Shown here: positions 1 to 43,948 of the stretch, piece by piece
Layout: every line of letters starts with the position of its first letter
Position numbering within the stretch: position 1 is the first letter of the stretch
Assembly: GCA_015065135.1 (NCBI GenBank)
Contig: SVQY01000018.1
Span: 1-43,948 of the forward strand
DNA: 43,948 nucleotides
From: Oscillospiraceae bacterium
GTDB lineage: Bacteria > Bacillota > Clostridia > Oscillospirales > CAG-272
Direction: 5' to 3'
Translations under genes and position numbers: made by a program
Notes under the pieces: generated by a model
Databases searched by the model: none
The model's input: only the letters and a program-made list of their open reading frames with translations
What the model was told of the DNA's origin: nothing

Positions 1-68
1 TTTTTTCGACGATTAAAGTTCCCTTCGCGCCTCACTTCCCAATCATCAAACAATATATTGTTTTCCAT
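1..68 (-). CDS. 5' end of an unidentified gene running off the left edge
   Basis: The minus strand has an ATG at 66-68 preceded by an AGAGGTG ribosome site about 7 bases upstream, and the frame stays open to base 1. The 22 visible codons begin MENNILFDDWEVRREGNF. This is too short to assign a family. No promoter is clear upstream. A 13-bp palindrome (TTTGTATTACAAA, 129-141) and a small GGGC/GCCC hairpin (148-158) lie in its upstream region. I rely only on the start codon, the ribosome site and the open frame. Confidence 0.5.
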   Translation of the reverse strand, partial: MENNILFDDWEVRREGNFNRRK

Positions 69-187
69 TTTTTAGCACCTCTCAATTCTGCAATATTGTT
101 TTTAACTCTGTTTATCGCCAGTTTCGCTTTTGTATTACAAAGGCACAGGGCAAAGCCCATACCCCTAAAGATGCACGAGCGTGTCCG

Positions 188-321
188 AAGGCTCCCTCCG
201 GGAGGGAGCTCCCGACGGAGTCGGGTGAGGGAGAGTGCGTTACAATGAGGTTATCACAAACCTAAAGTCGCGCAGGCTCCTTCCGTCACGCTACGCGTGC
301 CACCTCCCTCTCGGAGGGAGG
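188..321. repeat. Palindromic multi-hairpin intergenic element
   Basis: Four short hairpins stand in a row: GCTCCCTCC/GGAGGGAGC (191-209), CCCGAC/GTCGGG (211-225), CACGC/GCGTG (287-299) and CCTCCCTC/GAGGGAGG (303-321). The outer GGGAGG and CTCCC blocks are also complementary to each other, so the whole 134 bp can fold as one structure. Elements of this look are common as dispersed non-coding repeats in Clostridia; that is recall, not a search result. There is no open reading frame inside and no transposase nearby. Confidence 0.7.
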
Positions 322-386
322 TTTTTCGTTAGCTCCATTATAGCACAAATCGGCAGAGAAAACAACATCTCTGCCGAAATTCGTTT

Positions 387-455
387 GTAGGGGCGACCAT
401 TGGTCGCCCGTTTTGGTTTTGCGGTTGTTTGCGGGCGATCAATGATCGCCCCTAC
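387..455. repeat. GTAGGGGCG-type inverted repeat
   Basis: Arms at 387-410 and 432-455 are inverted copies matching at 22 of 24 positions, separated by 21 bases. Each arm contains its own smaller palindrome (GGCGACCATTGGTCGCC and its GATCATTGATC counterpart). A third copy of the arm tip, GTAGGGGCGG, lies at 533-542 inside the last codons of the MATE gene. This is a typical miniature dispersed repeat of Clostridia. It lies downstream of the MATE gene and could end its transcript, but no T-tract follows on that strand. Confidence 0.7.
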
Positions 456-525
456 GGTAAACATCCTTATGAGAAGGAGCCTAAAGGAGCCGTTTTTTGA
501 TACCGTATGGCGATTTTCGCGTTTT

Positions 526-1947
526 TTATGCTGTAGGGGCGGTGTCGCTCTTTTTTTCTTTGAGCTTTACGGCACAGTTGGCAAGCCACTTGCCGGTGAT
601 AAAGCGGAAGAAGAAAAGCACCGTGCGGAAGACCCAGTCCACCGTCATGGCCACCCAAACACCCATTACGCCCATATTGGCACCGGGGAAGGCGAACAGG
701 CCGAACACCGAGACGGTCTCCAAAGCCAGCACATAGCCCAACGCCACGCGGAAGGTCCACATAGAGAAGGTGGAGATGACCATAGAGAAGCGGACGTCAC
801 CTGCTGCGCGAAATGCAGGAGGCAGGCAGAAGGCCACCGGCCAGATGATCACCGAAACAAGGCTATGAAAGAGCAGCATCTGCCGGGCCAGCTCGGAGGA
901 GTCGCCGGAGAGACCGTAAAGTCCCAGCAGGGGCCTTACAAAAATACACATCAGCCCCACTACGATCAGGATCGCCGCGTAGGCGATGCCCAGCAGCGAC
1001 CAAGCATAGCGTTTGGCCTGCTTTTGCTCGCCTGCGCCGACGCAGCGCCCTACCACGGGCACCATCGTAGTCTGGATGGCGCCGCCGGTGGTGTATTGCA
1101 GGTTGGCGAGCGATAGCGCCGCGGCGTTGGCGGCGATGGCCACGGTGCCCAGCGACGAGACTAGACTGGAGGTCATCAGCCTGCCGAATTGGAACATCGT
1201 GTTCTCGATGCCGTTGGGTACCCCGATGCGCAAAATAGCCTTGATGATAGAGCCGTTCGGTCTGTAGTGAAAGAGTCGCTCCACGTGAATGTAGCGCTTT
1301 TTGCCGAGCACGATGAAGATCTTGATGATAGCGCCTACCATACGGGAAAACAGGGTGGCGATGGCGGCGCCTGCGGCGCCCAGATCGATGACGTAGATCA
1401 GCAGGGCATTGCCGCCGATGTTCAGCAGGTTCATCAGAAGTGAGATCTTCAGCGAGGTCATACTGTCGCCCTGGGCGCGAAGCGTGGCACCCACGCTGTT
1501 TTCAATGGCCAGGAAGGGGAAGGAAATGGCGATAAAAAAGAAGTAGGCGAGGGCACTGTGCATCACGCTTTCCTCCACCTCGCCAAAGAGCAGATGCAGG
1601 ATGGGCCTGCGGAGGATCAGCACGGCGGCCGAAATGATGGCGGCCGCAATGGTCGTAATGTACAGCATCTGCTTGGCGGCCTCACAGGCGTGCTCCCGAT
1701 CCTTCCTGCCCATGGCCTGCGCCAGCACCACGGAGCCGCCTGCGGTCAGCGCGGAAAAGAGGGTGACGAGAACGGTATCCAACGAATTCACCAAAGAAAC
1801 GCCTGCAAAGGCGGCTTCTCCCTTGTTGGAGACCATCATTGAGTCGACCATGCCGATGGCAATAGCCAGTAGATTCTGTAAAAACAGGGGCAAAACGATC
1901 TTGGCAATATCCTTGCGTGTAAATAAGGGGTTTTGGGAGGCTTCCAT
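526..1947 (-). CDS. MATE-family multidrug/cation efflux transporter
   Basis: This 473-residue membrane protein has the length and roughly twelve hydrophobic segments of the MATE family. These are secondary antiporters that use a Na+ or H+ gradient to expel cationic drugs or metabolites. The N-terminal half carries family-like stretches such as MVDSMMVSNKGEAAFAGVSL and a conserved Gln/Arg-rich loop (AQAMGRKDRE). The ATG at 1945-1947 has a GGAAA ribosome site. It is divergent from an AraC gene, with overlapping promoters between them, so that regulator is the likely controller. The last five codons and the stop lie on a GTAGGGGCGG repeat tip, so the C-terminal DTAPTA may be repeat-derived. The substrate is unknown. 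Confidence 0.9.
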   Translation of the reverse strand: MEASQNPLFTRKDIAKIVLPLFLQNLLAIAIGMVDSMMVSNKGEAAFAGVSLVNSLDTVLVTLFSALTAGGSVVLAQAMGRKDREHACEAAKQMLYITTIAAAIISAAVLILRRPILHLLFGEVEESVMHSALAYFFFIAISFPFLAIENSVGATLRAQGDSMTSLKISLLMNLLNIGGNALLIYVIDLGAAGAAIATLFSRMVGAIIKIFIVLGKKRYIHVERLFHYRPNGSIIKAILRIGVPNGIENTMFQFGRLMTSSLVSSLGTVAIAANAAALSLANLQYTTGGAIQTTMVPVVGRCVGAGEQKQAKRYAWSLLGIAYAAILIVVGLMCIFVRPLLGLYGLSGDSSELARQMLLFHSLVSVIIWPVAFCLPPAFRAAGDVRFSMVISTFSMWTFRVALGYVLALETVSVFGLFAFPGANMGVMGVWVAMTVDWVFRTVLFFFRFITGKWLANCAVKLKEKKSDTAPTA

Positions 1948-1980
1948 AGCGTTTCCTTTCGCGCAAATTCGGCAGAGCTC

Positions 1981-2009
1981 TTGACTTTCGGCTCACACTA
2001 CTTTATAAT
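1981..2009 (+). promoter_or_regulatory. Sigma-A promoter of the AraC gene at 2078
   Basis: TTGACT (1981-1986), a 17-bp spacer and TATAAT (2004-2009). A second TATAAT lies at 2013-2018. The predicted start is near 2016. Confidence 0.75.
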
Positions 2010-2013
2010 GAGT

Positions 2014-2044
2014 ATAATACATTTTTTTGGCAAGTTCTTGTCAA
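2014..2044 (-). promoter_or_regulatory. Possible promoter of the MATE gene
   Basis: On the minus strand TTGACA (2044-2039) is followed after 19 bp by TATTAT (2019-2014). The spacer is longer than in the other promoters here. It overlaps the divergent AraC promoter, so a regulator bound here could affect both genes. Confidence 0.4.
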
Positions 2045-2077
2045 AAAGCACCTAAATTGTGCCATTTTGGGGGATTT

Positions 2078-2869
2078 ATGCAAGCGACATTCCATATCAA
2101 GCGCGAGAGCATCCGGCATTTTCATATGGAGCGGTATCAAAGGCTGGGTGGCGCCTTTCATTTTCATTCGCATATCGAGCTATTACTGCTGCATCGGGGT
2201 GAGGTCGAGGTGTGCATCAACGAGGCACGCATCCCCCTGCGCGAAAACGAGCTGGCGATGGTGACCAGCTATGAGGCGCACAAATTTCTTTCGCTCACCG
2301 ACAATGTGGATTGCACCATTCTGTTCATTCCCGCCTTTCTTTGCCCGGATTTCGTAGAGGCGCTGCGAAACAAGACCAGTCGGTTTCCGGTAGTGCGTGA
2401 TGCCACGGCGATGGAGCGGATCAGGGGTGCTGCCGCGGAGCTTGCCCGCGAGGGTCTGAATGCCATTGAGCAGATAGGCTATATCCATGTGATCCTCGGT
2501 ACCGTGCTTGGTCAGATCGGTCTGGAGGAGCGCGTTGCGCCCCCGGAGACCGAGCTGCCGGATCGGCTACTTTTTTATATCAACGAGCATTACAAAGAGG
2601 ACATCTCGGCCGAGAGCATTGCACAGGCGATGGGGTATAGCCGCAATCACCTTTCCAAATCCTTTCGTGCCAGCCTGCACGTGGGGCTTGGTCGCTATAT
2701 CAATACGGTGCGACTGAAGAATGCCGTGATGCTGATGCGGGAAAATAAGGGGAGCATTACCGATTGTGCGCTGGAGAGCGGGTTTTCCTCGCTGCGCACC
2801 TTTTATCGGGTGTTTGCCGAGGAATTCGGATGCTCGCCACGGGAGTATCTGAAACGGGAATGCTTTTGA
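2078..2869 (+). CDS. AraC-family transcriptional regulator
   Basis: A 263-residue regulator. The N-terminal cupin-like sensor begins with a His-rich strand (FHFHSHIELLLLHRG), and the C-terminal part has two helix-turn-helix motifs. The second ends in the family signature (DCALESGFSSLRTFYRVFAEEFGCSPREY). I chose the ATG at 2078, which follows GGGGGA closely, rather than an upstream in-frame TTG at 2027 that has no ribosome site. The divergent MATE gene is the probable target. The effector is unknown. Confidence 0.85.
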   Translation: MQATFHIKRESIRHFHMERYQRLGGAFHFHSHIELLLLHRGEVEVCINEARIPLRENELAMVTSYEAHKFLSLTDNVDCTILFIPAFLCPDFVEALRNKTSRFPVVRDATAMERIRGAAAELAREGLNAIEQIGYIHVILGTVLGQIGLEERVAPPETELPDRLLFYINEHYKEDISAESIAQAMGYSRNHLSKSFRASLHVGLGRYINTVRLKNAVMLMRENKGSITDCALESGFSSLRTFYRVFAEEFGCSPREYLKRECF

Positions 2870-2885
2870 AAATGCGTGAAATTTT

Positions 2886-2904
2886 GCACACGTGTGCGTT
2901 TTTT
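2886..2904 (+). terminator. Possible terminator or operator palindrome after the AraC gene
   Basis: A perfect 12-bp palindrome (GCACACGTGTGC, 2886-2897) is followed by G and six T. It could be a short-stem terminator for the AraC gene, or a binding site upstream of the XRE gene. Confidence 0.4.
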
Positions 2905-2956
2905 GATGACAAAATGGGAACTCTACGGTGCGTGGGTGGATTTTTTGATCCGTATT

Positions 2957-2965
2957 TGCTACACT
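2957..2965 (+). promoter_or_regulatory. Extended -10 promoter of the XRE gene
   Basis: TGCTACACT at 2957-2965 fits an extended -10 element (TGn plus TACACT), about 18 bp before the start codon. No good -35 is visible. Confidence 0.45.
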
Positions 2966-2982
2966 GATATCGAGGAAAGGCG

Positions 2983-3618
2983 GTGACCCGGATGGATCAG
3001 GTCAAAACAGGAAGATTCATTGCCGAGCGGCGGCGTGCGTTGGGGCTTACCCAGCGCGAGCTTGCAGAAAAGCTTGGCGTCAGTGACAAAACAGTTTCGA
3101 AGTGGGAATGCGGAAACGGACTTCCGGAGGTCTCGTTGATGCTGCCCCTTTGCGAACTGCTTTCGATCAATGTGAATGAGCTTCTGACCGGAGAAACACT
3201 GGACGACGCCTCCTACAAAGCACATGCGGAGGAGAATATGATGAAGCTGATCGATGAAAGAAAAGAAAACAAGCGCAAGCTGATATTGGAGGTTGTGGTG
3301 ATATTCATCACCCTGCTGGCAGGCTGCGCGCTGGTCATGGTGTCGGGGCTTGCCGCCATCGAGACCTGGGTACGTATCACGCTGATCGTGATCGCCGTGG
3401 TGGTGATCGCGGGTGGTATTGGTGTGGCCGCGGCCCTGGAAATGACCGCGGGCTATTTTGAATGCAAAGCGTGCGGCGAGTATTTTGTGCCCACCAAGAC
3501 CGCTTATATCATGGGCGCGCACACCGTTATGCGCAGGCATCTGAAATGTCCCCATTGCGGCAAGCGCACCTGGGCAAGGCGGCGCCTTGCCCCCAAGGAA
3601 GAAAGCACCGAGGAATAA
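2983..3618 (+). CDS. XRE-family regulator with membrane anchor and C-terminal zinc ribbon
   Basis: Of 211 residues, about 5-60 form a Cro/C1-type helix-turn-helix (GLTQRELAEKLGVSDKTVSKWE). Two hydrophobic segments follow (about 105-125 and 132-152). The tail is a CxxC...CxxC zinc ribbon (CKACGEYF and LKCPHCGKRTW). The protein is predicted to sit in the membrane with the DNA-binding domain in the cytoplasm. The start is either GTG 2983, spaced well from GAGGA, or ATG 2992, which gives MDQVKTGRF; I cannot decide between them. It has its own promoter and shares a bidirectional terminator with ppa. The target is unknown; regulators of this build often control nearby membrane or stress functions. 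Confidence 0.8.
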   Translation: MTRMDQVKTGRFIAERRRALGLTQRELAEKLGVSDKTVSKWECGNGLPEVSLMLPLCELLSINVNELLTGETLDDASYKAHAEENMMKLIDERKENKRKLILEVVVIFITLLAGCALVMVSGLAAIETWVRITLIVIAVVVIAGGIGVAAALEMTAGYFECKACGEYFVPTKTAYIMGAHTVMRRHLKCPHCGKRTWARRRLAPKEESTEE

Positions 3619-3619
3619 C

Positions 3620-3658
3620 AAAAAAGTGCCGAAACGGTATCCGTTTCGGCACTTTTTT
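3620..3658. terminator. Bidirectional terminator between the XRE gene and ppa
   Basis: An 18-bp perfect stem (arms 3620-3637 and 3641-3658) with loop TAT has A6 on one side and T6 on the other, so it can end transcripts from both directions. The stem contains the GCCGAAACGGTAT motif that recurs elsewhere in this window. Confidence 0.95.
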
Positions 3659-3662
3659 GTTT

Positions 3663-4196
3663 TTAACCGCGGCAGAATTTCTCTACGTAGCCGTCAATGG
3701 CATCGCGCACGATCTTTTCTGCCTCCTCGCGGCTGTACAGCTCCTTGATGTCGGTCTGCTTGTTCTCCAGCTGCTTGTAGACCTTGAAGAAGTGCATGAT
3801 CTCGTCAAAGATGTGGGAGGGCAGCTCGTCGATCGAGCGGTAGCCGTTGTAGTTGGGGTCGGTGAAGGGAACGGCGATGATCTTGTCATCGATATGTCCG
3901 TCGTCCAGCATACGCATGACGCCGATGGGGTAAACGCGTACAAGGGTCAGGGGCTGGATCGGCTCGTTGCAAAGCACAAGCACGTCCAGAGGGTCGCCGT
4001 CATCGGCAAAGGTGCGGGGAATGAAGCCGTAGCTTGCGGGGTAGTGGGTAGAGGTGTAGAGCACGCGATCCAGGCGCAAAAGGCCGGTGTGCTTATCCAG
4101 CTCGTACTTGCAGCGGCTGCCCTTGGAGATCTCAATAACGGCAGAAAAATCGGTAGGGGTGATTTCCTTCGGGTTCATATCATGCCAGATATTCAT
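3663..4196 (-). CDS. ppa: Inorganic pyrophosphatase, family I
   Basis: This 177-residue cytosolic enzyme splits pyrophosphate to two phosphates and so drives biosynthetic reactions. It has the family I length and the Asp-rich metal-binding signature DDGDPLDVLVL. KGSRCKYELDK and YPASYGFIPRT are also typical of the family. The ATG at 4196 has a GGGAGG site 7 bases upstream. It lies 13 bp after obgE and is the last gene of the operon that starts at 8210, before the terminator at 3620-3658. Confidence 0.95.
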   Translation of the reverse strand: MNIWHDMNPKEITPTDFSAVIEISKGSRCKYELDKHTGLLRLDRVLYTSTHYPASYGFIPRTFADDGDPLDVLVLCNEPIQPLTLVRVYPIGVMRMLDDGHIDDKIIAVPFTDPNYNGYRSIDELPSHIFDEIMHFFKVYKQLENKQTDIKELYSREEAEKIVRDAIDGYVEKFCRG

Positions 4197-4209
4197 AATT
4201 TGCCTCCCT

Positions 4210-5502
4210 TTATTTTACAAATTCAAATTCAAAGTCGTAGATGTGTACGGTATGGCCGTCGGTGCAGCCCTTTTCCTCCAGCAACTTGATGATGCCGCGA
4301 CGGATCAGCGTTTTTTCAAAGTATGCAAGCGATTCGTAGTCGGTAAAGTTGATGCTTTCCACCAGCTCGGTGAGCCATTTGCCCTCCACGTAAAAGTCGT
4401 TGTTCACGCGGCGGACGGTGACCTCATTCTCGTCTGCCTCCTCGATCTCCTCCTCAAGCGAGAGCTCGCTTTCGAATACCGTTACGGGGGGTAATGCTGC
4501 CAGACGCTTGGAAACACGCTGCACCAGCTCGTCCAGATTTTTGCCGGTGGCGGCAGAAACGTAGATCAGCTCCCAGCCGTTTTCCGCTACAAATTTCTCA
4601 AAGGCCTTGACGTCCACCAGCTCCTCGTCCAGCGCATCGCACTTATTGGCAACGACTATCTGGGGCAGGGCAGCCAGCTTCTCGCTGTAGCGGGAAAGCT
4701 CCGCGTTGATCTTGCGGATGTCGTCCACGGGGTCACGGTACTCCTCGCAGGAGATGTCCACCACGTGCAAGAGCAGTCGGCAGCGCTCGATATGCCGCAG
4801 GAAGGCGTGACCAAGGCCTGCGCCATCGGCAGCGCCCTCAATAAGGCCCGGAATATCGGCGGCTACAAAGCCGGCCTCACCTTTGGTCCGAACCACGCCG
4901 AGATTGGGGGAAAGGGTGGTGAAGTGATAGGCGGCGATCTTGGGTCTCGCCGAGCTGATACGGGAAAGGATAGAGGACTTGCCAACGCTGGGCATACCGA
5001 TGAGGCCTACGTCGGCCAGCATCTTCAGCTCCAGCACAAGCTCGCGCTCCTCACCGGCGGTGCCGGACTTGGCGAACATGGGGAGCTGTCTTGTGGGGGT
5101 GGCAAAGCGACGGTTGCCCCAGCCGCCTCTGCCGCCGCGGCAGCAGATGAAGGGCTCCTCGTCCGACATATCCTTGATGATCTTGCCGGTCTCGGCATCT
5201 CGGATCAAGGTGCCTAACGGTACGAGAATTTCCACATTTTCGCCGTTTGCGCCGTGGAATTTTTCGCCCTTGCCGTCACCGCCGTTCTTGGCGATGAACT
5301 TGCGGTGATCGCGGAAGAAAAGCAGGGTGGTGGCGCCGGGGTCTACACGGAACACCACGTTGCCGCCCTTGCCGCCGTCACCGCCGGAGGGGCCGCCGCG
5401 CGCTACGTATTTCTCTCTGTGAAAGGCAACGGCGCCATTGCCGCCATTGCCGGCCTTTACGTAGATCTTGACCTTGTCAATGATCCGTTCCGCATCACGC
5501 AT
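4210..5502 (-). CDS. obgE: GTPase ObgE/CgtA
   Basis: This 430-residue GTPase is needed for late 50S ribosome assembly and stress signalling. It has the glycine-rich Obg fold (residues 1-160, with GGPSGGDGGKGGNV), the P-loop GMPSVGKS (169-176), switch residues around DIPGLIEGAADGAGLGH, the NKCD guanine-recognition motif and a C-terminal OCT domain (about 350-430). The start ATG overlaps the end of der by 8 bases (ATGCGTGA), which suggests translational coupling. All key GTPase residues are present. Confidence 0.97.
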   Translation of the reverse strand: MRDAERIIDKVKIYVKAGNGGNGAVAFHREKYVARGGPSGGDGGKGGNVVFRVDPGATTLLFFRDHRKFIAKNGGDGKGEKFHGANGENVEILVPLGTLIRDAETGKIIKDMSDEEPFICCRGGRGGWGNRRFATPTRQLPMFAKSGTAGEERELVLELKMLADVGLIGMPSVGKSSILSRISSARPKIAAYHFTTLSPNLGVVRTKGEAGFVAADIPGLIEGAADGAGLGHAFLRHIERCRLLLHVVDISCEEYRDPVDDIRKINAELSRYSEKLAALPQIVVANKCDALDEELVDVKAFEKFVAENGWELIYVSAATGKNLDELVQRVSKRLAALPPVTVFESELSLEEEIEEADENEVTVRRVNNDFYVEGKWLTELVESINFTDYESLAYFEKTLIRRGIIKLLEEKGCTDGHTVHIYDFEFEFVK

Positions 5503-6832
5503 GAGGCGCCTCCTCTCCGCGCTCGCGCACGATCAGCTTGATCGGCGTGCCTTTGAAGCCAAAGGTTTCGCGCAGGCAGTTTTCCAGATACCGTTGATAG
5601 GAAAAATGGAACAGCGGCGCGCTGTTGCAGAAGATCACAAAGGTGGGGGGCGCAACGCTGATCTGGGTCATATAGTAGATCTTCAGACGGCGACCCTTGT
5701 CAGAGGGGGGCTGCACCCTTGTGGTGGCATCGCCCAGCACGTCGTTGAGCATACCGGTGGAGATACGGGTATTCGCTTGATTGTGCACGTAGCAGATATG
5801 CTCGAAGATATTGGTCACGCGCTGACCTGTTTTGGCGGAGACAAAAAGCAGGGGGGCGTATTGCATATAGCCCAGCGCCTCATAGACCTGCTTGGTGAAC
5901 TGGTTGGTGGTGCTGTTGTCCTTTTCGATGCTGTCCCACTTGTTGACCAGAATGATGCAGGCCTTGCCCGCCTCGTGGGCGATGCCGGCGATCTTCTCGT
6001 CCTGCTCGGTCACGCCCTCGTTGGCATCTACCATAATGAGGCAGACGTCGGCGCGCTCCACCGCCATATGGGCGCGCAGCACGCTGTATTTTTCGATCTT
6101 GTCGCTGACCTTGGATTGACGACGGATGCCCGCGGTGTCAATGAAGGTGAATTTGCCGAACTCGTTCTCGACCACGGTGTCCACCGCATCTCTGGTGGTG
6201 CCCGCAATGTCCGATACGATCAGGCGGTTGCTGCCCACAAGGCGGTTGATCATCGAGGATTTGCCCGCGTTGGGCTTGCCGATGACGGCGACCTTGATGC
6301 TGTCGTCCTCCTCGTCCTCCTCCCATTCGGCAGGCAGGGCATCCATTACCGCATCCAACACATCACCGGTACCGGTGCCGTGGATGGAGGAGACGGCGAT
6401 GGGCTCGGTCTCAAAGCCAAGCTCATAAAATTCGTAAAACTCGTAGGGCAGGTGGCCTACGCTATCGCACTTATTGATGGCGGGCACGATCGGTTTACCG
6501 CTTTTCTTCAGCATGATCGCCACGTCACGGTCGGCGGCGGTGAGGCCGGTGCGCACGTCGCACAGGAAGATGATCACGTCCGCACTCTCTACCGCAAGCT
6601 CGGCCTGCAGCTTCATCTGCGAGAGGATCACATCGTCGGTCTTGGGCTCGATACCGCCGGTATCGATCAGCGTCAGCTTGCGGCCGCGCCATTCGGTCTC
6701 GCCGTAAATACGGTCTCGTGTCACACCGGGGGTGTCCTCTACGATGGAACGGCGCTCACCGATCAATTTATTAAAAAACGTGCTTTTGCCCACGTTGGGG
6801 CGGCCCACGACGGCCACAACAGGTTTTGCCAT
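5495..6832 (-). CDS. der: Ribosome-assembly GTPase Der (EngA)
   Basis: Two tandem GTPase domains (P-loops GRPNVGKS near residue 9 and GKPNAGKS near 180, each with its own NKCD or NKWD motif) and a C-terminal KH-like domain identify Der, which matures the 50S subunit. The length of 445 residues is normal. I chose the ATG at 6832 (MAKPVVAVV) because a GAGG site lies 8 bases upstream; an in-frame GTG three codons earlier touches that site. The gene is 52 bp downstream of the DUF512 gene and overlaps obgE. Confidence 0.97.
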   Translation of the reverse strand: MAKPVVAVVGRPNVGKSTFFNKLIGERRSIVEDTPGVTRDRIYGETEWRGRKLTLIDTGGIEPKTDDVILSQMKLQAELAVESADVIIFLCDVRTGLTAADRDVAIMLKKSGKPIVPAINKCDSVGHLPYEFYEFYELGFETEPIAVSSIHGTGTGDVLDAVMDALPAEWEEDEEDDSIKVAVIGKPNAGKSSMINRLVGSNRLIVSDIAGTTRDAVDTVVENEFGKFTFIDTAGIRRQSKVSDKIEKYSVLRAHMAVERADVCLIMVDANEGVTEQDEKIAGIAHEAGKACIILVNKWDSIEKDNSTTNQFTKQVYEALGYMQYAPLLFVSAKTGQRVTNIFEHICYVHNQANTRISTGMLNDVLGDATTRVQPPSDKGRRLKIYYMTQISVAPPTFVIFCNSAPLFHFSYQRYLENCLRETFGFKGTPIKLIVRERGEEAPHA

Positions 6833-6884
6833 TGTCAACACCTCGTTTCTATAGCAAAGGGGGATTCACTTACACGGATAGTCG

Positions 6885-8210
6885 TCAGAAGGGGCATTCC
6901 ACACCAAGCATAGCGGCCAGCAGCTCGGCACCGTCACCGCGCACGGCGCGGATCGGCACCTGCAGGCGGCGGGAGAGCTCCTCGGGGGTCATGCCGCAAA
7001 GGAACAGATCGCCCTCGGCGCGCAGCATCGTGGCGGGAACCAGCAGCTCGTCGCCAAGCGTTTTGCCTGCGAGCTGCACGGCAACATCGTGACCGGTCAG
7101 CAGACCTGCCACGGTGATCTCAGGACCGAAAAATTCGTTTTCGATCGCAAAAACCTGTACCGTTATGCCATTTACGCGTTTTTGCAGTGCGTTTGCCAGC
7201 AGTCGCATAGTGGGCGCGGCGGCCTTGCCGGTGGCGATGGAGATCACGCGGTCTTGGATGCCTTGCTCCGGGAGATAGTCCTCCAGAAACTCCAGCTCGC
7301 GACCGAATTCGGCCATCAGAGAGCGCAGCATGCCCACGCCGTTCTCGATCTGCTCGTAGTCGCCGTAATGCGCCTCCTCGGGCAAGGGAAGCTCGCCCTT
7401 GAGGTAAAGCTCGTCGGCGCAGCAGAAGATGCGGTTGCCGAGCTCACGCTCGCACTCGTCTCCGAAGGCGTTGACCTGCGCGATCACCGCGCGGCATTCC
7501 TCGGGGGTAAAGGGCTCCAGCGGATACAGCCCCTCGCGGTAGCGGGTCAGCCCCGCGGGAACGATCGAGACGCTGCTCACGGCAGGGTGGAGCCTTGCAA
7601 GATCGCGCATCGAGCGCGCCAGCTCCTCGCCGTCGTTGATGCCGCGGCAGAGCACGATCTGGCCACAGATACGGATGCCCGCATCTGCCAGCCTTTGCAG
7701 ATAACCCAGCACCTCACCTGCCCGCTTGTTCTTCATCATTTCGCAGCGCAGCACGGGGTTGGTGGTATGCACTGACACGTTGACCGGAGAAATGTGCATC
7801 TTGATGATGCGGTCAATGTCAGCATCCTTCATGTTGGTCAGGGTCACATAGTTGCCGTGGAGAAAGGAGAGACGCGCATCGTCATCCTTGAAATAGAGGG
7901 TGGAGCGCAGCCCCTTCGGCAGTTGGTCGATAAAACAGAAGATGCAGCGGTTGGCGCAGCATTGCTTTTTGTCCATCAGCGGCGTTTCAAACTCCAGACC
8001 GATGTCGTCATAGGTGTCCTTGCGGATGGTGACCTCAAAGGGCGCCTCTGCGCGCAGCAGCGAAAGGGTGACGCGATCCTCGGCAAGATAGAAGCGATAG
8101 TCCAGAACGTCGGTGATGGCATTGCCGTTGATGGATACCAGCGTGTCGCCTGCCAGAATGCCGGCCTTGGCAGCGCGTCCGTTTTTGTCAATATCGGTGA
8201 TGAGAACCAT
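6885..8210 (-). CDS. DUF512-family radical SAM protein with N-terminal PDZ domain
   Basis: In 441 residues there is an N-terminal PDZ-like domain (about 1-70; GRAAKAGILAGDTLVSINGN), then a radical-SAM part with the cluster motif CANRCIFC near residue 85, then a DUF512 C-terminal half. The family is widespread in Clostridia, usually next to der, and its reaction is unknown. The context here (first gene before der and obgE) fits a link to translation or ribosome biogenesis, but that is inference. The ATG at 8210 has an AAAGGAGAGG site. A consensus promoter lies at 8255-8283. Confidence 0.9.
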   Translation of the reverse strand: MVLITDIDKNGRAAKAGILAGDTLVSINGNAITDVLDYRFYLAEDRVTLSLLRAEAPFEVTIRKDTYDDIGLEFETPLMDKKQCCANRCIFCFIDQLPKGLRSTLYFKDDDARLSFLHGNYVTLTNMKDADIDRIIKMHISPVNVSVHTTNPVLRCEMMKNKRAGEVLGYLQRLADAGIRICGQIVLCRGINDGEELARSMRDLARLHPAVSSVSIVPAGLTRYREGLYPLEPFTPEECRAVIAQVNAFGDECERELGNRIFCCADELYLKGELPLPEEAHYGDYEQIENGVGMLRSLMAEFGRELEFLEDYLPEQGIQDRVISIATGKAAAPTMRLLANALQKRVNGITVQVFAIENEFFGPEITVAGLLTGHDVAVQLAGKTLGDELLVPATMLRAEGDLFLCGMTPEELSRRLQVPIRAVRGDGAELLAAMLGVECPF

Positions 8211-8254
8211 ACGCCCTCTCCTTTCTGTGCATACTTATCCATTATATCTTTGTT

Positions 8255-8283
8255 ATTATATCATAAAAATGCGGATTTGTCAA
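8255..8283 (-). promoter_or_regulatory. Consensus promoter of the DUF512-der-obgE-ppa operon
   Basis: On the minus strand TTGACA (8283-8278), a 17-bp spacer and TATAAT (8260-8255) form a full consensus sigma-A promoter, with TGn before the -10. Confidence 0.9.
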
Positions 8284-8396
8284 AGGATATTATTCCGCCG
8301 TGCGGCAAAAATTCAAAAAGCCCCCGAACGTGTCGCAAAAACGGCACTTTTTGAGGTGCTTTTTGCCGGAAAAGGTGTGGAAGCGTGCAAGATCGC

Positions 8397-8425
8397 TTGA
8401 CATTGGGTGACAAAAGTGCTATAAT
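8397..8425 (+). promoter_or_regulatory. Consensus extended -10 promoter of the CNNM-CNNM-DtxR operon
   Basis: TTGACA (8397-8402), a 17-bp spacer and TATAAT (8420-8425), with TGC just before the -10. The predicted start is near 8432, inside the palindrome described next. Confidence 0.9.
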
Positions 8426-8429
8426 ATCA

Positions 8430-8453
8430 TTTAACTATCATGGGATAGTCTAA
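8430..8453. promoter_or_regulatory. Candidate operator for the DtxR-type regulator
   Basis: TTTAACTATC and GATAGTCTAA are inverted copies (8 of 10 positions) around ATGG, placed over the predicted transcription start. DtxR-family repressors bind inverted repeats of this size at promoters, and the third gene of this operon encodes one. An mRNA hairpin is the alternative reading. Confidence 0.45.
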
Positions 8454-8480
8454 CAAATAGGTAAGGAGTTGGTTTTCTTC

Positions 8481-9863
8481 ATGTCACCGGACAGTATACC
8501 CTTATGGATCGTGTTTTTGATTTGCGTGGTGGGCGGCGCATACTTCGCCGCAACCGAAAGCTCGTTTTCTGCAGTCAATAGGATCAAGATCAAAACGTTA
8601 GCGGACGACGGTAACAAGCGTGCCAAGGGCGCTATGTACATCGTCAACAAGTTTGATAAGGCGCTGACCACCCTGCTGGTGGGCAACAACGTGACCAAGA
8701 TCGCGGGTGCCTCGGTATTCACCATTCTGGCAACCAAATTCTTTGAGGATGTTTTTGACACCCCCTTCTATGCAAGATTGGTCAGCCTTGTGGGTGAAAA
8801 GCCGGATAGCTTTCTCAACTCGTTCGCGTTTTCTATGATCTGCTCGGTGCTCAGTACCGTGATCATTTTCCTGTTCAGCGAGATGATCCCCAAGAGCTTT
8901 GCCAATGACCGCAGCGAAACCGTTTCGCTCTTTTTTCAGGGCTCATTGCGCTTTTTGATGAAGGTGCTGACCCCGATCTCGGCGCTTTTTAACCTGATCT
9001 CTACCGGTGTTTCCAAGATGTTCGCCTCTAAGGAGGCCGAGCCCTCGATCACCGAGGATGAGCTGACCGAGATCATCGACACCGCCGAGGAGGAGGGTGT
9101 TGTGGACGAGGAGCAGGGCGATATGCTGAAATCCGCACTTGAATTTGCCGAAACGACGGTGGCCGACATCATGACCATGGAAAAGGACATTGATTGGATC
9201 GGTGTCAATGCCACGACGGAGGAGATCCTGGAGGCGATCCGCCATACCAATTTCTCCCGTATGCCCGTGCGCGCGGCAAATTCGGAGCGTGTACTCGGAA
9301 CGGTGCGCACCCGTGCGTTCCTGACCGAATACCGCAAAAATCCTAAGGTGAAATTGCGTTCCGTTATGGTTCCGCCCTTTGTGGTGCGGAGCGATGCCAA
9401 GATCGACGATCTGCTCAATGAGATGCGCCAGCACAAGCGCCATATGGCCATCGTGCAGGACGAGCAGAAAAAGATCGTGGGTCTGGTGACGATAGAGGAT
9501 ATTCTGGAGGAGCTTGTGGGCGAGATCTTCGACGAGGAGGATGTCGTTGACCAGAACTTCCAGGCCCTTGGCGGCAACAAGTATATGGTCAATACCCATA
9601 TGCTGGTGGGCAACGCCCTGGAGCGGATGGGCTATGAAAAGCCCGCGCCCCGCGCCATTGCCGCAAAGCCGATGCTTTCCTTTGTGCTGGAGACCCTGGG
9701 TCGCTTGCCTGCGGAGGAGGAGAGCTTTTGCTACGGTGATCTGGAGGTCACCGCAAAGACCGTTGAGGATGGCCGTCTGACCGAGGTCATCGTTCATATT
9801 CTGAGCGAAGAGGATCTGGCAGAGCGTGCTGCCGCCGCATCGAAAGAGGAGGTGGAAGCATGA
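8481..9863 (+). CDS. CNNM/CorC-type membrane protein (DUF21-CBS-CorC_HlyC), first copy
   Basis: The 460 residues begin with a DUF21-type transmembrane domain (about 1-190; the ATESSFSAVNRIK signature and several hydrophobic segments). A pair of CBS domains follows (about 195-330), then a C-terminal CorC_HlyC domain. Such proteins are linked to Mg2+, Co2+ or other divalent-metal export; older names call them haemolysins. The ATG at 8481 lies 12 bases after AAGGAG, which is long; an in-frame TTG at 8469 touches that site and is less likely. The stop overlaps the next start as ATGA, so the two are probably translated together. Confidence 0.88.
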   Translation: MSPDSIPLWIVFLICVVGGAYFAATESSFSAVNRIKIKTLADDGNKRAKGAMYIVNKFDKALTTLLVGNNVTKIAGASVFTILATKFFEDVFDTPFYARLVSLVGEKPDSFLNSFAFSMICSVLSTVIIFLFSEMIPKSFANDRSETVSLFFQGSLRFLMKVLTPISALFNLISTGVSKMFASKEAEPSITEDELTEIIDTAEEEGVVDEEQGDMLKSALEFAETTVADIMTMEKDIDWIGVNATTEEILEAIRHTNFSRMPVRAANSERVLGTVRTRAFLTEYRKNPKVKLRSVMVPPFVVRSDAKIDDLLNEMRQHKRHMAIVQDEQKKIVGLVTIEDILEELVGEIFDEEDVVDQNFQALGGNKYMVNTHMLVGNALERMGYEKPAPRAIAAKPMLSFVLETLGRLPAEEESFCYGDLEVTAKTVEDGRLTEVIVHILSEEDLAERAAAASKEEVEA

Positions 9864-11176
9864 CCTTTGCAGAGCATTTTGGCAAAATGTGGTGGGCATA
9901 TCTGGTGATCTTCATTATGATCTGCCTTTCCGCATATTTCTCGGCCTCTGAGATCGCCTTCAATACATCCAACAAGATGCGACTGCGCCGTGCCGCCGAG
10001 GGCGGCAGCACCACCGCGAAGGTCGCATACGGCATTACCGAAAAGTTTACCACCGCGCTATCCGCCATCCTGATCGGTAACAACCTGGCGAATATTGCGG
10101 TCTCTACCTGCTCTACGTTGATCGTTATGCATCTGTTTGCGGGCAAAAACGTAGGGCTTGCCTCCACGGTCGCGACCATTCTGGTCACCGTCGTGATCCT
10201 GATCTTTGGCGAGATCATGCCCAAGATCCTTTCCAAGCAGCACGCGGATACGGTGGTGCGCATCGTGGCCATCCCCACCCGTGTTCTGACCATTATTCTC
10301 ATCCCGTTTGTGGGTATTGTGATGGCGATCCTCTTTGTTCTGCGCAAGATCTGGGGCAGTGATCACAAAAACGACGAGCCCACCGTAACCGAGGAGGAGC
10401 TTGTTTCGATCATCGACACCGTCGAGGAGGAGGGCGTTATCGACGAGGAGCAGGGCGAGCTGCTGCAGTCCACCCTGGAGTTCAGCGATACTACCATCGA
10501 AAAGATCATGACCCCCCGTATCGATATGACCGCGCTGGATATTGACGACGAGGAGGAAAAGATCGTCGAGCTGCTGTCGGATACCGCGCAGTTCTCCCGC
10601 TTGCCCGTCTATGAGGAGAGCATCGACAATATTATCGGTGTTCTATCTGTAACGCGTTACTACAAGGCCACGCTGGATCAGGAAAAGCCTGACATTCGTG
10701 CCCTGATGATGAAGCCCTGCAAGCTTCACAAGACGATGAAGCTGCCTGCGGCACTTTCCAAGCTTCGTGAGGCCAAGATGCATCTTGCCATTGTCATTGA
10801 CGAGTTCGGCGGCACGCTGGGCGTGGTGACCATGGAGGATATTCTGGAGGAGCTGGTCGGCGATATCTGGGATGATACCGACGTGATCGTGACCGAGTGC
10901 TACGCCACCGGCGAGAACACCTATGAGGTCATCGGCGATATGAGCATCGACGATTTCTTTGAGGAGATCGACTTTACAAGCCCCGAGGATTTCAGCTGCG
11001 AGTATTCCACCATGGGCGGTTGGGCGATCGAGATGCTGGAGGCCGATCCTCATATCGGTGACAGCTTCCGCTACGAGAATCTGTTCGTGATCGTGGCACA
11101 GATGGAGGAGGAGCGCGTGACCAAGCTGACTATTCTGGTAGAGCCCAAGCAGGACAGTGAAGAAGAATTGAAGTAA
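9860..11176 (+). CDS. CNNM/CorC-type membrane protein, second copy
   Basis: This 438-residue paralogue of the preceding protein has the same order: DUF21 membrane domain (signature ASEIAFNTSNKMRLRRA), CBS pair with TEEELVSIIDTVEEEGVI, and CorC_HlyC tail. It starts within the stop of the first copy (ATGA). Tandem copies suggest hetero-oligomers, since CNNM proteins form dimers through their CBS domains. The DtxR-family gene 16 bp downstream points to regulation by a transition metal. Which metal is moved is unknown. Confidence 0.88.
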   Translation: MTFAEHFGKMWWAYLVIFIMICLSAYFSASEIAFNTSNKMRLRRAAEGGSTTAKVAYGITEKFTTALSAILIGNNLANIAVSTCSTLIVMHLFAGKNVGLASTVATILVTVVILIFGEIMPKILSKQHADTVVRIVAIPTRVLTIILIPFVGIVMAILFVLRKIWGSDHKNDEPTVTEEELVSIIDTVEEEGVIDEEQGELLQSTLEFSDTTIEKIMTPRIDMTALDIDDEEEKIVELLSDTAQFSRLPVYEESIDNIIGVLSVTRYYKATLDQEKPDIRALMMKPCKLHKTMKLPAALSKLREAKMHLAIVIDEFGGTLGVVTMEDILEELVGDIWDDTDVIVTECYATGENTYEVIGDMSIDDFFEEIDFTSPEDFSCEYSTMGGWAIEMLEADPHIGDSFRYENLFVIVAQMEEERVTKLTILVEPKQDSEEELK

Positions 11177-11192
11177 AAGGAGGAGAGACGGT

Positions 11193-11567
11193 TTGTCGAT
11201 CCATGAATCCGGCGAAAACTACCTGGAGCAGATCTTTATTCTGACAAAGCAAAAAGAAAAGGTCCGTGCGGTGGATATCTGCACCGCGCTGGGATTTTCC
11301 CGCCCCACCGTCAGCGTGATGCTGCGTGAGCTGCGCGCCGACGGCTTTGTGACCACCGCCGAAAACGGCGGCTTGGCGCTGACCGAGCAGGGCGAGGTCA
11401 TTGCCAAGCGGATGTATGAGCGCCATTGCATCCTTGCGGAAACGCTGATGCTGCTGGGCGTTTCCCGCGAGGTAGCCCTGGAGGATGCCTGCAAGATTGA
11501 GCACGACATCAGCGAGGAGACCTTTGAGCGCCTGCGCGACCATCTGGAGCAGCACAGGGGCAAATGA
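11193..11567 (+). CDS. DtxR/MntR-family metal-dependent repressor
   Basis: This 124-residue protein has an N-terminal winged helix (about 8-70) and a dimerisation helix region (75-120), without the C-terminal SH3-like domain. The start is TTG, supported by an AAAAGGAGGAG site 7 bases upstream. Aligned by eye to MntR, the metal ligands correspond to Asn9, Glu12, His78, Cys100, Glu103 and His104. MntR has Asp8 and Glu99 where this protein has Asn9 and Cys100; a Cys at this position is typical of iron-sensing DtxR/IdeR. It probably represses its own operon through the palindrome at 8430-8453. Confidence 0.88.
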   Translation: MSIHESGENYLEQIFILTKQKEKVRAVDICTALGFSRPTVSVMLRELRADGFVTTAENGGLALTEQGEVIAKRMYERHCILAETLMLLGVSREVALEDACKIEHDISEETFERLRDHLEQHRGK

Positions 11568-11568
11568 T

Positions 11569-11606
11569 AAAAAATGCGACCGTTTCGAAAAACGGTCGCA
11601 TTTTTT
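11569..11606. terminator. Bidirectional terminator
   Basis: A 17-bp perfect stem (11569-11585 with 11590-11606), loop CGAA, has A6 and T6 flanks. It ends the metal operon on the plus strand and the AraC gene on the minus strand, whose stop codon lies in the T-tract. Confidence 0.95.
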
Positions 11607-12408
11607 ATGATCCTTCACAAGAGTGAACGGCAGGCGTTGCGGATTGCAACGGTTTTTTCAGATGTCCGTAACGGCGGATATCACCGGGGGTGCGCTTAAC
11701 GGTTTTTGAGAACACGCGGCAGAAATAATTTGCGGAGGAAAAGCCCAGTCGCGTGGCGATGGCCTCGATACTGTCATCCGTCTCCAAAAGCGCCTGCATG
11801 GCGCGTTGCATCCGCAGATTTGTTTTGTAGGTCATGGGCGATACTCCCATAATGCGCCCGAAAAGCATGAAAAAATGCGCTTCGCTGTAGCCGCACAGCG
11901 CTGCCAGCTCGGCGATGCTGACAGCTTCTGCGCAATGAAGCTGCAAATACTCCACCGCAGGACGGATCTTGGCGTATTTGGGAGTATAGCTGCCGCGCTC
12001 CATGCGGGCGTATAGATCGGATAGGAGGGAATAGAAGGCGGAAAGGGAGGCGAGCGGATCCTGCTCAAATCGCTCGAACATGACTTTTAGTGCCGCAACG
12101 GGGTAGTTTTTTATGATCTGAAAGCGGAAATCGGAAAATGCCAGCGGATCGGCAAAGGCGAAGCTGACCGAGTACCATTGCACCTGCGGATCCCCGATCC
12201 AGAGGGAATAGTATTCGGTCTCGGCGGCGATGTAAATGAGATCGCCTTCCTGCGCGGTATAGCTCTGACCGTTCAGCCAGAACTCTGCCGTTCCGTGCAG
12301 CAGATAGCCGATACAGGGGTTGGAAAAGCTGATCCATTTTTTGGCGCGGGTCTTCTGATAAGTCAGCAGCTTGATGCTGTATTCCGATAAAAGTGGAAAT
12401 TTCTCCAT
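11605..12408 (-). CDS. AraC-family transcriptional regulator
   Basis: This 267-residue protein has an N-terminal cupin-type sensor (residues 1-140) and two helix-turn-helix motifs (about 165-255) ending in IATRLGFSSANYFCRVFSKTVKRTPGDIRR, close to the AraC signature. The ATG at 12408 has a GGGAGG site. It is divergent from the dehydrogenase operon at 12521, with interlocked promoters, so it most likely controls that operon in response to its substrate. Confidence 0.88.
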   Translation of the reverse strand: MEKFPLLSEYSIKLLTYQKTRAKKWISFSNPCIGYLLHGTAEFWLNGQSYTAQEGDLIYIAAETEYYSLWIGDPQVQWYSVSFAFADPLAFSDFRFQIIKNYPVAALKVMFERFEQDPLASLSAFYSLLSDLYARMERGSYTPKYAKIRPAVEYLQLHCAEAVSIAELAALCGYSEAHFFMLFGRIMGVSPMTYKTNLRMQRAMQALLETDDSIEAIATRLGFSSANYFCRVFSKTVKRTPGDIRRYGHLKKPLQSATPAVHSCEGS

Positions 12409-12448
12409 TTTTGCCTCCCAAAATCATAGGATCGTGCTATTTTATACC

Positions 12449-12477
12449 AGTATAGCATCTTGATTTTGCCTTGTCAA
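12449..12477 (-). promoter_or_regulatory. Promoter of the AraC gene at 12408
   Basis: On the minus strand TTGACA (12477-12472), 17 bp, TATACT (12454-12449). It overlaps the plus-strand promoter at 12460-12488, so the two cannot be occupied together. Confidence 0.8.
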
Positions 12478-12488
12478 TAGAGTATAAT
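12460..12488 (+). promoter_or_regulatory. Promoter of the dehydrogenase operon
   Basis: TTGATT (12460-12465), 17 bp, TATAAT (12483-12488). Translation starts at 12521 behind AAGGAGGGG. Confidence 0.8.
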
Positions 12489-12520
12489 GAAAACGAACTC
12501 ACATACAAGGAGGGGCTTCT

Positions 12521-13531
12521 ATGAATATCAAACAAATCATTTTTCCGCGTCCGAACTGTGCGGAGCTGGTAGAGAAGGAGATTGAACTGACCGCACCGAA
12601 CGAGGTACTGGTCAGGACCGAGGTCAGCACCATCAGCCCCGGCACCGAGCGTGCCAACATCATCGGTGATGCCAATGTGGCGGGCAGAAATGCGCCGGAT
12701 ACCACCTTCCCCCGTTCCAGCGGCTACAACTCTGCCGGCGTCGTGGTGGCGGTGGGCGAGGCGGTGACGAGCGTAGCCCCGGGCGACCGCGTGGTGGTCT
12801 ATTGGGGCAAGCACCGCGACTATAATTTGGTGCCCGAGGAGCAGGTAGTCAAGATGCCCGACGGGATCTCCTTTGAGGAAGGTGCGCTTTCCTTTATCGC
12901 CACTTTTCCGCTGGCGGCCATTCGCAAATGTCGTCTGGAGATCGGCGAGCCTGCCATGGTCATGGGACTGGGGCTGCTCGGCCAGCTTGCCATCCGCTTG
13001 CTGCGTGCCGCGGGTGCCTATCCCGTGATCGGTGTGGATCCCGTCGCCTCCCGCCGTGAGGAGGCGGTGCAGGGCGGTGCGGACTACGTGTTCGATCCCT
13101 TTGCCGAAGGATTTGCCGCAGAGGTCAAGCGTGTGACCGGCGGCGGTGCCAAGGTCTGCATTGAGGTGACCGGTGTGGGTGCCGGCATGGACGGCGCGCT
13201 GGACTGTATGGCAAAATTCGGCCGCATGGCATTGCTTGGCTGCACCCGTGACAAGGAATTCAACATTGACTATTACCGCAAGGTGCATTGCCCCGGTATC
13301 ACCCTGATCGGCGCGCATACCCTTGCCCGCCCCAAGGTGGAGAGCCACCCCGGCTATTTCACCCATCGGGATGACATCAATGCGGTGCTGCAGCTGCAGC
13401 TGGGCGGTCGTCTGGATTTCAAGCCCATGCTGACAGAGAAGTATGCGCCTGCCGAGTGTGCGGCTGTTTACGAGCGGATCATCAACGATCGCTCCTTCCC
13501 CACCGTGGCACAGTTTGATTGGAAAAAATAA
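12521..13531 (+). CDS. Medium-chain dehydrogenase of the SPGTE type (alcohol/sugar dehydrogenase-like)
   Basis: This 336-residue protein has a GroES-like N-terminal half (ISPGTERANI) and a Rossmann domain with GLGLLGQLA near residue 150. The usual Cys/His/Glu catalytic zinc ligands and the four-Cys structural lobe are absent. It therefore belongs to the zinc-less branch often found beside Gfo/Idh/MocA oxidoreductases in sugar or polyol clusters. It may oxidise or reduce a sugar or cyclitol with NAD(P). It is followed 18 bp later by a Gfo/Idh/MocA gene in the same transcript. Confidence 0.8.
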   Translation: MNIKQIIFPRPNCAELVEKEIELTAPNEVLVRTEVSTISPGTERANIIGDANVAGRNAPDTTFPRSSGYNSAGVVVAVGEAVTSVAPGDRVVVYWGKHRDYNLVPEEQVVKMPDGISFEEGALSFIATFPLAAIRKCRLEIGEPAMVMGLGLLGQLAIRLLRAAGAYPVIGVDPVASRREEAVQGGADYVFDPFAEGFAAEVKRVTGGGAKVCIEVTGVGAGMDGALDCMAKFGRMALLGCTRDKEFNIDYYRKVHCPGITLIGAHTLARPKVESHPGYFTHRDDINAVLQLQLGGRLDFKPMLTEKYAPAECAAVYERIINDRSFPTVAQFDWKK

Positions 13532-13549
13532 GAAAAGGGGCAAAACGGT

Positions 13550-14566
13550 ATGAGAAAACTGCGTGTTGTACAGATCGGCGTCAATCACGATCACGCTTCT
13601 GCGATTTTTAAGACTATGACGGAAATGCCGGATGTTTTTGAGGTTGTCGGTTATTGCATTCCCGAGGATGAGCCGCCTCGCAACAAGGAGCTGGAAAGTG
13701 TTTATGAGGGGTATCCCCGCTTGACACTTGCACAGATCGCTGCCGACAAAAGCATTGACTGTGCCACCATCGAGACCTTTGAACGGAATCTGACCAAGTA
13801 TGCCATTTTCGCTTTGGAGCAGGGGCTGCCCATCCATATGGATAAGCCGGGCGGAGTAGATCGCGATGAATTCAAAAAAATGATCGGTATGGTCAAGGAG
13901 AAGAATATTCCGTTCCACACCGGCTACATGTACCGCTACAATCCCGCCATTCGAAAAATGTACGAGCTAGTCGAGAGCGGCGAGCTGGGCGAGATCCTGC
14001 ACGTGGAGGCGCAGATGAACTGTTGGCACAAGGAGCGAAAGCGCCATTGGATGGGAAATTTCCCCGGCGGTATGCTCTTTTTCCTCGGCTGCCATATGAT
14101 CGATTTCATATATCGCCTGCAAGGTGAGCCGTCAGAGGTGATCCCCCTGAGCATGCCCGCTACCGTTACGGACGGAGAGGACTTCGGTATGGCGGTATAT
14201 AAATACCCCAAAGGGGTCTCCTTTGCCAAGGCTACCGATGATGAGTGCGGCGGCTTTCAGCGCCGCCAGCTGGTGGTGGTCGGCAGCAAAGGAACTGTGG
14301 AGATCTGCCCCTTGGAGTCCGGCGGCGATAGCGGTCTGATGTTCTCGGATTTTACCTTTACCAATGACAATGCCTGGGCGGCGCGCGGAGAAACGGTGCG
14401 CTTTGACGGCTTTCACCGCTATCGCACCATGATGTCGTTTTTTGCGGCGATGGTGCGGGGCGAGGAGACCAATCCGTACACGCCCGATTACGAGCTAGCT
14501 CTCCACGATTTTGTGATGCGCTCTTGCGGCAACGGGATCGATAACACCGGCTCAAACGCACAATGA
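13550..14566 (+). CDS. Gfo/Idh/MocA-family oxidoreductase
   Basis: This 338-residue NAD(P)-dependent sugar or cyclitol dehydrogenase-like protein has an N-terminal Rossmann domain (residues 1-120, VQIGVNHDHA), the family motif HMDKPGG near residue 100 where the Lys is expected to be catalytic, and a C-terminal beta-sheet domain with a GCHMID-type motif. The usual GxGxxG reads GVNHDH, so cofactor binding may differ. The start ATG overlaps the recurring AACGGTAT motif. The substrate is unknown. Confidence 0.85.
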   Translation: MRKLRVVQIGVNHDHASAIFKTMTEMPDVFEVVGYCIPEDEPPRNKELESVYEGYPRLTLAQIAADKSIDCATIETFERNLTKYAIFALEQGLPIHMDKPGGVDRDEFKKMIGMVKEKNIPFHTGYMYRYNPAIRKMYELVESGELGEILHVEAQMNCWHKERKRHWMGNFPGGMLFFLGCHMIDFIYRLQGEPSEVIPLSMPATVTDGEDFGMAVYKYPKGVSFAKATDDECGGFQRRQLVVVGSKGTVEICPLESGGDSGLMFSDFTFTNDNAWAARGETVRFDGFHRYRTMMSFFAAMVRGEETNPYTPDYELALHDFVMRSCGNGIDNTGSNAQ

Positions 14567-14640
14567 GTGGCACCAAAAAGCACAAAAAACGCGAAACGGT
14601 ATTGAATTTTGCGTAAAGATCATGAAAGGATAAGGAAGGA

Positions 14641-15636
14641 ATGAAAGCAGTACTGATTCAAAATGACGAGAGAAAGACCCTGACCTGGAGCGAGGTGCCG
14701 GATCCCGTCGCCAAGGCGGACGAGGTGGTCATCAAGGTCGATTATGCGGCACTCAACCGCGCGGATCTGATGCAGAGAGCAGGGGATTATCCGCCCCCTC
14801 CCGGTTGCCCCGAATGGATGGGTCTCGAGGTCTCCGGCGAGATCTTTTCTATGGGTGCCGAGGCTGCCGAGAGATCCGGCTTCAAGCTCGGAGATAAGGT
14901 CTGCGCCCTGCTTGGCGGCGGTGGCTATGCGCAGTACGTGGCTGTACCCTACGGTATGGTCATGCCTGTACCGAAAAACACGAGCATGATCGAGGCGGCG
15001 GCCATCCCCGAGGCATTTGCCACCGCCTATCTCAATATGTTTATCGAGGGCGGCATCAAGGAGGGGAATACCCTGTTGGTCACTGCAGGCGCCAGCGGTC
15101 TTGCCAGCGTGATCATTCCTATGGCAAAGGCCTTTGGTATCCGTGTGATCACCACGGTGCGCTCTGAAGAAAAGGCAAAGGCTATCGCACCTCTCGGTGC
15201 TGATCTGATCGTTAATACCAAGAAGGAGGACCTGGCTACGGTTCTGAAGCGGGAGCTGGAGGCAGGACGCCCTGTAGACGTTGCCATCGACTGTGTCGGC
15301 GGCGAGGGCATGGGTGAGTGCCTGCGCTATCTGGCGCACGGTGCCCGCTGGATCATGATCGCCGCCCTCGGCGGCATCCATACCGATCTGGACCTGAAGA
15401 ACGTCTACGTGCGCAACGTGCGCGTGATCGGCTCCACCCTGCGCTCGCGCACGCCTGCGATGAAGGGTGAGATCCTTGGCAAGCTGGTGCGTGATGTCTG
15501 GGGCAAGGTGGAGAGCGGCGAGCTGCGTCCTACCATTTTCCGTGTGCTGCCCGTGACCGAGGCGGAGGCCGCTCATGCGCTGTTGGCCAACAGCGAGAGC
15601 GTGGGCAAGGTGGTACTGGAGGTCCGCGGTCATTGA
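14641..15636 (+). CDS. Quinone oxidoreductase-like zinc-less dehydrogenase (PIG3/Qor type)
   Basis: This 331-residue medium-chain reductase has a GroES-like domain with NRADLMQRAGDYPPPPG, typical of the PIG3 branch of NADPH:quinone oxidoreductases, and a Rossmann motif in TAGASGLAS near residue 145. No zinc ligands are visible. It starts behind AAGGAAGG, 74 bp after the Gfo gene. The gap holds another AACGGTAT motif but no clear promoter, so it is probably co-transcribed. Likely role: NADPH-dependent reduction of an enone or quinone. Confidence 0.85.
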   Translation: MKAVLIQNDERKTLTWSEVPDPVAKADEVVIKVDYAALNRADLMQRAGDYPPPPGCPEWMGLEVSGEIFSMGAEAAERSGFKLGDKVCALLGGGGYAQYVAVPYGMVMPVPKNTSMIEAAAIPEAFATAYLNMFIEGGIKEGNTLLVTAGASGLASVIIPMAKAFGIRVITTVRSEEKAKAIAPLGADLIVNTKKEDLATVLKRELEAGRPVDVAIDCVGGEGMGECLRYLAHGARWIMIAALGGIHTDLDLKNVYVRNVRVIGSTLRSRTPAMKGEILGKLVRDVWGKVESGELRPTIFRVLPVTEAEAAHALLANSESVGKVVLEVRGH

Positions 15637-15731
15637 GTGAAAACACACCCCGTTAGGCGGCTAAATCTGCATAAAGGCGCAAAAACGGGGCATTCTGTAT
15701 AAAAAATACATTTATCGGGAGGAGACGAATA

Positions 15732-16352
15732 ATGGCAGAAAACGTGAAGGATCCCAAGGCGCTTTTTCGCATTGGATACGGTCTGTATGTGGTGACGGCA
15801 CGGCAGGGGGAGCGGGACAACGGCATGATCGCCAACGCGGTGATGCAGGTGACCAACACCCCCGAAAAGATCGTAGTGGCGCTGAATAAAAACAGCCTGA
15901 CACACGATATGATCTGTGCCACGGGGGAGATGAATATCAGCTGCCTTGCGAACGATGCGCCCTATGCGGTTTTTGAGAAATTCGGGCTGCAAAGTGGCAA
16001 AACGGTATCGAAATTCGAGGGCGAAGCGGTAGAACGCGCTGCCAACGGCGTTGTGCTTTATCGAGAAAATGCCAATGCCTTTTTCTCGTTGCACGTGGAG
16101 GAGATGACCGATCTTGGCACTCACACGATGTTTCTTTGCTCGGTGACCGCCTCGGCGGTGCTTTCCGATAAGGCGACCATGACCTACGATGAGTATCACG
16201 CACGGGTCAAGCCGAAGCCTGCGGCGCCCAAAAAGAAGGGCTATGTCTGCCGGATCTGCGGCTACGTATATGAGGGCGAAACGCTCCCGGCCGATTTCAT
16301 TTGCCCGCTTTGCGCCCACGGCGCGGCGGATTTTGAGCCGATCGAGGCTTAA
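15732..16352 (+). CDS. Flavin reductase-rubredoxin fusion (high-molecular-weight rubredoxin type)
   Basis: This 206-residue protein has an FMN-binding split-barrel flavin reductase domain (about 8-155) joined through a Pro/Lys linker to a C-terminal rubredoxin with CRICG and CPLC iron ligands. The same build is known in acetogens (Hrb), where it passes electrons from NAD(P)H to flavodiiron proteins for O2 or NO detoxification. The rubredoxin knuckle spacing is short. The gap upstream (15637-15731) has only a weak CCCCGTT/AACGGGG pairing and no convincing promoter. Confidence 0.88.
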   Translation: MAENVKDPKALFRIGYGLYVVTARQGERDNGMIANAVMQVTNTPEKIVVALNKNSLTHDMICATGEMNISCLANDAPYAVFEKFGLQSGKTVSKFEGEAVERAANGVVLYRENANAFFSLHVEEMTDLGTHTMFLCSVTASAVLSDKATMTYDEYHARVKPKPAAPKKKGYVCRICGYVYEGETLPADFICPLCAHGAADFEPIEA

Positions 16353-16366
16353 AAACGGCTGAAAAC

Positions 16367-16414
16367 GCCCCGTCTTCCCCCACTTTTCCGGTGGCGGTCA
16401 AGACGGGGCTTTTT
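16367..16414 (+). terminator. Terminator of the dehydrogenase operon
   Basis: GCCCCGTCTT (16367-16376) pairs with AAGACGGGGC (16400-16409), with a small inner stem in the loop and T5 following. Confidence 0.85.
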
Positions 16415-16458
16415 GCATATTATATATATTTTTTAAATATTTTTGTGTAAAAAAACTA

Positions 16459-16487
16459 TTTACTTTTTTTGGTGCGTGTGTTAAAAT
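16459..16487 (+). promoter_or_regulatory. Promoter of the secreted SGNH protein gene
   Basis: TTTACT (16459-16464), 17 bp, TAAAAT (16482-16487) with TG placed as an extended -10. It leaves a leader of about 72 bases. Confidence 0.65.
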
Positions 16488-16565
16488 GATTGTGTGACCG
16501 TATCTTTCGGTCTGTTTATCGTGCGCGGACGCGCGCTGCAAATTTGCTTATGGAGGTTCCAATTC

Positions 16566-19500
16566 ATGAAGCACACGAAGAAAAGACTTCTTGCGATTCT
16601 CCTCGTCTTGGCCATGACGCTGGGGATGGTGCCGATGCTGGCACTCTACGCAGGAGCTGAAGCACCTGTGATCGGCGACGTGGTCGTCGGCGAGGATGGC
16701 GCCATTGCCGATCTCGGCTGGTCCAACGGCTATATCGGCTCTCCGGTACATAGCTTTGGCAACAGCTGGAAGACGGTTCCGCTTGAGAGTAGCTCTTATC
16801 GCTATTCCGACGTGGTCAAGATCCCCAACGCAGGCACCACCCTGGTTTGGAGCGAGTCTACCAAGGCGGGCGCAATGAGCCAGAATGCCATGATGCTGAC
16901 CAGCTGGACCGCAACCGATGACGGTTGGGTGATCAACAAGACCGGGACCAATCTGACTGCGCAGGGCAAGAACACCAACAGCAATCAGTGGTACGACGAG
17001 GCCAATGAGGTCATCTACTACATCTACACCACCACCGAGGCCAACGAGTATCTGCGCTTCTCCTGCTACGGCGGTCAGCCCGACGGCAGCCTGGCAGCAG
17101 ATGCGGCATCCTGCCCGAAGGTCTATGTGTTCACCCCTGCCTTTGTAGAGGGTGAGACCGCAGGCGAGGGCGTGGTGAACGTGGAGTGGACCAACGGCTT
17201 CGTGGGCTCTTATACCAACGATTACGGCGCTGCCAACGCCACGAAGATCTACAGCATGGGTGCCGGCTCCGATTACAATATGTCTCTGCCGATCATTGTA
17301 CCCAAGGCAGGCACGACGCTCAGCTTTACCGAGCCTGCAGGTCAGGCTAAGTACAGCACCGAGCAGGCATATGCCTTCTCCACCTGGACGGTAGGCGCCG
17401 ACGGCAGACTGGATCTTTTCTACGGTCTGTGCGCAGGCTCCGAGAACAGCGCTTGCCTGACCGTTGACGAGGACAGCGATCGCCATTATGCATACACGAC
17501 CTCTTATGACAATGAGATCGTCCGCGTGACTGTTCGCGGCACGGCCACTCCCGTGCTCAGCTATAAGGAAAATAATGCCGAGAATTGGGCGCCTGCCCTG
17601 ACCGCCGCCGGCTACGATCCTGCGCAGGCAGGCAAGCCTGTGATGCTGGATTGGTACAGCGGTCTGATCGGTGTGGAGAGCGGTGCTCTGGTGCTGGGCA
17701 GCCCCATGTACGCCTTCTCTGATATCATCCCCGTATACGGCAAGGGCACTACGATCACCTTTACCGATTACGTATATGATGCCGAGATCGGTGTCGCCAA
17801 CTTTGCGGCTGATACCGTTTACGCCATTGCTAAGTTTAACGGCACCAACTACACCGGTGTCAGCGGCGACTCTGCTGCTCTGACCGAGCTGGTCGAGGGT
17901 GTTGTGACCGGTGACGGCGCAGCCGCCCGCGAGGAGGCCTTCGCTGCCGGCAAGCGCGTTTATACTTACACCACTACTGAGGATATCGAATATCTCCGCC
18001 TCTGCTACTCCGCTATGGGTAACGAGGTGAACGGTGCAAGACTTGCTCCTATCGTTTACATCACCGCTCCCGGTGAGGGAACCTATTATAATGAATTGGA
18101 AGGCTTGAAGCTGGTCACCATCGGTGATAGCTACTTCTACGGCGGCGGCGCGCACAACGACTCTGTTTGGGGCGCAAAGCTGGCTGCCCGTTACGGCATG
18201 GAGTTCTACAACTACGGCATTGACGGCAGCACCGTTTCCAACTACGTGACTACCAACAGTCCCATGGTCGACCGTTACGCCGGTATGACCGACGGTGCCG
18301 ACATCGTGATCTTCGAGGGCGGCAGAAACGACTACAATAAGAGCGTTCCGCTCGGCGAGGTCGGCAATACCGATACCAAGACCTTCCTTGGCGCTGTGCA
18401 GACTATGCTGGCAGGCCTGATGGAGAAGTACCCCAATGCACTCATCATTTGCGTGACCCCCTGGAACCTGGTCGGCCTGGATGAGACCGGTCTCGGCTCC
18501 AACAAGGTCAATGATGCCGGTCTTCGCACCGAGGACTACGCAAATGCCTTTGCCTCCTATGTGGAATCCTTGAACGACGATCGCGTGGTTGCCATCCGCG
18601 CCTGCGATGACGACGTGATCCCCGTATTCATGACCAATGCGACCTTCCGCAAGCTCTACTGCGTGGGCGCTAACGACATCAGCCATCTGAACGATAAGGG
18701 CCACGACCACGTGCTGACCTGGTTCGAGCAGATCATCGGCAAGGCTTACAAGAACTTTGGCGGCGTGACCGCCGAGGGCGGTGAGGCCGTGAAGTTTATG
18801 AACGGCACCGCTACCGTGGCATTGCTCGGTACCGCTGCGGGTGACCGCGAGATCACCGTTCCTGCTGCTCCCGCAGGCGTTGCAGCCTCCAACATCTTCG
18901 GTTGGTCCGGCGTGCTGACCAACGGCGAGACCAGTGTGTACAAGATCTTCCGTGCCGGTGAGAAGATCACCCTGAAGCAGGGCGATACCGGCGTGTTCAC
19001 GCCTCTTACCCTGGAGATGAAGCAGATCGCAGAGCCCGAGCTCCGCATGAATGATACCATTGGCTTGCGCTTCCTTGCTACCGTTTCGGATGCGCAGTAT
19101 AAGGCTCTCGTCGCACTGGTCGAGAGCGGCGAGATGGGCAATGCCACCATTACGGTCGGCATGCTGATCGTGCCTTCCCAGTACGTAGCAGATATGGGCG
19201 GTGACCTGACCCATGCTGCTCTGGATGAGGCTGATATGAAGCGTGTAGACGCTGTTTCCGAAATTGATTGGCTGGATGAGAACACCCTTGACTGGTACAA
19301 GATGGAAGGCGATTACGGCTACGTTGCGGGCACCGTTCACGAGTTCCTGCAGCAGAACCACGCCAGAAAGTACACCGGTCGCGGTTATGTGAAGCTGACC
19401 GTTGAAAACGAGGAGTTCTACGTATACGCCGAGAACAAGACCGTTGGCGGCTCCACTATTTACGAGGCGGCCATCAAGGCGCTGAACGATTGCACCCCCG

Positions 19501-20030
19501 GCCCGAACGAGACCTATCAGACCCGCGTTGAGGGCGAGAACGGTGTTGTTTACTCCCGTTACACCGCTGAGCAGAGAGCTGCTCTTGCCGAGTATGTGGA
19601 CGATGTACTGGCACTGGAGACCGTGACCGATCAGCAGACCGGCAGCACCTCCGCTGAGTTGGTGCACTATGACCATTACGATCCTAACAGCAAGCGCTAC
19701 AACACCGTTACCCTTGTGAATGGCGGCGACGATGCGCTTTCCGACATCTTCTATCCTTACGCAGGCAGCCCTGTGGGCGCTGCGGCCATGAAGGATGAGG
19801 CATGGGATCTGCTGATCGCAGAGCTTGGTAACGATACCAATATCACCTCGATCTGCGCGATCCTGGTAGAAGAGGGCTATGAGATCACCGCTGACGGTGG
19901 CATCCTGTTGGATGGCTTCCTCTGTGAGCTGGACGATGCGACCTCCTCTGTGAAGTGCGCCGAGTTTGTATACGAGGGCTATACCTTCTATCTCCTCGGC
20001 TTTGCTGATTACAGCAACGGCTTCTATTAA
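16566..20030 (+). CDS. Large secreted SGNH-hydrolase protein with N-terminal repeats and a shared C-terminal module
   Basis: This 1154-residue exported protein starts with a Sec signal peptide (residues 1-33, KKRLL then a hydrophobic core and AGAEA). Three repeats of about 155 residues follow, opening at LGWSNGYIGS (about 49), VEWTNGFVGS (207) and LDWYSGLIGV (362); each ends in a YLRF-like strand. An SGNH/GDSL hydrolase domain follows (about 515-735): Ser522 in GDS, Asn588 in GRND, and Asp704/His707 in DISH. Residues 825-975 match the C-terminus of the 2308-residue protein at 21083. It probably de-esterifies an extracellular polymer. No LPxTG or SLH anchor is seen. I took the ATG at 16566, with GGAGG upstream, over an earlier GTG. 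Confidence 0.85.
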   Translation: MKHTKKRLLAILLVLAMTLGMVPMLALYAGAEAPVIGDVVVGEDGAIADLGWSNGYIGSPVHSFGNSWKTVPLESSSYRYSDVVKIPNAGTTLVWSESTKAGAMSQNAMMLTSWTATDDGWVINKTGTNLTAQGKNTNSNQWYDEANEVIYYIYTTTEANEYLRFSCYGGQPDGSLAADAASCPKVYVFTPAFVEGETAGEGVVNVEWTNGFVGSYTNDYGAANATKIYSMGAGSDYNMSLPIIVPKAGTTLSFTEPAGQAKYSTEQAYAFSTWTVGADGRLDLFYGLCAGSENSACLTVDEDSDRHYAYTTSYDNEIVRVTVRGTATPVLSYKENNAENWAPALTAAGYDPAQAGKPVMLDWYSGLIGVESGALVLGSPMYAFSDIIPVYGKGTTITFTDYVYDAEIGVANFAADTVYAIAKFNGTNYTGVSGDSAALTELVEGVVTGDGAAAREEAFAAGKRVYTYTTTEDIEYLRLCYSAMGNEVNGARLAPIVYITAPGEGTYYNELEGLKLVTIGDSYFYGGGAHNDSVWGAKLAARYGMEFYNYGIDGSTVSNYVTTNSPMVDRYAGMTDGADIVIFEGGRNDYNKSVPLGEVGNTDTKTFLGAVQTMLAGLMEKYPNALIICVTPWNLVGLDETGLGSNKVNDAGLRTEDYANAFASYVESLNDDRVVAIRACDDDVIPVFMTNATFRKLYCVGANDISHLNDKGHDHVLTWFEQIIGKAYKNFGGVTAEGGEAVKFMNGTATVALLGTAAGDREITVPAAPAGVAASNIFGWSGVLTNGETSVYKIFRAGEKITLKQGDTGVFTPLTLEMKQIAEPELRMNDTIGLRFLATVSDAQYKALVALVESGEMGNATITVGMLIVPSQYVADMGGDLTHAALDEADMKRVDAVSEIDWLDENTLDWYKMEGDYGYVAGTVHEFLQQNHARKYTGRGYVKLTVENEEFYVYAENKTVGGSTIYEAAIKALNDCTPGPNETYQTRVEGENGVVYSRYTAEQRAALAEYVDDVLALETVTDQQTGSTSAELVHYDHYDPNSKRYNTVTLVNGGDDALSDIFYPYAGSPVGAAAMKDEAWDLLIAELGNDTNITSICAILVEEGYEITADGGILLDGFLCELDDATSSVKCAEFVYEGYTFYLLGFADYSNGFY

Positions 20031-20048
20031 TAAATAAGAAGCAAAACA

Positions 20049-20077
20049 GGCACCCCTCCAAGTGAGGGGTGCCTTCT
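20049..20077 (+). terminator. Terminator of the SGNH protein gene
   Basis: GGCACCCCTC (20049-20058) pairs with GAGGGGTGCC (20064-20073), followed by TTCTTCT. Confidence 0.85.
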
Positions 20078-20100
20078 TCTATCAGTCTTCCCAAAATGGC

Positions 20101-20128
20101 AAAAAGCCGCCCCGTAGGGCGGCTTTTT
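20101..20128. terminator. Terminator of rnhA
   Basis: A 12-bp perfect stem (20101-20112 with 20117-20128), loop CGTA, with A5/T5 flanks. It lies just beyond the rnhA stop on the minus strand and could also back up the SGNH terminator. Confidence 0.9.
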
Positions 20129-20140
20129 TACTCATTGTGG

Positions 20141-20638
20141 TCAAAGCTCGATGCCCAATTGCTCCTCGGCAGGGGGAGTGGGGGCAGCATCCCTTTGCGG
20201 CGCCGGGAAGGTGTCGGCAAAGGTGGTAGCCAGCGTGTCGCAACGCTCATTATACGGGTGCCCGGCGTGGCCCTTGACCCATACAAAGGTCACGGCATGG
20301 CGGTCCAACAGCTGCAGCAGTGTTTCCCATAGATCGGGGTTCAAGGCAGGAGATTTGTCGGCCTTTTTCCAGCCGCGCGCGCGCCAGCCCTTGGCCCATC
20401 CGTTGAGCACCGCATCGGCCACGTATTTGGAGTCTGTGGTCAGCGTGACCTCGCAGGGCTCCTTCAGAGCGGAGAGCGCGGCGATCACGCCGGAAAGCTC
20501 CATGCGATTGTTGGTGGTGTGCGCCTCACCGCCGGAAAGTTCTTTTTCACGGCCATTGTAGACAAGGATCGCGCCCCAACCGCCCGGGCCGGGATTGCCG
20601 CGGCAGGCGCCGTCGGTATAGATATCCACGTGCTTCAT
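20141..20638 (-). CDS. rnhA: Ribonuclease HI
   Basis: This 165-residue enzyme cuts the RNA of RNA-DNA hybrids. The catalytic acids are Asp9 (DGACRGN), Glu47 (NNRMEL), Asp69 (TTDSKYV) and Asp134 (NERCD), with His124 in the active-site loop; all are present. The ATG at 20638 follows TAAGG. A longer open frame upstream to 20935 has no ribosome site and does not look like RNase H. About 20 Pro/Ala-rich residues extend the C-terminus. It is a lone gene between the two giant secreted-protein genes, on the opposite strand. Confidence 0.96.
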
Positions 20639-20686
20639 TCTGACGACCTTACCTCCGTTTTTTGATCCCGTTTGGGTGCTTTTTTT

Positions 20687-20715
20687 ATTATACCCCATTC
20701 TGTTGGCGGTGTCAA
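20687..20715 (-). promoter_or_regulatory. Consensus promoter of rnhA
   Basis: On the minus strand TTGACA (20715-20710), 17 bp, TATAAT (20692-20687): a perfect consensus. Confidence 0.9.
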
Positions 20716-20968
20716 GAGGGAGTTTGGGAATGCTTGCCTTGTGCCGATCGGCACGAAGCCCTTGTGCGCGTGTGCGTGCGTGGCGCCATTTGAAAATGTG
20801 AAGAACGGCGTGACACAACGGCTGCGGCGATTGGGATTTGTGCAAATTTACAAAATAAAAAAGGTGGCAAACGGTATGAGTTTTTTGCGTTTTTCGGGAG
20901 AGTGGGAGCACACGCGCGTGCGTGCGATTGGTCAAAAGCGAGAAACTGGAATTTTGAAAGGGATAATC
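20716..20968. other. Non-coding stretch between divergent promoters
   Basis: About 250 bases lie between the rnhA promoter and the next promoter. They hold a perfect 14-bp palindrome (GTGCCGATCGGCAC, 20741-20754), two alternating GTGCGTGCG tracts (near 20765-20782 and 20911-20925) and an AACGGTAT motif (20870-20877). A 109-residue open frame crosses here but has no ribosome site or family look. I assign no function. Confidence 0.5.
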
Positions 20969-20997
20969 TTGACCTTTGGAAGTATTTATTATATAAT
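20969..20997 (+). promoter_or_regulatory. Promoter of the 2308-residue secreted protein gene
   Basis: TTGACC (20969-20974), 17 bp, TATAAT (20992-20997). The leader of about 80 bases contains a GAGAG/CTCTC hairpin region (about 21023-21052) before the AAAAGGAG ribosome site. Confidence 0.85.
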
Positions 20998-21082
20998 ATA
21001 ATCGTGTAAACCCTATTCCTTTGCGAGAGGTGGGTTCAGGAGCCCGTCTCTCACGATACTACAGCGAAAAGGAGAAGCAAAC

Positions 21083-24000
21083 ATGAAGAAACTGCTTGCG
21101 TTACTCATTGCGGTCATGATGGTCGTGGCAATGGTGCCCGCCACCATGCTCTCTGTGCTGGCTGCCGAGCTTGATGCCGGTGCCGGTAACGGAGGAGGGG
21201 AGACCGACACTCCCATCACACCCGCACCGGATACGTCGGTGGGCGATGGATACGAATTCATCGCAGAAGAGACCGACCTTCCCGACGAGCGCCTGGAGGA
21301 GGAAGCTGCCTCTGCGTTCGATAAGGAATTCACCGAGGGCGTGGACAATTTTGAGCTTGTGAACAAGGACGGCACGCTGGTCGGCTACTTTGCCGATCTG
21401 GCTGCTGCCGATGCCTGGGTCCGCAACGGCGATACCCTGCGCTTCCTTGCCGACGTCACGCTGACCTCCCGTTACGATTTCGGTAACGGCAGAACGCAGC
21501 TTGCCGGCCAGATCACGGCGTACACCATCGACGGTAACGGCCACACCGTGACCTATACCGGCACCAATAACTATGCCATTGGCCTTTACGGTGACCTGAA
21601 CAGACACACGGTGACCTTCACCGACCTGAAGCTGATCTCCGCTCGCGGCGGCATCGAGTCCTCCGCAGGCTCCGGCAAGGGTATGCGCGTGGTGTTGGAC
21701 AACGTGCAGGTCTATGCCAACGACAGCTACTACGCAGTCGATCCCACCGCTTACGGCGCGGGCAAGCTGACCTACAACGGCACGACCACCCTGAACGCTG
21801 TGTGCGCTTGGACCGTTAACACCTACATCGTGATCAAGGGTGAGAACACCAAGATCCACGGCGGCAACGGCCCTGCCATCTGGGCACACGCCAACGTGGC
21901 ACTGTATGACGGCGAGATCTATTCCGCCGGTAACGACGTGACCATTGCTGTGCGCGGTGACAAGCGTTATTCCAATCGCACCGAGCATACCTTTGTGGCA
22001 TACGGCGGTACTGTCATCAATGAGAAGGGCGCGGCTGTCCGCATCCTCGGCGGTGCTTCCGGTTACTTCTTCGGCGGCAGCTTTGTGCAGACCGCAGAGA
22101 AGAGCACGACCGGCTGGGCAACGGCTGTGCGTGCAGGCGGTACGGAGATCAGCGACGCGACCGGCCAGGATGGTCAGACCACCGTCGGTCAGATCTACAT
22201 TATGGGCGGTAACTTCTACGTGGATAACGGCGGCGCTGCCGGCGTGATCCCTGCAGAGGGTGCAGCGGTTTCCACCAATGCGGGCGGCCCCGTTTACATT
22301 GCGGGTGGTAGCTTCTACTATACCGGTGCCAAGGCCTACGGCGGCAATGACAGCTCCGTGCTGCTCAGCGCCTCTGTGAAGGCTGAGACCGTTGAGGTGA
22401 CCGAGGAGAACACCCTGACCGTTCCCTCCGGCACGGTCACCTTCGCCAAAATGACCACCGTTTCCTTTGACCTTGCGCAATACGCAGGTATCATCTCTGC
22501 CGATGGTACGCTTGCGGATGCCGATGCATTGAGCGCCCTCGGCTTCGAGGCCGCCATCCTGGATGCAGACGGCAAGGTCATGGATCTCCTGCATCTGGAT
22601 AAGGGCGATGCAGAGACCTCCATTCACTTTACCACCGACGGTGCTGCCATGACTTCTATTGCAGCTCTGCTGGAGAGATCCTCTCTCATGACCCCCGACG
22701 GCGGCACCTACTTCCTGCTGGCCGATCTGATCGGTGACGAGAGCACCGAGTCTGCCGATATCTTTACGCGTCTCCCCTACGGTGAGTACACCCTGGACGG
22801 CAACGGTCATACGATCGAGATCAATAATAAGGCTCTTTACATCTGCTATACTGCAGGCGGTGCGACCGTTAACCTTCGCAACGTTACTATGCGTAACACC
22901 GTGGGTCGCGGCCTTCAGTATAACAGCGGTGTTATTGCGGATCCCGTCTGGAATCTGACCGATACAAAGATCATTGCCGGTGCCGGCTCCACCGTATATA
23001 TGCCGAACAGTGCGACTCTGAACCTGCTGGAGGGCTCCGAGCTGGTCTGCCCCGAGTCTACCGAGACCTGGGCGTATCTGATCCAGATGAACGAGAACGC
23101 CACCTTGAACGTGGACGGCGGTACGCTCCGCTGCTTCACCACCGAGCTGATCTCCAGAGCGCCTTTCGTCGCTAACGGCAGTGCAGGCACCCGCTACATC
23201 AATCTGAAGTCGGGTACCATCGTGCTTCCCACCGACACGCTGATGTCTCTCTACTATGCAGAGAACCCCGACCGCGTGGCGAACATCGTGATCTCCCCCG
23301 AGATGAGCATCGTGGATCTTGACGGTAACCCCGTTCTGATGCCCGGCGTGGCAAACACCGTGCAGCTGACCAATCCCGGCGCTGAGCCTGCTTACTACAG
23401 CGATATCGCCGATGCGATCGCAGACGCCGTTGAGGGCGCCGTCATCGAGCTGCTTGCCGATGTCGTGGCAGCCAAGGCCATCAAGATCGACTTTGATCTG
23501 ACCTTGAAGGGCAACGGCTATACCGTTTACGATATGAGCCAGTCTGCCTACACTCCCTTCATCTGGATCACGGGCGAGGGCGTTGACGTGACTGTTGACG
23601 CGCTGACCGTGGTCACCCAGACCACCGGTATGCTGGTTTCTCCCAATGCCTTCAGCGATCTGACCAACAGCTCCTGGGGCATAGACGGTGCCAAGTATCT
23701 CTCCACCGATCTGAATGCTAAGGATGCCAACCGCATCAACGTGGTGCTGAATAATTGCAAGATCCTTACCAACGTTTATGACGAGAGCGGTTACGATGCT
23801 ATCGACACCGCCGAGGGTATGGCTAATTTCCGCGCTGTCAGCGGTACCTCCAGAGGCTCCCTCATTATGCACGGCCAGAACGTGTACGTGAAGATCACCG
23901 GTGCAGACGGTATGTACGCATCCGCTGCCGGCGACTTTACGATTGCCAACATAGGCGGCTTCCTGGATATCTACGACGGCTTGGTTTACGGCCACGATGC

Positions 24001-27000
24001 TTACAACGTCTTGGGCCTGTACGGCAGAACCGATATTTCCGCGTTGACCGACAATCAGGTGCGCTCTGCCACCACCGCGATCTACGGCGGTCGCTTTATC
24101 GCAGGCCCCAAGGTGGATGCATCCCTCATTCGCACCCTGCGCGGCCATACCCTGGTGATCGCAGGCGGTGAGTTCCTGCAGACCACCTCCGGCTCGCAAG
24201 TGGTGCGCGCCTCCGACTCCAACAGAGCCGGCTACGGTTACATCCTGGGCGGCGACTTCTACAACGATAACGGCAACGGCATCTTCGGCTACGGCAATGC
24301 CGACGTGGGTTACTTCCGCATTTACGGCGGTAACTTCTTCGCCAAGAGCAATCCCGGTATCGCAACCACCAAGAAGCCTACGTATTTCTTTAACTATAAC
24401 GGCTACGAGACCTCCAACCGTCTGGGTGTTTCCACCACGTACGGTATGTATATCGATGCCGGCTATCAGATCGACACCTACGGCTACGCAGAGTCCCCTG
24501 TATACAACGCCAACACCAAGCTGGAGTATGTCAAGAAGGGCTTTACCCATCTCCAATCGGTGCATTATGATGAGCAGTGGCTTGCTGAGAACGGCTATCT
24601 GGAGGAGGGCATTGCATACCTGGTGACCAACGGTGAGGATCAGGCTCCCACAGCCTTCTACGGCTTCGAGCTGGAGCGCGCTCTGTTCTACCTGGGCAAT
24701 GGCGGTACCTTCACGCTGACCCGCGACATCACCTGGAAGCAGCCTGCCAAGGCCACTCAGGGCGAGGATGACACCGACTACGGTGTGCACACCCGCTGCA
24801 GACCCGCTGTGGCTGAGATGACCTTCAACAGCTCTGCCAAGGACGGCTACTACACCCTGACTGCAACTGCTTCCGACATTTCCTTCTTGACCGTTCAGGG
24901 CGGTACCTTCTACTTTAATAATATCGGCATCGTCAACAAGAAGGGTGGCGTGATCGGCGTCAGAAGCACCTATAACACCACGCTCTACTTCACCGACGGC
25001 TATTACGAGGCCAACACCACCGCAACCTCTGCCTGCGACGGTATCGTGACCAATATCGGTAACACCGCATACTTTATCGGCGGTACCTTCACCTCCGACC
25101 GCGCGGCGATCACCGTTAACGCTTATGCCAAGCTCTATTTCGGTATCGAGGGCACCCAGCAGGGTCCCACCATCATCCAGAAGGACAATCAGGCGATCTG
25201 GATCGGCGGCGGTGCAGGTATGGAGATGAACTTCTACTATGCCACCTTCCGCGATACCGGTACGAAGGGCTGCAACCTTCAGTTTGCCAACACGGCCCAG
25301 AATTTCACCCTGAATATTTACGACGGTTACTTCTTTGTTAATAATAAGGGTAACTATCAGGTCATCGGCTCCGACAACGGTGCTACCGGTAACGTGAATA
25401 TTTACGGCGGTACCTTCATCCGCGGCAACACCGGCCCCGGTGATGTCGGCTACGGCAAGCTGTTTATCTTCCAGCACGACGGTGAGGTCAACCTGTACGG
25501 CGGTACCTTCCGCACCCTGGTTTCCGGCAATACGATGATGACGATCCGAAACAACGTTGTAAAGGTCAACATCGGTAACCCCGAGACCGGCGAGGGTCCC
25601 ACCATTCAGACCAACGGTGGCCATGCGATCCAGATCGATAACAACTACAACACCAATGCTACCGTAAAGATCTACGGCGGCACGATGACCGGCTCGGATA
25701 AGGATCATGCCACCATTCTGATGGGTCAGAATGGCGACACCGGCACCGTCACCGCGACCCTGGATATCTACAACGTCAATATCAACGCCGCGGGCAGAGT
25801 CCTGATCGTAGGCGATGATGACATTGCTCACATTTACGACGGTGTGTTTACTGCAGGCGCGGATAGCAATATGTTCTATACCAACACCAACAGTAAGCTG
25901 CACATCCACGGTGGTGACTTTACCAAGACCGGCAACAACCTGTATTACCCCGGTAACAACTCTGTTCTGACTGTTACGGGCGGTAACTTCAACGTCAAAA
26001 CCTTCAGCTGGTATAACGGCAGCGGCACATATACCGTGAACCTGGGCTCCACCGCCGACGTTGAGAACGATGATATCTACGTATATGCGACCAGCGCCTT
26101 CTTTGGTACCGACGGCGCGTTCACCGGTAAGCTGAATCTTAACATTTACAGCGGTACCTATGAGACCAATACCACCGGTAACACCATCTATATTTACGGT
26201 TCCGGCTCCGGCTCGATCAAGCTTTACGGCGGCGATTTCTGGGAGTATGGCGGCGGTAGCCGTATGTTCCGTATCGGCGGCTCCTTCAGCGGTGACATGG
26301 GTATCTACGGCGGTACCTACAAGCAGGAATCCACCTCGGATCTGCTCTGCATCGTGGATAACTCCCGTGTAGACCTGACCCTTGGCCGCGAGGACGGCAC
26401 CGGCCCCGTGATGAGCGCGGTGGGTGACTCCATTGTACAGTATTCTTACGCGCACACCTCCACCGATCCCGTCAGCGTTCGCGTGCTGGGCGGTAGCTAT
26501 ACCGTAACCGGCGGCTCCTCCAGCGTATTTGGCGTTTGGAGCCTGCCTGCCGGCTCTACCATGGTCTTTGAAAACGATCCTGTGGTGCAGGCAATCGAAA
26601 ATTGCACGGGCTGGGCTGTAGACTATGGCTGTGCCGGAACGACCTTGACCGTAAACGGTGGTAGCTTCTCCACCTACGGCAACGTTGACGCTTGCTTCAG
26701 CGTTGGCGGCGGTACGGGCATTATCAATGCCGGTTACTTCTACGCGCAGGGCCTGTGCGTAGCACGTGCCATCGGCGGCAAGGCCTCTACCGCTGACACC
26801 GAGCTTGACAAGGGTGTGATCGAGACTCCCACCGATGCCAAGCTGATTATCAACGGCGGTCTGTTCGTGCTCGCCGAGAACTGGGAGCGCAACCAGGCAG
26901 ACGACGGTGATATCAACGACGCGGTCATCCGCGTAGGCGGCTGGACCGGCCACGGTACGGTCATCATCAATGACGGCACCTTCATCTCCAACAGCGGCGT

Positions 27001-28009
27001 TGGTCACCGCGTGATCAACAAGTACAATCCTGCCGGCATTATTGAGATCAATGGCGGTATCTTCATGGCGAGCGAGATCCAGAAGTACTACTTCTGCAGC
27101 ACCGGTACCTTCGTGGATCAAAGCGGCAACCCGATCAACGGCAGCGCAGATCCCGATCGCATTGACGTAGATCCTGCAAAGGATATGCAGATCGCCTATG
27201 CAGGCAAGACCTACTACACCCTGATGCTCAACCAGGAGGACTACATCGATTACCATTCGGTAACCGGTAAGGGCGATATCCGTATCATGAAGATCGAGCT
27301 CGGCAACGAGGATCAGTATCAGAACGGTATCCGCTTCACCACCTCCATTTCCAAGGCATATCTGGAGCAGTACGCTGCTATTCTGGATCAGGCGATCGAT
27401 GGTGTGACCTTCGGTACCATCATCGTTCCTGCCGACTATCTGGAAAAGGTTGACGTATTGAACCACGTAACGCTTGACGGCGCAGGGCTGGATTATCTGG
27501 ACATTGCAGCCGACAAGAGCCTGATCACCACCGAGAACAACGTGACCTTCACTGCTGCCATCACCGACATCAAGGAAGAGAACTACGGTCGTAGATTCGT
27601 GGCGATCGGTTATGCAATGGCAACGGTTCCCGTGGTCGGTGAGAACGTTCCCGGCGTGGATACTGACATTTCCGCTCCCGTAGAGCCCACCACCGAGACA
27701 GTTTACGTCTACGCTGAGTATGACGCCAAGGGCACCTCTCTTGCAGAGCTGGGAAGCATCCTGCTGGAGGACGAGATCAACGCAACGAACCCCTACTCGG
27801 CCGAGCTGAAGGCATTGCTCCAGAGCTTTGCAGACGCCCTGCCCGAGGATGAGGCTCCCGACGTGACGCCTTCTCTGCCCGGCGGCGACGACGTGATCGA
27901 CGATCCCTTCGGATCCGATGACGACGATAACAACGGCGGCGAGGGTGACGACACCAACAACGGTGGCGATACTCCCGAGGGCGACGGCGGAAACGACCAA
28001 AACGCATAA
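21083..28009 (+). CDS. Giant secreted beta-helix (pectate-lyase-like) repeat protein
   Basis: This 2308-residue protein has a Sec signal peptide (about 1-28, MKKLLALLIAVMM to VLAAE). At least four header units (near 95, 545, 770 and 1190) read roughly FxDLxxA...GxTxxLLxDV and introduce right-handed beta-helix stretches. About twenty turns carry a GGxF/GGxY core (for example NIYGGTF, KLYGGDF, FIGGTF). Residues about 2070-2231 match the C-terminal module of the SGNH protein. The end is an acidic Asp/Asn/Gly tail (from about 2260) that might bind Ca2+. I see no catalytic set, LPxTG or SLH motif. It may be a surface or matrix protein or a glycan binder. No TTA, CTA or TCA codon occurs in frame. 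Confidence 0.85.
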   Translation: MKKLLALLIAVMMVVAMVPATMLSVLAAELDAGAGNGGGETDTPITPAPDTSVGDGYEFIAEETDLPDERLEEEAASAFDKEFTEGVDNFELVNKDGTLVGYFADLAAADAWVRNGDTLRFLADVTLTSRYDFGNGRTQLAGQITAYTIDGNGHTVTYTGTNNYAIGLYGDLNRHTVTFTDLKLISARGGIESSAGSGKGMRVVLDNVQVYANDSYYAVDPTAYGAGKLTYNGTTTLNAVCAWTVNTYIVIKGENTKIHGGNGPAIWAHANVALYDGEIYSAGNDVTIAVRGDKRYSNRTEHTFVAYGGTVINEKGAAVRILGGASGYFFGGSFVQTAEKSTTGWATAVRAGGTEISDATGQDGQTTVGQIYIMGGNFYVDNGGAAGVIPAEGAAVSTNAGGPVYIAGGSFYYTGAKAYGGNDSSVLLSASVKAETVEVTEENTLTVPSGTVTFAKMTTVSFDLAQYAGIISADGTLADADALSALGFEAAILDADGKVMDLLHLDKGDAETSIHFTTDGAAMTSIAALLERSSLMTPDGGTYFLLADLIGDESTESADIFTRLPYGEYTLDGNGHTIEINNKALYICYTAGGATVNLRNVTMRNTVGRGLQYNSGVIADPVWNLTDTKIIAGAGSTVYMPNSATLNLLEGSELVCPESTETWAYLIQMNENATLNVDGGTLRCFTTELISRAPFVANGSAGTRYINLKSGTIVLPTDTLMSLYYAENPDRVANIVISPEMSIVDLDGNPVLMPGVANTVQLTNPGAEPAYYSDIADAIADAVEGAVIELLADVVAAKAIKIDFDLTLKGNGYTVYDMSQSAYTPFIWITGEGVDVTVDALTVVTQTTGMLVSPNAFSDLTNSSWGIDGAKYLSTDLNAKDANRINVVLNNCKILTNVYDESGYDAIDTAEGMANFRAVSGTSRGSLIMHGQNVYVKITGADGMYASAAGDFTIANIGGFLDIYDGLVYGHDAYNVLGLYGRTDISALTDNQVRSATTAIYGGRFIAGPKVDASLIRTLRGHTLVIAGGEFLQTTSGSQVVRASDSNRAGYGYILGGDFYNDNGNGIFGYGNADVGYFRIYGGNFFAKSNPGIATTKKPTYFFNYNGYETSNRLGVSTTYGMYIDAGYQIDTYGYAESPVYNANTKLEYVKKGFTHLQSVHYDEQWLAENGYLEEGIAYLVTNGEDQAPTAFYGFELERALFYLGNGGTFTLTRDITWKQPAKATQGEDDTDYGVHTRCRPAVAEMTFNSSAKDGYYTLTATASDISFLTVQGGTFYFNNIGIVNKKGGVIGVRSTYNTTLYFTDGYYEANTTATSACDGIVTNIGNTAYFIGGTFTSDRAAITVNAYAKLYFGIEGTQQGPTIIQKDNQAIWIGGGAGMEMNFYYATFRDTGTKGCNLQFANTAQNFTLNIYDGYFFVNNKGNYQVIGSDNGATGNVNIYGGTFIRGNTGPGDVGYGKLFIFQHDGEVNLYGGTFRTLVSGNTMMTIRNNVVKVNIGNPETGEGPTIQTNGGHAIQIDNNYNTNATVKIYGGTMTGSDKDHATILMGQNGDTGTVTATLDIYNVNINAAGRVLIVGDDDIAHIYDGVFTAGADSNMFYTNTNSKLHIHGGDFTKTGNNLYYPGNNSVLTVTGGNFNVKTFSWYNGSGTYTVNLGSTADVENDDIYVYATSAFFGTDGAFTGKLNLNIYSGTYETNTTGNTIYIYGSGSGSIKLYGGDFWEYGGGSRMFRIGGSFSGDMGIYGGTYKQESTSDLLCIVDNSRVDLTLGREDGTGPVMSAVGDSIVQYSYAHTSTDPVSVRVLGGSYTVTGGSSSVFGVWSLPAGSTMVFENDPVVQAIENCTGWAVDYGCAGTTLTVNGGSFSTYGNVDACFSVGGGTGIINAGYFYAQGLCVARAIGGKASTADTELDKGVIETPTDAKLIINGGLFVLAENWERNQADDGDINDAVIRVGGWTGHGTVIINDGTFISNSGVGHRVINKYNPAGIIEINGGIFMASEIQKYYFCSTGTFVDQSGNPINGSADPDRIDVDPAKDMQIAYAGKTYYTLMLNQEDYIDYHSVTGKGDIRIMKIELGNEDQYQNGIRFTTSISKAYLEQYAAILDQAIDGVTFGTIIVPADYLEKVDVLNHVTLDGAGLDYLDIAADKSLITTENNVTFTAAITDIKEENYGRRFVAIGYAMATVPVVGENVPGVDTDISAPVEPTTETVYVYAEYDAKGTSLAELGSILLEDEINATNPYSAELKALLQSFADALPEDEAPDVTPSLPGGDDVIDDPFGSDDDDNNGGEGDDTNNGGDTPEGDGGNDQNA

Positions 28010-28023
28010 AACACAAAAACGCA

Positions 28024-28058
28024 GCCACCCTATCCCTTTGCGGGATAGGGTGGCTTTT
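28024..28058 (+). terminator. Terminator of the beta-helix protein gene
   Basis: A 13-bp perfect stem (28024-28036 with 28042-28054), loop TTTGC, followed by T4. Confidence 0.9.
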
Positions 28059-28149
28059 GACGTGATGGAGAGTCTCTGCCGAAAACAGATTTTTTGATAC
28101 CGTTTCGATTTTTTGCTGCTTTTGCGGCAAAAAACAGGCGAAAATATGC

Positions 28150-28178
28150 TTGACAGTGGGGGAGGGGTATGATATACT
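28150..28178 (+). promoter_or_regulatory. Promoter of the tandem EEP genes
   Basis: TTGACA (28150-28155), 17 bp, TATACT (28173-28178). The ATG at 28228 follows a GAAAGGGAG site. Confidence 0.85.
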
Positions 28179-28227
28179 TTTTTTGAGGAGAAGACCTCTA
28201 TTTCTTTGCCGAAAGGGAGTACTGAAG

Positions 28228-29076
28228 ATGACAAAACTGCGCTTGATGAGCACAAATCAGTGGGCGTGTGATAAGAATACGCCTGCATGGGAGGCAATGG
28301 GCGAGGATTGCTCTTATTCCGCTCGTATGCCAGGCTTTTTGAAGTATTATATGGAGACCAAGCCGGATATTCTGGGCCTGCAGGAGGTCACCGCCAAGAT
28401 GGCGGATAAGCTGATGCGCCTCTTTTGTGAGGAGGGGCTGCCCTATGCGCTTCTTTGGGGCAAGGATACCCCCATTATCTATCGCACCGACCTGTTTGAG
28501 CTGGTAGACTCCAGATTTCTGATCTATCCCGAGGAGTTCCCGGGGCACGAGGGATGCTTTAACAATAGCAAGACCAAATCCTACAACGTAGGCGTTTTTC
28601 GCATCAAGGAGAGCGGCAAGCTCTTTATCCTGATGAGCACCCATCTGTGGTATAAAAATGGCTCCAATCCCGAGGCAAAAAGCTATCAGCCCTTCTCGGA
28701 CGAGGCGCGCGCCTATCAGCTGGGACTGGCGATGGACTGCCTGGATCAGCTGCAGGCCAAGTACAACTGCCCTGCGGTGGTGATGGGTGATATGAATGCC
28801 CAGCGCAGCAAGCCCTGCATCCAGGAGGCGTTTGCACGCGGATTTTCTCATTGCTACGATCTGGCCGTGGAGCATCGGGATGAGGGCAACGGTCACCATT
28901 ATTGCTTCCCCGACGGGTACAAGGGCTATACGCCCGGTCCTGCTGCCAACGCTATCGATCACATTCTGGCGCGCGGCTTTGAGGAGGGTGCCGTTCGCAC
29001 CTATGACCGCTATGCCCCCGAATACTATATGTGCCTGTCCGATCATATTCCCGTTTGGATCGACGTAGAGATCTGA
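28228..29076 (+). CDS. Endonuclease/exonuclease/phosphatase-fold enzyme, first copy
   Basis: This 282-residue metal-dependent phosphoesterase fold has its motifs in order: Asn10, Glu53 (LQEV), His139 (STHL), Asp188/Asn190 (GDMN), Asp244 (IDHI) and Asp272/His273 (SDHIPV). The catalytic set looks complete. There is no signal peptide, so it acts in the cytoplasm. The family includes DNases, sphingomyelinases and sugar- or inositol-phosphate phosphatases; the substrate cannot be told. The ATG at 28228 is preferred over longer frames because of its ribosome site. It is 13 bp upstream of a close paralogue in the same transcript. Confidence 0.85.
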   Translation: MTKLRLMSTNQWACDKNTPAWEAMGEDCSYSARMPGFLKYYMETKPDILGLQEVTAKMADKLMRLFCEEGLPYALLWGKDTPIIYRTDLFELVDSRFLIYPEEFPGHEGCFNNSKTKSYNVGVFRIKESGKLFILMSTHLWYKNGSNPEAKSYQPFSDEARAYQLGLAMDCLDQLQAKYNCPAVVMGDMNAQRSKPCIQEAFARGFSHCYDLAVEHRDEGNGHHYCFPDGYKGYTPGPAANAIDHILARGFEEGAVRTYDRYAPEYYMCLSDHIPVWIDVEI

Positions 29077-29089
29077 CATGGAGGGTAGC

Positions 29090-29935
29090 ATGGCAACGAT
29101 TCGCTTGATGTCGAATAATATCTGGAACTGCGATAGCAACAAGCCCGCCTGGGAGGCTATCGGCGAGGACTGCTCGGCAAAGGCGAGAATGCCCGGTATT
29201 GCCCGCGTGTATGCCGAGACCAAGCCGGATGTGATCGGCTTGCAGGAGGCTTCGCATACTATGGTGGATCTGCTTGCCCACGAGCTGCAAAAGCTGGGGC
29301 TGAGATACACTGTTTTGTGGGCGCGGTTCACAAGCATCCTATACCGTTCCGAGCTTTTTGAGGTGGCGGATGCGGAGTATCTCTGCTATCCCGAGCACTT
29401 TGAGGGCTACGAGGGTTGCTTTAACGACGTGCGCAGCAAATCCTGCAATCTGGCGGTACTGCGCTTGAAGGAGAACGGCAAGCGCTTCGTGTTTGCCAAT
29501 ACGCATCTGTGGTGGAAAAATCGAAATCCTGCCGTCAAAACCTATCAGGCAGGCTCGGGCGAGTGCCGTGCCTATCAGGTGAGGCTGGCCTCTGAAATGA
29601 TCGACCGCTACCGCAAAAAGTATGACTGCCCCGCGGTGCTGCTGGGTGATATGAATGACACCTATGATTCGCCGATGATGGAGTCCGCCCACGCCTGCGG
29701 TTTTGCGCATGCGCACGACGTTGCGGTGGAATACGCCTCGGAGGAAAAGGGGTATCATTATTGCTTCCCCGATGGGCACAGATCCTATGTGCCGGGCCCC
29801 TTCAAGAGCGCGATCGACCATATTCTGGTCAAGGGCTTTGCGGCAGATGCGGTCCGCCGCTTTGATCGCTATATTCCCGATTATTACGAGCCGCTTTCCG
29901 ACCATTATCCGGTCTACATCGATCTTTTGCTTTGA
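29090..29935 (+). CDS. Endonuclease/exonuclease/phosphatase-fold enzyme, second copy
   Basis: This 281-residue protein is a clear paralogue of the preceding one, colinear along its whole length (shared KPAWEA or TPAWEA, GEDCS, ARMPG, TKPD, HYCFPDG and AIDHIL). The key residues are Asn10, Glu53, His139, Asp187/Asn189, Asp243 and Asp271/His272. I took the ATG at 29090 because the earlier ATG at 29078 lies at the GGAGGG ribosome site. No signal peptide. The pair arose by tandem duplication and has diverged substantially, so the two may act on different substrates. Confidence 0.85.
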   Translation: MATIRLMSNNIWNCDSNKPAWEAIGEDCSAKARMPGIARVYAETKPDVIGLQEASHTMVDLLAHELQKLGLRYTVLWARFTSILYRSELFEVADAEYLCYPEHFEGYEGCFNDVRSKSCNLAVLRLKENGKRFVFANTHLWWKNRNPAVKTYQAGSGECRAYQVRLASEMIDRYRKKYDCPAVLLGDMNDTYDSPMMESAHACGFAHAHDVAVEYASEEKGYHYCFPDGHRSYVPGPFKSAIDHILVKGFAADAVRRFDRYIPDYYEPLSDHYPVYIDLLL

Positions 29936-29938
29936 CGT

Positions 29939-29986
29939 AAAAAAGGCCACACGGTATCGAAAAAACGATACCGTGTGGCCTTTTTT
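29939..29986. terminator. Bidirectional terminator between the EEP genes and nadE
   Basis: A 21-bp perfect stem (29939-29959 with 29966-29986), loop of six A, with A6/T6 flanks. The stem carries the recurring ACGGTATCG motif on both arms. Confidence 0.95.
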
Positions 29987-29995
29987 TATGCTTTT

Positions 29996-31891
29996 TTAGA
30001 TCTCGATGGCCTCGATCTCGGCAAGCCAGAGGGCCGAGGAGGCATCCGAGGGCATCTGCCAATCGCCACGGGGCGAAAGGCCTACCGAGCCGATCTTTAC
30101 GCCGTCGGGGACGCAGTTGCGCTTGAACTGCTGATTGAAGAAGCGGCGGAAGAACACGGTCAGCCACTTCTTGATGGTGGCGCCGTCAAAAATACCGTCA
30201 AAGGCGCGCATTGCCAGTGCAAAGATCTTGGAGGGAGCATACTGATAGCGCACCGCCCAGTAGAGGAAGAAGTCGTGCAGGGCGTAGGGACCCACCAGGT
30301 CCTCGGTCTTTTGCGCGATCTTGCCTACGGCATCGGGGGGCAGCAGTTCGGGGCTGATGGGGGTATCCACCACGCGCAGCAGCACGTCGCTGGCCTTGGG
30401 GAATACCTTTTCCTCGGCAATGCTGGTCACGATCCAACGCACCAGCGTTTTGGGTACATCGCCATTCACGCTGTACATGCTCATATGGTCGCCGTTGTAG
30501 GTGCACCAGCCCAGCGCCATTTCCGAAAGGTCGCCGGTTCCAAGCACGATGCCACCGACCTGATTGGCAATATCCATCAGCACCTGCGTGCGCTCGCGCG
30601 CCTGCGCGTTTTCATAGGTGACAGAATAGTCCTTGGGATCGTGGCCGATATCCTTGAAATGCTGCAGCACTGCCTCCTTGATCGAAACGGTACGGGAGGT
30701 GACGCCAAGGGCGTCCATCAGCGCAAGAGCGTTTTGCAGGGTGTCGTCAGAGGTGCCGAAGCAGGGCATCGTCACGGCGGTGATATTGGTGGTGGGCAGC
30801 TGCAGCCGCTCCATTGCGCGTACTGCTACCAAAACGGCGAGCGTGGAATCCAGGCCGCCGGAAATGCCGATGGTCAGCTTGCCGCCGGTGACGGAAAGGC
30901 GGCGAGCCAGTGCAGCGGCCTGCATCTCGTAGATCTCTAGGCAGCGTGCCACGCGTTCGGCGCGGTCGTCCGGAATAAAGGGCAGGCGGCGTACCTGCAA
31001 CAGCCTGCCGTCAGAGGCGGCGAGGGTACAGGGCAGCAGCAGGGCGGCGTCACCGTCACCGGTCACGAAATCGACCTTGCGGCGGTCGTAGCGGATGCGT
31101 CCCAGATCCATATCGCAAAGGATCAGATAATTGCTGTCAATGGCGTTTTTGTTTTCGATGATCAGCTTGCCACCCATCGCGGCAAAGGCAGCACCGCTAT
31201 AGAGGTAGTCGGCAGTGGACTCCTCCGCGCCGGCGTTGACCGAAAGATAAGCGGCAAGATTGCGCTCGGATCGCTCGGTCAGGGTGCGGCGCACGGCAGC
31301 GCGGCGGCCGATGACCTCGGGGCGCGCAGAAAGATGTAAAATGACCTCTGCTCCGGCAAGCGCCAAGGCGCTGTCGGTAGCGTGGGGGGAGAACAGATCC
31401 TCACCCACAGCAATGCCGACGGTGGTGCCGTCGGTGCCGGTAAAGCAAAGATCCACGGCGCTTACGCAAACGTCGGTATCGCCGAGCGGTGCGGTGCAGT
31501 TGAGACCGTCTCCGCAGGCAAACCAACGCAGATCTGTGGCACTGAGCACGCTTTTGGGAACGATGCCGGCGATCTGGCCGTCACAGAGCACGACGGCGCA
31601 GTTATACAGAGCGCCTGCGATCTGCAGCGGTGCGCCGATGACTGCCATCATCTCGGCAGGGGTGGCCTCGGCAAGCTCCAGCAGGGCACTTTCTACCTGC
31701 CTCAGCAGCAGCTCAGAAAAAAACAGATCGCCGCAGCTGGCACCGGTCAGCGACAGCTCCGGAGTGATCAAAATAGAGGCACCGGCGCTATGTGCTTCGC
31801 GGATGCGCTCAATAATGGCGTTTTTGTTATAGGTAACGTCAGCAACCTTCAGGGCGGGAACGGCAAGAGCCGCACGCAAAATATCCTTCAT
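29996..31891 (-). CDS. nadE: NAD(+) synthetase, long form with altered glutaminase domain
   Basis: This 631-residue protein has an N-terminal nitrilase-type amidase domain (about 10-270) and a C-terminal ATP-pyrophosphatase synthetase domain with SGGLDST at 344-350. It makes NAD from nicotinate adenine dinucleotide. In the amidase triad Glu45 (TPEL) and Lys113 (VPKS) are present, but the nucleophile position, normally Cys in xxxCEDLW, reads AVGEDLF with Gly163 (codon 31403-31405). The glutaminase should therefore be inactive and the enzyme would need free ammonia or another donor. The ATG at 31891 has a GGAGG site; the open frame upstream is not supported. Confidence 0.93.
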   Translation of the reverse strand: MKDILRAALAVPALKVADVTYNKNAIIERIREAHSAGASILITPELSLTGASCGDLFFSELLLRQVESALLELAEATPAEMMAVIGAPLQIAGALYNCAVVLCDGQIAGIVPKSVLSATDLRWFACGDGLNCTAPLGDTDVCVSAVDLCFTGTDGTTVGIAVGEDLFSPHATDSALALAGAEVILHLSARPEVIGRRAAVRRTLTERSERNLAAYLSVNAGAEESTADYLYSGAAFAAMGGKLIIENKNAIDSNYLILCDMDLGRIRYDRRKVDFVTGDGDAALLLPCTLAASDGRLLQVRRLPFIPDDRAERVARCLEIYEMQAAALARRLSVTGGKLTIGISGGLDSTLAVLVAVRAMERLQLPTTNITAVTMPCFGTSDDTLQNALALMDALGVTSRTVSIKEAVLQHFKDIGHDPKDYSVTYENAQARERTQVLMDIANQVGGIVLGTGDLSEMALGWCTYNGDHMSMYSVNGDVPKTLVRWIVTSIAEEKVFPKASDVLLRVVDTPISPELLPPDAVGKIAQKTEDLVGPYALHDFFLYWAVRYQYAPSKIFALAMRAFDGIFDGATIKKWLTVFFRRFFNQQFKRNCVPDGVKIGSVGLSPRGDWQMPSDASSALWLAEIEAIEI

Positions 31892-31930
31892 ATCAAGACC
31901 TCCGAGATGGTGTGATCTTCTTACCATATT

Positions 31931-31959
31931 ATTATAGCATCCTTTGCGGTAAAATGCAA
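31931..31959 (-). promoter_or_regulatory. Promoter of nadE
   Basis: On the minus strand TTGCAT (31959-31954), 17 bp, TATAAT (31936-31931) with TGC before the -10. Confidence 0.8.
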
Positions 31960-32075
31960 GAGTAGTGTTGTGAATTCGAGGAATTCGCAAAGCGGAAGCG
32001 AAATTTGGAAAGCGGCGCCGATTTTTAATTTCAAAAACGGAAAAATGTATGTAAAAAATGGAAAATCAGTAATGG

Positions 32076-32111
32076 TAAAAAAGAAAGCGGCTTTTGCCGC
32101 TTTCTTTTTTA
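32076..32111 (-). terminator. Terminator of the sugar ABC transporter operon
   Basis: A 16-bp perfect stem (32076-32091 with 32096-32111), loop TTTT, A/T flanked. The permease stop codon lies in the stem. Confidence 0.9.
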
Positions 32112-33164
32112 CTTTCTCACCAGGTATTTGCGCATATCGATGGCGCAGGCGATGAGGATGATAAGACCCTTGATGATATACTGCATATTGGCGTCAATGC
32201 CGAGAAAGGTCAGTCCCACAAAGATTAGACGCAGCAGTACCACACCAAGGATCACACCGCCGATCCTGCCGGTACCACCTACGAAGGAGACACCGCCGAT
32301 CACGCAGGCGGCAATGGCATCCAGCTCATAGTTCAGCCCTGTATTGGCGGAATTGGAGCCGATGCGCGCCGCCTCGATAAAGCCGGTCACGGCATACAGA
32401 ATACCGGCCAGCATAAAGACCAGAATGATGACCCGCTTTACGTTCACGCCCGAAACGTTGGCGGCATCCGGATTGGAGCCCACCGCAAACATATTTTTGC
32501 CAAAGGTGGTTTTGTTCCACACCACCCACATCACTGCCGTGATGAGCAGCACATACCACACGTAATTGGGGATGGGCGTGCCGCCAAGCGAGAGGAAGCT
32601 GCCCTTGATGAAGTTGGTATACTGCGGTGCCAGACCCGAAAGCGATTGACCGTTGTTGTTGCCGATCATCAGAAAGAGCAGCAGGCCGCCGTAGACGATG
32701 AGCTGTGTGGAAAGCGTGACGATAAAGGGATGCAGGTGAAAGGTGGCTGTGCAAAAGCCGTTGATGGCGCCGATCAGCGCACCGATGGCCAGCACGATCA
32801 GCAGCACCACGATGATCGGCATCGTGGAGAGGCTTGGGAACATCTTGCCCAGATAATCGTTGCTCTGCAGCAGTGCGGCGGCCACGCAGGCCACAAGCCC
32901 GACGATGCGGCCGGCGGAAAGGTCGGTGCCCGTCAGAATGATGGCACCGGCAATGCCAAGCGCGATCGGAAGATTGGCGGCAGAGAGCGAAATGATATTG
33001 ATAATGGAGGGCCAGGAGAGAAAACGCGGATTGGCGATCTCGATCAGGATGATGGCCGCTACCAGAAAGATATAGAGGGAATTGTTGATCAGCAGCTCAC
33101 GCAGGTAGATCTTTTTTTCCCGCTCGTCCATTTGTTTAAATTTTTCGATGATCTTGATTTTCAT
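32109..33164 (-). CDS. mglC: Sugar ABC transporter permease, MglC/RbsC type
   Basis: This 351-residue inner-membrane permease has about eight to ten hydrophobic segments and the BPD_transp_2 family signature (GTGRIGGVILGVVLL near residue 300; GTDLSAGRIVGL near 80). Its closest look is galactose/methyl-galactoside MglC, with a cytosolic N-terminal stretch of about 30 residues. It starts 12 bp after the ATPase gene and is the last gene of the operon. The assignment to Mgl rather than Rbs rests on overall look, so the substrate is open. Confidence 0.88.
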   Translation of the reverse strand: MKIKIIEKFKQMDEREKKIYLRELLINNSLYIFLVAAIILIEIANPRFLSWPSIINIISLSAANLPIALGIAGAIILTGTDLSAGRIVGLVACVAAALLQSNDYLGKMFPSLSTMPIIVVLLIVLAIGALIGAINGFCTATFHLHPFIVTLSTQLIVYGGLLLFLMIGNNNGQSLSGLAPQYTNFIKGSFLSLGGTPIPNYVWYVLLITAVMWVVWNKTTFGKNMFAVGSNPDAANVSGVNVKRVIILVFMLAGILYAVTGFIEAARIGSNSANTGLNYELDAIAACVIGGVSFVGGTGRIGGVILGVVLLRLIFVGLTFLGIDANMQYIIKGLIILIACAIDMRKYLVRK

Positions 33165-33176
33165 GAAAAGGCTTCC

Positions 33177-34700
33177 TTATACGTTTTTTGCCGCCAGTGT
33201 CATGATCTCCTCCTGTGTGGTGCTGTCGGCATTCACCTCACCGGTGATCTCACCACCCGACATCACGTAGATCCTATGGCAAACGCCCATCAGCTCAGGG
33301 AGCTCACTGGAGACCATCAGCACCGATTTTCCCGCCTCGGTCAGCTCGTGCATCAGCTGATAGATCTCGTATTTTGCGCCTACGTCGATACCACGGGTAG
33401 GCTCATCCAGAAGCAGGATCTCGGGAGAGGTCAGCAGCCAGCGAGCCAAAATGACCTTTTGTTGATTGCCGCCCGATAGTGAGCGGATCTGTGTTTCCTT
33501 AGAGGCAGTTTTGACCTTCAGTCGGTCGATCATGCGGTCGGTGTCGGCACGGCGCCGACGGTCGGAGAGCAGCACGCGCCAGCGCAGATAGTTGCGCAGG
33601 GCGGTGACGGTGGTGTTTTCTGTGATGTTCAGAATGCCGAAGATACCGGTGGCGCGCCGCTCCTCGGTGAGCAGAGCGAAGCCGTTGGAGATGGCCTCGC
33701 GCGGCGTGCGGTTGCGGATCTCCTCACCGTGTAATGCAATGCTGCCGCTCTCTCTCGCAGAGAGGCCGAACAGGTTTTCCAAAAGCTCGCTCCGGCCGGC
33801 TCCCGCAAGGCCTGCCAGCCCGACGATCTCGCCCTTTTTCAGCGAGAGAGACACGTTCTTTACCTTGGTATGGCGAGAGGAAATGTTCTTGATTTCCAAT
33901 ACCGTATCGCCGATTTTGCGATTTTTGGGGGGATAACGGTCAGAAAGCTCGCGCCCGACCATCAGCCGTATGATCCGCTCCATACTCATTTCTGCAGCCG
34001 GTGCGGTGGCCACGTGGGCGCCGTCGCGCATCACGGTGATCTCGTCCGAGATCTGTAGGATCTCCTCCATTTTGTGAGAGATATAGATGATGGCGCAGCC
34101 CCGTTCCTTCAGCGTGCGGATGATACGGAACAGGTGACCGACCTCCTCGTCGGCAAGCGAGGAGGTGGGCTCGTCCAGCACGATGACACGCGCGTTGTAG
34201 GAGACCGCCTTGGCGATCTCGGCCATCTGCCGCTCAGCCACCGACATCGTGGACATCATACGTGTGGGATCGATGGAAAGGCCAAGCTCCTCAAACACGG
34301 CGCGTGTTTTGGCGATCATCGTCCGCTCGGAGGTCAGTCCGAAACGGGTGGGGTAGCGTCCCAGCCAGATGTTGTCGGTCACGCTGCGCTGCAGCGCCTG
34401 ATTAAGCTCCTGGTGCACCATGGCGACGCCGTTGTCCAAAGCATCCTTTGGACCCTTAAACGCGACCCGTTTGCCGTCCAAATAGATCTCGCCCTCATCA
34501 ACGGTATAGATGCCGAAAAGGCATTTCATCAGGGTGGATTTCCCGGCACCGTTCTCACCCATCAGCGCGTGAACGCTGCCGGCCTTGACCTGCAGATGAA
34601 CGTCGTTCAGCGCGCGCACACCGGGAAAATCCTTGATGATATGACGCATTTCCAGCAATACGTGCTGTGATTTTTGCGCTTCAGCCGAGATATTTTGCAT
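33177..34700 (-). CDS. mglA: Sugar ABC transporter ATPase, MglA type (two NBDs)
   Basis: This 507-residue protein has two nucleotide-binding domains. The first has Walker A GENGAGKST and Walker B IVLDEPTSSL. The second has the degenerate Walker A GLAGAGRSE, signature LSGGNQQK and ILLDEPTRGIDVG. This double-domain layout is the rule for simple-sugar importers such as MglA and RbsA. The likely ATG at 34700 lies 20 bases inside the end of the binding-protein gene and lacks a good ribosome site, so translational coupling is likely; a TTG at 34733 is an alternative. Confidence 0.9.
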   Translation of the reverse strand: MQNISAEAQKSQHVLLEMRHIIKDFPGVRALNDVHLQVKAGSVHALMGENGAGKSTLMKCLFGIYTVDEGEIYLDGKRVAFKGPKDALDNGVAMVHQELNQALQRSVTDNIWLGRYPTRFGLTSERTMIAKTRAVFEELGLSIDPTRMMSTMSVAERQMAEIAKAVSYNARVIVLDEPTSSLADEEVGHLFRIIRTLKERGCAIIYISHKMEEILQISDEITVMRDGAHVATAPAAEMSMERIIRLMVGRELSDRYPPKNRKIGDTVLEIKNISSRHTKVKNVSLSLKKGEIVGLAGLAGAGRSELLENLFGLSARESGSIALHGEEIRNRTPREAISNGFALLTEERRATGIFGILNITENTTVTALRNYLRWRVLLSDRRRRADTDRMIDRLKVKTASKETQIRSLSGGNQQKVILARWLLTSPEILLLDEPTRGIDVGAKYEIYQLMHELTEAGKSVLMVSSELPELMGVCHRIYVMSGGEITGEVNADSTTQEEIMTLAAKNV

Positions 34701-35748
34701 ACGGAATACGGATCTTTCTGACGGTCTCGTCAACGGGGAGGCTTTCGGTGCCTGCCATCAGCTCCTTGCCGTCGGAGAGGGCGTTGGAGGTCAGCAGCGC
34801 CAGCGCGCCGGCCATGCCGGCGGCATCCTGCTGCACGGTGCCCACCATCTTACCGTCCTTGATGAGGGTCTTGGCCGCCTCGGTGGCATCCACGCCAAAG
34901 ACCGGAATGGCGGTGCTGTCGCCGCCCTTGTTATAGCCGGCCGCATTCAGGGCAGAGATCGCCCCCTCGGCCATGCTGTCGTTGTTGCAGATCACCAGCT
35001 CGATCATATTGCCGTTAGCGGCGTTGTGGGAGGCCAGCGCGGTGGTCATATAATCGTTGGCCGCTGCCGAGGACCACTGCCCGTTCTGGTCCACGTGATA
35101 GCCGTTCTGATTGGAGGCATCGTAAAAGCGCAGGGGCTGCTTGCCGGCGGCCATCAGTAACTCGTTGGCCTTTTCCACGCTATATTTGGTGCGGTAGATC
35201 GCCTCGTTGTTGCCCTCCTCGCCCTTGAAGAGGATATAGGAGATCACGCCGTCGCCGTTCAGATCTGCTTTGCTGTAATTTTGCAGCAGATATTCGCCGA
35301 TCATTTCACCCTGCAGCTTGCCTGCCTCTTCGGCACGGGTGCCCACAAAGGCGCAGGCATCATAAGAGGAGATCACGCTGTCACTGACCTCGCGATTGAA
35401 AAAGATCAGCGGAATACCGGCGTTCTTGGCGAGCTCTACGATCTCCTTTGCGGCATCGTCCGAGCCGGTGTTGACGATATTGACCAGCAGTGCCTTGGCG
35501 CCCTTGGTGATGGCGGTGCGGATCTGCTCGGTCTGCGTGGTCTGATTGCCGTTGGCATCGTAATCGTGATAGGAAAGATCGGCATCACTCAGCTGCTTTC
35601 CCAGTGTGCTTCTGACAGAGGAAACGTAGGTGTCACTAAAGGTGTAATAAAAAACGTGTACGTCGGCATCTCTGCCGCCACCACAGGCGGTCAGCGATGT
35701 TGCCACCAGCAGCAGAGCCAGCAGCAGGGGCAGAATACGAAGCTTCAT
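34681..35748 (-). CDS. mglB: Sugar-binding lipoprotein, MglB type
   Basis: This 355-residue protein has a lipoprotein signal peptide (lipobox LTAC, lipidated Cys22) and a periplasmic-binding-protein type 1 fold, with DVHVFYYTFSDTYVSSVR at the start and the NTGSDDAAKEIVELAKNAGIPLIFFNRE segment typical of galactose/glucose-binding proteins. It captures the sugar outside the membrane for MglA/MglC. The ATG at 35748 has a GGGAGG site. It is preceded by an AraC gene on the same strand, separated by a terminator. Confidence 0.9.
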   Translation of the reverse strand: MKLRILPLLLALLLVATSLTACGGGRDADVHVFYYTFSDTYVSSVRSTLGKQLSDADLSYHDYDANGNQTTQTEQIRTAITKGAKALLVNIVNTGSDDAAKEIVELAKNAGIPLIFFNREVSDSVISSYDACAFVGTRAEEAGKLQGEMIGEYLLQNYSKADLNGDGVISYILFKGEEGNNEAIYRTKYSVEKANELLMAAGKQPLRFYDASNQNGYHVDQNGQWSSAAANDYMTTALASHNAANGNMIELVICNNDSMAEGAISALNAAGYNKGGDSTAIPVFGVDATEAAKTLIKDGKMVGTVQQDAAGMAGALALLTSNALSDGKELMAGTESLPVDETVRKIRIPYAKYLG

Positions 35749-35778
35749 AAAATTCCTCCCGGTTTCAAAAAATGGAGA

Positions 35779-35798
35779 ACGTGATAGGAAAATCACGT
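35779..35798. promoter_or_regulatory. Inverted repeat upstream of mglB
   Basis: ACGTGAT (35779-35785) and ATCACGT (35792-35798) are 7-bp perfect inverted copies around AGGAAA, 31 bp before the mglB start. They could be an operator or a leader hairpin. I could not find a convincing -35/-10 pair in the 150-bp gap. Confidence 0.35.
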
Positions 35799-35865
35799 CG
35801 TTGGCAATAGTATGCCACCGGATATGGCGATTTATGAGGCGCTTTTTGAAATTCTTTACAAGCGC

Positions 35866-35899
35866 AAAAAACGCCCGGAGCGACAAAGCGCTTCGGGCG
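35866..35899 (-). terminator. Terminator of the AraC gene upstream of mglB
   Basis: An 11-bp stem with one mismatch (35872-35882 with 35889-35899) followed by T6 on the minus strand. It separates the regulator from the transporter transcript. Confidence 0.75.
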
Positions 35900-35914
35900 A
35901 GGAATATGCGTTTT

Positions 35915-36808
35915 TCAGGTGGGCAGGAGCATTTTTCGATAAGCGGACGGTGTGGTGCCGGCGACCTGCCGGAAGGCGCGGATGAAGGCAGACATATTGC
36001 CGAAGCCGGAGAGGTAGCAGGCATCGGTGATCGGGCTGCCTGCGGCGATCAGCGCCTGACTGTGAGCGATCCTGCGCTGGCGCAGATAGTCCGCCACCGA
36101 GGTGTTGTAGTATTTTTTGAACAGACGCGAGAGATATTCCCGACTGTAGAAGAAGTGCTCTGCCACCGCCGAAACCGAGGATATCTCGGTGGCGTGTGCA
36201 TCCAGGTAGGCGCGGATCTCCAATACATTGGTCGGGGTGCGCTGATGGTCGCCTTGGGTCAGGGCGGCACCGTTTAACAGGTAAAAGATCTGCAGAAGCT
36301 GTGCCGTGGAAAGCGCACGTGTCAGCGGGTCGGGCTCGGAGGCCAACAGGCGGTCGTAATCCTCCAGCAGCGAGAGCAGACGGGTCAGCTGCTCGCTATC
36401 CGAAAGGGTCAGCAGTCCGCCGCTATCTGTTTTTTGAAGAATAGCGGCCAGCGCTTCGCAGTCGTAGGGAGCAAAGGCCTCGGGATAGAGATAGAACACG
36501 TGACGGCGATAGAGGGTGCGGTCGCAGAGGATGCGAGACATATGCACGGTGCGCGGTGGGATCAGAACGATATCGCCGCAGCGCGGACGAAAGACCTGCG
36601 CATCGCACACGTATTCAATGTCACCCTCCAGAAAGATCAGCAGCTCGTAATAATCGTGATAATGCAGATGGGAGGGGTAATCGTCGCTATCGTAATGCGT
36701 GCTGCGATAGGAGTAGTAGAGCGCATCGTTGATGTTGTTTTCGCGCCAGTTGACCACGCTTTGCGTCTGCTTCCGCTGGGCTTGCGCATAATGGGTCAGT
36801 AGCTTCAA
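35915..36808 (-). CDS. AraC-family transcriptional regulator
   Basis: This 297-residue protein has a cupin sensor (His-rich HLHYHDYYELLIFLEGD near residues 47-62, and CGDIVLIPPRTVH) and a C-terminal double helix-turn-helix (about 195-292) with FGNMSAFIRAFRQVAGTTPSAYR, close to the signature. The start is TTG, supported by AAAGGAGGG seven bases upstream. It lies between the ABC operon and the divergent FAD oxidoreductase and probably activates both. Three CACAAAA-type sites lie in the divergent gap. Confidence 0.88.
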   Translation of the reverse strand: MKLLTHYAQAQRKQTQSVVNWRENNINDALYYSYRSTHYDSDDYPSHLHYHDYYELLIFLEGDIEYVCDAQVFRPRCGDIVLIPPRTVHMSRILCDRTLYRRHVFYLYPEAFAPYDCEALAAILQKTDSGGLLTLSDSEQLTRLLSLLEDYDRLLASEPDPLTRALSTAQLLQIFYLLNGAALTQGDHQRTPTNVLEIRAYLDAHATEISSVSAVAEHFFYSREYLSRLFKKYYNTSVADYLRQRRIAHSQALIAAGSPITDACYLSGFGNMSAFIRAFRQVAGTTPSAYRKMLLPT

Positions 36809-36825
36809 TCAGATCCCTCCTTTGT

Positions 36826-36897
36826 GTCACAAAACGCAAAAAATATCGCACAAATATACAAGACTTTTCGTTTTGTGCGCTGTATACTGATAGTATA
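36826..36897. promoter_or_regulatory. Divergent control region with three CACAAAA sites
   Basis: CACAAAACG (36828-36836), GCACAAAT (36848-36855) and an inverted copy CGTTTTGTG (36869-36877) lie between the AraC and FAD-oxidoreductase genes. A weak plus-strand promoter (AAGACT 36860-36865, 17 bp, TATACT 36883-36888) sits here, with its -10 inside the 15-bp palindrome TATACTGATAGTATA (36883-36897). The repeated sites suit AraC-type binding. Confidence 0.5.
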
Positions 36898-36946
36898 TAC
36901 CAAAAGAAGCCGAAAGGCAAGAGGAAACAGAGAAAAGGAGAGAAAA

Positions 36947-38764
36947 ATGATCGAAAAGCTGAAGGTGCGACAGCACAAAGCGGATATTTGCGTGATCGGC
37001 GGCGGCATCGGCGGTATGTTTACCGCGATCGCGGCGGCACGCCATGGCGCCAGGGTGGTGCTGATGCAGGATCGCCCCGTGCTCGGCGGAAACGCCAGCA
37101 GTGAGATCCGTATGTGGATCTCTGGTGCGGGTACCCGCGTGCGGGATCTGCAGGAGACCGGTATTATGGAGGAGCTGCAGCTGGAGAATATGCACCGCAA
37201 CCCGGAGCGCGATTATTACAACTGGGATGCGTTGCTCTATGAAATGGTGCGCTTTGAGCCGAATATCGAGCTGCTGCTCAACTGCACCTGCTGCGATGCC
37301 ACCACCGACGGTGCGCGGATCACGCGGGTCAAGGGCTTTCAGCTGACCACCTACCTCTGGCACGAGGTGGAGGCAAGGATCTTTGTGGATAGCTCGGGTG
37401 ACAGCATTCTGGCGCCCCTCACGGGTGCGGAATATAAGGTAGGCCGCGAAGCAAAAAGCGAATACGGTGAGGAGTTCGGGCTTGACGAAGCAGACAAGCA
37501 CACCATGGGCATGAGCCTGCTGCTCCAATGCCGTGAGACCGATCATCCGGTCAGCTACACGCCGCCTGCCTGGGCATACGATTTCCCCGACGACGATGCC
37601 ATGAACAACAAGCCCCATAACATTTACGCCATCAATACCAACTTCTACTGGATCGAGCTTGGCGGTATGCAGAACACCATTGACGACACCGAGGAGATCC
37701 GCGACGAGCTTTTGAAGATCGCCTTCGGCGTCTGGGATCATATGAAGAACCACGGCGATCACGGCGCGGAGAACTGGAAGCTGGAGTGGGTGGGCTTTTT
37801 GCCCGGCAAGCGGGAAAGCCGCCGCTATGTGGGCGATTATGTGCTGACCCAGCAGGATGTGGAGCAATGCCCGGCATTTCCCGACGTGGTGGCATACGGC
37901 GGCTGGCAGATCGACAACCATCTGCCCGGTGGCTTCCATATGGATGCCAAGGGAGGCAAGCATCTGCAAAAGCGCAGGCTCTCGGAGCCCTACGGCATTC
38001 CGTTGCGCTCTCTTTACTCTAAAAATATTGAGAACCTAATGTTCGCGGGTCGCAATATCAGCGCCTCGCATATTGCCTTCAGCTCCACCCGTGTGATGGG
38101 CACCATCGGCGTGATCGGTCAGGCGGTGGGCACCGCCGCCGCCATTGCGGTAAAGAGCGATCTCACGCCCCGTGAGGCGGCTAAATTGAAAATTGCGGAG
38201 ATCCAGGAGGCGCTTTTGGAGGATGACTGCTTCCTGCCGGGGCTGCGTCGCAAGCCCTCCGCGCTCTCACAAAGGGCGGTCCTTTCCTGCGATTACGGCG
38301 ATTGCTCCGCCCTGCAAAACGGTCTGGACAGACGGATCTGGGGCAACGACAACGGCTATTTTGGCAAGACCAACAAGGCGATCACCTACACCTTTGCCGA
38401 GCCCACGGCGGTGAAGGGGGTCAGACTGGTGTTTGACAGCGATCTTGACCGCGAGTATACCGACGGCAATCCGGATGCGCTGCATACCTCCACCACCATT
38501 TTCTATCTGCGCAGCTACAACAATACCACCTTCGGCTTTCCCAAGTGCCTGGTGAAGCGCTATAGGATCGAGGCGAAGGATGAGCACGGCGCATGGCAGA
38601 CTGTGCTGGAGGTCACCGATAACCACCAACGCTTTGTAAAGCACACGCTGGATATCACCACCACGGCGGTGCGCCTGATCCCTCTTTCCACCTATCACAG
38701 CGAGCGCAAGACAGAGGATTACGGCAGCGCCACCGCCCATATCTTCAGCTTTGATCTGTTCTGA
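36947..38764 (+). CDS. FAD-dependent oxidoreductase with C-terminal beta-sandwich domain
   Basis: Of 605 residues, 10-430 form an FAD oxidoreductase of the PF12831 kind: dinucleotide motif GGGIGG (18-23), a VLGGNASSEIRMWISG segment and a second FAD region NLMFAGRNISASH near 365-380. Residues about 440-605 look like an F5/8-type-C/discoidin beta-sandwich (VKGVRLVFDSD ... KHTLDITTTAVRLIPL ... IFSFDLF). Such enzymes are common in carbohydrate clusters of gut bacteria and may oxidise a sugar or glycoside hydroxyl. There is no signal peptide. The ATG at 36947 has AAAAGGAG; an upstream frame from 36824 is not supported. It has its own terminator at 38775-38804. Confidence 0.85.
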   Translation: MIEKLKVRQHKADICVIGGGIGGMFTAIAAARHGARVVLMQDRPVLGGNASSEIRMWISGAGTRVRDLQETGIMEELQLENMHRNPERDYYNWDALLYEMVRFEPNIELLLNCTCCDATTDGARITRVKGFQLTTYLWHEVEARIFVDSSGDSILAPLTGAEYKVGREAKSEYGEEFGLDEADKHTMGMSLLLQCRETDHPVSYTPPAWAYDFPDDDAMNNKPHNIYAINTNFYWIELGGMQNTIDDTEEIRDELLKIAFGVWDHMKNHGDHGAENWKLEWVGFLPGKRESRRYVGDYVLTQQDVEQCPAFPDVVAYGGWQIDNHLPGGFHMDAKGGKHLQKRRLSEPYGIPLRSLYSKNIENLMFAGRNISASHIAFSSTRVMGTIGVIGQAVGTAAAIAVKSDLTPREAAKLKIAEIQEALLEDDCFLPGLRRKPSALSQRAVLSCDYGDCSALQNGLDRRIWGNDNGYFGKTNKAITYTFAEPTAVKGVRLVFDSDLDREYTDGNPDALHTSTTIFYLRSYNNTTFGFPKCLVKRYRIEAKDEHGAWQTVLEVTDNHQRFVKHTLDITTTAVRLIPLSTYHSERKTEDYGSATAHIFSFDLF

Positions 38765-38774
38765 TCAAAAAACA

Positions 38775-38804
38775 AAAAAAGGACGACACGTGTCGTCCTT
38801 TTTT
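38775..38804. terminator. Bidirectional terminator
   Basis: A perfect palindrome (GGACGACACGTGTCGTCC, 38781-38798) with A6 and T6 flanks lies between the convergent FAD oxidoreductase and TIM-barrel genes. Confidence 0.9.
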
Positions 38805-38817
38805 ATGCTTTTGGGGG

Positions 38818-40725
38818 TTATTTCATCACGCGGAAGGCAGCGGCGGTGTAGCCGTGCAGCTTGCTCTTGAGGGTGACGGTATTGCCGTCAAGAGTCGCCT
38901 CGCAGCCAAAGCATTCGATGCGGCTATAGGTGTCGCCCAGCGTGATCACGGGCTCGGTCAGCGGATCTGCAAAGCAGTTGAAAAGCCCTACGCTCGTGCC
39001 ATCTGCATACTGCTTGCACATGATGTAGAGATCCGGATTTCCGACGCAGCAGACAGGGAGGGGCTTGCGCGCCACCCAAGGCAGGCTCTGCACCAGCGCG
39101 CGCTGGGTGGCGTAGTTTTCCAGCAAGCCCGAAACGCCCACGCGCCTATCGCTGTAGATCGATTGCCCGTCAAAGAGGAATACCAAAAAGCGCTGCCCCT
39201 GATCGTTTTCATAGCGGTAGGCAAAAACGTGCTCCTCCCCCTTGTGAGTGGCATACAACAACGGTGCTGCGGTGGGCTTCAGGGCTGCATCGAGGGCGTT
39301 GATCCCGCCGTCGGTGATGCAGGACTTGTACGTCGGATCATCGGTGCGCAGGAAGCTGTAATTCCTTGCGCACATAGGGAGGCAATAGGAGTCCAGACCC
39401 ACGTCCACGCCCCGCTCGGTGAGGATCACGGCAGAGACCGCATCCAGCATCGCCCCTTCGCCAAGCAGAGAAAGATCAAGGTCGCGAGCGTTCTCGCCAA
39501 ATACCGAATAACAGATACCGTTGCCGCGGTAAACGGTGGGAATGCCGCAGCTGCCCAACAGAAAGCCGTCGATGGGACGAGGCGTATAGTGATTGGGAGC
39601 GGACAGATCGTGATCGGCGTTTTTCATGGTGTGCGGACGGGCTATCACGCGCACGCCCGCGTTGGCGCCGCCTTCAAAAAGTGCCGAAACGGTATGCAAA
39701 AACGGCGCATTTTCGCGGTGGAGCTTCAGATATCCCGTCTCCAGCTCGGGACCTGCCACATAGTCGAACATATATTTGAGGATGCCGCTATAGCCGCCGT
39801 CGGCGCGGGTCACGGCGTCGTAAAGCTCCAGATAGGAGGCAGGGCAGGTGTAGCGGGGACGGGGATATACGTCTCCCTCGCTCATCAGATCAAAGCCCTC
39901 GCCCTGCACGAAGGCGGCCAGCATACGGGCGATCTCAAAGGTGCCGATCAAGGGAAATCTCCGCTTTTTCGTCGCCCAGTAGGGGGCGCCCGTCAAGCGC
40001 AGGATCGGCTGATTTTTACCCGCAAGCAAACGGGTCATGCCGATGACGTCGGCGTTATCTGTGTTCCAGGGGGCGAAGGCGGTGCAAAAGCAAACGGTCA
40101 CTTGAGGCGCGACCTTGTCCACCTCGGCGCGGATGGCCTTTGCCAGCTCCGTCAGTCCCTCGCTTTGTGCCCGCAGCCAGGCATCGCGGTATTTGTTGGC
40201 AGGCCCCGTGAGGATAAAGGGGCGAAGCTGCTCTAACGTGACCTCCTCGCCGAGGATCTCGCTGATCCGCTTCAGATGGGCGGGGCAGGCGCAGCACAGC
40301 TCGGTGCCGTGCTGGGACATACGGAAATCATCGTCCAGCTGCACGATGTCGGTGCCCGTCTCGGCAAGCCTTGCCACGTGGCGCGCAATATGAGCGCGGA
40401 AGCCTTTGTCAAGGGGGCAGTTGGCATGGGGGATCGTTTTTCCTTGAACGTTTACCATCTGGGTAAAGACGGGCAGATCCCCGCCTGTCTGCACGTGGTC
40501 CAGCACGAAGCCGTGGCCGACGGTGTCTGTCCAGATGCCCACCTCAAAGCCTTGTGACTTGAAGTAGCGCACGTTTTCCCCGAGGGTATCGGGGATGGGC
40601 TCCAGAATAGAGCCGTTGCAGAGAAACACCCGCGTGGCACCCGCCTCGCGGCACTGTTTTACGTATACGTCACGGTTTTTTTCGTTCACCGTGGCAGACA
40701 TCAGGGGAACGGACAGCTTATACAT
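38818..40725 (-). CDS. Unrecognised TIM-barrel hydrolase-like protein
   Basis: This 635-residue cytosolic protein has no signal peptide. Residues about 1-330 look like an alternating beta/alpha barrel (RVFLCNGSI, FEVGIWTDTVGHG, TDIVQLDDDFRM, TVCFCTAFAPWN). Acidic residues Asp131-133 follow a strand, as in glycoside hydrolases, and a CCACPAHL cluster comes soon after. The C-terminal 150 residues look like a beta-sandwich typical of carbohydrate enzymes. I cannot place it in a named GH family. It is 11 bp downstream of the isomerase gene with a strong AAAGGAGG site, so the two share a transcript. The likely role is cleaving or processing an imported saccharide. Confidence 0.6.
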   Translation of the reverse strand: MYKLSVPLMSATVNEKNRDVYVKQCREAGATRVFLCNGSILEPIPDTLGENVRYFKSQGFEVGIWTDTVGHGFVLDHVQTGGDLPVFTQMVNVQGKTIPHANCPLDKGFRAHIARHVARLAETGTDIVQLDDDFRMSQHGTELCCACPAHLKRISEILGEEVTLEQLRPFILTGPANKYRDAWLRAQSEGLTELAKAIRAEVDKVAPQVTVCFCTAFAPWNTDNADVIGMTRLLAGKNQPILRLTGAPYWATKKRRFPLIGTFEIARMLAAFVQGEGFDLMSEGDVYPRPRYTCPASYLELYDAVTRADGGYSGILKYMFDYVAGPELETGYLKLHRENAPFLHTVSALFEGGANAGVRVIARPHTMKNADHDLSAPNHYTPRPIDGFLLGSCGIPTVYRGNGICYSVFGENARDLDLSLLGEGAMLDAVSAVILTERGVDVGLDSYCLPMCARNYSFLRTDDPTYKSCITDGGINALDAALKPTAAPLLYATHKGEEHVFAYRYENDQGQRFLVFLFDGQSIYSDRRVGVSGLLENYATQRALVQSLPWVARKPLPVCCVGNPDLYIMCKQYADGTSVGLFNCFADPLTEPVITLGDTYSRIECFGCEATLDGNTVTLKSKLHGYTAAAFRVMK

Positions 40726-40736
40726 AAGTGCCTCCT

Positions 40737-41651
40737 TTATGCTTCAAACAGATCGTAGGCGGAGAGAATGTGCTTGGCGGTCTCGTAGAGCAGTACCTCA
40801 TCCATCTGCTTCAGGTGCAGGGGAGGGTTCAGCAGTCGGGTATCCCGCTCAAAGGGGCGGCGCTTGTGGGGCCAGCTGCCCGCACGGCGCAGATGCGCAC
40901 CGCACTCCAGCGTAAAGCAGCCCTTGTAGCCCGCATCGATAAGGGCGGTCAGGATCTCGTCGTTATTCAGGGTGCCGCAATAGGGCATGGTGTGGGCGTC
41001 CGAGAGACCGTAATTGTCGTTATAGTGGATGGCGTACAGCTCCTTGCCCAGCTTCACGATCTCGTCGTATTGAGAGCCCTCACAGTTGGCGTGACCGGTA
41101 TCCCAGCAGACGTGCACCAACGGATGGTCGATGTACTCCAGAAACTCCAGAATGTCCTTTGCACTGTTGGGGTAGTACATTTCCCCCATATTGACGGCGC
41201 AGGAGTTCTCGGTCAGAATATTCACGCCGCACTCTTCTGCCGCGGGCAGGAACTTGCGGCAGTAGTCTCTGTTCCTTTCAAAGGATTCCTTCTTGGAGAG
41301 CCCCTTTGCCCAGCCGAAATGCAGCACGTTGTTGGGGATGCCCAGGGCGCCGCAGACCTGGATGGAGCGGATGACAGACTTTTGCAAAAATGCGTGATCG
41401 GTGACCTTGGGGGAAAGAAAGTTGGTGCCGGGGGCGTGTGCCTGCACAAATTCCATGCCCAGCTCCTCGGCGGTTGCCTTCAGCAGCTTGACCTCCTCTT
41501 TCCAATCGTCCTGCATCAGGGGGGAGGCGGGGGAGAGGGAATACATACTGAGATCGATATAGCGAAAGCCTGCGCGGTGCAGCTCCCGAATGCGGTCGGC
41601 ATCGCAGCTGCGATAGCTGCCGAAGTCGCTGGTGGTCGTGGCAAGTTTCAT
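40737..41651 (-). CDS. Sugar phosphate isomerase/epimerase-like protein (AP endonuclease 2 superfamily)
   Basis: This 304-residue metal-dependent TIM barrel of the xylose-isomerase-like type has family segments FVQAHAPGTN, NVLHFGWAKG, LTENS (a metal-binding Glu), VCWDTGHANCEG and AIHYNDNYG. Relatives include IolE/IolI inosose enzymes and keto-sugar epimerases. The ATG at 41651 follows AAAGGAG. It has its own promoter (41683-41711) and is followed by the TIM-barrel gene. It probably isomerises an intermediate produced by the oxidoreductases of this locus. Confidence 0.82.
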   Translation of the reverse strand: MKLATTTSDFGSYRSCDADRIRELHRAGFRYIDLSMYSLSPASPLMQDDWKEEVKLLKATAEELGMEFVQAHAPGTNFLSPKVTDHAFLQKSVIRSIQVCGALGIPNNVLHFGWAKGLSKKESFERNRDYCRKFLPAAEECGVNILTENSCAVNMGEMYYPNSAKDILEFLEYIDHPLVHVCWDTGHANCEGSQYDEIVKLGKELYAIHYNDNYGLSDAHTMPYCGTLNNDEILTALIDAGYKGCFTLECGAHLRRAGSWPHKRRPFERDTRLLNPPLHLKQMDEVLLYETAKHILSAYDLFEA

Positions 41652-41682
41652 AGTAATGTCTCCTTTATAAGAGGTTGATCTC

Positions 41683-41711
41683 ATTGTAACACAGCGCAGA
41701 TAAGAAATCAA
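41683..41711 (-). promoter_or_regulatory. Promoter of the isomerase-hydrolase operon
   Basis: On the minus strand TTGATT (41711-41706), 17 bp, TACAAT (41688-41683) with TGT before the -10. Confidence 0.8.
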
Positions 41712-41740
41712 GAAAAATCCCCCCGTTCGGGGGATTTTTC
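41712..41740 (-). terminator. Terminator of the aminotransferase transcript
   Basis: A 12-bp perfect stem (41712-41723 with 41729-41740) around CGTTC, with A5/T5 flanks, just after the DegT stop. Confidence 0.9.
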
Positions 41741-41743
41741 TCT

Positions 41744-42907
41744 TCAAAGCGCTGCGCGGATGGCGGAAACGGTGTCGGCAAGCTGCTCTGCCGTCCAATC
41801 GGGGTCAATGCTGATATAGACGGTGCGCGCGAGCAGGTCCAGCGTGCGGGGGCACATATCCATGGTGTAGTCCGGAATGATGTGGCGGTTCGCCTCCATC
41901 TTGAAGGGGTCCATCAGGGGGTGGAGCGCCCCCACCTTCTGCATCACGGGGGTCCAGTTGGTGTAAACGTGCTTGCCGGTGTCAATGGGCAGGGTACACT
42001 TCAAGGGGCAGCGCTCGGCAAAGGCGCGGGCGGCGCTCTCACTGTCAAAGCGGAGGGCGAGTGTGGTGCCGCAATCACCCTCGATGTCGTTGGAGGGGAT
42101 GAAGCTGCAAGTGTCGGCAAGCTGCTCCATAATAGCTTTTTTGTTGCGGCGCAGGTCTTCAAGGATGCCGTCCATACGGCGCATCTGTACGCGCAGAATC
42201 GCGGAGGAGACCTCGTTGGTGCGGTACTCGTTGCCGCAGAAAAGGTGAGAATCCACATTCTGCAGCTGATCGCCGAAGAAGGCGACGGCGCTGCTGTCGT
42301 GATAGATCAGCGCGCGCTCAAAAACGGTGCGGTCATCGGTCAGCAGCGCGCCGCCCTCACCGGCGGTAATGACCTTGAAGTAGTTGAAGCTGAGGGCGCC
42401 GGCGGTGCCGATGGTGCCAAGGCGCTTGCCGTGATAGCAGCCGCCGTCCGACTGGCAGGCGTCCTCTAGAATTTTGATGCCGTGCCGCTTGGCGATGTCG
42501 CAGAGCGCATCCATATTGGAGGGGAAGCCCTGAATATGCACGGGAATGATCGCCTTGGTGTGGGGGGTGATCTTTTTCTCCACGTCAGCAGGGCAAAGGG
42601 TCAGGGTGTCGTCCACCTCTGCGATCACGGGGATCGCGCCGGCAGAGACCACCGCCATGGCGGTGGCGATATAGGTATAGGCGGGCAGGATGACCTGATC
42701 GCCGGGGCCGATGCCCATAGCGACCAATGCGGAGATCAGCGCGGCGTGACCGCTGGTCATCAGCAGGGCGTGCTTGGTCTCAAACAGCGCCTTCATCTCC
42801 TCCTCGGCGTGCATCGTCTCCTGTCGTTTTTTGTTGATCTTGAAAAGCGATCTTTCGTTGATAACGCCTGCAACGGCGTCGATCTCCTCTTGTCCGATCC
42901 GATACAT
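41744..42907 (-). CDS. DegT/DnrJ/EryC1-family PLP-dependent sugar aminotransferase
   Basis: This 387-residue fold-type I enzyme has PLP-binding segments TSGHAAL (about 51-57), LPAYTYIATA and EDACQSDGG (Asp149, Gln152), and Lys178 in FNYFKVITAGEGG, the expected Schiff-base residue. The family transfers an amino group to a keto-sugar or keto-cyclitol, or in some members runs in the reverse direction. It starts 2 bp after the ceramidase-like gene behind AAAGGAG, so the two are co-translated. The substrate is unknown. Confidence 0.9.
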   Translation of the reverse strand: MYRIGQEEIDAVAGVINERSLFKINKKRQETMHAEEEMKALFETKHALLMTSGHAALISALVAMGIGPGDQVILPAYTYIATAMAVVSAGAIPVIAEVDDTLTLCPADVEKKITPHTKAIIPVHIQGFPSNMDALCDIAKRHGIKILEDACQSDGGCYHGKRLGTIGTAGALSFNYFKVITAGEGGALLTDDRTVFERALIYHDSSAVAFFGDQLQNVDSHLFCGNEYRTNEVSSAILRVQMRRMDGILEDLRRNKKAIMEQLADTCSFIPSNDIEGDCGTTLALRFDSESAARAFAERCPLKCTLPIDTGKHVYTNWTPVMQKVGALHPLMDPFKMEANRHIIPDYTMDMCPRTLDLLARTVYISIDPDWTAEQLADTVSAIRAAL

Positions 42908-42909
42908 AG

Positions 42910-43948
42910 TTATTCTCCTTTTTCTGTAAGAGTGTTCAGGTGCCGAAGGGTCTCGGTCACGGCGTGATGGTCTGCGTTGTCGGCATAGGGCTGCGGAAAT
43001 CTGGTCTTGAACATATCCACCTCATAGCCGCCGCGGCAAAGCTGATCCTCGGTGACAAAGTAGTCCCCCCTGCCGTTGGTGTTGGAAAGGGACAACGTAT
43101 ACGGAATGGGGCTTGCCTCGGCAATGCGCATACCGATCTCCGAGAACAGCTCGTGCGGAAAGCTGACGAAGGCCACGTCACCGAGGCGGATGACGGTCTG
43201 CTCGAAGAAGGCCGCTTCTTGCTCTGTGTAGCCCTCCTCGTAGGTGGCCAGGATCTGCTCATAGTAGCGCCGCTTCTTGCCCTTCAGATTGACGGTCTCT
43301 CCCTCAAATTTTCGGTATTCCGCCTCTGCCAGCTCCCGTGTGGGGCGAGGCGCGAGGGGGATGCGGAGGGTGTCGGAGGAGCAGGAGAGCGACGGCGTGT
43401 GATAGCCTCCTCGCCGGCGGTAGATGCGCACCGCGTCCCGTGCGGCGATGCCGCCCAGCTCCATGGCGTAGCGCACGTGCTTTTCACCCACAGTCCTGCC
43501 GTTGGCAAGTCGGGGACCTACGTCACCCTCGGGGCCGTTGAAGAAGGCGGTAATGCCACCGCTGACCTCGGTCAGCGTGTCGATCATTACGCCTGCCCAG
43601 TCGCGCGAGATCTGGGTGTTTACGCCCGATGCGGTACCGTGGCAGCCGTAGTGGACCAGATTGGCGATCACGGTGCCCGCCGTATCGGCAAAGCTGATGA
43701 CGGTCATACGAGGGTCAAAGGGACCCCAGGGGTTCTGTCCCAGTATGACCCTGTTGTCGGCAGTGAGCTGGCGGCGGTTGATGCCCACAAGGCTCTCACC
43801 CACCGAGATCTTCATTTTTGCGGGAACGGCACCGCGCACGGCACGCTTGGCGGCGCGAAGTGTGCCGGGGATCATCACCTTCTCGCAATATTCCGCATCC
43901 ACCTCTCCCCAGCCCACCGAGCTGCTGGCAACGGGACCGGAATATTGC
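42910..43948 (-). CDS. Neutral/alkaline ceramidase-like protein, 5' end beyond the window
   Basis: At least 346 residues are visible and the frame is still open at the right edge; the GTG at 43917 is internal. The segments VHYGCHGTASG and FFNGPEGDVGPR fit the neutral/alkaline non-lysosomal ceramidase N-terminal family, whose zinc site uses His residues and whose members cleave amide bonds. Many bacterial members in sugar clusters are not true ceramidases, so amide hydrolysis of an N-acylated sugar is an alternative. It forms an operon with the downstream DegT gene. Confidence 0.75.
   Translation of the reverse strand, partial: QYSGPVASSSVGWGEVDAEYCEKVMIPGTLRAAKRAVRGAVPAKMKISVGESLVGINRRQLTADNRVILGQNPWGPFDPRMTVISFADTAGTVIANLVHYGCHGTASGVNTQISRDWAGVMIDTLTEVSGGITAFFNGPEGDVGPRLANGRTVGEKHVRYAMELGGIAARDAVRIYRRRGGYHTPSLSCSSDTLRIPLAPRPTRELAEAEYRKFEGETVNLKGKKRRYYEQILATYEEGYTEQEAAFFEQTVIRLGDVAFVSFPHELFSEIGMRIAEASPIPYTLSLSNTNGRGDYFVTEDQLCRGGYEVDMFKTRFPQPYADNADHHAVTETLRHLNTLTEKGE

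Follow-up and report, generated by a model that had tools for sequence, protein, structure and literature searches.

The window, a stretch of 43,948 nucleotides from a Clostridia genome, codes for two giant secreted proteins, P0001 with an SGNH hydrolase domain and P0002 with beta-helix-like repeats. It raises the question of why two proteins whose amino terminal parts have nothing in common should share a segment near their carboxyl termini. An earlier note, made from the sequence alone, had aligned residues ~825–975 of P0001 with residues ~2070–2231 of P0002, could not name the family and suggested a function in cell-surface retention, export or assembly.

A module shared by P0001 and P0002

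The motifs on which that alignment relied are all found in both proteins, in the order that had been given (Table 1). The local alignment of the two segments scores 96, a value reached by none of 2000 shuffles (mean 38.9, sd 6.4, maximum 74), so that their likeness exceeds chance, and BLASTP gives E 2e-4. A profile of 106 modules, built without the window's own genome, the genome G037 of the same genus and locus L039 (other named loci were kept whatever their genus), matches P0001 at E 1.8e-25 and P0002 at E 2.4e-24. Of 102 decoys, 2 reversed and 100 shuffled, it matched none up to an E value of 10; the profile of all modules had no match at E 1e-3 in 1999 reversed ORFs. The family recurs in further Clostridia genomes. 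The segment is a self-contained module, a real family common to both giant proteins.

The segments first delimited are homologous but end too early. The linker and the helix beyond them, with consensus SxYTxExxxxLxxY, belong to the module, whose core and carboxyl terminal helix together measure about 190 residues; the revised boundaries are found in Table 1. The P0002 copy carries a Pro/Thr/Glu-rich insertion near its end. Both copies lie near the end of their protein, as had been noted, but not strictly at it, since 133 residues follow in P0001 and 51 in P0002. By eye, the region that follows the module of P0001 is similar to its counterparts in L002, L004 and L010.

That the amino terminal parts are unrelated is consistent with Pfam, which identifies a GDSL/SGNH domain in P0001 and no family in P0002. 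Ahead of this domain P0001 has three diverged repeats (repeat 1 versus 2, E 3e-10; 1 versus 3, E 3e-6) that match no Pfam family.

Table 1. Features of P0001 and P0002 in the window
Feature	Positions	Strand	Details
SGNH protein P0001	16566..20030	+	likely start ATG 16566 behind GGAGG; listed ORF starts GTG 16494
Three amino terminal repeats of P0001	16674..18083	+	residues 61-225, 226-360, 376-530; ~135-165 residues each
GDSL/SGNH hydrolase domain	18111..18713	+	P0001 540-740; PF13472 E 2.6e-13, PF00657 E 9e-9
Module copy 1 with carboxyl terminal helix	18996..19628	+	P0001 835-1045; alignment, fold prediction, profile
Motifs of P0001			numbered from GTG at 16494: IGLRFLATVS 856; VGMLIVPSQY 888; THAALD 906; GYVKLTV 964; YVYAE 976; GSTIYEAAIKAL 986
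Region behind the P0001 module	19629..20027	+	133 residues; sequence
Secreted protein P0002	21083..28009	+	2308 residues; beta-helix-like repeats (by eye); no Pfam family
Module copy 2 with carboxyl terminal helix	27263..27853	+	P0002 2061-2257; alignment, fold prediction, profile
Motifs of P0002			NGIRFTTSIS 2081; FGTIIVPADY 2110; NHVTLD 2127; GYAMATV 2176; YVYAE 2208; GTSLAELGSILL 2217
Carboxyl terminal tail of P0002	27854..28006	+	51 residues; acidic, Asn/Gly-rich; sequence read

Known families and predicted fold

No family of Pfam, NCBIfam or the PDB sequences covers the module. The family can still not be named, as no model for it was found in Pfam or NCBIfam, and the match to a characterised domain that the earlier note held would speak against it did not occur in these collections or with Foldseek. 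A literature search found no paper describing the module. Structure prediction, which among all members covers the two window copies, gave pLDDT 85.4 and pTM 0.78 for P0001, pLDDT 81.7 and pTM 0.76 for P0002. Both copies are predicted to adopt the same Ig-like beta-sandwich with a carboxyl terminal helix, hence the structural dissimilarity that would have spoken against a common module was not observed between them.

The Pfam families of known surface and assembly domains give little or no signal. SLH (PF00395) has no match in the two window proteins and 27 modules, and WXL (PF13731) none in the window proteins, the 27 modules and 115 module ORFs; no Trp-x-Leu motif is conserved by eye in alignment A5. 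Dockerin (PF00404) is likewise absent from the 27 modules and from the 115 full module ORFs, while the carbohydrate-binding family CBM_X2 was matched by one of the 27 modules, at E 0.011 only.

Distribution among genomes

Queried alone, either window copy detects additional copies in its own genome. The five-copy alignment A1 detects the module in at least 9 of 59 genomes of the taxonomic family, and the 27-row profile A2 in at least 21 of 197 genomes of the order, at least 12 of 391 of the class and at least 1 of 398 of the phylum, the one being the window's own. These counts include the own genome and are lower bounds, with up to 19 candidates scored per genome for the order and about 10 for the class and phylum; later draws repeat some genomes. 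The module was seen only within the window's class, where its occurrence is patchy, other phyla being reached by a narrow pattern scan only. That scan yielded 11 loci from 18 candidate stretches, with titles of Oscillospiraceae, Ruminococcaceae, Clostridia and Clostridiales MAGs, several of them referring to gut samples of goat, sheep or roe deer. Copy number can be high, with at least 19 modules in G172 and at least 19 in G074.

Position, copy number and export

A set of 117 full ORFs, covering part of the matches, was assembled; ten multi-copy genomes contributed to it, as did G081, G100 and named loci including the window (L193, discussed below, lies outside the set). It holds 118 modules, present in single copy in 116 of the ORFs. 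The sole ORF with two modules is L164 (G037 contig 28), a lipoprotein-like protein (by eye) of 547 residues that carries them in tandem.

Among the 115 ORFs with a complete 3' end, 77 terminate at most 15 residues past the module. The proportion differs between genomes: 19/20 in G172, 10/11 in G119, 5/5 in G209 and 11/13 in G074; 7/15 in G144, 2/7 in the window's own genome and 0/8 in G014. More than 15 residues are found behind the module in the other 38 ORFs and more than 100 in 28 of the 115, so the module is not merely a tail. The region behind internal modules is often a phosphatase or SGNH domain (by eye). A cluster of eight large module proteins in G014 contig 28 (L157, L158) has 331–341 residues behind each module. 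In L174 (G000 contig 9) the module has a beta-helix-like region on one side and an SGNH/sialate-esterase-like domain on the other, after which beta-helix-like sequence resumes (by eye).

A signal-peptide-like start was recognised by a simple rule in 101 of 106 ORFs with a complete 5' end. The placement of the module is mainly, not strictly, carboxyl terminal. The occurrence of one fold at the carboxyl termini of many secreted Clostridia proteins, which the earlier note had put forward as a test, is borne out at the sequence level for the family as a whole and, for the window copies, by structure prediction. A retention module would be expected near a terminus of exported proteins whose other parts are unrelated; these figures for position and export agree with that expectation, although not strictly.

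Partner domains and relation to SLH and dockerin

Pfam was used to scan the 115 full module ORFs in four sets (A7, 31 ORFs; A8, 25; A9, 26; A10, 33), the two window proteins being scanned separately. The partners comprise GH5, GH16, GH25, GH26, rhamnosidase, NAGLU, AXE1, polysaccharide deacetylase, GDSL, SASA, alkaline phosphatase, metallophosphatase, heparinase II/III-like, CHAP, transglutaminase, LRR_5 and Big_2 domains. In the order A7/A8/A9/A10, the numbers of ORFs are 11/0/1/1 for Big_2, 2/1/0/5 for LRR_5, 1/4/5/0 for Flg_new, 0/5/1/0 for Metallophos and 0/3/3/1 for Lipase_GDSL_2. Hepar_II_III_C is found in 5 ORFs of A7, SH3_3 in 4 and Glyco_hydro_25 in 3, AXE1 in 4 ORFs of A10 and SASA in 1 of the 25 of A8, while GH5, GH16, GH26, rhamnosidase and NAGLU occur in single proteins each. 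With such diversity, one common substrate would not explain the spread of the module.

SLH was detected in 1 of the 115 module ORFs (A8, E 5e-4). SLH and dockerin are present elsewhere in the genomes, as surveyed together with cohesin in ten genomes all chosen for several modules (6/10 have at most 15 module matches). SLH has at least 60 matches in G172, 37 in G119, 83 in G144, 71 in G116 and 104 in G074; at least one match is present in nine of the ten genomes and at least 20 in seven, so in these genomes the module would not be the sole anchor. Dockerins are found in 7/10 (45 matches in G209, 23 in G014, 21 in G056), together with SLH in 6/10, and have no match in G000, G172 and G119. In G209 no SLH is present among the matches listed, against its 45 dockerin matches. 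Module, SLH and dockerin are three surface or assembly labels that exist side by side and are seldom on the same protein. Note that SH3_3, found in 4/31 module ORFs of G172/G119, is a known peptidoglycan-binding domain, so that the module is not fully separate from all wall-binding domains.

The window's genus (G000, which is 84 percent complete, and G037) was scanned for sortase, PS_pyruv_trans, CW_binding_2 and SLH. The first three have no match in either genome, and SLH has one in each among the matches listed (E 1.9e-5 and 4e-4). The module has seven in each and, if an anchor, could be a main one in this genus.

Cohesin-module proteins and dockerin neighbours

Three module ORFs contain a Pfam cohesin: L134 (G209), whose 5' end is off the contig, L151/L203 and L153 (both G074). 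They represent 3 of the 31 cohesin matches in the ten genomes, where at least four other cohesin proteins carry SLH (G074, 392 aa; G056, 389 aa; G172, 817 aa; G116, 442 aa). L134 is encoded by the genome with 45 dockerin matches and no SLH among those listed. Anchoring scaffoldins combine cohesin with SLH or with another wall-interacting domain (PMC11557425). By analogy, the module would occupy the place of SLH in these proteins, which would have the layout of an anchoring scaffoldin. The layout is the same as in scaffoldins with cohesin and a non-SLH surface module (PMC11557425), but neither the module nor the three cohesin-module proteins have a Pfam match to the domains listed in that source. 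Some scaffoldins also pair cohesins with a CBM (PMC11557425), so a cohesin-module protein is no proof of cell anchoring. The argument does not apply to G000, G172 and G119, where there is no dockerin.

In four places in two genomes the module gene lies directly behind a dockerin gene on the same strand, according to the listed coordinates; three of the four pairs are from G074. Upstream of L153 and L203 (G074) is a gene coding a large protein that ends in cohesin-dockerin, its stop being 12 bases from the module gene in both cases. Upstream of L193 (G074) and L125 (G144) is an LRR-dockerin gene, at 20 and 74 bases, respectively. The amino terminal part of L125 is weakly cohesin-like (hhalign E 0.006, probability 6.5 percent) and has no Pfam cohesin; L193, with a module at E 1.9e-15, has none either and is not cohesin-like. 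No such gene pair appears in the listed coordinates of G209, G014, G056, G116 and G037. The chance that 4 of 104 dockerin matches precede a module gene is roughly P 6e-4, counting matches and not genes, an overly favourable value, since genes coding secreted proteins tend to lie in clusters.

Function of the module

The earlier suggestion of retention, export or assembly can be narrowed toward retention, as far as sequence goes, by the near-exclusion with SLH and dockerin and by the cohesin-module genes beside dockerin genes, with the reservation that the module is also internal. We give an even chance to its being a new non-covalent cell-surface retention module, where we infer both the binding to the cell and its non-covalency. 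The module, attached in single copy and mostly at the extreme end to proteins that a signal peptide exports, would bind the cell non-covalently and keep unrelated secreted proteins on its surface; joined to cohesins, as in some relatives, it would hold dockerin-bearing partners there. This is the best reading since it brings together where the module sits, its dosage, the diversity of its partners, its near-exclusion with SLH and its fusion to cohesins.

A protein with a cohesin might instead attach to a substrate or another protein, which leaves room for a carbohydrate-binding or a docking module. A CBM tethering its protein to plant or host glycans rather than to the cell would account for the many carbohydrate-active partners, and CBMs accompany cohesins in some scaffoldins (PMC11557425). 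The weak fold matches include CBM21 and CBM56 chains but these are no better than the antibody and FnIII ones. We find this reading unlikely, given that partners also include GH25, CHAP, alkaline phosphatase, transglutaminase, LRR_5 and beta-helix proteins, that the module is nearly always single, and that R, F, R, G, Y, P and Y occupy its most conserved positions, with Trp the leading residue at none of the top 25 of the module profile. Rather unlikely too is that the module docks onto another protein, doing the work of a dockerin by plugging into a surface scaffold. Its presence once per protein, mostly carboxyl terminal, on diverse enzymes and many times per genome would suit such a role, as does the lack of dockerin in all 115 module ORFs. 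A partner with repeated receptor domains was, however, not identified (no systematic search), alignment A5 displays by eye no dockerin-type Ca-binding repeat, and the predicted Ig-like sandwich differs from the dockerin fold.

Ig-like folds occur in sorting domains. This and the extreme carboxyl terminal position in 77/115 ORFs are in line with a domain for folding, stability or export that has no lasting partner (a carboxyl terminal chaperone, a spacer or a sorting domain like those of type 9 secretion). Modules inside proteins with regions behind them, modules beside cohesins and the many SLH and dockerin proteins that lack the module in the same genomes make this improbable.

Non-covalent retention, the preferred reading, has known counterparts. 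SLH likewise serves to retain numerous unrelated secreted proteins at the cell surface and is joined to cohesins in anchoring scaffoldins (PMC11557425). The module differs from it by the lack of sequence match, by one predicted sandwich instead of short repeats, and by its presence also in G209, without SLH among the matches listed, and in the window's genus without PS_pyruv_trans. WXL forms the last ~120–190 residues of many extracellular proteins, binds the wall non-covalently and is reported mainly from Lactobacillales and Bacillales (PMC5817068). The module is also end-placed on many extracellular proteins but belongs to Clostridia and has neither a Pfam WXL match nor, by eye, a conserved Trp-x-Leu. 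With type I dockerin it has in common the diverse enzymes and the many copies per genome; its ~190 residues are beta-rich by prediction, in contrast to a dockerin profile of 57 positions, and no ORF of 115 has both.

It is possible, though doubtful, that the module defines an undescribed surface-attachment system of Clostridia. In such a system the ligand would be neither the product of a sortase nor a pyruvylated SLH polymer, and the module would dock to it many enzymes, adhesin-like LRR and beta-helix proteins and scaffoldins with cohesins. The module would then be a main route of surface display in lineages like the window's genus, which gave no match to sortase, PS_pyruv_trans or CW_binding_2. 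As a surface tag the module would be carried by much of the surface proteome of some gut and rumen Clostridia, this genus included. Cellulosome-like complexes would have one more means of anchoring, and the module could serve to display proteins on these bacteria. Whatever its function, it is a ~190-residue domain family with many copies in some genomes and no Pfam or NCBIfam model found.

Surroundings of the two genes

An RNase H gene (20141-20935, - strand) lies between the genes of P0001 and P0002, which are therefore probably not part of one operon. Directly behind the P0002 gene are two tandem Exo_endo_phos genes on the + strand (28150-29935). A relative of P0002 with 2737 residues is encoded at L049:517-8694 (24 percent identity over 1349 columns). 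The gene behind it resembles by eye the NAD synthase of the window, and the neighbourhood is similar to window positions 21083-31990; the NAD synthase-like gene is on the same strand as the P0002 relative in L049 and on the opposite strand in the window.
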